DNA of 39,006 bases. Source: a virus. The stretch covers positions 1-39,006 of IMG/VR virus record IMGVR_UViG_3300045051_000780; one strand, given 5' to 3'. Each line of letters starts with the position of its first letter. Position 1 is the first letter of the stretch. Made by a program: the position numbers and the translations under genes. The notes under the pieces were generated by a model. The model was not told the DNA's origin. It worked only from the letters and a program-made list of their open reading frames with translations, and did no database searches. Positions 1 to 39,006 of the stretch are shown here, piece by piece.

Positions 1-199
1 AGAGCTGCCGGCCAAGGCTACTTTTGCCACTTCCCGAGGGGCCAACGATGACGCCGATCTGCCAGCCAGGTTCGTCAACGGGCAGGGCCGCCGAAATGCT
101 AAAATTGGCGCCGCTTTCTACATTGAACAGGCTTTTGACACGAGCCGCTCGATACGAGCTGAATTCCCTGCAGCTGTGGTGGACGGTAACTTCTTTCAT
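1..199 (-). CDS. ABC-type ATPase, N-terminal part, possible Mom-like DNA-modification enzyme (cut by window edge)
   Basis: Sixty-six codons are visible before the window ends. A Walker A loop, GPSGSGKS, sits at residues 53-60, preceded by a short beta-rich stretch as in ABC-type ATPases. The ATG overlaps the stop of the upstream small gene (ATGA), so translation is coupled. The locus follows a Com-like gene, the place where Mu carries mom, whose product is a GNAT-fold DNA-modifying enzyme. A known family (COG2401) fuses an ABC ATPase to an acetyltransferase domain. My inference is that this gene is such a fusion and replaces mom, but the C-terminal part that would prove it is not in the window. 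Confidence 0.6.
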   Translation of the reverse strand, partial: MKEVTVHHSCREFSSYRAARVKSLFNVESGANFSISAALPVDEPGWQIGVIVGPSGSGKSSLGRQL

Positions 200-396
200 A
201 CGGCCACCACCTTGCAGCGGTATCCCTGCCGGCGCAGGGCCTCATAGACTTCAACGTGGTGGCGTTCGTCAGTGCAGAGCACAACGACACCAAACTTCGG
301 CCGGTACTTGAAACCGTTACGTCCCGGGGCTTTTGTTTCTGGTGGTTGCGGATGCTCCACGATCGTCTCCTCTTTCAGACGCTCGTGGGCGTTCAT
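196..396 (-). CDS. small protein overlapping com and the ATPase gene
   Basis: This 66-residue protein is not recognised. It starts 80 bases inside com in another frame and ends in the ATGA that starts the ATPase gene. A predicted strand-rich core (FGVVVLCTDERHH) and a basic helix (VYEALRRQGYRCK) suggest a small alpha/beta fold. There is no convincing Shine-Dalgarno sequence before its ATG, which suggests its translation depends on ribosomes finishing com. Overlap of com with the next gene is also the arrangement in Mu com-mom. It may be a partner of the ATPase; the function is unknown. Confidence 0.65.
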   Translation of the reverse strand: MNAHERLKEETIVEHPQPPETKAPGRNGFKYRPKFGVVVLCTDERHHVEVYEALRRQGYRCKVVAV

Positions 397-517
397 GGCA
401 GGGGCGCTCGGCCCTCAAGATATTTAGCGCCCCACAACGTGGGCACTTGATAGAAAGGCTGACAAAATCAGCCTCGGCAAGTTTTCGGTCACACTTCCCG
501 CATCGGATTTCCTTCAT
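317..517 (-). CDS. com: Com-like zinc-finger translational regulator
   Basis: The protein is 66 residues long, starting at the ATG that has an AAGGAGG Shine-Dalgarno sequence seven bases upstream; longer in-frame starts lack this. The N-terminal 35 residues carry a four-cysteine zinc site (C6, C9, C25, C28; MKEIRCGKCD, then IKCPRCGALNI) very like phage Mu Com. Mu Com binds the mom mRNA and opens its ribosome site. The rest is basic and Ser/Arg-rich, and the last 80 bases overlap the next gene. Upstream lie a perfect palindrome and a hairpin-rich leader. It likely controls expression of the two downstream genes. Confidence 0.85.
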   Translation of the reverse strand: MKEIRCGKCDRKLAEADFVSLSIKCPRCGALNILRAERPCHERPRASERGDDRGASATTRNKSPGT

Positions 518-531
518 GGTGCGAGCCTCCT

Positions 532-550
532 TGTCAAAATAGTTTTGACA
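532..550. promoter_or_regulatory. perfect inverted repeat just upstream of com
   Basis: TGTCAAAA, a three-base spacer and TTTTGACA form a perfect 19-base palindrome ending about seven bases before the com ribosome site. It could be a protein-binding operator, or an RNA hairpin beside the Shine-Dalgarno sequence. Mu mom expression is controlled at both levels, so either is plausible. No second copy was noticed in the window. Confidence 0.55.
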
Positions 551-583
551 CGCTAGACTCGCCGCGCCTCGTGCACGGGGCGG

Positions 584-664
584 GGGAGCCTTGGCTGGGC
601 TCACAGGTTTCGTCTGTGATCTCGGTGGTCTGTTCGGTGTTCCCGCACCGGGCAGGCCGCTCCC
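584..664 (-). ncRNA. candidate structured leader RNA upstream of com
   Basis: In the 160-base gap before com, the minus-strand RNA can close a 6-bp stem between 659-664 and 584-589. Inside it are two perfect hairpins: 646-650 with 635-639, and 614-619 with 601-606. A further hairpin (598-602 with 586-590) competes with the closing stem, so two folds exclude each other. It matches no RNA class I can name. It may be a com leader, or the 3' end of the tail mRNA. Confidence 0.4.
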
Positions 665-679
665 TCTCTTATCTTTTCA

Positions 680-1222
680 TTACATCCCCGCCGCCATCAT
701 CATCTGGACAACGGTGTAGTGCTTTTCCCCGTGGCTGCTGAAATCCAGCATCTCAGGCGTGAAATCTTCCACTCCAGCCTCGACCGCCGCCATCCGACGG
801 TATTGTTCCTTGCGCAGATCGATGCACCATTGACTGTTGGCAATGCCGTATGGGTGGCCGGCGGCGACCAGCCGTTCGACCAGGGCAATGCCGTCGGCAT
901 CGATCTGGGCGTAGAGATAAGCCTTCCCGGCTTCTTTGATCTGGCCGCAGTATGCAAGGCGCTCAGCCATAATTTCGGTTTCGCTTTTCGCCACCGCCGC
1001 CAGCATCACCGTCCCGGTCTCCTCGTTCCAGGTCGGCACCGTACTGAGCTTATGCGTGGATGGATCAAACTCTGGCGCAACGTCGCGGTAGTAACCGTGA
1101 GCAAACATTTGCTCTTCGGAAAACGCTCCATGGATCGAGCGCACCGTGCGGTTCCCGTCGGCATCCACCAGTTCGAGCGGCTGCGAAACGAGATCGAGCG
1201 GGTTGCTTTTGGTCCGGTACAT
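680..1222 (-). CDS. tail-region protein, possibly tail-fibre assembly type
   Basis: A 180-residue soluble protein, last gene of the tail block. The C-terminal half has a helical stretch around residues 95-150 (AYLYAQIDADGIALVERL, ANSQWCIDLRKEQYRR). This is reminiscent of the short helical domain in small phage proteins encoded after tail fibres. The N-terminal half is polar, with tryptophan and proline. It starts seven bases after the stop of the discoidin-like gene. Position and shape suggest a fibre assembly or tip accessory role, which is inference only. Confidence 0.6.
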   Translation of the reverse strand: MYRTKSNPLDLVSQPLELVDADGNRTVRSIHGAFSEEQMFAHGYYRDVAPEFDPSTHKLSTVPTWNEETGTVMLAAVAKSETEIMAERLAYCGQIKEAGKAYLYAQIDADGIALVERLVAAGHPYGIANSQWCIDLRKEQYRRMAAVEAGVEDFTPEMLDFSSHGEKHYTVVQMMMAAGM

Positions 1223-1229
1223 GGTTGCC

Positions 1230-1739
1230 TCACAGGTTTTGGAAGGATTGCACGGTCAAGGCGGCCTCTGCCGTGTTAAACGTGCTTTTCGTTGTCCAGT
1301 TCGTCCCATCGTCGGAGAACTGGAGGGCGTAGCTCCTTGCGTACAGTTCCCCGTTGGTGGCATCGTAATAGCCTGCTATTTTTACAGACCTTACAGCGGC
1401 CGAGTTCCCTACCCCCAAATCGATCCCCCACCATTGGGGGTTAATGTTCGAGTCCGAAACTGAAGCCGTAGCCCACCGGGTCGAGTCGCTATTGTCGTTT
1501 GCCTTTAGGGCAGAATAAGCTGAGTTGTATTCTGATTTTGCCATTGCCGTTTTCCCTAAGCAGAGGTCGGTCCCTGTGCAATCGGATGAGGCGTAAAACG
1601 AAAAAGTGAATATCGATTGCCAGTATTGGTAAATACCTTGATATGTGTGCCAACTCGGTGCGGTTGGCAACAGCCGCCAATAACGATGTGCCGCTGGGGC
1701 TGCTACCGGTTTGCGCAGGCACCCAATTAGCCCGCTCAT
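1230..1739 (-). CDS. discoidin (F5/8 type C)-like tail tip protein
   Basis: A 169-residue protein whose segment from about residue 70 to the end reads like an F5/8 type C (discoidin) carbohydrate-binding domain. Typical marks are ANDNSDSTRWAT, the WWGIDLG core and the closing RSYALQFSDDGTNWT strand. Near the N terminus, HRYWRLLPTA is a motif common in phage tail-tip glycan-binding modules. The start overlaps the stop of the preceding fibre gene (ATGA). The likely role is binding host surface polysaccharide at the tail tip. Confidence 0.75.
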   Translation of the reverse strand: MSGLIGCLRKPVAAPAAHRYWRLLPTAPSWHTYQGIYQYWQSIFTFSFYASSDCTGTDLCLGKTAMAKSEYNSAYSALKANDNSDSTRWATASVSDSNINPQWWGIDLGVGNSAAVRSVKIAGYYDATNGELYARSYALQFSDDGTNWTTKSTFNTAEAALTVQSFQNL

Positions 1740-2512
1740 TTGCTCTCCACCACCTGACCGTAGATGTTGGTCCCGCCGTCATCAGTCCACAGCACGATAT
1801 GGTCCCATTTCCCGCTGGTGCCGGCCAGGGTGATCGTGCTCTTGACCGTGCTTGGCAAGGTCAACGTCCGCGCCCCGCCGTTATGCTTGAAAAAGATCGA
1901 CAGGAAAGCCCGCTTTCCGGTCGTCGGCACGTTGGTGAACCCGCCGCTGCTGATATTGGTGTTCCCGGCGTAGTCGATCGTGACGTGACCGGCCGACCAG
2001 TCGATGCTGCTGACGCTCCCGGTGATCGGCGGCTGCTTGGTTTCACTGAGATTGGTCGCCGTGCCACCGGTTGCGTTTAACTTCCCGTTGAGTCCCGTTT
2101 CCGCCCACTTTGCAATGGCCTGCCAGATCCGTTGTCCCGTGGTGGCCACCTTGGCCGTGCTGGATTGATCTTCGGCCTGCTGTTGCGTCATTGTCGCAAG
2201 AGTCGGTTCCTTGCCGCCCAACGCGGTGGCTATTGTTGTGGCGAAATTCGGGTCATTGCCAAGAGCCGCCGCCAGTTCGTTCAAAGTGTCCAGGGCGGCC
2301 GGGGACGAATTGACCAGAGCAGCAATCAGGGCAGAAATCGCGCTGATTGTCCCAAAAGGGTTCTCTCCAGAAGGCCTGTCGGCGGCCGCGATCGCCGCGA
2401 CGATGTCCGGCGTCATCCCCTCTCCAGGCGGGCCCGGCAAGCCCTGCATCCCCACCTCGATAATCTCGACAACGTCCTCTTGGACAATTAGATAGAAGAC
2501 ATCATTGTCCAT
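1736..2512 (-). CDS. tail fibre-like protein with collagen-like motif
   Basis: A 258-residue protein starting at the ATG two bases after the preceding stop; a longer frame would run back into that gene. Order: a short N-terminal strand region (DNDVFYLIVQEDVVEI), a GLPGPPG collagen-like triplet motif near residue 25, a helical Ala/Asn-rich shaft (residues 35-140), then a beta-rich tip from about residue 160. The shaft residues SAISALIAALVNSSPAALDT and neighbours are typical of trimeric phage fibres. It is followed directly by the discoidin-like gene. Probably a short side fibre that binds the host. Confidence 0.75.
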   Translation of the reverse strand: MDNDVFYLIVQEDVVEIIEVGMQGLPGPPGEGMTPDIVAAIAAADRPSGENPFGTISAISALIAALVNSSPAALDTLNELAAALGNDPNFATTIATALGGKEPTLATMTQQQAEDQSSTAKVATTGQRIWQAIAKWAETGLNGKLNATGGTATNLSETKQPPITGSVSSIDWSAGHVTIDYAGNTNISSGGFTNVPTTGKRAFLSIFFKHNGGARTLTLPSTVKSTITLAGTSGKWDHIVLWTDDGGTNIYGQVVESK

Positions 2513-2514
2513 GG

Positions 2515-2880
2515 CTACACCGCCGGATCTGGCAGGGTCTTTTTGAATTCGACCGGCCCGGCCCAATAGGTGGTCTTCCGTCCGAGGCTGTCGGTCAGGC
2601 GCAATTGATACCGCCCCATTCCGACAGGCAACGTCGCCGTCACGGTGTCTGGCAGAGTGGGGTAATAACTCCCTTCCAGAGCGGCGACCACGACCTCGGG
2701 ATAAATCACCGTGCCGTTCGGCAGCCAGAGCTTGCAGACGAAGGTTGCTCCGGTCAGGTTGACCGGGGTTTTGTTCGGATTCCAGTGCCGGAACGTCGTC
2801 CCGATCCAGTCATCACCCAAGTTGATCGTTTGCGGCCTGGTGACCGGCAGGTTTTTGCGGGGGATAGTCAATGTCGCCAT
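2515..2880 (-). CDS. small beta-rich tail tip protein
   Basis: A 121-residue protein with no membrane segment and many beta-strand patterns (TGATFVCKLWLP, GRYQLRLTDSLGRKTTYW). The layout resembles small immunoglobulin-like or upper-baseplate (BppU-like) phage proteins, but the family is not certain. It sits between two tail tip genes, one base after the previous stop. Likely structural. Confidence 0.6.
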   Translation of the reverse strand: MATLTIPRKNLPVTRPQTINLGDDWIGTTFRHWNPNKTPVNLTGATFVCKLWLPNGTVIYPEVVVAALEGSYYPTLPDTVTATLPVGMGRYQLRLTDSLGRKTTYWAGPVEFKKTLPDPAV

Positions 2881-2881
2881 A

Positions 2882-3106
2882 TCAGACCTCGATGTCGTAG
2901 GTTGTCAGCGCCGGGGCCTCGCCGCGGATCTCGCCGCCGCGCACCCAAACCCAAGTGCCCTGGGTAAAACCGTCCCCGCGCACCCGCATGGTCCCGCCGC
3001 CGGGGAGCGTGACCGTGCTGGTGCCATCGCCGTGGACAAAGGCCACCTCACCGGCCATTAGCGGCTCGGTCGGCAGCAGTTCCCTGAATGCCCGCCAAAT
3101 TTCCAT
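2882..3106 (-). CDS. small OB/SH3-like tail protein
   Basis: A 74-residue protein. The ATG chosen overlaps the upstream stop (TGATG), and longer frames run into that gene. The sequence is a run of short strands (AFVHGDGTSTVTLPGG, MRVRGDGFTQGTWVWVRGG), as in small beta-barrel modules of phage baseplates and tail tips. No catalytic motif is seen. Confidence 0.6.
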   Translation of the reverse strand: MEIWRAFRELLPTEPLMAGEVAFVHGDGTSTVTLPGGGTMRVRGDGFTQGTWVWVRGGEIRGEAPALTTYDIEV

Positions 3107-4890
3107 CACCCCACCTTGAGCACTTCGATGCTTTGCCAGACTGCCGGGCGGCGCACACTCACCACGCACCGGGCCACCATCCCGCGCCAAGGCGTGGACT
3201 CCTGGATTTCAACCACCTTGCCGGGGGTCAATAGCCCAGGGTTTTCCATCAGCGGCAGGGGTAGGGTGTTGCGTTCCCTGGTCAGATTGTCGGCCAGGAT
3301 TCTGGCGCCCCGTCCCGTCGCCGGCGTAATGTCGGTCAGCAGCGCGTCCACCACATCCGGCGCGGTTTTCGACCCATCGGTCCCGGCCCGCCGGATCAGC
3401 GCGTTGACCCCTATCGACTCCCCACGGACCCAGACGCCGTTGAAATCTCCCCGGCGCTCCAGCGCCCACGGTTTTTGCTCGATCATCGCCGGCGGGATGA
3501 TGGCGTCAACAATCATCCCACCCCACTGCCACGGCAGGGTCGACCACCAGGGCGCCACCGCCAGCACGGTATCCCAGGGATGCGACTGCACGCAGGCGCC
3601 GCCGGCTTCGGCAATCCGGGTGACGATGGCCATGGGAGTCTGATTCTGCCAGGTCATGGCTCCGGCCGGGACGAGCCAGTCGGGGGCGGTCCAGACGGTG
3701 GTCCATGAGGTGTTGGCCAGCTCCGCCTCGGCCAGCTGCCGGGACGTTCCCGCCCCGCACGGCGCCGTAATGCCGCTGGCGTAGGGTGCGGCCAGCGCCG
3801 CCGACAGCGAGCGGCCGCGCACCGTCCCCACGCTTCCGCCGAACTTCTCGGTCGCGCCAAACTCTTCGATAAAAAAGCGCCAACGGAAGCCGTTAATCGT
3901 GGCTTCAACAGCAATTGGAATGCCGTTGATCGGCCGCAGCAACGCCAGGTCGGATGCCTGGAGCACCCCGGCGGACAGCGACCAGCACCACGCATCGCGG
4001 TCCGCCGAGATCTCCATGGAGTCGATGGCAATGTCATAGTTGCTGCTGATGATCTTGAGGCTGACCGTATTGACCATCAGATAGCTCCTGCGCAGAAACG
4101 GGCGGGGGATGACCCAGCGCCGCGGCCGATACCAGTAGGCATCCTTCGGACCGGTTTGCACGCCGCCGACACAGCGGATCGGCCAGCCGGCACTGGAGTC
4201 CGTAAAGAGCAGTGCGTCGCCGGCAGGCGGTGTGTAGCTTGCCGTGCCGTTCCAGAACAGCGCGTCGCCATAGACCCGGCGTTCCAGCCGCCAGCAATAG
4301 CGCGGGATGTACTCTCGGCCCCAGACGATTTCATTGACGGCGTCGACAACCTCCGGGATTTCCCAACCGGAACCGTGCAAGAGATCCAGCCAGAGAACAT
4401 CGACAAAGCCGAGAACCCTCGCCTGATCGCGAGCCATCGCCTTGGCATAACCAACGTCGGCCGCGCGGTTGAGTATGCCGGCCTGCTGCCATGGCTCGTT
4501 GCGGCTGCCGTCGAGCGGCCGGCCGTATTGCCAGCCGGAAGGTTTAAAAGTTTCCAGCGCCGGGGGGACCGCCCACGACATCGAGGCAGCACCGTCAAGG
4601 ACCGCCGGGCGGTCCCACGAGAGGCCGAGAGCTTCGTCCGTCCCGCCCACAGAAGTCCAGGGAAAGCAATACCCGGCGCGTTTCTGGCCCGCCGCGCGCC
4701 ATGCGCCACGGCGGGAAAACGACCGGTTCTCTTGCCGGCCGAACGGGCAGCGGACCAGGCCGCGCAGGCTGCCTGCCGGCAAGTCGATCGGCGGCTTGCC
4801 GTCGAAGAGCAGCTTGTCTCCCGCCGGGGCGAGATAGGTGCCGAGCGCATAGTAGTTAAGCGCATTGCCTGCGGGCGCCACATAGGCCAT
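3106..4890 (-). CDS. large tail tip / baseplate hub-like protein
   Basis: A 594-residue protein. The N-terminal ~120 residues include two repeated short motifs (YLAPAGDKLLFDG and SYTPPAGDALLFTD at about 19 and 217). Residues ~270-594 read like phage hub proteins, with strands such as VNTVSLKIISSNYDIAIDSM followed by a long beta/alpha region. The gene lies between tail genes and precedes several tip genes. Hub proteins of this kind seal the tail tube end and carry the fibres. The exact homology is not established here. Confidence 0.65.
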   Translation of the reverse strand: MAYVAPAGNALNYYALGTYLAPAGDKLLFDGKPPIDLPAGSLRGLVRCPFGRQENRSFSRRGAWRAAGQKRAGYCFPWTSVGGTDEALGLSWDRPAVLDGAASMSWAVPPALETFKPSGWQYGRPLDGSRNEPWQQAGILNRAADVGYAKAMARDQARVLGFVDVLWLDLLHGSGWEIPEVVDAVNEIVWGREYIPRYCWRLERRVYGDALFWNGTASYTPPAGDALLFTDSSAGWPIRCVGGVQTGPKDAYWYRPRRWVIPRPFLRRSYLMVNTVSLKIISSNYDIAIDSMEISADRDAWCWSLSAGVLQASDLALLRPINGIPIAVEATINGFRWRFFIEEFGATEKFGGSVGTVRGRSLSAALAAPYASGITAPCGAGTSRQLAEAELANTSWTTVWTAPDWLVPAGAMTWQNQTPMAIVTRIAEAGGACVQSHPWDTVLAVAPWWSTLPWQWGGMIVDAIIPPAMIEQKPWALERRGDFNGVWVRGESIGVNALIRRAGTDGSKTAPDVVDALLTDITPATGRGARILADNLTRERNTLPLPLMENPGLLTPGKVVEIQESTPWRGMVARCVVSVRRPAVWQSIEVLKVG

Positions 4891-4898
4891 TGCATCCT

Positions 4899-5213
4899 CT
4901 AGGCGATGGGCGGGTTGCCATTGTCGTCAACCTGATAGACGCGGTCGTAGACCTGGGCATTGCCACCGGTGTCGTCAAAGCACAGGGCCAGATACGGCTC
5001 GCTTAGCGTCTGCGGCGGTAAATGGCTGATGACAAACGTGCCGTCCGATGGAGTTGAAAAGGTCGAAGCGACATAGGCCAGGTCGCGCCGGCGGACAATG
5101 TGAATTCGCCGTCTCACCGGAATCCCGTCCAGCAGCGTTTGCCCGGCGAATTTATGACAGCCGAAGGACTGCTGCACCGGAATCCGCTCGTGCAAGACCA
5201 CGCGCGGAACCAT
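4899..5213 (-). CDS. small tail protein
   Basis: A 104-residue protein starting at the ATG that shares bases with the preceding stop (TAATG). It has a strand-rich domain (RIHIVRRRDLAYVAST, GTFVISHLPP, LALCFDD) like small Ig-type or carboxypeptidase-regulatory-like folds in phage tail tips. No enzyme motif is seen. It is likely structural and works with the adjacent 300-residue protein. Confidence 0.6.
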   Translation of the reverse strand: MVPRVVLHERIPVQQSFGCHKFAGQTLLDGIPVRRRIHIVRRRDLAYVASTFSTPSDGTFVISHLPPQTLSEPYLALCFDDTGGNAQVYDRVYQVDDNGNPPIA

Positions 5214-6115
5214 TATGACCACCCCGTGATGTCAACCAGGAACTGCCCGCCCCGCACGGTGTTGATCGCCAGATAATCGCGCCCGTTGATCGTGACGGTT
5301 TGCCCGTTGCTGACCGGGCGGAAGGTGAGAGGATAATACAGGCCCCGCATCACCCCGGCCACATGGCGGTAGTAGGTGTTGCTGCTGTACTCGCTGAGGA
5401 ACACCGGCTGCAGATACCAGTCCGCAGTCGGCGCAACGCCGCTCGGGCCTTTGCCGAACGTGCCATGGCCGTCAACGCCAGAGGCACAGCCCAACGCCCC
5501 CAGCCCCGTACCGGGAGGGATAACCGACATCACTGGGCGGTGGATAAGAATGGCCTGCGCCGTCGCCGAGCCGAGATCAACGGAAATCGCAAGAGAAGTC
5601 CCGGTCGTGGCCGTCGGCAGATTTGTAGACAGGGTGTGCCCGGAAAGAAATGAAGCCCACGGGTTGTCAGCGACCAACGAGTCAAACGCACCAAACCCAT
5701 GCGCGACGAAATCGCCACCGTTGGTCTGCAAAAACACCCAGCAGGTGCGTTCATCCGCGACCACATACCATTGCTGGCTGGCACCGGCGCTGTACTGCTT
5801 GCCAAAATTTACCCCGCCCCAACCACCCGACCCCGTGGTCAGATCCTGCATGGACTCATAACCATTTATGACGGCCACGTTGGCCGCCGCCGAAGGGTCT
5901 CCAACCCGATAGCACTGGCGTTCGAGGCCGACTGTCGGGCGGAACACGGCCTCGGCCGGCGTTGCCGTGAATAACTCCTCCCAGCCCGCGGCTTCCTTGG
6001 TTCCATATCCAGACACCAGGCACGCCCGCAACAGCGCCGCCAAGGACCCTTGGGTCGAGGACGGATGCACCGGAGCGAGGGAGTCACTGTATTTGTAAAG
6101 CCGCACCGTCATCAT
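5213..6115 (-). CDS. tail tip protein with conserved phage N-terminal motif
   Basis: A 300-residue protein. The N terminus (LYKYSDSLAPVHPSS, then LLRACLVSGYGTKEAAGWE) matches a module I recognise from many phage tail-tip proteins, where a similar 'LLdacLvnGYG' helix is common. The rest is beta-rich with aromatic clusters. A tandem ATG ATG start follows the previous stop closely. No catalytic motif was recognised; it is probably part of the distal tail. Confidence 0.65.
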   Translation of the reverse strand: MMTVRLYKYSDSLAPVHPSSTQGSLAALLRACLVSGYGTKEAAGWEELFTATPAEAVFRPTVGLERQCYRVGDPSAAANVAVINGYESMQDLTTGSGGWGGVNFGKQYSAGASQQWYVVADERTCWVFLQTNGGDFVAHGFGAFDSLVADNPWASFLSGHTLSTNLPTATTGTSLAISVDLGSATAQAILIHRPVMSVIPPGTGLGALGCASGVDGHGTFGKGPSGVAPTADWYLQPVFLSEYSSNTYYRHVAGVMRGLYYPLTFRPVSNGQTVTINGRDYLAINTVRGGQFLVDITGWS

Positions 6116-6121
6116 GGCCCC

Positions 6122-9100
6122 CTAGTTGGCATCGCCGCGCAACTGCAGTGTCAGGCTGTCGGTCGGCTCCTCGACCGGCCCCTGCAAGGTGGTGCGCACC
6201 ACCCACATCCCCGCGTTGGCCGCCGAAGTGTCGAAGCGCAGGGCGTTGTTGGCCACCCAGCCGGAGCCCCAGCCTTGCCAGGGGATCACAAAGTACGGCT
6301 TGGGGTTGGCCGGATCGCTGGACGGATTGATCGGCGCGCAGTCCGACTGGGTATTCCCCGACGCGATGATGCCCAGCGTCTCGCCAATGACATCGAAGGT
6401 CGTAGCGCCCGTGAATTTGATGCACCAGCGCTGGGCGATACACCCGAGATTGCTGGTCTGGATCGGATAGTTCAGCCCGTCGAAATGGGCGAGAGAATCA
6501 TCGCCGGAGCGGTTGTCCGCCCAGATGTTCCCCCAGGTCTTTTGCGTAAAGGAGCGCACCAGCCGGCCCGAGAGATCGCCGAAGATCAGCGCCCCGCTCA
6601 CCTGGGTTTCCAGCGCCGGGAAGTCATGCGCCAGGGGCGCTACCGCCCGCAGTGCGCCGTTGATCTGCGCCTCCGCCAACAGGATCATGTCTTCGATCCG
6701 ATGGGCGGCGATCAGCGGCTGGGTGAACCCGGTCAGATCCAGCGGCGTCGCCATGGTCACGGTGCCGGCCTCCAAATCCGTGGTGTACTGCGTTTCGGGG
6801 ATGACCTGCCCGTTCTGGTCGCGCAGCTCCACCAGAGCAAGCGAGCCGCGCGACAGGGTCACCGTCTGCCCGGCGATCAGGTTGTTCGGCATCACCTCGT
6901 CATCGGTGTGATGCACCACGGCAATGTCGCCGGCGCGCAGCACCGGCACGCGCCCGTCCAGCGGCAGCCGCACCGGGTTGATGCCGAGCAGCGCGGCGTC
7001 CAGCGGCAGGCTGCCGACCGTGACGCAATTGTACAGAGCCGTTTCCGGGAGGATGCCGACCGGCTCCCAGATCTGGCCGTTGACCACCAGATCGGGATCG
7101 TACCACGGCTCGTTTTCATGGCCGGCCGCCGTCACCAGGCTGCCGAAGTTGATTCGCGCCACCCCGGTCGTGGTGTCGATCGTTCCCGCGATCCCGGACG
7201 CCGCCAGTGTCCCGTCATCGGCCGCCTGGGCCGTCAGCAACGTCCCGTCGGACAGAGAGGCCCGCAACGAGAGCGACCCGTCACGCACCGGCGCGGCCGG
7301 CGTGCGGAACACCGCCGTCGAAAGCGGCCGGCCGCCGTCGCGGGTGACCAGCGCTTTGATGACGACCGACGGGGTATTGACGGCCGGGTAGCTCTCGATC
7401 GTGCAGCGCCCTTCGACATAGTCGATGCTCCCGCACAGCGTCCCGGCCCCGGTAGTGGCGTTGCGGTTCTTGTAAAGGCTGCCCGCAACGTCAAAATATT
7501 CCTCGCCGCCGAGCACAAACCAGAGCGAGCCGGGCGCCACGCTCTCGGCCGTGGTCGGCGTCAAGTCGACGCGCAAGGCCGGTGCGGACGCATTGTAGGT
7601 CTGCGCGGCCAGCGTTTCGGCCCCGGCCACTTTGAAGCGGACCATCACCGTCGCTGGCCGCTCCTGGGTCGCGTCCAGATGCACGTGCGCGATCTCGCCG
7701 TTGGGCTTGTCGTAATAGCTCTTGTACGAATACGCCTTGGCAGCCACCAGCGTGCAGGCGCCAGTCGTGTAGTTGATCGTCCCCAGCGTCGCGCCGCTCT
7801 TGTCATCCAGCAGCAGCCCGGCGCCGTTATCCACGGCCCGCCGGTCGAGCGTCATGATCCGGCTGACGCCGCGGTAGATCTTGACGATCTGGCGAACCGA
7901 CCAGGAGAGGCGCACGCTGCCGGGGTTCAGGGGCGCGTTGGGTACGGTCAGGGAGATTTGATCGGTGCCCACATTGGTGGCCGCCACGGTATCGACGGGC
8001 TGCGGCGCGGCCTGCTCGTAGGCAATGGCGAACACGGTTCCAGAGGCCGGCAGCGCCGTCGGCTTGAGCCACAGCGCGCCGTCGGCATAGGAAATCACCC
8101 CCGTGGCGTCCCCGGTGATCAGACCGGCGCCGTTGTCCGTCGCCGTCTTGCCCGGCCAGGTAATGGTCACGCTGCCCGGGTCGATCCCGGTATGCGGCAG
8201 GGTGATTTCGATCGCATGATTCTCGGCGGCAACGGTCCCCGGCCGGCGGGTGGCGTCCATGCCGTCGCCCCACCAGTAGATCAACGACGAGCCGACATCG
8301 GGCAGCGCCGCCAGGGTGAGAACCACCGAGCCGGTCACGTAATCGATCGTGCCGGTGCCCACGCCATTCGACGAGCCGACCAGCACGCCCCGACCGTTGT
8401 CGCGCAGCCGGTACCAGTTCCCTTGCGCCATGAAATCGACCACCAGGGTGCCCGGCTTGGGTGCGGGCGACAGGCTCGGCGTGTAGGTATACGCCCGGTT
8501 GGCCAGCGTGATCAGCGTCTCGCGGCTACAGGAGCCTTCCGCACAGCCGGCTGCAGGCGTGGCGGTCAGGGTCACGGCCTGGGACCAGGCGCCGGTCTTG
8601 GTCAGGGTGATTCGCCCGAGAGCATAGTCGATAACTCCGGAGAACCCGCCGTCATCACCGGTCGTGACGAGAGTGCCGTCGCTGTCCGTGAAGGTACGCG
8701 CCCCGGCCACCAGCGAGATAGACCCCGGCAGCAGCCCGGTCGGCGCGTAGAGCGTATCGAGGCTGTCGGTCAACGTTGCCGCGAGCGTGATCGCGTTGGC
8801 ATTACCGGACTGCACCATGGTCAGCCCGACGCCGCAGATCAGCTGGTCGACCAGCGGCGTCTCCACCTGCGCGGTCGGCGTCAACGTCGCAAAAATGCTC
8901 TCCACTTCCAGGTTGACCGATCCGGCCAGCGCCGGGCTTTTCAGCTTCGACACGCTGTAATAGCGCGACGCATCGGCCACCTGAGTGGCATACATCCGGG
9001 TCGGCGGCACCGTTCCGGTCACCGTCGGCGCAATTCCCTCGAACTGGTACAGCAGCGCCTCGCCCAGCTCCAGCACCACGCGCTGGAATTCGAAGGGGCG

Positions 9101-9637
9101 GCCGCTGTTGTCCATCCCCTCCTCGATCGTGCTGGTCACCGATTGCACCCGGACATATTGGGTATCGCCAGTGGTCGTGGTGATCAGCGCGAGGGTATCG
9201 CTAGCCGCCGGCACGCTGGCGCGCTTCGAGCCAAACGCCACTATGGCGCGCTGCCCCGCCAGTTGCGTGCCCATCAGTCGCAGCGGCAGCTCCTGGGAAC
9301 GGACCAGGTAGCTTTCCAGCCGGTCGACCGCCGCCGCGCGCTCCTCGTAAGCGTCGCCGCCATGCGTCAGCAGCACGCTCACCCGGCCGTCGTCCGGCGG
9401 ATCGCTGACGATCGCATGTGCGCCGTAATACATGTCGCTGTTTTCCGAGCGCACCGCCAGAAACGCCTTGCGCAAACTGACCCGGCCGTACACGCGATCC
9501 AGGCGGGAGATGTCGGGGAACAGATTGTTGACCTGGCCGTCGACCACCTCGCGGCCGGTCATCTCGCCGCCGCCGTCGGCATAGTCGGTCAACCGCTCCG
9601 ACTCCATCAGTTTGATATCGCTGCTCAAAAGGGTCAT
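6122..9637 (-). CDS. giant tail protein with six internal repeats
   Basis: At 1171 residues this is the largest coding region here. Between residues ~310 and ~840 it has six beta repeats, each with a core like GTIDYVTG: at 334, 429, 513, 619, 736 and 818. A partner strand reads DNGAGLLTGD or close to it. The ends (1-300 and 850-1171) are unrepeated. The same repeat core occurs once in the head decoration protein (16660-17253). It probably forms a long rod or collar at the tail tip. It starts 11 bases after the previous gene. The function is inferred from size, repeats and position. Confidence 0.75.
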   Translation of the reverse strand: MTLLSSDIKLMESERLTDYADGGGEMTGREVVDGQVNNLFPDISRLDRVYGRVSLRKAFLAVRSENSDMYYGAHAIVSDPPDDGRVSVLLTHGGDAYEERAAAVDRLESYLVRSQELPLRLMGTQLAGQRAIVAFGSKRASVPAASDTLALITTTTGDTQYVRVQSVTSTIEEGMDNSGRPFEFQRVVLELGEALLYQFEGIAPTVTGTVPPTRMYATQVADASRYYSVSKLKSPALAGSVNLEVESIFATLTPTAQVETPLVDQLICGVGLTMVQSGNANAITLAATLTDSLDTLYAPTGLLPGSISLVAGARTFTDSDGTLVTTGDDGGFSGVIDYALGRITLTKTGAWSQAVTLTATPAAGCAEGSCSRETLITLANRAYTYTPSLSPAPKPGTLVVDFMAQGNWYRLRDNGRGVLVGSSNGVGTGTIDYVTGSVVLTLAALPDVGSSLIYWWGDGMDATRRPGTVAAENHAIEITLPHTGIDPGSVTITWPGKTATDNGAGLITGDATGVISYADGALWLKPTALPASGTVFAIAYEQAAPQPVDTVAATNVGTDQISLTVPNAPLNPGSVRLSWSVRQIVKIYRGVSRIMTLDRRAVDNGAGLLLDDKSGATLGTINYTTGACTLVAAKAYSYKSYYDKPNGEIAHVHLDATQERPATVMVRFKVAGAETLAAQTYNASAPALRVDLTPTTAESVAPGSLWFVLGGEEYFDVAGSLYKNRNATTGAGTLCGSIDYVEGRCTIESYPAVNTPSVVIKALVTRDGGRPLSTAVFRTPAAPVRDGSLSLRASLSDGTLLTAQAADDGTLAASGIAGTIDTTTGVARINFGSLVTAAGHENEPWYDPDLVVNGQIWEPVGILPETALYNCVTVGSLPLDAALLGINPVRLPLDGRVPVLRAGDIAVVHHTDDEVMPNNLIAGQTVTLSRGSLALVELRDQNGQVIPETQYTTDLEAGTVTMATPLDLTGFTQPLIAAHRIEDMILLAEAQINGALRAVAPLAHDFPALETQVSGALIFGDLSGRLVRSFTQKTWGNIWADNRSGDDSLAHFDGLNYPIQTSNLGCIAQRWCIKFTGATTFDVIGETLGIIASGNTQSDCAPINPSSDPANPKPYFVIPWQGWGSGWVANNALRFDTSAANAGMWVVRTTLQGPVEEPTDSLTLQLRGDAN

Positions 9638-9648
9638 TGAATGCTCCG

Positions 9649-10023
9649 TTAAACTTCCATGAAATACAGGGTCACGATATAGGGATGGTTTCCGTCCGGA
9701 TCGGCGTGCTCATAGAGCGGCACGGCTTTGAGCCGGGGGGCGCGAAAGACGACCGGCCGCGCCGCCCCGCCCCGCATCACCAGCGCCAGCGCCGCCTCCG
9801 GATCGGCGGCCAGCACCTGAATTTGCAGCAACGTGTCGCGGCGCACCCACCCGAACTTTTCCGAGCCTTGCAGCGTGATCGGCCGGCCGCTGACCCGGGC
9901 CTGTGTCTGCACGATGACCTGGCCGCCCAGCGAGATGGTTTCCGACTGGCCGACCATGTTCGGGTCATCGAATTCGTCGATCCAGATCAGATCGTCCGGC
10001 AGGGTGATCTCGTTCAGGGTCAT
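9649..10023 (-). CDS. tail protein next to tape measure (possible distal tail protein)
   Basis: A 124-residue protein whose ATG overlaps the tape-measure stop (ATGA). Beta strands dominate (SETISLGGQVIVQTQARVSG), and a C-terminal YIVTLYFMEV strand closes the fold. In siphophages the gene after the tape measure usually encodes a distal tail protein, so that role is likely. The size is small for a full Dit protein. No direct motif is known to me. Confidence 0.6.
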   Translation of the reverse strand: MTLNEITLPDDLIWIDEFDDPNMVGQSETISLGGQVIVQTQARVSGRPITLQGSEKFGWVRRDTLLQIQVLAADPEAALALVMRGGAARPVVFRAPRLKAVPLYEHADPDGNHPYIVTLYFMEV

Positions 10024-13000
10024 GCCGTCACCGCCCCGCTGCGCCGCAACATCTCAACAAACTTTTCCCCGGCCGGTTCGTCAAAGGTGCCCTTCACGGC
10101 CGCCCCGGACGGGTCTTTGAACAGGACCGTCATGGTCTTGGACGCCTCTTGCCCGGCCGCCACCGCCTGCTGTTGCGCCACGACATTGGCTTGGGAGTCG
10201 GCAGCGGCCTGGGTCTTCCGCGCCTCCGCCGTCTGCGCGTCGTCGATCGCCGCCAGTTCGTTGGCCCGGTTGCGGTAGACGTCCCGCGCGTGCTGCAGCA
10301 ACAGGTTGTCAAAGGTGTCGCCCGACTGGCCGTACAGGTACTTCTGGTTGTCCTGGTACCATTTCGTCAGCTTCTCTTTACTGAACGTCGAGATGACATC
10401 GATAGCCGCCCAGGTGTTATTGACCTCTTCCGCCAACGCCTTGCGGCCCGCGGCCCGCCCGGCGCTGTCCTTCTTCTCCGCTTCGGCCGCATCCCCGACT
10501 TCACGCACCCCGGACGCCGCCATCGCCCCGGCCGCCGCGCCGGTGCTGCCCATCGAGCGCAGCGCCTGCTCCAGCGTCTGGGTCAGGCTGGTGCTGGTCT
10601 TGAGGGAATCTTCCAGTTTGATCTGGCTCTTGCTGACCGAAGCTTCGGCCTGGGTCTTCTCCAGGGCCGCCCCGGCATACGCCTTGCTGTCCTTGCCGTA
10701 GATCTCGGCGGATTTCGCCGCCGCCTCGCTGCGCAGCGCCAGCACGTCTTGGTTGAACTGGCTCTCGGCTTCCAGCTTGCGGCGGTCGAACTCCTGTCTG
10801 GTGATCTTCTCGGCGTGCAGCTCGGCTTCCAGCGCCGTCACTTGCCGCACCAGGTTGCTCTCGAGCAGCTTCGCCCGGGCGTCGAAGGCTTCCTGCTCCT
10901 TTTGCCAGGCCTCGGCGCGCAGTTTGTCCTTGGCCGACTCCAGCATTGTGGCACCGGCGATCTCGGCGGCGGCGGCCTCGCCGGCACCGGCCTTGGCCTG
11001 GGCCACGCGGGTTTTCAGCTGGGCAGCCTGATCGGTCGTGGTTTTCTTTTCATTGTCCTTGAGCTGCTCGCGTAAGAACTGGGCGTTGAACACTATCTCG
11101 TCAGAGTAGCGTTTGTTCTCGGCGACCGTTGCCGCGGTAATAATTTTCCCGGCCTTGATTGATGCCCAAGCGTCTTGGACAAGCGCCGCGGCACCCAGCG
11201 CCTGGTGCTTAATCTCCGCCCAGATCTCGGCCATGGTGTAAACCAGATAGGTGCCAACATCGCGTACTGATTCAAACTCCTTGTACATCCATGCACCGAG
11301 GCTGTAGCCCGCAGTGAAGGCTGCCAGAACACCCATCGAGAGTTTTAACGCCGTCATGGCCGTCGCCGCCCCAGTGGTGGCCAGCGTGGTCGCATTTATT
11401 GCGGCCGTAAATGGCGGTAGCCCGAGGAGAAGCCCCCTGAACCCCATGGCGACGTTGCTCAATCCCATGTGCCACAGGAGCATCCCTCCCACCGACGCTG
11501 CCGTCACGCCAATCAGCGCCTGCATCGGAGCCGGGGCTTCCAACACGACCTGCAGCAGTTCTTTAAGCGCGTTGGCCGTCGGCAGCAGCGCGACCGCGAC
11601 CAGTTCCGACAACTGAAGAGACACCGCCGCGACCGTGTTCTTGAAGAGCTGCAACTGGTTGTTCGGCGTATCCTTCATCTTGTCGTAGGCCGCCTTGGTG
11701 CTGCCTCCGGCTGATTCCATGGCCGCCGCCGAGCTCCGCAAACCGTCGAGATGCTGCGTCAGCGCCAGCACCCCGGTGCGCGCTTCCACGTCGGGGATCA
11801 GCAGGCGCATCTGGTCGATCGACAGATTCTTCTGGGCGATCTGCTCCAGCGTCGGGATCAGCCCGTTCCAGGTAATCCCCAACTCGTCGAACACCTTCTT
11901 CGATTCGCCGGCCGGCGCGGCCAGGGCGTTGATCGCCCCTTTCAAAGCCGTCGCCGCCTGGGGCGTCCGGATGCCGGCCTTGGTCATCTCGGCGATCGCC
12001 GCGCCCACGTCTTGATAGCTGACCCCGGCGGCCTTGGCCGTCGGCAGCGTCTCGCCGAGGTACTGCGACAACTCCGGGAAGGTGGTCACGCCCAGCTTCA
12101 CCGTCTGGAACAGCACGTCGTAGACGTTGCCCAGTTCCGAAATCTGCAGGCCGTAGGCGTTGACCACCCCGAGGCCGATATTGACGGCGGTCTTGGTGTC
12201 GGTCACCCCGGCCACGGCCGCTTCGGCCGACTGTTCGAGCACCCGGGTGGAGTTCTCCAGGGCCACCCCGGCGGAGAGGATGTCGTACTCCGCTGCGGCC
12301 AGCGTATCGGCGCCCTGCGGCACGCGCAGCGAGATGTCGACCAGCTCTTGCTTGACGTCTTTCAGCGAGGCCGCGTTGCCGTCGATCAGGGTGCTGATTT
12401 CCCCCATGCGCTGGGAGAAATCACCGTAGGCCACAAACCCGCGCATCGCGGCGTAGCCGATCCCGGCCATGGCATACAGGCCCGCCTGGGCCTTGCCGAG
12501 CGAATCCGTCCAGCCGTTGGTGGCATGCTCCAGGTCCTTGGTCTTCTCCTGGAGCCGCATCTGCGCCTGGTACAACTCCTTGACCGAGGCCGTCCCCGAC
12601 TCCTTGAGCAGCACATACGCCTGGCGCAGCCGTTCGATCTCCGCGCGGATCTCCTTGTGCGGACGCACATCGAGCAGCCCGCGGGCCGTATCGAGCCGGG
12701 CCGCGGATTCCGCTTCCGCCTTGGTCCGCGCCAGCGCCGCCGTCAGCTGTTTCTGCTCGCCGACCAGATCCCTGGTGCCGACCCCGACCGCCGCCATCGT
12801 CGCGCGCAAGCGCGCCAGCGTCTGCTCCGCCGCCTGGTAGGCGTCCTTGGCCGAAGCCGCCGCGCGCTTGCTCTGCTCGAGCTCGGCAACCAGCACCTTG
12901 CTCGGGGCATCGGTCGCGCCGATCTCCTTGGCCAGCGCCTTGACCTTGGCCGTCGCCTCTTCCCAGGCGGTCTTCGCCGCCACCGTGTCGGCCTTGAGCG

Positions 13001-13154
13001 CCTTGAACGCGTCGATGGCTCCCAGCTTGGCCTGGGCCGCCTGCGCCTGCTGCGTCAACGTCTGCAAGCCGCCGCCGGTCGCCGCCAGCGCCTTGAGCGC
13101 CTGCTCCTTCTCGACCGCGACTTCCAGAATCAGTTTGGCATTGGCAGAGGACAT
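10020..13154 (-). CDS. tail tape measure protein
   Basis: A 1044-residue protein with a long Ala/Lys/Glu-rich coiled-coil N terminus (1-215), a TP901-type tape measure core (~225-480; YGDFSQRMGEISTLID, VSYQDVGAAIAEMTKAGI), hydrophobic segments at ~540-640, and a second long coiled coil (~700-860). This is the standard tape-measure plan. By the usual rule of about 1.5 angstrom per residue the tail would be near 150 nm, fitting a long flexible tail. Its own ribosome site is weak. A plus-strand gene begins 28 bases upstream. Confidence 0.95.
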   Translation of the reverse strand: MSSANAKLILEVAVEKEQALKALAATGGGLQTLTQQAQAAQAKLGAIDAFKALKADTVAAKTAWEEATAKVKALAKEIGATDAPSKVLVAELEQSKRAAASAKDAYQAAEQTLARLRATMAAVGVGTRDLVGEQKQLTAALARTKAEAESAARLDTARGLLDVRPHKEIRAEIERLRQAYVLLKESGTASVKELYQAQMRLQEKTKDLEHATNGWTDSLGKAQAGLYAMAGIGYAAMRGFVAYGDFSQRMGEISTLIDGNAASLKDVKQELVDISLRVPQGADTLAAAEYDILSAGVALENSTRVLEQSAEAAVAGVTDTKTAVNIGLGVVNAYGLQISELGNVYDVLFQTVKLGVTTFPELSQYLGETLPTAKAAGVSYQDVGAAIAEMTKAGIRTPQAATALKGAINALAAPAGESKKVFDELGITWNGLIPTLEQIAQKNLSIDQMRLLIPDVEARTGVLALTQHLDGLRSSAAAMESAGGSTKAAYDKMKDTPNNQLQLFKNTVAAVSLQLSELVAVALLPTANALKELLQVVLEAPAPMQALIGVTAASVGGMLLWHMGLSNVAMGFRGLLLGLPPFTAAINATTLATTGAATAMTALKLSMGVLAAFTAGYSLGAWMYKEFESVRDVGTYLVYTMAEIWAEIKHQALGAAALVQDAWASIKAGKIITAATVAENKRYSDEIVFNAQFLREQLKDNEKKTTTDQAAQLKTRVAQAKAGAGEAAAAEIAGATMLESAKDKLRAEAWQKEQEAFDARAKLLESNLVRQVTALEAELHAEKITRQEFDRRKLEAESQFNQDVLALRSEAAAKSAEIYGKDSKAYAGAALEKTQAEASVSKSQIKLEDSLKTSTSLTQTLEQALRSMGSTGAAAGAMAASGVREVGDAAEAEKKDSAGRAAGRKALAEEVNNTWAAIDVISTFSKEKLTKWYQDNQKYLYGQSGDTFDNLLLQHARDVYRNRANELAAIDDAQTAEARKTQAAADSQANVVAQQQAVAAGQEASKTMTVLFKDPSGAAVKGTFDEPAGEKFVEMLRRSGAVTA

Positions 13155-13181
13155 GGTATTCTTTCTTTAGGAGGTCCCGGC

Positions 13182-13385
13182 ATGACGTTCAATCGGGGTT
13201 GCATGCATCTGATGTTGGCCAATGTTGCCTTGTATCTGCTTGGCTGGTTCATCCCCGCCCTGGAACCGGTCACTACCTGGATCACGCGCGCCGAGATTTA
13301 CCTGCTGGTGTACGGCTTCTTCTTCGTCGCCATCCCCGCCACCGTGATTTACGTTATCGCCGGTTTTTGCCGGTCGACTCGGTAA
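13182..13385 (+). CDS. two-helix membrane protein on the opposite strand (moron candidate)
   Basis: A 67-residue protein with a very good Shine-Dalgarno sequence (AGGAGGT, six bases before ATG). It has two membrane segments: residues ~9-27 (MLANVALYLLGWFIPAL) and ~39-61 (IYLLVYGFFFVAIPATVIYV), joined by a short TTWITRAE loop, with an Arg-ended tail. It sits alone on the plus strand between the tape measure and tail chaperone genes. A terminator-like hairpin follows at 13433. A weak promoter match lies upstream (TTTGGC at 13134, 17-base gap, TATTCT). Cargo genes in phage tails often look like this and alter the lysogen's envelope. The function is unknown. Confidence 0.7.
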   Translation: MTFNRGCMHLMLANVALYLLGWFIPALEPVTTWITRAEIYLLVYGFFFVAIPATVIYVIAGFCRSTR

Positions 13386-13769
13386 GGACCCGCCGGAAGA
13401 AACTCCAGCCCCACGTCCACGGTTGCTGATAGCCTGCCCGCACTAAAGTGGCGCAGGTTTTTTCCATCACTGTCCAGTAATCAGCTTGCCCACCGCCACC
13501 ATGCGCTGCAGCATTTGGAGAAAAAAAGGGTTGACCTCCTCCACCGCCGTCCACAACGCATCGAGGGCCGAGGGCGTATGGGGTTGCAGCGCCTCGGCGG
13601 TCAGCCCGGTCGAGGCGAGCACGGCGGCCACCGGCAGCCGGGTGGCGAACAGCAGATCCAGCGCCGTCGGCGCCGCCTTCGACTCCATGATCGCGCCGAG
13701 CTCTTCGACCGTCAGTTCCTTGCAGGTCACGTCCTTGCCGTCAAATTGAATGATCTTGCTCTTCTTCAT
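13354..13769 (-). CDS. tail assembly chaperone fusion made by -1 frameshift (G-T type)
   Basis: The 100-residue chaperone frame holds a slippery run, CCC followed by seven T, at 13530-13521 (codons P81, F82, F83). A -1 slip on T TTT TTT joins the first 83 residues to an open frame of 55 residues (SPNAAAHGGGGQADYW through GKNRR) ending at 13354, giving 138 residues. Two overlapping frames with a programmed slip just before the tape measure are a hallmark of long-tailed phages. The second part has a YW and aromatic helix pattern typical of T domains. The slip rate cannot be judged from sequence. Confidence 0.75.
13433..13463 (+). terminator. rho-independent terminator-like hairpin after the plus-strand membrane gene
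   Basis: Five base pairs CCTGC/GCAGG, an internal bulge, CAC/GTG and a TAAA loop are followed by six T on the plus strand. On the minus strand no T run follows, so it would act only on plus-strand transcription. It lies inside the T-domain coding region, so chance formation is possible. Confidence 0.5.
13467..13769 (-). CDS. tail assembly chaperone (G-type, unshifted product)
   Basis: A 100-residue acidic and helical protein. The start chosen (MKKSKIIQFDGKDVTCKELT) lies after the tail tube gene; a longer frame would overlap that gene. TVEELGAIME and LDALWTAVEEVNPFF are typical of phage tail chaperones that coat the tape measure during assembly. The gene ends normally at 13467 unless ribosomes slip at the T run near codon 82. 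It is flanked upstream by the tail tube gene and a strong hairpin. Confidence 0.8.
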   Translation of the reverse strand: MKKSKIIQFDGKDVTCKELTVEELGAIMESKAAPTALDLLFATRLPVAAVLASTGLTAEALQPHTPSALDALWTAVEEVNPFFLQMLQRMVAVGKLITGQ

Positions 13770-13780
13770 GGGAAACTCCT

Positions 13781-13804
13781 GGGGGCACGGCGAACCGTGC
13801 CCCC
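13781..13804. other. perfect 10-bp hairpin after the tail tube gene
   Basis: GGGGGCACGG, a four-base loop (TTCG on the minus strand) and a perfect complementary arm lie between the tail tube stop and the chaperone start. No T run follows, so it is unlikely to stop transcription. It may protect the tube mRNA 3' end and set the tube-to-chaperone ratio. Confidence 0.6.
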
Positions 13805-13810
13805 GGTGGC

Positions 13811-14560
13811 TTACTCGTAATAGATGATGTCGAAGGCGGTGGTGTCGCCCTCGGGGATCTCGCAGACCCCCTCCAGCTCCAGCGGCAGGAAATCGCCGGA
13901 GAGGAAGTCCACCTCGGTCGACGGCTTCAGACGGGCCAATTTGACCACCACCTTGCAGTTGCGGCCGTTGACGTAGTTCTTGCCGTCCAGCAGCAGCTTG
14001 GCGCGGATGATCGGCGCGGCGCCGCCCTGGATCTTCTCGTAGTTCACCAGGCCGTAGCTGCCGCTGATCTTGATCGTCGCGCCGTCCACGATATCCCCGG
14101 TGGAGAGCGCCTTGATCAGGCCGAGGCGCGCGTTGAGCACATAATCTTCGCCGACGACATAGGTGGTGGCGCCGGTTTCGTCCTTGACCACCACGGCGCT
14201 CAGCGCTTCCTTGCCGATTTCCACATAGCGGTCGTGGATGGCCTCCACCTCCACCGGTGTGCCGACCTCGATCGTCCCGGCCGCCTGGCTTCCGGCCGCC
14301 GCGGTGCCGAGGAACGCCACCGCCAGGTTCTCGGCGTCGAGCTGGTCGAGCGTCACCTTGATGTTGGTCTTGCCCGGCAGCGTGGCGGCGGCGATAACCT
14401 GGCCATAGTTCTCGCGGCCTTTGCCGGATTGCTCCTTGATCTCGCTTTCGGTCTGCAGCGCGAACTTGCTGCACGCCCCGGCGATCTTGGCGCCTTGGCT
14501 GACGCCGGCTTCCGTGAGGCGGTCAAGATAGAGGTCGCCCGACCCCAAAAATGATTCCAT
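13811..14560 (-). CDS. major tail (tube) protein
   Basis: A 249-residue beta-rich protein with a strong AAGGAG ribosome site. The N terminus (MESFLGSGDLYLDRL) and the pattern of strands match tube proteins of long-tailed phages. A middle segment (TTYVVGEDYVLNARLGLIKAL) resembles a beta domain also seen in other virion proteins of this phage. It is placed just before the chaperones and tape measure, as expected. It would polymerise around the tape measure to form the tail. Confidence 0.85.
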   Translation of the reverse strand: MESFLGSGDLYLDRLTEAGVSQGAKIAGACSKFALQTESEIKEQSGKGRENYGQVIAAATLPGKTNIKVTLDQLDAENLAVAFLGTAAAGSQAAGTIEVGTPVEVEAIHDRYVEIGKEALSAVVVKDETGATTYVVGEDYVLNARLGLIKALSTGDIVDGATIKISGSYGLVNYEKIQGGAAPIIRAKLLLDGKNYVNGRNCKVVVKLARLKPSTEVDFLSGDFLPLELEGVCEIPEGDTTAFDIIYYE

Positions 14561-14572
14561 AACCTTTTCTCC

Positions 14573-15004
14573 TTAATTGGTGGCGGCGACCTGCCGCCGC
14601 AGTTTGTAGTTGCCTTGCATCACGCACAGCCCCAGCGCCTTGCTGTAGCCAGTCAGACTCTCCGATTCCAGCAGCAGAACCCCAAAGCCCGGCACCATCT
14701 TCCGGTGCAGCAGCTCCCTGGCCGCCGTCATCACCTGGTACACCCCATGGCGCGCTTTGTCGTCGCCGCGCAGATCCTTGGCCGCGGCCGCAAAGACAAC
14801 GTCGATGGTTTCTCGATCCACCCCGCCAGCCACTTCGTTACGCAGCCCCGGCACGCTGACCAGCCCCGCGGGATAGTTCAGCGGGAACTGCCCAAAGCTG
14901 TCCTCGGAAAACTCCCCGCCGTATCCCTGCAGCGTCTTCACCCCGTCGTTGCGCAGCGGCTCCAGCAGGAGCAGCACGGCCGTTTCCAGTTGTGCGTAGT
15001 CCAT
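14573..15004 (-). CDS. Mu gp37-like protein (DUF1834)
   Basis: A 143-residue protein starting in the TGATG overlap of the preceding stop. Marks of the family include the N-terminal helix (QLETAVLLLLEPLRN), the GFGVLLLESESLTGY strand and a basic C terminus. In Mu, gp36 and gp37 follow the capsid gene, and the order is the same here. They likely act at the head-tail junction or as tail terminators. Confidence 0.8.
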   Translation of the reverse strand: MDYAQLETAVLLLLEPLRNDGVKTLQGYGGEFSEDSFGQFPLNYPAGLVSVPGLRNEVAGGVDRETIDVVFAAAAKDLRGDDKARHGVYQVMTAARELLHRKMVPGFGVLLLESESLTGYSKALGLCVMQGNYKLRRQVAATN

Positions 15005-15438
15005 CAGTATTGCTCCAGCGTATCGGGGCCGAAGGTGCGGCCGGGGGTTGCGACCTGCATCGCTTCCGGGCCTTCCGTCGCCGCCTTGGTCGCCGGGTCG
15101 CTGACTCCGAGCACAACGTCCCCGGACTGGATCTTGCCCAGCAGCTTGACGGCATTGTCGCGATCGGTGGTGACGCGCTCCGGGGTACCGCAGCGGCCCC
15201 GGCCGTACAAGGCATAGACCGCCAGATCCACCGCCAGATTGCGCAGCAGCCCCGGCACGGTCGAAAGCGGCAACGGGTAGCGCTTGCGCAGATAGCCGTC
15301 GATGATCTCGCCGGCCTCGCTGATGGCGTCGTTGACCACCTTGTCGTCCGCCACCCCGTACTCCTGATCGTCGGTCAGTTGGATCAGCAGGGTCTCGGTC
15401 AGGCGCCGCGAGATGATGTCGGCTTTGCTGCAGTACAT
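15004..15438 (-). CDS. Mu gp36-like protein (DUF1320), head-tail connector
   Basis: A 144-residue protein with the family pattern MYCSKADIISR at the N terminus, then AGEIIDGYLRKRYPLPL and an RDNAVKLLGKIQSGD helix. These features match the DUF1320 proteins that follow the capsid gene in Mu-like phages. Such small helical proteins usually form the connector ring. The start has a modest AGGA ribosome site. It overlaps the gp37-like gene by TGATG. Confidence 0.85.
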   Translation of the reverse strand: MYCSKADIISRRLTETLLIQLTDDQEYGVADDKVVNDAISEAGEIIDGYLRKRYPLPLSTVPGLLRNLAVDLAVYALYGRGRCGTPERVTTDRDNAVKLLGKIQSGDVVLGVSDPATKAATEGPEAMQVATPGRTFGPDTLEQY

Positions 15439-15450
15439 GGCGGTTATCCT

Positions 15451-15475
15451 GCGGGGGCGGTTATCCCGCCCCCGC
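15451..15475. other. perfect 10-bp hairpin after the capsid gene
   Basis: GCGGGGGCGG, a five-base loop (GATAA on the minus strand) and its exact complement lie between the capsid stop and the gp36-like start. No T run follows. The place downstream of the major capsid gene is where a Mu-gpT-downstream RNA element has been described. Identity with that element is not established. Confidence 0.6.
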
Positions 15476-15502
15476 TGTTGGAGTTATGGCGGCGTCACCC
15501 GA

Positions 15503-16627
15503 TCAGGCGAGCACCGTCGCGTCGCAGATGCCGTCGACGTTGACCACCGGCAGCGGCTTGGCCTGCCCGACCAGCTGATAGCCGGACGGGTTGTCGGTCT
15601 TGATCGGCTTGACGAAGAACGGCAGCGGCTGCAGGTTGGCGTCCAGGTCGTCGAGCGCCGCGTAGGGCAGCAGATGCCCGGCGTCGAGGGCGATCATCTT
15701 GGCTTTCTTGGCGGTGACGATCGGCACCATCAGCTTGGTCTGCGGGTTGTAGTACATCTCGTCGCGCGGTTTGACCAGGTAGCCGCCGATGTTGATCCCC
15801 ATGTCGGTGATCTCGACGCGGAACTGCGCGGTGGACACGAACGCTTCCGCCAGGCCGAAAAGCACGTTGTAGGCATCCTCGCCCACCCAGATTTCGACCT
15901 TGCCGCCGTAGCCCTTTTCCTTAAGCTTCTTGTGCATGCCGCGCAGCGAGACGAAAACGTCCTTGATTTTGGCGTCATTGGCGTCCCACTTCTTGGCCGG
16001 GGTATAGGAGAGGATCGTGCCGTAGTCGACCTCGAAGGTCTCGAAGGCGCCGCCCTCCAACTGCACCGGCCACTGCAGCTTGCCGGACAGGGACGTCGCG
16101 CAGATTGCCTCGGTGGTCGCCCGCACCACCCGACGCAGGATATCGGTTTTCCCCTGCGCCCAGGCGTCAAGGGAGGCCTGATTCCCCTCAATGGTCTTGA
16201 GGTTGTTCAGGTCGGCGGCGGTCACGGAAATGTCGGGATGGATCGGGAACGGTTCATAGAACCCGGTCGACCCGCTCCCGCCGGCAATGCTGATGGACCG
16301 CCCGCCGCGCCGCGCCAGCGGCATCGCCCGGACCGACGCCTGCACAATGTCGGCGCCGATCAAGGGCAGCGGCTGCTGGGGGCGGTAGGTAAAGACCGTG
16401 TCCATGACCGGAGTCACCAGGACCGGCAACTGCTGCAGGTAGCGGATGATCGCCTCGCGGGTATAGAGCCCGCGCAGGCTGAGCATGCCGCCGATCCCCA
16501 TCAGGGGGAACTTGACCGTCGGCCATTCGGTCGCGGCGTGGGCCGGCACTGCCGGCAGAACGGCCCAGGCCGTGAGGGCCAGCGCCAACAGCATCAGCCA
16601 GGTAAAGCAGGTAGACAGACGTTTCAT
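15503..16627 (-). CDS. major capsid protein, lambda gpE-like, with signal-peptide-like N terminus
   Basis: A 374-residue protein with a strong AAAGGAG ribosome site eight bases before the ATG, so the start is well supported. From residue ~50 on it resembles the lambda gpE family (LYTREAIIRYLQQLPVL; VEIWVGEDAYNVLFGLAEAF; conserved C-terminal strands). The first 32 residues look like a Sec signal peptide: basic MKR, a long hydrophobic stretch, and AHA before A32. Phage capsid proteins do not normally have this. It may be a scaffold-like delta region or a membrane-docking segment. It lies in the usual place after the decoration gene. Confidence 0.88.
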   Translation of the reverse strand: MKRLSTCFTWLMLLALALTAWAVLPAVPAHAATEWPTVKFPLMGIGGMLSLRGLYTREAIIRYLQQLPVLVTPVMDTVFTYRPQQPLPLIGADIVQASVRAMPLARRGGRSISIAGGSGSTGFYEPFPIHPDISVTAADLNNLKTIEGNQASLDAWAQGKTDILRRVVRATTEAICATSLSGKLQWPVQLEGGAFETFEVDYGTILSYTPAKKWDANDAKIKDVFVSLRGMHKKLKEKGYGGKVEIWVGEDAYNVLFGLAEAFVSTAQFRVEITDMGINIGGYLVKPRDEMYYNPQTKLMVPIVTAKKAKMIALDAGHLLPYAALDDLDANLQPLPFFVKPIKTDNPSGYQLVGQAKPLPVVNVDGICDATVLA

Positions 16628-16659
16628 TTCAAATCTCCTTTGATGGGGGTGACCAGAGG

Positions 16660-17253
16660 TTACTTGGGATAGACGCCGTGCTTCTGCATCAGCAGCAGCA
16701 ACGCGGCGGACGGTTCGGCCGGCGTGGTCTTGCCGACCTTGAGCACCGTGCTGTTGACCGTGCCGTGCGCCACGTACAGGCAGTCCTGTCCGAGCGCGGT
16801 ATCGACGGCCTCGTCAAGCACGCCCTCGAGGGCGGTGACATAGTCGGCCTCGACGTCGACTTCATTGACCACGTTGGCATTGAACGCCAGGGTATACGCG
16901 CCGGTCTTGTAATTGATGGTGCCGCTGCCGCCGGCACTGCCGACCAGGCGGCCGCTGCCATCGTCGGCAAACGTCTCGACGCCGTCGCTGATGGCGACGG
17001 TCCCCGGCTCGACCGGGAAAGCGGCCAGGGTGCCGGTGAAGTTCTTGGTGTTGCCGTCGCCGGTTTCGATGACCTCGTCGGCAACTTCCGCCAGGGGGAT
17101 GAGCTCTGCGGCCTTGCGGGTGAGCAGCAGGCCGGCCGGATAAACTCCGTCGCTGGCCTTGACCAGCCCGGAAAGGATGACCGGCTCGTGGCCGGGAGTG
17201 CGGGCGCGTTCTTCGTCGCGGTTGAGGGTGCCGACTTTTCCGTTGACCGTCAT
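16660..17253 (-). CDS. head decoration protein with inserted beta-repeat domain
   Basis: A 197-residue protein with an AGGAG ribosome site. The outer parts (HEPVILSGLVKASDGVYPAG at 22-41, and LEGVLDEAVDTALGQDCLYV onward with HGTVNSTVLKVG) match lambda-gpD-like decoration proteins. Between residues ~57 and ~142 sits an extra domain, ending in the GTINYKTGAYTLAF strand at about 111. The same core occurs six times in the giant tail protein. Decoration proteins stabilise the capsid after expansion. The insert may form a surface knob. Confidence 0.8.
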   Translation of the reverse strand: MTVNGKVGTLNRDEERARTPGHEPVILSGLVKASDGVYPAGLLLTRKAAELIPLAEVADEVIETGDGNTKNFTGTLAAFPVEPGTVAISDGVETFADDGSGRLVGSAGGSGTINYKTGAYTLAFNANVVNEVDVEADYVTALEGVLDEAVDTALGQDCLYVAHGTVNSTVLKVGKTTPAEPSAALLLLMQKHGVYPK

Positions 17254-17292
17254 CTCTATTGCTCCTGTGGTTGGGCCTGAGCGTCAGGCAAA

Positions 17293-17676
17293 TTAAACGT
17301 GTTTGGCCAGATCGCCGGGGATGGCACCGCCCTGCGGCTCGGAGAACTCCGCCGCCGGCTTGACCATCTCCTTAAACAGCGGATGGCTGCCGAGATCCTC
17401 CAGGAACTGGCAGAACGCCTCGCGCGGCGCGACCTTCTTCCCTTCGGAAAACTCCACCTCGGTCTGACTGCCGTCGAGCGCCTCCATGAAATCGGCGGCA
17501 AACTGCTTGTGCTTGGGCAGCAGCTTCCCTTCGCTGACCAACTTGTCGGCAAAGGCGATGTTCTTCTGCCGCTGGGCCGTGCGCTCTTCGGCCCGGATCT
17601 TGTCCTCGCGCTCGGCAAACGCCGCTTCGCGCTTTTTCAGCTCCTCTTCCTTCTGTTGCAGCTGTTCCGGCGTCAT
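17293..17676 (-). CDS. nested scaffold protein (Z-type), internal start in the protease gene
   Basis: An in-frame ATG at codon 211 of the protease gene has its own strong ribosome site (AAAGGAG, six bases upstream). It would give a 127-residue protein: a Glu/Lys/Gln-rich coiled coil (residues ~1-45; EELKKREAAFAEREDKIRAE) and a helical tail. Mu makes its scaffold Z the same way from the end of gene I. The separate product would guide capsid assembly and then be cleaved by the protease. Confidence 0.75.
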   Translation of the reverse strand: MTPEQLQQKEEELKKREAAFAEREDKIRAEERTAQRQKNIAFADKLVSEGKLLPKHKQFAADFMEALDGSQTEVEFSEGKKVAPREAFCQFLEDLGSHPLFKEMVKPAAEFSEPQGGAIPGDLAKHV

Positions 17677-18306
17677 GCCGTGCTCCTTTCTCGCGGGCGG
17701 TTCCGCGAATGCGGGTTGAACTGGTTCGGCCGGTACCGTCGGCCGCAACGCTTCTTCGGTGATGGATTCGAGATCCCATTCGTCGATGAGCTTGTCGGCC
17801 TCATCCTTACCGAACTTCTCGATCCAGAAATTCTTGATCCGGCGCAGCACCCGGGCGATGGTGCGATCGTTCCAGTCGCCGAACTCGACCGTTACTCCGT
17901 CGCCGTCGGCAAAGTTCACGGCCTTGAGCCCTTTCACCGCCGGCGGCTGTGCCCCCAGAAAGCCCACATGCCGCAGGTACCAGACGCCGGGCACCGGGTT
18001 GCGCGGATCGTCCGGAGCGTAGAAGCTGGCCGAGCGTTTCTTGAACCGGCCGGTGGCAACCATCTCCGCAAAGGCTGGGTCGACCTGGTCGGGATCGGCG
18101 TGCAGCCCGCCCTCTTCGAACACCACCTCTTTTGCCCAGCCGTAGGCCGGCGCGTCGGCCTTCGGGTGGCCGATCACCAGCGGCGCCTCATGCTTGGCCG
18201 GGTCGTAAGCGGCCGCGGTGGCTTTCAGATCCTCCTCGGAGAAGGAGATCTTCTGCCCGCCCATGGTGATATGGCTGCCCGGTTTGAAGATGTGCAGTCG
18301 CTTCAT
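17293..18306 (-). CDS. prohead protease-scaffold protein, Mu gpI-like
   Basis: A 337-residue protein with an AGGGAGG ribosome site. The N-terminal ~150 residues match Mu gpI-type proteases. The APLVIGHPKADAPAYGW segment holds the conserved His region, and GRFKKRSASFYAPDDP holds a conserved Ser likely to be catalytic. The C-terminal 127 residues form the scaffold, also made separately from an internal start. It is preceded by a 170-base gap, where Mu has its P-I late promoter. The product matures the head. Confidence 0.88.
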   Translation of the reverse strand: MKRLHIFKPGSHITMGGQKISFSEEDLKATAAAYDPAKHEAPLVIGHPKADAPAYGWAKEVVFEEGGLHADPDQVDPAFAEMVATGRFKKRSASFYAPDDPRNPVPGVWYLRHVGFLGAQPPAVKGLKAVNFADGDGVTVEFGDWNDRTIARVLRRIKNFWIEKFGKDEADKLIDEWDLESITEEALRPTVPAEPVQPAFAEPPARKEHGMTPEQLQQKEEELKKREAAFAEREDKIRAEERTAQRQKNIAFADKLVSEGKLLPKHKQFAADFMEALDGSQTEVEFSEGKKVAPREAFCQFLEDLGSHPLFKEMVKPAAEFSEPQGGAIPGDLAKHV

Positions 18307-18476
18307 GTGCCCTCCCTGTTTTTAAATTTGCTCGGCCCGCGTGCTTCTCGTTCGTCGCGGCCGCTGCCGGAACCCTGTTTATAAACCGTTCAAGCGCCCC
18401 GACACGGGCTTGCCGCCCTCCGGTGCCGGCCTTCGGTCGGGCTGGCCCGTTCTCGGGCAAATTTGGCGCTTTCCGA
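18307..18476 (-). promoter_or_regulatory. 170-base gap upstream of protease gene, likely late promoter region
   Basis: No gene was found. A GTTTATAAAC palindrome at 18377-18386 could serve as a -10 element, flanked by outer GAAC/GTTC repeats. A GCCCG/CGGGC hairpin lies at 18447-18460. Mu has a late promoter (P-I) in this exact gene context, one of four driven by activator C. The -35 region is poor, as in C-dependent promoters. No binding site can be assigned. Confidence 0.4.
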
Positions 18477-19013
18477 CTACCCCCGGAACGCCTGGGTCAA
18501 GTGCTTGGTCAGAAGGCCGATTGCCATCGTCCGGTCCCTCGGCGCCAACACCAAGTCGTTGCCTTGGTTCAAGGCCAGCCAGGGGCGGGCCGGGATCTTC
18601 ACTTTGCGGCCGCGCCCGGCCATCCCACCAAACTGGTGAATGGCGCCGTAAGGGATGCCGTTCACGCCGATCCGCATGCCGGTCGCGTCGGCCTGGTGAT
18701 GGATGCGGTCCTTCATCCGGTGCGACGCCACCAATATTTTCTTGTTCTGCAGATACGTCCGGCCGCGCTGGGTCAGCCCCTTCCCCTTGCCGAAACCTTT
18801 CTTGCGCCCCAGCCCCATCATCAGCGTGGCAGCCGACAGCCGCGCCCAGGGCGTGCCGTCCGGTGCTTGCTCTCTCTCGAAGTTCTCCAGCACCCGCCGC
18901 TCGTACCATTGCCCGAATTCGCGCATTGCTAGGGACGCGTCGGAGGTTGCGGCCATCACTCTTCGCAACAGGGCCTGGACCGGTTTGTCTTTGACGGTAA
19001 TCGTGGTTTTCAT
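18477..19013 (-). CDS. virion morphogenesis protein, Mu gpG-like
   Basis: A 178-residue basic protein. Its ATG overlaps the preceding stop (ATGA), and longer upstream frames run into gene F. The family pattern is clear: FGQWYERRVLENFE near residue 35, DGTPWARLSAATL near 52, GIPYGAIHQFGG near 120 and a terminal PARPWLAL at about 141. This matches the Mu gpG / phage_tail_S family. It lies between the F-like and I-like genes, as in Mu. Its role is in head or head-tail assembly. Confidence 0.88.
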   Translation of the reverse strand: MKTTITVKDKPVQALLRRVMAATSDASLAMREFGQWYERRVLENFEREQAPDGTPWARLSAATLMMGLGRKKGFGKGKGLTQRGRTYLQNKKILVASHRMKDRIHHQADATGMRIGVNGIPYGAIHQFGGMAGRGRKVKIPARPWLALNQGNDLVLAPRDRTMAIGLLTKHLTQAFRG

Positions 19014-19750
19014 TGGGCCAGCTCGCCAAGTTTGGCGGCGACTTCTTCTTCCAGCCGCGCCGCCAGTTTCGCGCCGAACACGCCACGCGCTTTCAGCGCC
19101 GCGATCTTCTCGCGCAGGATGGCGTGGCTGTGATCGAGCGACGCTTTCCCCACGTTGTATGCCCACCCTTTGTCGATCGTCTTTGGATCGGACGCTGCCG
19201 CCGGCACGCCGGTCACCTCGCTTAGCTCGGCCCGCACCGCCCGGCAATGGCAGCCCCAACCGTTCGGCCCGTAATGGGTCTCCCAAAAGGGGTCGTCAAT
19301 CGGTCGCACCGTGCCGTGCAGGGCCAGGTGCAGCGGCCTTGGGTGCATCACCCCGTCGGCGTGGATGTACTTGAGCGCCGGGGCCTGGCCCTCGATAAAT
19401 TGTTCCCAGCGGCCCGCCTGGTAGGCCGTGGTCACGTTGATGTCGTAGATCAGATTCGAGCGCCAGTTTCTCCCGCCGTTGTAGCTCCAGCCGTGCCGCG
19501 CCACGATCGTGTCAAACTCCGCTTGAAAATCCTTGGGCGTCAGCTTGCCGGCGATGCTCTTCTCGATTGCCTCGGCAAAGTCCATCAGCAAGTCGGCTTT
19601 GGCGGCGCCCGCCACCATGAACCCCTTGGCGTGCTCTTCGTGCCGCAGGTCGTCCCACCGCGCCGTGGGGATATTCAACTTGGCCTTAAAGAACGTCTCG
19701 GCCTCCTTGAACGGCAGGTTGAAGATGGTGGCGAACTCCTCGGGGGTCAT
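19010..19750 (-). CDS. minor head protein, Mu gpF-like
   Basis: A 246-residue protein. Family marks are the central helical region (FQAEFDTIVARHGWSYN), NVTTAYQAGRWEQF near residue 105, and the WETHYGPNGWGCHCRAVRA motif near 160-178, which is typical of the Mu F-like domain. It is shorter than many F proteins. The start overlaps the portal stop, and the end overlaps the G-like start. It is packaged with the portal and helps head assembly. Confidence 0.9.
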   Translation of the reverse strand: MTPEEFATIFNLPFKEAETFFKAKLNIPTARWDDLRHEEHAKGFMVAGAAKADLLMDFAEAIEKSIAGKLTPKDFQAEFDTIVARHGWSYNGGRNWRSNLIYDINVTTAYQAGRWEQFIEGQAPALKYIHADGVMHPRPLHLALHGTVRPIDDPFWETHYGPNGWGCHCRAVRAELSEVTGVPAAASDPKTIDKGWAYNVGKASLDHSHAILREKIAALKARGVFGAKLAARLEEEVAAKLGELAQ

Positions 19751-21258
19751 TCGGCCTTAACCTCCAGGCGGCCCAGCATCTTGGCCCGCAGGGCTTCCTC
19801 GGCCAGGATGCCGGCCAGCGGCCCGCTATCCATCCCCGGGAACGCCTCCAACACCTGGTCGCGCAATTCCTCCAGGCTCCCCGCCTGTCCGGTCAACGCC
19901 CGCAGCTGCTCGACCCACGCCGTCATCACCGCGTCGGCCCGGCCCGCCAGATGTTCGGCCATCAGCTCCAGAGGGTCTTTTTCACTTTCGGCAAACGCCG
20001 GCGAGGCCGGCTGAACTTGTCCCGGCTGCACAGGCTTTGCCGGATCGGTCAGATCAAAATCATCTTCCTGCAACCCGTAGCGGCGCACGTAGTAGCTCTT
20101 GCGGAAGCGCACCCCGGTCTCCTGGAGCGTCTTGTCGCGCGTGGCAAACTCCGATTGTGGTTCTTCCTCTTCGAACCACTTGAACGCCGGCGTCGGCACG
20201 CCCGGGGCATTGACCTGGCCGTACAGCCAGGCGATTTCTTCCATGACCGTCTTGACCAGTTTCTGATCGCCTTGGCGGAAGTCCTCGAGGATCTCTTCGT
20301 GAACCTGCCCCTGCGCGCGCGAGCCGCCCTTGTCACTGACCTCGGCAGTCAGGGTCTGCCCCATGATCACCTTGCTCATCTCGGCGTCCATGGCGGCCTT
20401 CAGGCTGCTGTGAATCTCGGAGCTGGCCTTTTGCGCCCCCTCGAGGATGCTGACTTTTCCCCCCTGGGGGATGACCGCCACGGCGGTCTGCACCATGGAC
20501 GCCAGGTTGGCCAGCATCTTCTGTTGTTCGCCCGGCGGCGTGCCGGTCGCGTACTCGCCGACCAGGAACGGGATCCCGAATTTTTCGGCGAGTTGCACCC
20601 AGAACTTGATGCCGCCTTTTTTGAAGGCGACCGGCCACAGGCAGCGGCTGAGCAGCCGCAGACCGTAGGGGTTGTCGTAGGTGGGGAAATGCCGGGCGAA
20701 GACGAACTTGCCGAACGGCAGCTCTACCCCGCCCCAAGGGTTCTCCCGGCTGCGAAAGCGCGGCTGGTTATGCTCGTCGAACTCGAACCAGCGCGACGGC
20801 TTGGCCACCAGATCATTGATGCGCATGCGGCTTGCGCCGGGTGCCCAGGAGAGCTCGATCGGCGACATCCCGTACAGCGGCGCGTCGAGAATGGCGCTGA
20901 CCAAGTGGTACAGATCGACTCGCTCCAGATCCTCGACCAGGTCATCGCACAGCGTCACGGCGGCCGCTGCCGGTTCCTCGCCCTTGAGGCTGCCGGGCTC
21001 GAAGCGAAACTCCTTCTTCAGGGTGCCGAGCTTGCGCGACTGAATCACCGAGATCAGGTGCCCGTCGCCGGTCAGCTCCTCCAGCGCCTTGGCGCCGCCG
21101 TCGGCCAGCTTGCGCAGCACCGGGTCGGGGTCGGGGAGCATCCCCATCATCCCGGCGTAATCCCAGGACGCCGCCCGGGTGGCCAGCTCGCCGGAGAGCG
21201 CTTGCCGGTCGACTTCGGCGAAGTCGTATCTATCGGTCGTGAACCAGGATTCCGTCAT
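19747..21258 (-). CDS. portal protein, Mu gp29-like (DUF935)
   Basis: A 503-residue protein. The ATG at 21258 overlaps the terminase stop (ATGA); a TTG two codons upstream is less likely. The DUF935 portal pattern is present: LISVIQSRKLGTLKKEFRF near residue 70, LYGMSPIELSWAPG near 145, and VAVIPQGGKVSILEGAQK near 260. The C-terminal 100 residues are Ala/Glu-rich and helical, as in portal crowns. It forms the dodecameric DNA gate of the head, and terminase docks on it. Confidence 0.92.
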   Translation of the reverse strand: MTESWFTTDRYDFAEVDRQALSGELATRAASWDYAGMMGMLPDPDPVLRKLADGGAKALEELTGDGHLISVIQSRKLGTLKKEFRFEPGSLKGEEPAAAAVTLCDDLVEDLERVDLYHLVSAILDAPLYGMSPIELSWAPGASRMRINDLVAKPSRWFEFDEHNQPRFRSRENPWGGVELPFGKFVFARHFPTYDNPYGLRLLSRCLWPVAFKKGGIKFWVQLAEKFGIPFLVGEYATGTPPGEQQKMLANLASMVQTAVAVIPQGGKVSILEGAQKASSEIHSSLKAAMDAEMSKVIMGQTLTAEVSDKGGSRAQGQVHEEILEDFRQGDQKLVKTVMEEIAWLYGQVNAPGVPTPAFKWFEEEEPQSEFATRDKTLQETGVRFRKSYYVRRYGLQEDDFDLTDPAKPVQPGQVQPASPAFAESEKDPLELMAEHLAGRADAVMTAWVEQLRALTGQAGSLEELRDQVLEAFPGMDSGPLAGILAEEALRAKMLGRLEVKAE

Positions 21259-22802
21259 GAGCAATACCCCGTGGTCATGGCCACTGCATCGCGCGGCGGG
21301 CCAGTCAATACATCCTGCTTGACCGATCCGGATTGCAGTTTGCTGACTGCCATCTCCTCCGCGTCCGGGCCGTCGTCGTGGACCGATGGAGTGAGGATAT
21401 AGACGTGCTGCTCGACCAGGATGTTCTGGTCGCTGTGTCCCTTGATGAACTTGATCTTGCCGAACTCCCAGAGATAGGCGAGCGTGCCTACGATGCGAGC
21501 CTCTTTGTTGGTGCTGTGGTGAACCGGAGACCAGGGGAGAAACTTGCCGACCGTCTGTGCGTAGTTGGCGATCGCCTCGTGGAGAAAGTCCTTGAGCATG
21601 TTCTCTTCGACTTCAACACTGCTCGAGCCGTAGGCCTCGTGCTGGGCATAGGCAGCGGCAAACATCTCGCCGACCGACTTCTTCTTGATCCAGGCGTGGC
21701 GAACAAAGAAGGTCATGCTCTTCAGTTCGAGACTGACGGTGACGACGGCGCGGTAGTCGTTGTTTTCTCCGGCCTTGGCGCTGGGGTCGAGAGCGGTGAC
21801 GGTGATCAACTCCTTGCCTTCCAACTCGCTCTCTTCGTAGTACTTCGCCTGCTCCTCGGGGAAGGGCGAGCCCTCGACCGCCACCTTGTTGCGCATCTCG
21901 CGGTTGAAGTCGAAGCTCCCCATGTCGATCTTCTTTTTGCGCAGGCGCTCCATGGTCCAGTTGGCCGCCCACAGGGGGCGCTCGTTGGGAGTCCCCTCGT
22001 CAAGGATGGCGTCGTAGACCTTGGAGAAGTAAAGGGGCTCGCCGCTGCCGTCTTCCGACTTGAGGGCGATCAGTTGCGAGATCGCCGAACGCGGGTGAAA
22101 GAGGTTGCCGACCAGCAGCGCCTTGTAGCCCTTGCCCATCGAGCCGAGGACGGTGCCGCGAATCCAGCTGATCAGGCGCTTGACCAGGCGGGGATTCTCG
22201 ACGTTGTCATCGTTCTCCATGTCGTCGAAGCGCACGTAGTCGGGACGGTGAGGACCGTTCTTGAGACCGCGCACCTTGTCCTTGCGACCGCGGGCGAGGA
22301 ACCAGATGCCGTTCTTGGTCTTGAAGTCGTCGTCGCTCCAGTGCTTGGTGCGCAAATCTCCGAAGTCGTGGCGCAGCCGGACGTTCTCCTCCAGTTCGAG
22401 TTTGACGGCCACCGTGAAGCCCTGGGCCTGCTCATGGGTGTCGGAGATCAACATCCCGAACTTGATCAGACCGTGGCAGATGACGTGCAGCGGATCGCCG
22501 AAGGAGAAGAAGGTCGACTTGGCGTGCTCGCGCGGCGCGCCGATCAGGGCGAACTGGTCTTCAAGCTCGGCGACTTCGGCCCATTCGTGATGGAAGTCGC
22601 CAAAGGCGCAGGTGAAGTAGTGCGGCAGGTAGGTCTGCATGAAGTAGAGCTTGTCGGTGCGCGACCGTTCGATACGCTCTTTCTTTTTGGCTGGGGTGTC
22701 GTTCTCGAAGGGGCTGACGCTCTCCTTGATAAACGCCCGCAGTTCGGCGACCTGCTTATCGTATTGCCCCTCGCTGAGCAGGGGGCGCTTACGCATTGGC
22801 AT
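21255..22802 (-). CDS. terminase large subunit, Mu gp28-like
   Basis: A 515-residue protein. The ATPase part has a Walker-A-like loop (GAPREHAKST, residues 88-97) and a Walker B region with FDDME (~192-196). The RNase-H-like nuclease part starts around ALDPSAKAGENNDYRA, where the first catalytic Asp lies, and ends near HDDGPDAEEMAV. The start has a GGAG ribosome site, and the reading frame overlaps the small subunit by 14 bases. It packages DNA by headful from integrated copies, as in Mu. Confidence 0.95.
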   Translation of the reverse strand: MPMRKRPLLSEGQYDKQVAELRAFIKESVSPFENDTPAKKKERIERSRTDKLYFMQTYLPHYFTCAFGDFHHEWAEVAELEDQFALIGAPREHAKSTFFSFGDPLHVICHGLIKFGMLISDTHEQAQGFTVAVKLELEENVRLRHDFGDLRTKHWSDDDFKTKNGIWFLARGRKDKVRGLKNGPHRPDYVRFDDMENDDNVENPRLVKRLISWIRGTVLGSMGKGYKALLVGNLFHPRSAISQLIALKSEDGSGEPLYFSKVYDAILDEGTPNERPLWAANWTMERLRKKKIDMGSFDFNREMRNKVAVEGSPFPEEQAKYYEESELEGKELITVTALDPSAKAGENNDYRAVVTVSLELKSMTFFVRHAWIKKKSVGEMFAAAYAQHEAYGSSSVEVEENMLKDFLHEAIANYAQTVGKFLPWSPVHHSTNKEARIVGTLAYLWEFGKIKFIKGHSDQNILVEQHVYILTPSVHDDGPDAEEMAVSKLQSGSVKQDVLTGPPRDAVAMTTGYCS

Positions 22803-23280
22803 TGAGGCACTCCGCTTTGAACGCCAGAGTCAGGGCGTCGAAACTTTCGGCCAACACCTTGAGCCCCTCGGGTTCGTTCTCGCGCATCCAGCCGGCGATG
22901 AATTGCAGGTTCTCCAGAAATACTCTGGGCCGGTCGTAGGTCGGGCTTTTCTCGGTCGATTCCCAGCGCTGCACCAGCGTGCCGAGTTTGGTGATGGCAT
23001 CGAGGCTCACCGCCGACATTTCCCCGGCGCGGCTATTTTCCAGGGCGGTCAGTTCGCGGTCGAACAGCGCCCGCAGCCGCTGCACGTTGCTGCTCTTCAT
23101 CTCGCGGGCCTTGTCCCACTCATCGAGAGCTTCGCCGGCGCGTTTCGTGCGGGACTTCCAGTCGCTCAACGTCTGGCGTGACACGTCCAGCGTGGTTGAA
23201 ATCTGGTCGAGCGACTGCCCGTCCACGTACATCTGACGGGCGACCGGCTCCAGCCGCGCCCTCACGCCCTTCTCGGCCAT
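22789..23280 (-). CDS. terminase small subunit-like protein, Mu gp27-like (DUF1804)
   Basis: A 163-residue helical protein. The N terminus holds a helix-turn-helix (LDQISTTLDVSRQTLSDWKSR, split at residues ~23-43), as in small terminases. A coiled middle and a C-terminal oligomerisation region follow. It comes directly before the large subunit, and its start overlaps the upstream stop (TGATG). It binds phage DNA and directs the large subunit. Confidence 0.85.
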   Translation of the reverse strand: MAEKGVRARLEPVARQMYVDGQSLDQISTTLDVSRQTLSDWKSRTKRAGEALDEWDKAREMKSSNVQRLRALFDRELTALENSRAGEMSAVSLDAITKLGTLVQRWESTEKSPTYDRPRVFLENLQFIAGWMRENEPEGLKVLAESFDALTLAFKAECLNANA

Positions 23281-23528
23281 CAGTGCAGCTCCCGCTCCAG
23301 CCGGGCGATCTCCATCCGGGTCGCCTGCAGTTCGCCCCAGGCCGCCACCAGCTCGCTCATCTGCTCGGCCAACTGCGGGATCTCCAGATCGGCCACCGGC
23401 GTCAGCGCCGTGTTCAGCCCTTGGCGGATCGCCGTGCAGCCGCCCTCAATGCGCATGGTCAAACGGCGCTCGCGGTCCTGGGCCTCTGCCAGCCTGCCGC
23501 GCATGGCGGCGCGCTCAAGGCCGCTCAT
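23280..23528 (-). CDS. small coiled-coil protein in the Mu gp26 position
   Basis: An 82-residue, all-helical, Arg/Glu/Ala-rich protein with no membrane segment or cysteine pair. One Cys occurs at residue 31. Both ends overlap neighbours (TGATG, ATGA). Mu has small proteins of unknown role in this place (gp25, gp26). The function is not known. Confidence 0.65.
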   Translation of the reverse strand: MSGLERAAMRGRLAEAQDRERRLTMRIEGGCTAIRQGLNTALTPVADLEIPQLAEQMSELVAAWGELQATRMEIARLERELH

Positions 23529-23971
23529 CGCTTGCCGGTCTCCTTGCGCACGTTCGGGCAGAACTGGTTGTTGTCGATCTTCTGCACCAGCCCCTCCAGG
23601 GTGCGCGTGCTCAGGGTGATGATCCCGGTCAGGTCGGAGGCCAAACTGTGATAGTCGTCAACCACCTTGACGTTGTTCTCGTACATCCGCACGACCGCTT
23701 CGAAACGCTTCTCCTGGGAGGCCACCAGCTTGGTGACTTCATCCCGAAACGTCGCCATCGCCCGCTCCACCCTGGTGTTGGCCTCGGCGGTCACGACTTC
23801 GGCCCGCCGCGCTTCCTTGTCGGCACGCCTGGTCTGCAACACGGTCACAGCCGCCAGACTGAGCCATGGCCCGACCACCACCAGCACCAGCAGGGCCGAA
23901 AGGGGGAGAGCGCCGATCGCCGAGACAATCGCCGCCATGGCCGAGAGGGCCGATACCTGGTCAGGACTCAC
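23525..23971 (-). CDS. membrane-anchored coiled-coil protein, Mu gp25 position
   Basis: A 148-residue protein with one or two N-terminal membrane segments (residues ~10-42; AMAAIVSAIGALPLSALLV then VVVGPWLSLAAVTVL), followed by a basic stretch and a coiled coil to ~120. The size and plan resemble Mu gp25/DUF2730-like proteins and also inner-membrane spanins. Its place between the lysis genes and terminase fits a lysis accessory role, but this is not proven. Confidence 0.6.
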   Translation of the reverse strand: MSPDQVSALSAMAAIVSAIGALPLSALLVLVVVGPWLSLAAVTVLQTRRADKEARRAEVVTAEANTRVERAMATFRDEVTKLVASQEKRFEAVVRMYENNVKVVDDYHSLASDLTGIITLSTRTLEGLVQKIDNNQFCPNVRKETGKR

Positions 23972-24189
23972 TTGATTCCTCCTCGTTCAAGGTCGCTTTG
24001 ACAATCCACGCACCGCCGGCAACCTGGAACAGCCTCCCGGCGCCGCACTGGTATTTCCTCGTCACAGCCCGCGCAATGCGTCTGTCCGTGACTTGCCCGG
24101 ATCTCGTCGACCCGCCGGTGATGATCGGCCAGGGCTTCGTTCAGTTGCCGCTCAGCCACGCGCTGTGCCTCGTCGATCTGGTCAGGCAT
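23968..24189 (-). CDS. TraR/DksA-type zinc-finger protein
   Basis: A 73-residue protein with a helical N terminus (AERQLNEALADHHRRVDEIR) and a four-cysteine zinc site: HCAGCDEEIPVRRRE, then GCRRCVDCQ. This matches TraR/DksA C4 zinc proteins common in phages, which bind RNA polymerase through its secondary channel and alter stringent control. The start shares bases with the preceding stop (TAATG). Confidence 0.85.
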   Translation of the reverse strand: MPDQIDEAQRVAERQLNEALADHHRRVDEIRASHGQTHCAGCDEEIPVRRREAVPGCRRCVDCQSDLERGGIK

Positions 24190-24440
24190 TACGGCAATGC
24201 CAATGCCGCGCCCAGGGCGGTCTCAATGACTTTGCGCAACGCCTCCGATCCGGAGGCTTTCTGAAGGTTCGCACTGCTCCCGCAGACGGAAAACGCCGCG
24301 GCCTCCACGTCGCGCGCCAGCGACCAGTAGGCCGCATGGCAATTGACCGGTTGCATTTTTTCGTTGTAGGTGACCTCGACCCGGGCCGCCAGACATCCGG
24401 ACAGCAGGACCGGCAGCAGAATTGCCAACAGGGTTTTCAT
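24189..24440 (-). CDS. small lipoprotein in the lysis cassette
   Basis: An 83-residue protein with a lipoprotein signal (MKTLLAILLPVLLSGC; Cys16 would be lipidated). The start overlaps the upstream stop (ATGA). The mature part has two further cysteines (34, 53) and a helical end. It lies in the lysis region, where phages have outer-membrane spanins (Rz1), but it lacks the proline richness and has no nested Rz partner. Spanin or other envelope role; unknown. Confidence 0.7.
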   Translation of the reverse strand: MKTLLAILLPVLLSGCLAARVEVTYNEKMQPVNCHAAYWSLARDVEAAAFSVCGSSANLQKASGSEALRKVIETALGAALALP

Positions 24441-24844
24441 GCGTAGCTCAACGGGCTGATGGGCTCGTAAGTGAACAGCTCCTCCGGCTGGTTTTTCCCC
24501 TTCCAGAAAGCCGGGCCACCGAAGTGCTGAACGGCCTCGAAGTATTTGCGCGCTCGCAAGTACCGCAGCCGGCGCAGCCAGCCCCATCGAGTGTTGGCGT
24601 CGATGATTCGCAGCAAGTTGTTCAAAAACACCCGGTCGGCAAGTTCCTTGTCCTCGATCGTCAGCCCGGTGGCGTACATCCAGTCGTGGATGTCACAGGC
24701 CTCTTCGACTTTCAGCCCGTAAATCCGGTCAGGTACCAGATGGCGCAGCCACCCGCCGGCGCCGCAACCGTTGACGACCTGGCGGCGTTCCTCTGGCGTC
24801 GCCTGGATGTAGCTCTGTGGGGCGTACAGTTCGACCGGTTTCAC
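24437..24844 (-). CDS. phospholipase A2-like protein
   Basis: A 135-residue protein. The GTG at 24844 is chosen because it overlaps the endolysin stop (GTGA) and has an AAGGA site nine bases upstream; the nearby ATG has none. Residues ~28-34 (NGCGAGGW) resemble a calcium-binding loop, followed by CDIHDWMY (~53-60), the Cys-His-Asp signature of secretory phospholipases A2. A later KELADRVFLNNLL (~70) supplies the usual second Asp. Such modules also occur in parvovirus capsids. It may help to breach membranes at lysis. Enzyme activity is inferred. Confidence 0.65.
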   Translation of the reverse strand: MKPVELYAPQSYIQATPEERRQVVNGCGAGGWLRHLVPDRIYGLKVEEACDIHDWMYATGLTIEDKELADRVFLNNLLRIIDANTRWGWLRRLRYLRARKYFEAVQHFGGPAFWKGKNQPEELFTYEPISPLSYA

Positions 24845-25416
24845 GCAGCACATTCCTTCTCGACATTGCGCCAGCGGCGCTTCACATCGTCGGGGCGCTT
24901 CTGCCCCCACAGCGTGGTGTCTTTGTAGCGCAGCACGTCCTCGGCCGTGATCGGCCGCCCCAGGGCGAGCATGTAGCGCACGCATTTTCCGCGCGGGGCA
25001 AGGCCGAATTGGTTGTGGTAATCGCACAGGTGTAGGGAGGTGCGTTCATCGATAGCCAGTCCTGCTTCTTCGAACGTCGTGCGTACATGAGCGAGGGTGC
25101 GTTCCATCTCGGTCTTGTCCCAGGCGTCGACAATCCACGCATGGTCGAACAGCCGCTGGCCAAGTTCAAACACATCGCGTACGGGGATTTTCTGACTGAT
25201 CAGGGCGAGGATGGTGGCCGGGTCGAACCCGCAATCGCGCAGGCACTGTGCCGCCGCGCCATTGTTTGCCAGATCAAACTGGCAAACCCCAAAGCTCCAG
25301 CCGCTTTTCCCTGTCCGCACACCGTCCGGGTCACTAAACCGGTAGGCCAGGGAGAGGTCGCCACTAAGCTCGTTGGCCACCAGAATTCGCCGGAACTTTT
25401 CGAGGAGATTGCCCAT
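24841..25416 (-). CDS. endolysin (lysozyme-like)
   Basis: A 191-residue protein with a GGAG ribosome site eight bases before its ATG. Sequence near the N terminus (LAYRFSDPDGVRTGKSGWSF, then GVCQFDLANN) is typical of phage and prophage lysozyme-like proteins with a substrate-cleft Asp/Ser pattern. The C-terminal half is helical and charged. It has no signal peptide, so it needs a holin; none was clearly identified. It starts the lysis block just after the hairpin cluster. Confidence 0.8.
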   Translation of the reverse strand: MGNLLEKFRRILVANELSGDLSLAYRFSDPDGVRTGKSGWSFGVCQFDLANNGAAAQCLRDCGFDPATILALISQKIPVRDVFELGQRLFDHAWIVDAWDKTEMERTLAHVRTTFEEAGLAIDERTSLHLCDYHNQFGLAPRGKCVRYMLALGRPITAEDVLRYKDTTLWGQKRPDDVKRRWRNVEKECAA

Positions 25417-25695
25417 CTGGTAGTCTCCGCCCCGGCCGGAGCGATCCGGCCGGGGCCGCGGTGCTGCCTGCTATGTGGTGGCCTGTCCCGCAGGCCCGAG
25501 GTTCTTATGGTGGCCCCGGCAGTGGTCAGCTGCCGGGGCCGGTTTAAGGAGGCGGGGAGATGATCCCCATGGCAGGGCTATCTTAAAGCGAAAACCGCCG
25601 CAAAATCGCGGCGGTTTGTCGTGGTTTGTCGTGCTGATTTGGGGTGTTTGCTGGGGTGGCCCCTCCCCAAAGGGGAGGGGCGGGGGCGGGTCTTG
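25417..25695. other. hairpin-rich non-coding gap before the lysis genes
   Basis: No gene longer than 20 codons. Perfect stems: 25430-25439 with 25446-25455 (10 bp), 25480-25485 with 25491-25496 (6 bp), 25512-25522 with 25530-25540 (11 bp), and 25660-25668 with 25672-25680 (9 bp). On the plus strand an AAGGAGG site at 25546 precedes an eight-codon frame (25560-25586), and a terminator follows. In Mu this is where the lysis promoter lies. The first stem abuts the endolysin ribosome site. It may be a leader or a small RNA. Confidence 0.5.
25592..25617. terminator. rho-independent terminator, both strands possible
   Basis: AAACCGCCGC and GCGGCGGTTT form a 10-bp stem around a six-base loop. On the minus strand the stem runs into TTTT before CGC, and on the plus strand it ends in TTTG. 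It likely ends the minus-strand transcript of the upstream HTH gene before the lysis genes. Confidence 0.65.
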
Positions 25696-26022
25696 TTACG
25701 AGGCCGCGAACAGCTCGATCTGTCTGGGATCAACGGCATGGCGCCGGGTGTAGGTGCGGTTGCGCTCCAGGTAGGCAACCAGCTCCGCATAGCTGATCTT
25801 CGGCCAGCCGCCCCGGCTCATCGTACTGTCGAGCGTCCCCGGGTTGCGCGGCAGCCCGTGCTCGTCGGGTTCGTACTCGGCGGTCATCCGTTGGACAGTC
25901 CGCTCACTCACCCCGAGGATCAGCGCCGTTTCCGGCTGGGTGTAGCTCGCCTTCACCGGCAACCCGGCGGCCTGCAGCATTCCCTTGAGACGATCATCGG
26001 CGGTGGTGTGATGGAGATTCAT
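25696..26022 (-). CDS. helix-turn-helix regulator, excisionase-like (possible late activator)
   Basis: A 108-residue protein. The ATG at 26022 is used because the longer frame would need a TTG with no ribosome site. The HTH is at ~residues 26-47 (TQPETALILGVSERTVQRM), followed by a basic wing (STMSRGGWPKISYAELVAYL), much like excisionase-type or helix-turn-helix_17 proteins. Mu places late activator C just upstream of the lysis genes, and no Mor/C-family protein was found here. Acting as its functional stand-in is an inference from position. Confidence 0.7.
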   Translation of the reverse strand: MNLHHTTADDRLKGMLQAAGLPVKASYTQPETALILGVSERTVQRMTAEYEPDEHGLPRNPGTLDSTMSRGGWPKISYAELVAYLERNRTYTRRHAVDPRQIELFAAS

Positions 26023-26088
26023 GTCATTCTCTAGTTGCGCACCAGGAATTTTAAGCCGCAATCCGGCAGCCTATCCGCATAGTTAGAT
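26023..26088 (-). repeat. degenerate attC remnant after the membrane-protein cassette
   Basis: A perfect ATCTAAC core (RYYYAAC) at 26082-26088 overlaps the stop of the membrane gene, as in the four full sites. Downstream, GGCTGCCGG and GCGGCTTAA traces remain, but no clear GTTRRRY end is found before the HTH gene. It is probably a decayed or truncated last attC. Confidence 0.4.
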
Positions 26089-26424
26089 TTCTTTTCCCGC
26101 TTTCTGGAACGCAGCATTATGGAGCATGGTATGCACAAGATAGGCGGCACCCGTGGCAATCGCACCGAACCAGACAAAAGTGGTTATCACGGCAATGTCG
26201 AACGTCACATCGATTGGAGCCGGGACACTCCTACCGCCTCTCTCCCGGATCTTCTGGATCACGTCACCAGATGTGTACGCCAGCGAAATAATAGCGAGTG
26301 CCCAGGTGTAAAAAATGACCACGTTCTCGGCATTCTCAATCCCCTTGAAATAGGCGAGGTACATTCCCGCCGCGAATGCTCCGTTCGCCAAAAACCAGTA
26401 AAATGCCTGCTTTGCCTTCTTCAT
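26083..26424 (-). CDS. three-helix membrane protein (cassette gene)
   Basis: A 113-residue protein with a GGAGGT ribosome site seven bases before ATG, set immediately after the attC end. Three membrane segments: ~7-25 (AFYWFLANGAFAAGMYLAYF), ~34-53 (ENVVIFYTWALAIISLAYT) and ~75-104 (IAVITTFVWFGAIATGAAYL). A charged loop holds KIRERGGRS. The stop lies in an RYYYAAC core. Function unknown. It sits next to the HTH and lysis genes, and holin-like topology is possible, but its cassette setting suggests cargo. Confidence 0.75.
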   Translation of the reverse strand: MKKAKQAFYWFLANGAFAAGMYLAYFKGIENAENVVIFYTWALAIISLAYTSGDVIQKIRERGGRSVPAPIDVTFDIAVITTFVWFGAIATGAAYLVHTMLHNAAFQKAGKEI

Positions 26425-26438
26425 TTTCGACCTCCGAA

Positions 26439-26542
26439 ATCTAACCAATCGTCAAGTTGTTCGCTGCGCTCACGCGGACGGGTTAAGCAGTCTCGCTCGC
26501 CTCGATCAGAGGTGGCCGCCGCTTAACTCAAAGCCGTTAGGG
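26439..26542 (-). repeat. attC-like recombination site D
   Basis: Read on the minus strand it starts CCCTAACGGCTTTGAGTTAA and ends AACTTGACGATTGGTTAGAT. This matches the aadA-type 59-base element ends (TAACGCTTGAGTTAAGCCG and GGCTTGAACGAATTGTTAGA). The 3' core GTTAGAT fits GTTRRRY exactly. It is 104 bp long, within the range of known sites. The stop codon of the zinc-ribbon gene lies in its 5' core. Confidence 0.75.
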
Positions 26543-26899
26543 CGCGGCCCAGTCTTTCAGCGTCATGTAGACGTGAAATCCGCACCCATACGGGCAGACC
26601 ATGCTCGGGTGAATTGCCCCGTCAGCGGCGATCGTGTGGACAGGCGCTGCGATGCCGTGGAACTTTTTGCATACCGGGCAGGTGAAGGTTACGGACCCAT
26701 CCGATGCAACGAAATATTCTCCGCGCAAGGGCGGGAATACCGTGCTTTTTTCTGCAATGTAGGGTGCCATCGTCTCAATACTCCTATAAGCGGACCTTCC
26801 ACATTCGCAATGATGCAGGGCAACCGGCACCAGCAACGGTGTCTGGCCGACAAATAATGCTGGTACAACAAATTCTCGGCCGCACTCACATTTATTCAT
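26537..26899 (-). CDS. zinc-ribbon protein (cassette gene)
   Basis: A 120-residue protein whose ATG is preceded by GGAGG, itself a few bases after an attC end. Four Cys pairs are present: CECG at 4, CECG at about 31, CPVC at about 74 and CPYGC at about 102, so one or two zinc ribbons are likely. No enzyme motif is seen. It is flanked by attC-like sites and has no promoter of its own, so it is read with the operon. Function unknown. Confidence 0.75.
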   Translation of the reverse strand: MNKCECGREFVVPALFVGQTPLLVPVALHHCECGRSAYRSIETMAPYIAEKSTVFPPLRGEYFVASDGSVTFTCPVCKKFHGIAAPVHTIAADGAIHPSMVCPYGCGFHVYMTLKDWAAP

Positions 26900-26912
26900 T
26901 GCTACCTCCGCT

Positions 26913-26998
26913 CCCTAACCAATCGCCGAGTTGACGGGATATGCGGTCTTGCCCACATCGGCGCTCGGTGGCCGCAACTCAGCTCCAAACCGTTAGAG
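26913..26998 (-). repeat. attC-like recombination site C
   Basis: On the minus strand it starts CTCTAACGGTTTGGAGCTGA and ends AACTCGGCGATTGGTTAGGG, 86 bp. Arms GAGTTG and CAACTC are complementary. The inner GCAAGACCGC is shared with sites A and B (GCAAGACCG). The 5' core covers the methyltransferase stop. The 3' end GTTAGGG departs at one base from GTTRRRY. Confidence 0.7.
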
Positions 26999-27475
26999 GG
27001 CAATGAACCGGCCAGCCAGCTTGCACCGCTTCAAAACCTCGGCATTCTGCTCGCCATACGCGATCAGCACAGATGGCCCGCCAGAGTTTGCCCGCGCACG
27101 CCGGCCGCAGACGTGGTGAAAATGCAGCCGCCCTTCCAGAAAAAGGATTGCCGATGCTTTCGGCCAGACATGATCGAAGAACATCCGCGTTTCTGTCCTC
27201 GCGAACACCAGCGCAATCGCGTCGCCGTGGTCTGCGCACCTCGCCAGCCAGACTCCGGTTTGCTCACCGTATGGCGGATTGCACCACACCCGGCCGCGCC
27301 ACGGCTTTTTCAGCCCGTTGTCCAGCACAGTGTAGTGCTGCGCCGCTGTCGGCCAGGGGCGGTCAATCGGAGCGCACGGATCCAGATCAAACGGCCCCAG
27401 CGCATCCATAATTTCAGGAGGCGTCAGCCATTCGTCTTTTTGCATCTTCGCGCTCTGGTGCCCGCCTATGCTCAT
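26993..27475 (-). CDS. phage-type DNA N6-adenine methyltransferase (cassette gene)
   Basis: A 160-residue protein. EWLTPPEIMDALGPFDLDPC near residues 15-34 and WCNPPYGEQTGVWL near 64-77 carry the TPP, DPC and NPPY marks of the phage Dam family (PF05869-like). It would methylate adenine in short sites, using S-adenosylmethionine. It starts within 12 bases of an attC end and stops in the next one, so it is a complete cassette. Its modification may shield the phage from host restriction. Confidence 0.9.
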   Translation of the reverse strand: MSIGGHQSAKMQKDEWLTPPEIMDALGPFDLDPCAPIDRPWPTAAQHYTVLDNGLKKPWRGRVWCNPPYGEQTGVWLARCADHGDAIALVFARTETRMFFDHVWPKASAILFLEGRLHFHHVCGRRARANSGGPSVLIAYGEQNAEVLKRCKLAGRFIAL

Positions 27476-27485
27476 CGCCTTGCCT

Positions 27486-27588
27486 CTCTAACCAATCGCC
27501 CATCGGACGGGTTAGACGGTCTTGCCTCTCGTTTAATTTCTACCTGCTGCGCGGGCAGTGGCCGCCGCTTGGCTCCAAACCGTTAGGA
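27486..27588 (-). repeat. attC-like recombination site B
   Basis: On the minus strand it starts TCCTAACGGTTTGGAGCCAA and ends CGATGGGCGATTGGTTAGAG, 103 bp. The 13 bases at its 3' end nearly equal those of sites C and D. GCAAGACCG is shared with A and C. The stem is weaker than at A. The stop codon of the upstream 55-residue gene lies in its 5' core. Confidence 0.7.
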
Positions 27589-27750
27589 AGCCAATAGCGC
27601 CAGCACATCGTCAATTCTGCCTACGGTATATTTCGCGGCCATGGCATGTGCATCACTAATGGTTGACCTATTGAGTTCGCCTTTTACGAGGACAAGACAA
27701 TCAACGACCAGCTCAACCTGTTCGCTACTCAACCAAATTTGCTTTTTCAC
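27583..27750 (-). CDS. small helical protein (cassette gene)
   Basis: A 55-residue protein using a GTG start. The GGAGG ribosome site is seven bases upstream and is formed by the end of the attC core (GTTAGGAGG). The longer frame seen upstream would lie inside the attC stem, so it is rejected. It is helical and acidic (VELVVDCLVLVKGELNRST). Function unknown. It is read in frame with the same operon. Confidence 0.7.
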   Translation of the reverse strand: MKKQIWLSSEQVELVVDCLVLVKGELNRSTISDAHAMAAKYTVGRIDDVLALLAS

Positions 27751-27759
27751 GCGGATACC

Positions 27760-27865
27760 TCCTAACAATTCCCAGGAGCCGACCGCCCACGCGGTCTTGC
27801 TCGGTCGTAATATACGTTGCCGCTCCACGCCCGGTGCGCGGTCGGCTCAGATCAGGCCGTTATGC
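27760..27865 (-). repeat. attC-like recombination site A (best stem)
   Basis: On the minus strand it begins GCATAAC and ends GTTAGGA, 106 bp. Arms 27776-27786 and 27838-27848 form a perfect 11-bp palindrome (GAGCCGACCGC), the strongest of the set, as in true attC hairpins. The 5' core lies on the stop codon of the 58-residue gene at 27860, which is itself coupled to the gp16-like gene. The array thus seems to begin here. Confidence 0.75.
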
Positions 27866-28036
27866 CAACTCGGCGAGCTTCCGCCGCAACGCATCCCGCT
27901 CCGCCGTCACCAGGTCCAGATCCGCCCGCAGCCGATCGTACATCTGCGCAAGCTTGACCCCCTCCGCGTCGACCTGGACGTACAGTTCCGGCTTGCCGTC
28001 GCTGTTCCACACGGTCAACCGCTTCAAGGTCTTCAC
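27860..28036 (-). CDS. small coiled-coil protein coupled to the gp16-like gene
   Basis: A 58-residue protein with a GTG start overlapping the previous stop (GTGA). The N terminus is strand-like (LKRLTVWNSDGKPELYVQVD), the rest a coiled coil (LDLVTAERDALRRKLAELA). The stop lies in the first attC core. Because no attC lies upstream, it looks like a resident gene at the array border and not a cassette. Function unknown. Confidence 0.65.
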   Translation of the reverse strand: MKTLKRLTVWNSDGKPELYVQVDAEGVKLAQMYDRLRADLDLVTAERDALRRKLAELA

Positions 28037-28623
28037 AGCGCCTGGGCCTGCTTGTAAACCCGGCCCGCCGAGTCCCGATACTCTGCCGGCGCGTGCCGGC
28101 TGATATACTCTTCGATCTCCGGCGCGTCGAAACGAATTGTCCACCACCCCTCGCCGTGCTGCTTTTTCACGCCGTTCTCGAACAGCTTCTTGAGCGCCTC
28201 GATCGCCCGGTACGCCTCGGCGCCCGTGCGGACCTTGCCGCCCTTGATGCCGACCCGCTTTTCCAGAAAGCGCGGCAGGCCATCGGCGACTTGCCATTTG
28301 ATCAGGCCCGCCACGGCGTTGAGCTTGTCGATCTCGGCCGGTCTGACCAGGTGCACCACGTTCTTCCCCTTGGCCCGCCGCGCCGGGCGCGGGTGGCGGG
28401 AGACGATCCGGAAGCCGCGCGCCTTAAATTCGTCAATCAACTGGTCGGCTTGAGCCGCGTCCAGATCCTTGCTGCTCTCGGCGCCGAACATCTCGCGGAG
28501 CATGTCGCGGTACAGCTCGTCGGTCAGGCCGAGGTCGCCCTTGGCAATGTGGATCAGCGTGATTTGCTTCGGCTGAATCGGCGCGCGGCGCGATGTAGTG
28601 GCGTGTTTTTTCTGTTGACGCAT
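28033..28623 (-). CDS. Mu gp16 (GemA)-like protein
   Basis: A 196-residue protein of the DUF1018 family. Marks are QITLIHIAKGDLGLTDELYR near residue 20, LREMFGAESSKDLDAAQAD near 42, the HPRPARRAKGKN linker and the WQVADGLPRFLEKRVGIK region. In Mu, GemA (gp16) is a middle/early modulator of host gene expression and DNA gyrase. The start follows a hairpin-rich gap. It is coupled to the next small gene. Confidence 0.85.
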   Translation of the reverse strand: MRQQKKHATTSRRAPIQPKQITLIHIAKGDLGLTDELYRDMLREMFGAESSKDLDAAQADQLIDEFKARGFRIVSRHPRPARRAKGKNVVHLVRPAEIDKLNAVAGLIKWQVADGLPRFLEKRVGIKGGKVRTGAEAYRAIEALKKLFENGVKKQHGEGWWTIRFDAPEIEEYISRHAPAEYRDSAGRVYKQAQAL

Positions 28624-28653
28624 GCCTTAGCCTCCCTTAGCATTCACCCGGTT

Positions 28654-28718
28654 TGGAGCGCTTGCGCTCCCGAAACCCCCGGCGCCTTCTCCCCCCCCCT
28701 CCAGGCGTCGGGGGTTTC
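28654..28718. other. two inverted repeats between NrdD-like and gp16-like genes
   Basis: A 6-bp stem (28655-28660 with 28665-28670) and a longer 15-bp stem with one mismatch (28672-28686 with 28704-28718), which covers the end of the NrdD-like gene. No T run follows on the minus strand. It may slow ribosomes or protect mRNA; its role is unknown. Confidence 0.5.
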
Positions 28719-28881
28719 ACTTTTCCCTGAACGTCACGCGGTCCCGGTATTCCTCGCGCTTCCCCAGGTTCCACTGCTGCACCGGCCGGAAAAACCCGCA
28801 CACCCGCGAATAGACCTCAGTGCGCGCCAGGCACGGCCGGCGACCGTTGATCAGCCAGGGCAGGCGCTCGTCGCCGATCAT
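28717..28881 (-). CDS. stand-alone glycyl-radical domain like anaerobic ribonucleotide reductase (NrdD C terminus)
   Basis: A 54-residue protein whose ATG overlaps the preceding stop (ATGA). From residue 21 on it reads TEVYSRVCGFFRPVQQWN, then GKREEYRDRVTF. This is the C-terminal glycyl-radical segment of class III ribonucleotide reductase, where RVCGY holds the radical glycine. Gly29 would be the radical site. The rest of NrdD is absent, so it cannot act alone. By analogy with YfiD/GrcA, which repairs pyruvate formate-lyase, it may replace an oxygen-damaged host segment, raising dNTP supply. It could also be a protein-binding remnant. Confidence 0.75.
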   Translation of the reverse strand: MIGDERLPWLINGRRPCLARTEVYSRVCGFFRPVQQWNLGKREEYRDRVTFREK

Positions 28882-29114
28882 GCCGTTCTCCCGATCAGTT
28901 CATAGCCGTAGCGACGGCGGCCGTTCTTCACCCCGAGATAGTGGGTCTTGATATTAAGATTGTTCATGCGCAGCGCCGCGATATCGCTATGCACCGCTTG
29001 CGACCCGGTCACTCTCTGGATTGTCTTCGTGGTGCGCACCCCGCCTTGCTCAAGGATTTCCAGGGTCTTGCGCAGCAAGGGGCTGGTCTCGACTTTGCCG
29101 TAGTGCATTCCCAT
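28878..29114 (-). CDS. winged-helix regulator
   Basis: A 78-residue protein with a GAGGAG site upstream. Residues ~12-60 (LLRKTLEILEQGGVRTTKTI, then QAVHSDIAALRMNNLNI) form a winged helix, with a basic wing (LGVKNGRRRYGY). It lies in the early region and overlaps the NrdD-like start. It probably controls early-to-middle transcription. No target site is seen. Confidence 0.65.
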   Translation of the reverse strand: MGMHYGKVETSPLLRKTLEILEQGGVRTTKTIQRVTGSQAVHSDIAALRMNNLNIKTHYLGVKNGRRRYGYELIGRTA

Positions 29115-29175
29115 AGCCGTCTCTCCTCGCCAAATCGTCAACTTGCTGAATTTGCCAAACTGGCTGCTCATTCAG

Positions 29176-29223
29176 GCCCGGAGCACCACCCCCGGGCGAC
29201 GACCACTCCGAGGGCATCCTCGG
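29176..29223. other. two small hairpins in a 124-base gap
   Basis: GCCCGG/CCGGGC (29176-29181 with 29192-29197) and CCGAGG/CCTCGG with a GCAT loop (29208-29223) lie between the zinc-finger gene and the winged-helix gene. No T run follows, so no clear terminator. No gene is seen in this gap. Confidence 0.45.
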
Positions 29224-29238
29224 AATGATCGTTTCGCT

Positions 29239-29433
29239 TTATGGTTTCTTCCTGCCCCGCGCCAGCGTCAGCAGCGTGATCGCCGCATGACGACGCAGAT
29301 CGCGATCGATGCTTTTATCGTTGAACGACCGCATCGACGGATGATTGGCAAACGCTTCCTCGCAGCCACTGCACAGCATGGTGCCAGATAGTTTTTTGTC
29401 CCCGCAGGGACAGACCGTGCCCTCGTAGCTCAT
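29239..29433 (-). CDS. small zinc-finger protein
   Basis: A 64-residue protein with CPCGDKK at residues 8-14 and CSGCEEAF near 21, a four-Cys zinc site, then a helical basic tail (RDLRRHAAITLLTLARGRKKP). The start overlaps the previous stop (TGATG). Such proteins are typical of Mu-like early operons. Function unknown. Confidence 0.65.
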   Translation of the reverse strand: MSYEGTVCPCGDKKLSGTMLCSGCEEAFANHPSMRSFNDKSIDRDLRRHAAITLLTLARGRKKP

Positions 29434-29609
29434 CACTTTGTCTCCCTGATTTCCTGAACCTTCGCCCACATGGAACGCTGCGGGCAGACCACCTGGCTGA
29501 TTGTGTACGGCTGCCCGCTGGTCGACTTGCGGACCACGTTGCTTCGTAGCAAGTGGAATTCATGCCGGCCGCACCGGGGACTGGTACAAAGCGCGCGTAG
29601 CTCGAACAT
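29433..29609 (-). CDS. small zinc-ribbon-like protein
   Basis: A 58-residue protein not reported by longer-frame scans. It has CTSPRCG near residue 8 and a later VVCPQRSMW, suggesting one zinc site of C-x4-C and one more Cys. Both ends overlap neighbours (TGATG), so it is firmly placed. It is basic, with possible RNA or DNA contact. Function unknown. Confidence 0.65.
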   Translation of the reverse strand: MFELRALCTSPRCGRHEFHLLRSNVVRKSTSGQPYTISQVVCPQRSMWAKVQEIRETK

Positions 29610-29773
29610 CACGCCACCTCCTCAAACAGTTTCGGCAGTTGCGCCTCGGGAAACTTCACCGTGAAACCCTTGACCGTGTGCTGCAAAATCACGCCTCCCT
29701 TTTGGTCGGTCTCCACGACCTCGTAAATCGCACCCGAGCACAGCGCCCGGTACTGTTTGCCGAGAGACACCAT
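29609..29773 (-). CDS. small beta-rich protein
   Basis: A 54-residue protein coupled at both ends by TGATG. Strands alternate (QYRALCSGAIYEVVETDQKG, GVILQHTVKGFTVKF), as in a small SH3-like fold. Between Gam and the zinc-ribbon genes. Function unknown. Confidence 0.6.
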   Translation of the reverse strand: MVSLGKQYRALCSGAIYEVVETDQKGGVILQHTVKGFTVKFPEAQLPKLFEEVA

Positions 29774-30270
29774 CACGCCACTTCCTTCAGCCGCTCTTGG
29801 TTGATCTCGTAGCCGAACACGTTGTCCGTCTTCAGGCTGGCGCCGACCTCGGCCAGCGTCTCGCTGGAGAGGTTCTTCATCGCCTCCTTGTCCGGCTCTT
29901 CCTTGGTCCGGATGCAGCCGGTCAAGCCAAGATCCTTGAGGGCCTGCAGCGTGTCGGCCACCCGCTTGATCATCACCCGCGTCGAGATCCTGAACCCAAC
30001 TGACCCGAAGGTCAGTATCTTGGTCTTCACCTTGGTGAACTCGCCCCGGTTTGCTTCGGTGAACTCCTTGATCGCCAGCTCCAGCGCCGCCTTGCGATCG
30101 TGCAGCGGTGCGGCCGCCGCTTTGGTGTCGGCCTTGATCCGGTCGATCTGTTCATTCGCCCCCGACTCCAGCAGGCCCAGGTCCCGATCGAGCATGCCGA
30201 TCTCGCGCAGAGCTTCGTCTACCTGGTCCCAACTGGAGAGGGCCGTTCCTTCAATCCTTTTTCTGCTCAT
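29773..30270 (-). CDS. gam: host-nuclease inhibitor Gam, Mu-like
   Basis: A 165-residue protein with an AAAGGAG ribosome site. Gam-family marks are a long central coiled coil (LRE..LDRDLGLLESGANEQID), the basic AALELAIKEF helix and the FGSVGFRISTRV strand. In Mu it is a Ku-like, DNA-end-binding protein that protects linear phage DNA from exonucleases. It lies just after MuB, as in Mu. Confidence 0.9.
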   Translation of the reverse strand: MSRKRIEGTALSSWDQVDEALREIGMLDRDLGLLESGANEQIDRIKADTKAAAAPLHDRKAALELAIKEFTEANRGEFTKVKTKILTFGSVGFRISTRVMIKRVADTLQALKDLGLTGCIRTKEEPDKEAMKNLSSETLAEVGASLKTDNVFGYEINQERLKEVA

Positions 30271-30295
30271 CGTTAAAGCTCCTTTGAATTTCGCC

Positions 30296-31555
30296 CTACA
30301 GCGCCATCACCACATCGGCCGTGATCCGGGCTTCCCCCATCTCCTGGGCCATGTTGAGCGCGCGGGCGGTATAATTGTTGACCAGCAGCGGGTAGGCGTG
30401 GCTGACCTTCCCCTTGCCGTCGCGAGTCATGCTCGTCAGCCGCTTCGACAAGGCGTCGAAAGCGTCCTCGGCAAAAACCTCCTCGACCGGCTTGCCGATC
30501 CGCTTGAACTTGAGGGACAGGTATTCGCTCAGGTGCCCGTTGAGCCCCTTGATTTCCGCCACCTGCACGCGCCGGATCACCTCGCGCATGTCCACGTTCT
30601 GCCGCTCGTCGAGCACGTCGCGCAGTTCGGTCTGACCGATCAGCACGATCCCCAGCAACTTGCGGTAGCCGTCTTCCAGCTCGTAGAAGCGCTTCAGGTA
30701 CTTGAGCGTCTGCACGTTCAGGTCGTGTGCCTCCTCGATGATCAGACACGCCCGGTACCCGGATTTCGCCCGGTCGAGCAGCAGCCGCTGCACCTGGCGG
30801 GTCTTGTCCTCCAGCTTCGCCTTGCAGCGCTCGCTGGACACGTCCTGGATGATCGCGTCGCAGATCGAGCCGGCCGTCAGCCGCCCCTTGTCGATCATCT
30901 GCGGGTAGATCACCAGCACATCGCCGTCGCGCTTGAGCTGCTCGATCACCTTGCGGCGCATGATCGACTTGCCGCTGCCGACCTCGCCGATCACCGCGAG
31001 GAACCCGCCGTGCCGCGCGGCATCGAGCATCGCCGCCTCGATATAGCGGTGTTCCTCGCTCATGTAGATGTCCGCATCCTTCTGCACATCGTCAATGAAC
31101 GGATTGCGGAAAATCTTGAAATGCTTCATTGCCTCCTGACTGACCATTTCCACCTCCCATGTGATAGTGATGACCTCTGGATTGCCCGCAACCAGGGCCG
31201 GTTTTTTGTTGGTATGTCCGATGACTGACCGCCGGCCATGCCCTTTTGGCATGCCGAGCCGCAAATCTTTGCCGAGGGGCTGCCAGATGTCGGCCACAAC
31301 CATGTTTCGCAGCTGCAGCCAGTTCATGGCGCGCGTGTCGCTGGCAATGACCCGCTCGACCGCGCCCTTGAAATCGCCCATCGTGTTCGGTATGTAGCCG
31401 CGGTTGATCAAGATGTTGACGGTCGCCCGGCTGACAGGGCGCCCCAGAATTTTGGCGAGAGCGTCCGCCACCTGGCCTTGGCTGATGTCGGCAGCCATCG
31501 TCAGCTCTTTCAACACCAGCGGCTGGAATTCCATCTTGTAGGCTTCACGCGACAT
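30296..31555 (-). CDS. DNA transposition ATPase, MuB-like
   Basis: A 419-residue protein starting at the ATG inside the overlap with the zinc-ribbon gene. The N-terminal wing-helix (LKELTMAADISQGQVADALAKIL, split) is followed by an AAA+ domain with Walker A GEVGSGKS (190-197), Walker B LIIEEAH (271-277) and a sensor-like IVLIGQTELRD region near 305. It is the ATP-dependent target selector and MuA activator of transposition. The C-terminal domain is long for MuB. Confidence 0.92.
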   Translation of the reverse strand: MSREAYKMEFQPLVLKELTMAADISQGQVADALAKILGRPVSRATVNILINRGYIPNTMGDFKGAVERVIASDTRAMNWLQLRNMVVADIWQPLGKDLRLGMPKGHGRRSVIGHTNKKPALVAGNPEVITITWEVEMVSQEAMKHFKIFRNPFIDDVQKDADIYMSEEHRYIEAAMLDAARHGGFLAVIGEVGSGKSIMRRKVIEQLKRDGDVLVIYPQMIDKGRLTAGSICDAIIQDVSSERCKAKLEDKTRQVQRLLLDRAKSGYRACLIIEEAHDLNVQTLKYLKRFYELEDGYRKLLGIVLIGQTELRDVLDERQNVDMREVIRRVQVAEIKGLNGHLSEYLSLKFKRIGKPVEEVFAEDAFDALSKRLTSMTRDGKGKVSHAYPLLVNNYTARALNMAQEMGEARITADVVMAL

Positions 31556-31736
31556 TGCACGCCCCCCCCTCCGGGACGACTTCCACCAGGCTGGTGCCGG
31601 TGAGCAGCACATAGCCCCTGTAGCCACAGGCCGAATGAGAGACCACGATCTGAGCCAGATCGGCGGTCTGATCGTCGAACGTGTCGATGAAGAAGTTGGC
31701 TTCCGTCAGAGGAGTTTTGCAGCGTGGACAGTTCAT
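31545..31736 (-). CDS. small zinc-ribbon protein between MuA and MuB genes
   Basis: A 63-residue protein with an AAGGAGG ribosome site. MNCPRCKTPLTE at the N terminus and a second Cys near SACGYRG suggest a zinc ribbon. It overlaps the MuB start by 11 bases. Such microproteins are frequent in the early operon of this phage group. Function unknown. Confidence 0.7.
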   Translation of the reverse strand: MNCPRCKTPLTEANFFIDTFDDQTADLAQIVVSHSACGYRGYVLLTGTSLVEVVPEGGACNVA

Positions 31737-31757
31737 CTCTTGCCTCCTTGAATGTGA

Positions 31758-33437
31758 TTACAGCGCCGCCCGTTTGGGCTCGACCTGGCGCCAGTCCTTA
31801 TCCTCGACAATGGCGGCGACCACCGCCTCCATCGTTTTGACCTCGATGCTCTCGCCGTAGGCGGCGCGCAGCTGCTGATTCAGATCCGATGACATCGCCG
31901 CCCCGGCCGCACGTAGCCGCTTGAACAACTCCATGATCGGCAGCATGGTGGGGCCGGCGGGCCTGGCAACTTCCATCGGCGTTCCCCGGCGCGGCATCGG
32001 GGTCGCCGCGACCTTGTCGGCGTGATGCCCGAACACCTGCAGCGTGCCGCCAAATGGCGCGGCGTCTTTCTTCCGCTCCTCGCCGAACGCCAGATTCTCG
32101 TTGGCCTTGCGCACCTTCTGCACCGTGGTGTCCGGCTGGGCCTTGTATTCCTGGCCAATGACCGCCGCGTCGGCCGAGAAGCCGTAGGCCAGCTTGCCGA
32201 TCGGTTGCACCAGGTATTCGGTCTCGTCGAAGATCACCGCCACCTCGGGCCAGTGATAGGGGCGCAGCACCACCTTGACCTTCTTGCCCGGGCGGATGCC
32301 GGAGATGTGCTTGAGGCGATAGTCCTGGGCGCGGAAACTGATGGTGTTGTCTTGGCGCACCGTGCGTTCCACCTCGGGCTCGGCGTACAGATCGCGCAGG
32401 ATGTCGTCGCAAGGCAGATCGCGCAGTTGTTCCTGACGGATGGTGAGCCAGCAGGCGGTGCGAGTCATTTGGTGGCGGCGCACCGTTCGGGTGCAGTTCC
32501 ACCAGACCGCCCAGTCGAGCGCCCAGGCGTTGAGTTCCTCAATGGTGGTCGCCGGCTCCAGCCGCAAGAGCGCTTCGAAATGGCTTTCAACGATTTCCTG
32601 GGCGCATTCGGCCGAGCCCTGCCGGCGGGGGTTGTGCGGCATGTTCTTCGGGATATCGATTTCCAGCCGCTCAAGCAGCTGTAGAATCCCCTTGGCAATA
32701 TTGGCGCTGCCGGCGTCCATCAGCAGGAACTTCGGGACGCCGCGGAAGGGCAGCTTCTCGTGCAGCCCGCCGCGCCAGGAGGTGGTGAGGAAATCGAAGG
32801 TGGTCTGCTGGTTTTCCCCTGCGGCCACGTAGTAACGGGGAAAGATGAAGTGGCTGGTGTGATCGGTCAGGATCATCCGGATCAGTCGCTGCTTGATCTT
32901 GTCAAAGTTGGCCGGTTTCTTCTCGCGGAAGTCGCGCTCGTCGATGATCCGCAACCCCTTGCCGCCCTTGAGGTAGTACTGGATGCAGATCGAGGCATCG
33001 AAGATGTGCACATGGTTCGGATGCTCGCTGGCCATGCGGATGGACGGGGAGACGGCATCGAGGGCGGCTGCGTTCATCTCGCGTTCGCGCAGGATCGCCT
33101 GCAGCCGCGCTTCCGAGATCTGCCCTTCCGCGATGACGCCGTTATCGATAGCGACCTGCAGCGCCGAGGAGACCGGGAAAATGCACCCCTTCACCTCGCG
33201 GGCCGTCGTCTGGATCAGCGTGCTGACAAACTGCAGCTGCTCCTCGGTCAGCCCACTCTTGAGCGTCCCCTTGTCCTCGCGCGGCTTGCGGCCGCTGTCG
33301 AAGCCATGTTTCGCGGCGATCCGGTAGAGCGTAGCCCGGCTCTTGCCGGTCAGGCTCTGGTACTCGGCAATGATCCGGTCCTTTTCGCCGTTAACCGCCT
33401 GCCCGAGGCGGGCGGCCATCTCGCGTGCCCACTCCAT
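31758..33437 (-). CDS. transposase, MuA-like (DDE/rve)
   Basis: A 559-residue protein with a GAGGAGG site eight bases before ATG. An N-terminal helix-turn-helix (KSRATLYRIAAKHGF) is followed by the RNase-H-like catalytic core: HIFDAS (Asp147), LLMDAGSAN (Asp241) and a Glu in ECAQEIVESHFE (~277-288). The C-terminal beta-barrel (TEYLVQPIGKL) is of the Mu transposase type. The product cuts and joins phage ends in replicative transposition. MuB follows downstream. The exact third acid could not be assigned by eye. Confidence 0.95.
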   Translation of the reverse strand: MEWAREMAARLGQAVNGEKDRIIAEYQSLTGKSRATLYRIAAKHGFDSGRKPREDKGTLKSGLTEEQLQFVSTLIQTTAREVKGCIFPVSSALQVAIDNGVIAEGQISEARLQAILREREMNAAALDAVSPSIRMASEHPNHVHIFDASICIQYYLKGGKGLRIIDERDFREKKPANFDKIKQRLIRMILTDHTSHFIFPRYYVAAGENQQTTFDFLTTSWRGGLHEKLPFRGVPKFLLMDAGSANIAKGILQLLERLEIDIPKNMPHNPRRQGSAECAQEIVESHFEALLRLEPATTIEELNAWALDWAVWWNCTRTVRRHQMTRTACWLTIRQEQLRDLPCDDILRDLYAEPEVERTVRQDNTISFRAQDYRLKHISGIRPGKKVKVVLRPYHWPEVAVIFDETEYLVQPIGKLAYGFSADAAVIGQEYKAQPDTTVQKVRKANENLAFGEERKKDAAPFGGTLQVFGHHADKVAATPMPRRGTPMEVARPAGPTMLPIMELFKRLRAAGAAMSSDLNQQLRAAYGESIEVKTMEAVVAAIVEDKDWRQVEPKRAAL

Positions 33438-33441
33438 GGCC

Positions 33442-34536
33442 TCAGTCCTCCTCGCGCCCCTCGCGCAGGTTCGGCGGTACCCAGCCGGCAGAATCCATTT
33501 CGGCGACGCCGTAAAGATCGCCGGCGGTGTCATGCGCCGCGACGATCGCCCGGCGGAAATAGCCGAGAGTTTCCATCAGCGCCGCTTTCATGCGCGGGGT
33601 GGCATCTTCTGGCAGGGGATTGCGGTCCGGGTCGAACTTGAGCAGGAAACCGTCGATGGTGGTGCGGGCGTTGCTGCATTGCTGAATGAAGGCGTCCTCG
33701 GCGGCGGTCAGCCCCTTGGCCTCGGCGGCACCTTCGTAACGGGCGATCTCTTTTTCCTGTTTCCTGATCAGATCCTGCTTCGCCTGGAGCAGCTTCTCGT
33801 TGGCCCGCTGGGTAGCGTCTTTCTCCCGGATGACCGCGTCCTTGGCGTCGAGCAGTCGCTCCATCGCCGCCTGCAGATCCTCGCGGTGGTCGGGATCCAG
33901 CGGGATCTCCTCATCGCCGACAACCAGGACGCCATCTTCGATCTGCAGCGCCCCCTCGTGGGTGAGCTGGCGAAGCCGGCGGAGATCGCGGTAGCCAACA
34001 CGAAAACCGGCAACGTTGCCTAAAAATTCTTCGCCGAAAGTTTCAAGGTTCAAAAGGTCTTCTTCAACCTTCCTTCTTGATATCCCAACGGATTCACAAA
34101 ACTTTTCCCACGTTCCTACCCCTGGCAGATCGCGGTAAAGTTTGGTCTCCCGTACCTCGCGCAGCCAGACTAAACCGGCAACGTTGCCGAAATCGGAAAC
34201 CATCTTGACACCTTGAATCCGACCAATGACCTGATGGCATTCGGCGATCCGCCGCTCGCGTTCCGCTTGCTCGTTAACCACATTCGCCTCGCGGCGCTGC
34301 TCCATCTCAACCACTTCCGTGGCCGCTTCACTGGCCTGATCGTGGGCAGCCTTCGAAAGCTTGGCCAACTGCGCCCGCAACGCTTTTTCCCGCACCTTAT
34401 GCCCGGGCTGACCGGTGATTTCCTCCAGCGCCGCCATGATCGTCTCGGCGTTGGCCCGTTCCACCGAGCTCCTGAAGTTGCCGTCGGTGACGCTGGTGTG
34501 TACCAGCCAGCCCTTCTCCTTTTCATTGACTGCCAT
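33442..34536 (-). CDS. long coiled-coil protein before the transposase gene
   Basis: A 364-residue protein not assigned to a known family. A central domain (LPGVGTWEKFCESVGISRR, then KVEEDLLNLETFGEEFL) looks like a small helix-turn-helix; long coiled coils lie on both sides (residues ~40-95, ~230-275). It stops five bases before MuA. A role in regulating or scaffolding the transpososome is possible but unproven. Low-complexity composition is similar to neighbours. Confidence 0.7.
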   Translation of the reverse strand: MAVNEKEKGWLVHTSVTDGNFRSSVERANAETIMAALEEITGQPGHKVREKALRAQLAKLSKAAHDQASEAATEVVEMEQRREANVVNEQAERERRIAECHQVIGRIQGVKMVSDFGNVAGLVWLREVRETKLYRDLPGVGTWEKFCESVGISRRKVEEDLLNLETFGEEFLGNVAGFRVGYRDLRRLRQLTHEGALQIEDGVLVVGDEEIPLDPDHREDLQAAMERLLDAKDAVIREKDATQRANEKLLQAKQDLIRKQEKEIARYEGAAEAKGLTAAEDAFIQQCSNARTTIDGFLLKFDPDRNPLPEDATPRMKAALMETLGYFRRAIVAAHDTAGDLYGVAEMDSAGWVPPNLREGREED

Positions 34537-34537
34537 G

Positions 34538-34828
34538 TCATGCCTCCAGTTGATTGAGTTCAACGGTTGCCCGCTCGATCTGCCCCTGCAGCTGCGACTT
34601 CTTCCGCGCCCAGAACAGCGCCAGCCCCATGTCTAGTTCATAGGCGCCACCCACCGAGCGCACCAGCCGCTCGTCTTCCAGCGTCGCCAGGTGGCACATC
34701 ACCGTCCCGTGCTTTTCCCCGGTGGCCCGCGCCACGTCCTGGCCTGTCACCGGCTGCTTCTGCTCGGCCAGGTAGCGCAGGATGGCGACAGACACCTTCA
34801 CCGCGTTGATCCGCGTATACGTCGACAT
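34538..34828 (-). CDS. winged-helix regulator (IclR/MarR-type fold)
   Basis: A 96-residue protein starting at the TGATG overlap. The HTH reads VAILRYLAEQKQPVTGQDVA, then RATGEKHGTVMCHLATLEDE, with a wing at RLVRSVGGAYELD. The C terminus is a coiled coil. Regulators of this kind often act in early Mu-like operons. Target unknown. Confidence 0.75.
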   Translation of the reverse strand: MSTYTRINAVKVSVAILRYLAEQKQPVTGQDVARATGEKHGTVMCHLATLEDERLVRSVGGAYELDMGLALFWARKKSQLQGQIERATVELNQLEA

Positions 34829-35007
34829 CACGCCCCCTTGGCCCGCCGCAGATAGCTTGGATCACGGCGCAGAAGCAGCATGGCTGCGGCCACCAGCGCC
34901 ATGCCCGCCAGATTTGTCCTGGGGAAGAACGGCCCATCGGCACCGGCCAGCAACAAGCCGAAACCGCCCACCGTGACCAGTAGCCATCTCAACAGCATCC
35001 ATTTCAT
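34828..35007 (-). CDS. small two-helix membrane protein
   Basis: A 59-residue protein coupled at both ends (ATGA, TGATG). Two membrane segments: ~3-21 (LLRWLLVTVGGFGLLLA) and ~34-47 (LAGMALVAAAMLLL), then a basic tail (RRDPSYLRRAKGA). An early membrane protein; function unknown. Confidence 0.65.
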   Translation of the reverse strand: MKWMLLRWLLVTVGGFGLLLAGADGPFFPRTNLAGMALVAAAMLLLRRDPSYLRRAKGA

Positions 35008-35537
35008 CGCTTGGCCCTCCCTCTCAGTTCGCTGCGCAGGCGGCGCAGTTCGTCCAGCGCTTGTTCCAGCTTGCCCAGCTGAAGCAGCCGCACTTCCTCC
35101 GCCGTCGCCACCTGCCCTCCGGCCGCCGCCACGATCGTGGCCCCCGGCTCGATGATCCCCGTCACATGGTGGATCGCGTACAGGTAATAAGCGGGGAGCG
35201 GGTACTCGCACGGCTTGCTCAGATAGTTGTTCAGCATGTGGATCGTCAGCGGCTTGCGGCAGGTCGGCTGGTCGGCGTCGGCCCCCTCGTCGGAGCGCCC
35301 GAAATACGCATTGATGCCGTCGACCAGCTGCTCCCGCGATAAATGCGACTCGCGCAGCGTGCGCTTGACCGCCGCGGCGATCTCGATGCACGCCTCCATT
35401 TCGTTTTCGGCGCCGTGGTGCGGCTGGGCAGGCCCGTGCGCTGCTTCCACCAGGTCGGACTTGACCTCGATGTACTCGTCGACCAGGGCATCAAAGTCGA
35501 AGGGCAGCTGATTGGCTGGAACCGGTTGTCGTCTCAT
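35004..35537 (-). CDS. early-region protein of unknown family
   Basis: A 177-residue protein. Its ATG has only a weak ribosome site. A helical core (AAAVKRTLRESHLSREQLV, DGINAYFGRSDEG) is followed by MLNNYLSKPCEYPLPAYYLY, a pattern seen in other Mu-like phages next to the regulators. The C terminus is a coiled coil. It may be a DNA-binding accessory of transposition. Function unknown. Confidence 0.65.
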   Translation of the reverse strand: MRRQPVPANQLPFDFDALVDEYIEVKSDLVEAAHGPAQPHHGAENEMEACIEIAAAVKRTLRESHLSREQLVDGINAYFGRSDEGADADQPTCRKPLTIHMLNNYLSKPCEYPLPAYYLYAIHHVTGIIEPGATIVAAAGGQVATAEEVRLLQLGKLEQALDELRRLRSELRGRAKR

Positions 35538-35619
35538 GTCTAGAAAAATCCTCGCTTTAGACGTTGTGGGCTGTTCACTCGGCTGCTACGCTTTCACCAT
35601 CACCACAAGGAGGGCGGTT

Positions 35620-36099
35620 ATGGAATTCGGTTGTCTAAACGAGAAGTGTCTGAGAACACATCATTTCGGCGATCCAGAACCGGAGAGATGGGATCGCTCC
35701 CGCCGCTATGCGCGAGAGGGGCTTTATCGCCACAAATGCCCGTGGTGCAGCGCAGCGATGACCCCCGTTTCCTATTACCCGCTGCGCGAAGGAAAGAGGC
35801 TGCTCGTGCCCGGCGACTACCGCGCTTTTTCCGACTGCCCAAACGCGGGCTGTTGTTTTGAAGAGGGGCTGTATCGGCCTGATTGCGAGACGGCGACGCT
35901 GAAAAAGGAATGCCTGGAGAGGGTGTATAGTCTCCTACTAGGACTGGAGATTCGTCTTCAACACATAGAAACACTTGCGGAGAGCCGGAGTTCCGATCGA
36001 CCAGCACCTCAACCTGGGCAAGGTGGCGGTAGGCTTTTGGAACTCTGTAGGACTGACCAGCGAAATGAACCGTCCCGTCAAGATGAACCCGGCGCATGA
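35620..36099 (+). CDS. Cys-rich protein on the opposite strand (moron candidate)
   Basis: A 159-residue frame with a strong AAGGAGG ribosome site. Cysteines lie in the N-terminal part: C5, C10, CPWC near 47 and CPNAGCC near 81, suggesting a zinc ribbon. The last ~40 residues are Ser/Pro/Arg-rich and lie opposite the transposase-like fragment, so the true protein may be functionally shorter. It stands alone against the early operon. A weak promoter pair is present (TTGTGG, 17 bases, TACGCT). Function unknown. Confidence 0.65.
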   Translation: MEFGCLNEKCLRTHHFGDPEPERWDRSRRYAREGLYRHKCPWCSAAMTPVSYYPLREGKRLLVPGDYRAFSDCPNAGCCFEEGLYRPDCETATLKKECLERVYSLLLGLEIRLQHIETLAESRSSDRPAPQPGQGGGRLLELCRTDQRNEPSRQDEPGA

Positions 36100-36118
36100 G
36101 TGAAAGTTTTGTTGTCAT
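35925..36118 (-). pseudogene. C-terminal transposase-like beta-barrel fragment
   Basis: The minus frame from 36118 codes for RRVHLDGTVHFAGQSYRVPKA and a following LVDRNSGSPQVFLCVEDE pattern. This resembles the C-terminal barrel of rve-type transposases. The upstream catalytic core is missing, and the frame continues as antisense of the plus-strand gene to 35618. It is probably a transposon remnant or a small derived gene. The left edge is only approximate. Confidence 0.5.
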
Positions 36119-36167
36119 GATCGCCCCCGTTAAAATCGTTTTTTCAGCGCTCGCTGGTGTGGTATCG

Positions 36168-36413
36168 TCAACCCGCCAGCTTTTGCTCGACCACGCGGTC
36201 GCGCCGAGCGCGCCGGGTCCGTTCCGGGAAGACGTCCTCCACCGGCTGGCCGATCGCCTTGGCGATCACCCGCTGAATCCGGTCGGACGTCGATTGCCCG
36301 TCGATCACTCGGGCGACCGAAGCCGGGCTGACCTTGCAGGAACGGGCAATATCCGTTAGGCGAATGCGGGGCGTAGCGCGCATGAGAGCAATTCTTCTGT
36401 CGAGGGGTTCCAA
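36168..36413 (-). CDS. Ner-like early regulator
   Basis: An 81-residue protein using a TTG start: AAGGAGG lies five bases upstream, whereas internal ATGs have no site. The HTH is at ~18-38 (RLTDIARSCKVSPASVARVI), and the C-terminal part (IQRVIAKAIGQPVEDVFPER) resembles Mu Ner. It opens the early operon and is divergent from c. Ner proteins turn down the early and repressor promoters, and the inverted repeat nearby is a likely target. Confidence 0.8.
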   Translation of the reverse strand: MEPLDRRIALMRATPRIRLTDIARSCKVSPASVARVIDGQSTSDRIQRVIAKAIGQPVEDVFPERTRRARRDRVVEQKLAG

Positions 36414-36467
36414 GGGAGCCTCCTTTTTCGTAGCTATTGCGGTTAAATATTCGCTGATGTTTCTTAA

Positions 36468-36496
36468 CTGACACCGCGAGTATGGTGCAATATATT
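36468..36496 (+). promoter_or_regulatory. repressor promoter (plus strand)
   Basis: CTGACA at 36468-36473, a 17-base gap and TATATT at 36491-36496. A good match to a sigma-70 promoter, with a transcript start near 36503, in front of c. It overlaps the minus-strand early promoter face to face. Confidence 0.6.
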
Positions 36497-36507
36497 TCCC
36501 ATTGCAA
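36479..36507 (-). promoter_or_regulatory. early promoter (minus strand)
   Basis: On the minus strand, TTGCAA (36507-36502), a 17-base gap and CATACT (36484-36479), with a leader of about 60 bases before the Ner-like start. The two promoters overlap, so only one could be active at a time. Confidence 0.6.
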
Positions 36508-36523
36508 CAGAAAAGTGCAATAT
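36485..36523. promoter_or_regulatory. operator repeats in the lysogeny switch
   Basis: GTGCAATAT occurs at 36485-36493 and again at 36515-36523, 30 bases (about three helical turns) apart. A TGCAAT/ATTGCA inverted repeat lies at 36486-36491 and 36501-36506. It covers the early -35 and the repressor -10 region. Likely bound by c or the Ner-like protein. Confidence 0.55.
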
Positions 36524-36552
36524 GCTGCATTTTTCTGTAAGTGTCTGTTTTT

Positions 36553-36969
36553 ATGGATATTTCAGAACGGCTAAAGGCAGTAATTAAGCAATCTTCTCTA
36601 GGGCGGGAGGAATTTGCCGAAAAAACTGGGGTTAGCCGGAGACATCTTTTCAACTATCTCGGCGGGAAGAGTTCTCCAACATCAGACTTTTTCCAGGCCG
36701 TAAAAAAAGCTTTCCCTTGGGTGAACATCGAATGGCTGATTACCGGGATCGGCGAGATGGAGTCGCCGCATATCGGCGAAGAAGCGTCGCCTTACAGTAA
36801 AACGGCGCCGCCGGTCGATGCGATCAGCGAAAAGATCTTGTTGATGCTACGGGAGATGCCCGACGAAAAGCGCCGCGAAGTTCTCAAATACACTGAGGAC
36901 CAGAAATTGATAGCCGAGTTTCTGGCAGAAAAAGGGCGGGGGCGAAAGGCAAACGGAGAGCCGGATTGA
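36553..36969 (+). CDS. c: phage repressor (c), CI-type helix-turn-helix
   Basis: A 138-residue protein starting at the ATG; a GTG four codons upstream has no better site, and neither has a good ribosome site. The XRE/CI-type HTH spans ~15-45 (LGREEFAEKTGVSRRHLFNY). After it comes the phage CI-repressor motif (FPWVNIEWLITGIGEM, ~55-70). It has no self-cleaving peptidase domain. The C-terminal half is helical. It would keep the prophage silent by blocking the early promoter and control its own. Confidence 0.85.
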   Translation: MDISERLKAVIKQSSLGREEFAEKTGVSRRHLFNYLGGKSSPTSDFFQAVKKAFPWVNIEWLITGIGEMESPHIGEEASPYSKTAPPVDAISEKILLMLREMPDEKRREVLKYTEDQKLIAEFLAEKGRGRKANGEPD

Positions 36970-37025
36970 CGAATGTGAACTTGGCGTTGGCCAGGTAGTT
37001 ACTTATTCCGGTGAAGGGGGTAGTC

Positions 37026-37736
37026 ATGAGGATCGTTTTCGTTTTGTTGATAGCTGTATTTCTTCTGGTTGGCTGCGGCGACCCGAAAAACACCGTCATC
37101 CCGCAAGAAATGTCAAAATGGGATAGTGAGCTCAAAGACTCTATTGCCAAACTCTCTGAGGCAGATCGTAATGTTTTTGGTGCTTATCTCATTCGAGCAA
37201 AACTTGGAGAGGTTTTCGGTGGAGGGGGAATCCCGAATGGAATGACAATTGGCCAAGCCATTGAGGCGCAGAAGAAATGGCAGGCTGAACTTGCTGCTAA
37301 AGAGGCGGAAGAAAAAGCCCTTAAAGAGAAAGTCGAAAGAGAACGCGCTGAAATGCGCAAAACCGTTGACGAGGCCCTGACGGTTGCGGTCGTCGATCTC
37401 TACATGCGCCCATCGGATTGGCAGAGCGGAAGATACCAGGATCAACAGATCATTGAGCTGGCGATAAAGAATAAGGGTCGCAAGGATATATCCGGTATCA
37501 ACGGGTCAGTGCGCTTCATCAATATGTTTGATAAAGAGGTTGGCTCCATCGGTTTTTCTTATGAAGATGGAATCCGTGCCGGTGAGATGAAAACCTGGAC
37601 CGGGGCACGAGACTTTAATCAATTCATTCCTGAACACAAGGCGATTGCAAACTTGCGAGGGTCTAAATTTCGTTCCGTGTTTGAGCCAGCTGTAATCGTT
37701 TTTTCAGACGGCACAAAACTGACTTTGCCGGAGTGA
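37026..37736 (+). CDS. lipoprotein with coiled coil in the accessory block
   Basis: A 236-residue protein starting at the ATG with a GGGGG site. The N terminus is a lipoprotein signal (LLIAVFLLVGC, Cys17). A coiled coil lies at ~80-118, and the C-terminal ~110 residues are beta-rich (DLYMRPSDWQSGRYQDQQII) with a repeated aromatic pattern. Lower GC than the phage operons. It lies next to c, a place often used for cargo such as superinfection exclusion. Function unknown. Confidence 0.7.
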   Translation: MRIVFVLLIAVFLLVGCGDPKNTVIPQEMSKWDSELKDSIAKLSEADRNVFGAYLIRAKLGEVFGGGGIPNGMTIGQAIEAQKKWQAELAAKEAEEKALKEKVERERAEMRKTVDEALTVAVVDLYMRPSDWQSGRYQDQQIIELAIKNKGRKDISGINGSVRFINMFDKEVGSIGFSYEDGIRAGEMKTWTGARDFNQFIPEHKAIANLRGSKFRSVFEPAVIVFSDGTKLTLPE

Positions 37737-37772
37737 CTTCACAAAATCTAGAGTCAATGGAAGGGGGATGTC

Positions 37773-38024
37773 ATGGCGCTTTATTTTCTGAATTACGATC
37801 TGAGGAAGCAGCGGAATTACCAGCCTCTCTACGACGAACTGCAAAAGTTCAACGCTGTCAGAATCCTCGAATCTTTGTGGTGTTTCAACCGGATCAATAC
37901 AAAGTCTTCTGGACTTCGCGACCATTTCAAACAGTTTGTCGACGGCGACGACGGGATCTGCATATCCGAGGTGACCGATTGGGCAACGTTGAATGCGCTT
38001 AAAACGCCAAATGATCTGAAATAG
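37773..38024 (+). CDS. stand-alone Cas2/SinR-like ferredoxin-fold protein
   Basis: An 83-residue protein with an AAGGGGG site. MALYFLNYDLRKQRNYQPLY at the start and ESLWCFNRINTKSSGLRDHF, then DGDDGICISEV, match the size and strand order of small Cas2/VapD/SinR-like proteins. These have a ferredoxin fold; some are ribonucleases. There is no CRISPR array or cas gene in the window. It forms a run with the next two genes. Possible toxin or defence part. Confidence 0.7.
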   Translation: MALYFLNYDLRKQRNYQPLYDELQKFNAVRILESLWCFNRINTKSSGLRDHFKQFVDGDDGICISEVTDWATLNALKTPNDLK

Positions 38025-38036
38025 ACAGGGGGCAAC

Positions 38037-38261
38037 ATGGCAAAAGTGAAATGTGAAATTATTGAGGACTCGGAAACGAATGACTATGGCACCGAGTCTC
38101 CGTGCATCCGCGCCATTTGCAGCAAGTGCGGCCATGAAACCATGAGTTTCGGAGATTCTGAAGCCAGCGTTGCCAGGTGTCTTGCTCTCATGCGCGAGGA
38201 GTGCCCGCGCAGCGAGAATAATTACTATATTGAAGATGGAGTGACCTATTCCGAAGACTAA
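38037..38261 (+). CDS. small cysteine protein of the accessory block
   Basis: A 74-residue protein. CIRAICSKCGHET near residue 23 has three Cys with a CSKC pair, possibly a zinc knuckle; a further Cys lies near residue 48. It starts 12 bases after the Cas2-like gene, so it is probably in the same transcript. Function unknown. Confidence 0.65.
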   Translation: MAKVKCEIIEDSETNDYGTESPCIRAICSKCGHETMSFGDSEASVARCLALMREECPRSENNYYIEDGVTYSED

Positions 38262-38321
38262 AAGATCAATAGTTAAATGGCATACTGCTAACTACGACCG
38301 CACATCCATCAATTTCTGGCC

Positions 38322-38347
38322 CCGGCGAGAGATGCTCTTCAGCCGGG
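38322..38347. other. inverted repeat before the last gene
   Basis: CCCGGC at 38322-38327 and GCCGGG at 38342-38347 can pair, with an inner AGAG/CTCT. It lies just before the AAGGAGG site of the truncated gene and could act as leader hairpin or weak terminator. The 100-base gap holds no other gene. Confidence 0.4.
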
Positions 38348-38365
38348 AGTAAAAGGAGGGTTCTA

Positions 38366-39006
38366 ATGCTCAGTCAGAGAGAACGTTGGGTTTTTTATTT
38401 CGATAAAATTTTGAGGCCTCACCCCGACGAAGCACCTGATATGCCGTTACTTGAGCTAATGCAACTTTTACATAGTAGGCAACAGGCAGGCGAGTCAGTA
38501 AAGCTAATCAATAATGACACTGCTGCAATCCGAATTAATGATATTCGGTTTGATCATGAAAATCAGGTGGTCTGTTTACTAATTCAGTATGCGGACCAAA
38601 TGGCATCCGATCCAGTTTTTAGCAATTTAGAGACTGGTGCCCTAAGAGTAGAACCGAAACTTGATGGTGAGGGAGTGGCCATTTCAGCTCATGTGGTGAT
38701 ATCTCTGATCCCCCAGCGCCCAAGAGAACCCGTTTATCTCATGCTCTTGGAAGATGTCCCAGGAATTGGGCAGACCAAACTTAAACCGTTCTTGACCTCC
38801 GAGTTCAAAGCTGTTTCAAATTTCACGTTCAGGGACGAAGAAAATGTTGAAAAAAAGTGTCGCCCCATTGTCGAAATGAATGGCTACATGGCACAAACTC
38901 TTCGGGAAGGGTTAGAAACGGGAACCCTCAAGGGGATTGATCTGGTCAGGGAAAGAGCACAGCATGAGGAGTTCGATGAGCCTGGCATTATGGAAGAAAT
39001 TTCTCG
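38366..39006 (+). CDS. unknown protein of the accessory block (cut by window edge)
   Basis: At least 213 codons are visible, with an AAAAGGAGGG site. The product starts MLSQRERWVFYFDKILRPHP and shows alternating strands and helices, ending open at the window edge. A middle region (ALRVEPKLDGEGVAISAHVV) and the plan of the N terminus weakly recall the RexA-type exclusion proteins. That resemblance is too slight to rely on. It follows the Cas2-like and Cys proteins on the same strand, so the three may form one system. Family not recognised. Confidence 0.6.
   Translation, partial: MLSQRERWVFYFDKILRPHPDEAPDMPLLELMQLLHSRQQAGESVKLINNDTAAIRINDIRFDHENQVVCLLIQYADQMASDPVFSNLETGALRVEPKLDGEGVAISAHVVISLIPQRPREPVYLMLLEDVPGIGQTKLKPFLTSEFKAVSNFTFRDEENVEKKCRPIVEMNGYMAQTLREGLETGTLKGIDLVRERAQHEEFDEPGIMEEIS

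Follow-up and report, generated by a model that had tools for sequence, protein, structure and literature searches.

A Com-controlled operon encoding a predicted ABC ATPase–GNAT enzyme is a probable mom analogue in a Mu-like phage

Introduction

Com, a zinc-ribbon translational activator, binds a CC(N)2-3GAG motif within a hairpin loop adjoining the structure that hides the mom GUG, and its SELEX consensus is GAGNNCC(N)2-3GAGNNCC (PMC6483171). A GNAT domain coupled with an ABC ATPase was earlier predicted to make an acyl modification of a DNA base, and PMC7824862, citing Iyer et al., gives Tenacibaculum phage pT24 as an example of this predicted ABC ATPase–GNAT system. We recovered pT24 as a homologue in our ABC-GNAT searches.

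Here we describe an operon of a Mu-like phage that is probably an analogue of mom, in which tail, ABC-GNAT and (in most relatives) formyltransferase genes would be expressed late under Com control and are predicted to acylate a DNA base as a defense against restriction. The operon structure, the Com RNA site, the exchange with Mom, the exclusive donor genes and, in relatives, the domain make-up were all computed.

Results

Genes of the operon in a Mu-like phage

The window, which is the whole virus record of 39,006 bases, comes from a Mu-like phage by gene content (transposase, MuB-like protein, terminase, portal, tape measure, GemA and Gam). The operon is placed beyond the tail genes, at the Mu right end, and consists of the following features:

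1–199, minus strand: ABC-GNAT gene (phrog_11143), N-terminal 66 aa with Walker A motif GPSGSGKS; the rest lies off the contig and is described from relatives
196–360, minus strand: tail protein gene (phrog_28816, E 1e-20), 54 aa from GTG 360 (66 aa if ATG 396)
317–517, minus strand: com, encoding a 66-aa zinc-ribbon translational activator (PF10122; CxxC...CxxC), with Shine-Dalgarno AAGGAGG upstream
367–372, minus strand: Shine-Dalgarno GAGGAG of the small gene, read from the sequence
379–392, minus strand: proximal Com-type RNA hairpin ACGC-CCACGA-GCGT (hairpin scan; helix 3 of the covariation alignment)
402–414, minus strand: distal Com-type RNA hairpin GGGC-CGAGC-GCCC, part of the bipartite site (helices 1-2 of the covariation alignment)
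533–549, no strand: perfect inverted repeat GTCAAAA-TAG-TTTTGAC, just upstream of the com Shine-Dalgarno

The com product matched Pfam PF10122 (Zn_ribbon_Com) with an E of 2e-15 and 56.4 bits (cutoff 22.9). The ORF for the small protein runs from 396 to 196 on the minus strand and encodes 66 aa. GTG 360 is the favored start codon, because it is preceded by a perfect GAGGAG Shine-Dalgarno, it places the small-gene start 157 nt after the com start (mostly 157–163 nt in relatives), and its 54-aa product equals the length of the phrog_28816 model (54). The small gene thus most likely starts at GTG 360 and encodes 54 rather than 66 aa. It overlaps com by 44 nt (80 nt if ATG 396) and the ATPase gene by 4 nt (ATGA). 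An earlier note, made from the sequence alone, had listed a Com-like regulator, a 66-residue protein and an ABC-type ATPase as overlapping genes; the genes and their overlaps were confirmed on the minus strand, but the small protein is probably shorter than stated. We rejected an identical 80-nt overlap in com/mom and com/small gene as a start-codon artefact, since the Mu mom GTG lies at 2908 of its locus (L197) and the start in the window is likelier to be 360.

The inverted repeat at 533–549 occurs once in the window and not in shuffles, and is absent from all other fetched loci; it is a possible operator. The phage also has its own Dam-type adenine methyltransferase (26993–27475; PF05869). 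In Mu, host Dam is required for mom transcription.

Fusion of the ATPase to a GNAT domain in relatives

The ATPase ORF (199–2, minus strand) encodes 66 aa, including GPSGSGKS, and is open at the contig end. Because the contig stops at base 1, the remainder of the gene is unreadable from the window, and viral contigs scanned with an exact pattern for the DNA left of base 1 gave no match. Pfam P-loop matches were sub-threshold because the fragment has only 66 aa. About 20 viral loci matched it at 55–77% identity over nearly its whole length, and its full-length relatives are about 370–400 aa long, all belonging to phrog_11143. By Pfam, these relatives carry a complete ABC ATPase and a C-terminal GNAT in one polypeptide, of which the window covers the N-terminal 66 aa alone. 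In an AF2 model of one relative (pLDDT 85.6), residues 1–205 have an ABC fold (MalK, Z 14.5) and residues 204–369 a GNAT fold (1y9k, Z 14.4). Walker A, the LSNGE signature, Walker B DE and the H-loop are conserved. The fusion to an acetyltransferase considered in the earlier note is therefore borne out by the relatives, and since these carry a C-terminal GNAT, the ATPase is very probably not of the plain transporter type. Among the conserved neighbors (tail/ParB, Com and formyltransferase), no permease was found as a membrane partner of an ABC transporter.

Searches for ABC-GNAT gave at least 583 viral matches and 316 matches in one-per-species prokaryote genomes. Isolate carriers include Pseudomonas phage Komp_PAO1_1 and phages of Gordonia, Porphyromonas, Leptospira, Aeromonas and Lactococcus.

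Conserved partners and alternative donor genes

To count operon partners, we used 175 ABC-GNAT entries from which near-duplicates had been removed, with a few split genes counted twice. The tail lies immediately upstream of ABC-GNAT in 163 of the 175. Com is present in 76 entries and ParB in 52, and the two never co-occur; they are alternative upstream partners of the operon. Elsewhere the tail forms the C-terminus of ParB proteins, and in com-type loci it stands alone as a small protein. ABC-GNAT is also present in each of the 14 phage records that have a tail match. The conserved parts of the operon are thus the small tail protein, ABC-GNAT and, in most loci, an adjacent formyltransferase. 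In Porphyromonas phage008a (L030), the tail protein at 3870–3998 is annotated as 'acr candidate'; its phrog_28816 match and its position before ABC-GNAT suggest that this label is misplaced.

A formyltransferase gene, mostly overlapping the ABC-GNAT stop codon, adjoins ABC-GNAT in 126 of the 154 loci that have at least 450 nt of downstream DNA (56/70 for com-type loci). Its best sequence match is the hydrolase domain of 10-formyl-THF dehydrogenase (FDH, ALDH1L1; E 8e-24), and the fold of its model agrees (FDH hydrolase domain, Z 28.8; Fmt, Z 28.1; PurN, about 20). The Asn of the catalytic NxH motif of PurN and Fmt is absent from all 150 sequences, and 113 of them have GxH. His and Asp are invariant in a 28-row alignment and common to the phage enzyme and ALDH1L1, but the phage enzyme stands alone, without the carrier and dehydrogenase domains of ALDH1L1. 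In FDH, the hydrolase domain hands the formyl group on to the thiol of phosphopantetheine. By analogy, the phage formyltransferase may produce formyl-CoA, although FDH-like transferases could also formylate something other than CoA.

The Jace branch has no formyltransferase. There, ABC-GNAT is followed either by PanD (PF02261, E 2e-33) and a short homologue of class III CoA-transferases or by that homologue without PanD; this CoA-transferase has only 227 aa, matching the N-terminal part of its family. The two sets of donor genes, formyltransferase and PanD/CoA-transferase, are mutually exclusive, and we read both as acyl-donor supply. Distant loci, searched for other donor genes, showed no clear candidate.

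A Com-type RNA site common to mom and ABC-GNAT operons

In the window, the loop of the proximal hairpin lies 28 nt before the GTG 360 start. A hairpin counted as Com-type if its loop read C-NN(N)-GA and its stem had 4 bp or more. Of 71 com-type loci, 57 have one at 10–80 nt ahead of the tail start, compared with a mean of 2.6 (max 8) in shuffles and 0–7 at nine other offsets. The relaxed bipartite SELEX motif was found in 49/71 com-type loci and in about 0.1 in shuffles. In a structure-blind alignment, eight pairs were 91% paired, and seven of them showed double changes. The covariation score was 0.445 versus at most 0.094 when the structure was slid, the structure having been drawn from one row, which somewhat favors the unslid count. 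The overlapping com coding sequence may explain some of the conservation of the site, but not the covariation.

We then built a covariance model (R1) from 18 ABC-GNAT leaders, including the window, which as a training sequence is matched at 361–416 on the minus strand. R1 recovered com-mom leaders in five loci, namely L247, JD024 (L230/L248), L240 and L249, with E from 7e-14 to 8e-8. It also matched 33 of another 39 com-type loci, some of them close to training rows. Its match to Mu's own Com site was weak (10.4 bits, E 0.26), and at the corresponding site in ParB-type loci it gave no match (0/35). Rfam had no match for the Com-type leader RNA. Because the hairpins covary and R1 recovers com-mom leaders, the Com switch is common to mom and ABC-GNAT operons. 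Pseudomonas phage JD024 (L230) has an unannotated com with two Com-type hairpins, about 150 nt upstream of its annotated mom start.

The start region in the window folds well (z -2.5 to -3.1); the family mean was no different from that of an ABC-start control, and a family-wide start-hiding hairpin was not supported over controls.

Exchange with Mom at one locus

In P. gingivalis phage012a, a PF25680 Mom lies exactly where phage008a has tail-ABC-GNAT-formyltransferase. The flanks of the two phages are 88% identical over 3.1 kb on the left and 83% over 94 nt at the right end, and both phages are without Com. The last tail gene and the cassette of phage008a are separated by a stretch with a long inverted repeat (about 3630–3790), a possible switch or boundary. 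ABC-GNAT and a Mom gene occur together in Aeromonas phage PX29 (L034, L234), indicating that the two are not strictly interchangeable.

By the tests run, the GNAT is not recognizably of the Mom family. Pfam Mom (PF25680) had no match in the GNAT parts of three relatives, and hhalign of GNAT against Mom was not significant (probability 0.4%, E 0.15). Mom (8bv8) is not among the fold matches listed for the ABC-GNAT model, which is evidence neither for nor against kinship. The idea of an ATP-driven version of Mom, raised in the earlier note, thus holds for the mom slot, the Com/RNA switch and the exchange in P. gingivalis, but not for descent from Mom. The new DNA modification suggested in that note is plausible.

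Discussion

We infer a DNA substrate, a role for ATP, an acyl group and protection of the phage DNA. Late in infection, Com would be made first and would bind its own mRNA at the two C-NN(N)-GA hairpins, opening the region around the tail gene's start. Translation would then pass via the overlapping start and stop codons to ABC-GNAT and on to the formyltransferase. The tail protein, or in other phages the ParB carrying the tail, would be an obligate partner that probably helps to present DNA. A dimer of the ABC ATPase would use ATP to hold or remodel the DNA, and the fused GNAT would move an acyl group from an acyl-CoA onto a base's exocyclic amine. The acyl donor would come from the product of the downstream gene: usually the FDH-like formyltransferase, with formyl from 10-formyl-THF, perhaps via the CoA thiol, and in the other branch PanD with the class III CoA-transferase. 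The resulting modification would protect the phage's DNA against restriction in the way that Mom does.

A more specific version can be put forward only tentatively. The FDH-like enzyme might make formyl-CoA, with which ABC-GNAT would formylate the base amine. Because branches swap donor genes (for example, to give beta-alanyl-CoA), one ATP-driven enzyme family could then write several acyl marks under a portable Com module.

GNATs acetylate proteins and small molecules too. It is conceivable, though unlikely, that the acylation target of ABC-GNAT is a protein of the host or the phage, such as RNA polymerase or a restriction enzyme. By structure the domain matches a generic GNAT, and phage GNATs such as Rac have been reported to modify RNA polymerase (PMC7824862). 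The Com control held in common with mom, the exchange with Mom at one locus and the ParB-domain partner point instead to DNA. We give still less weight to the GNAT being a cryptic, fast-evolved Mom member, so that the operon would be Mom plus an ATPase, making the same or a similar carbamoylmethyl-adenine. The slot and the regulator are those of mom, and the only overlap found by hhalign places HHYL of ABC-GNAT against HYS of Mom, both past the first helix; however, neither that alignment nor PF25680 gave significant support, as described above, and Mu mom has no adjoining formyltransferase.

It is very improbable that the gene in this phage is truncated or decayed without a GNAT, or encodes a plain ATPase. 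The contig end interrupts the gene, and the version in one relative (L005) ends early, but the N-terminus is intact and closely resembles the full-length fusions (55–77% identity, as above), and the expression signals are intact. We favor a mom analogue that would attach a formyl-derived or other acyl group to a DNA base.

This reading links a phage enzyme predicted to modify DNA with the well-known Com/mom switch and supplies its missing partners and a testable acyl donor. The cultured phages that carry ABC-GNAT, among them Komp_PAO1_1, Sisko and Jace, are places to seek a new base. Com control would be a module able to drive different modification enzymes, and the covariance model can find more of them.

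The enzyme type itself is a known prediction, because ABC-GNAT base modification is already stated in PMC7824862: the system predicted by Iyer et al. has the same architecture as here, and DNA acylation was predicted for it. The prediction text in PMC7824862 does not mention Com control, a tail partner, a formyltransferase or PanD/CoA-transferase. The literature searched mentions no formyltransferase or Com link, and the original paper of Iyer et al. may note some of these. What is apparently new here is the Com control, the tail partner and the swappable donor genes (FDH-like formyltransferase, or PanD with CoA-transferase). The operon resembles Mu com-mom in its Com regulator, its covarying Com-type hairpin site, its overlapping genes and its right-end position. 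It differs from com-mom in that its GNAT is of another family and is fused to an ABC ATPase, and in the addition of a tail protein and usually a formyltransferase.
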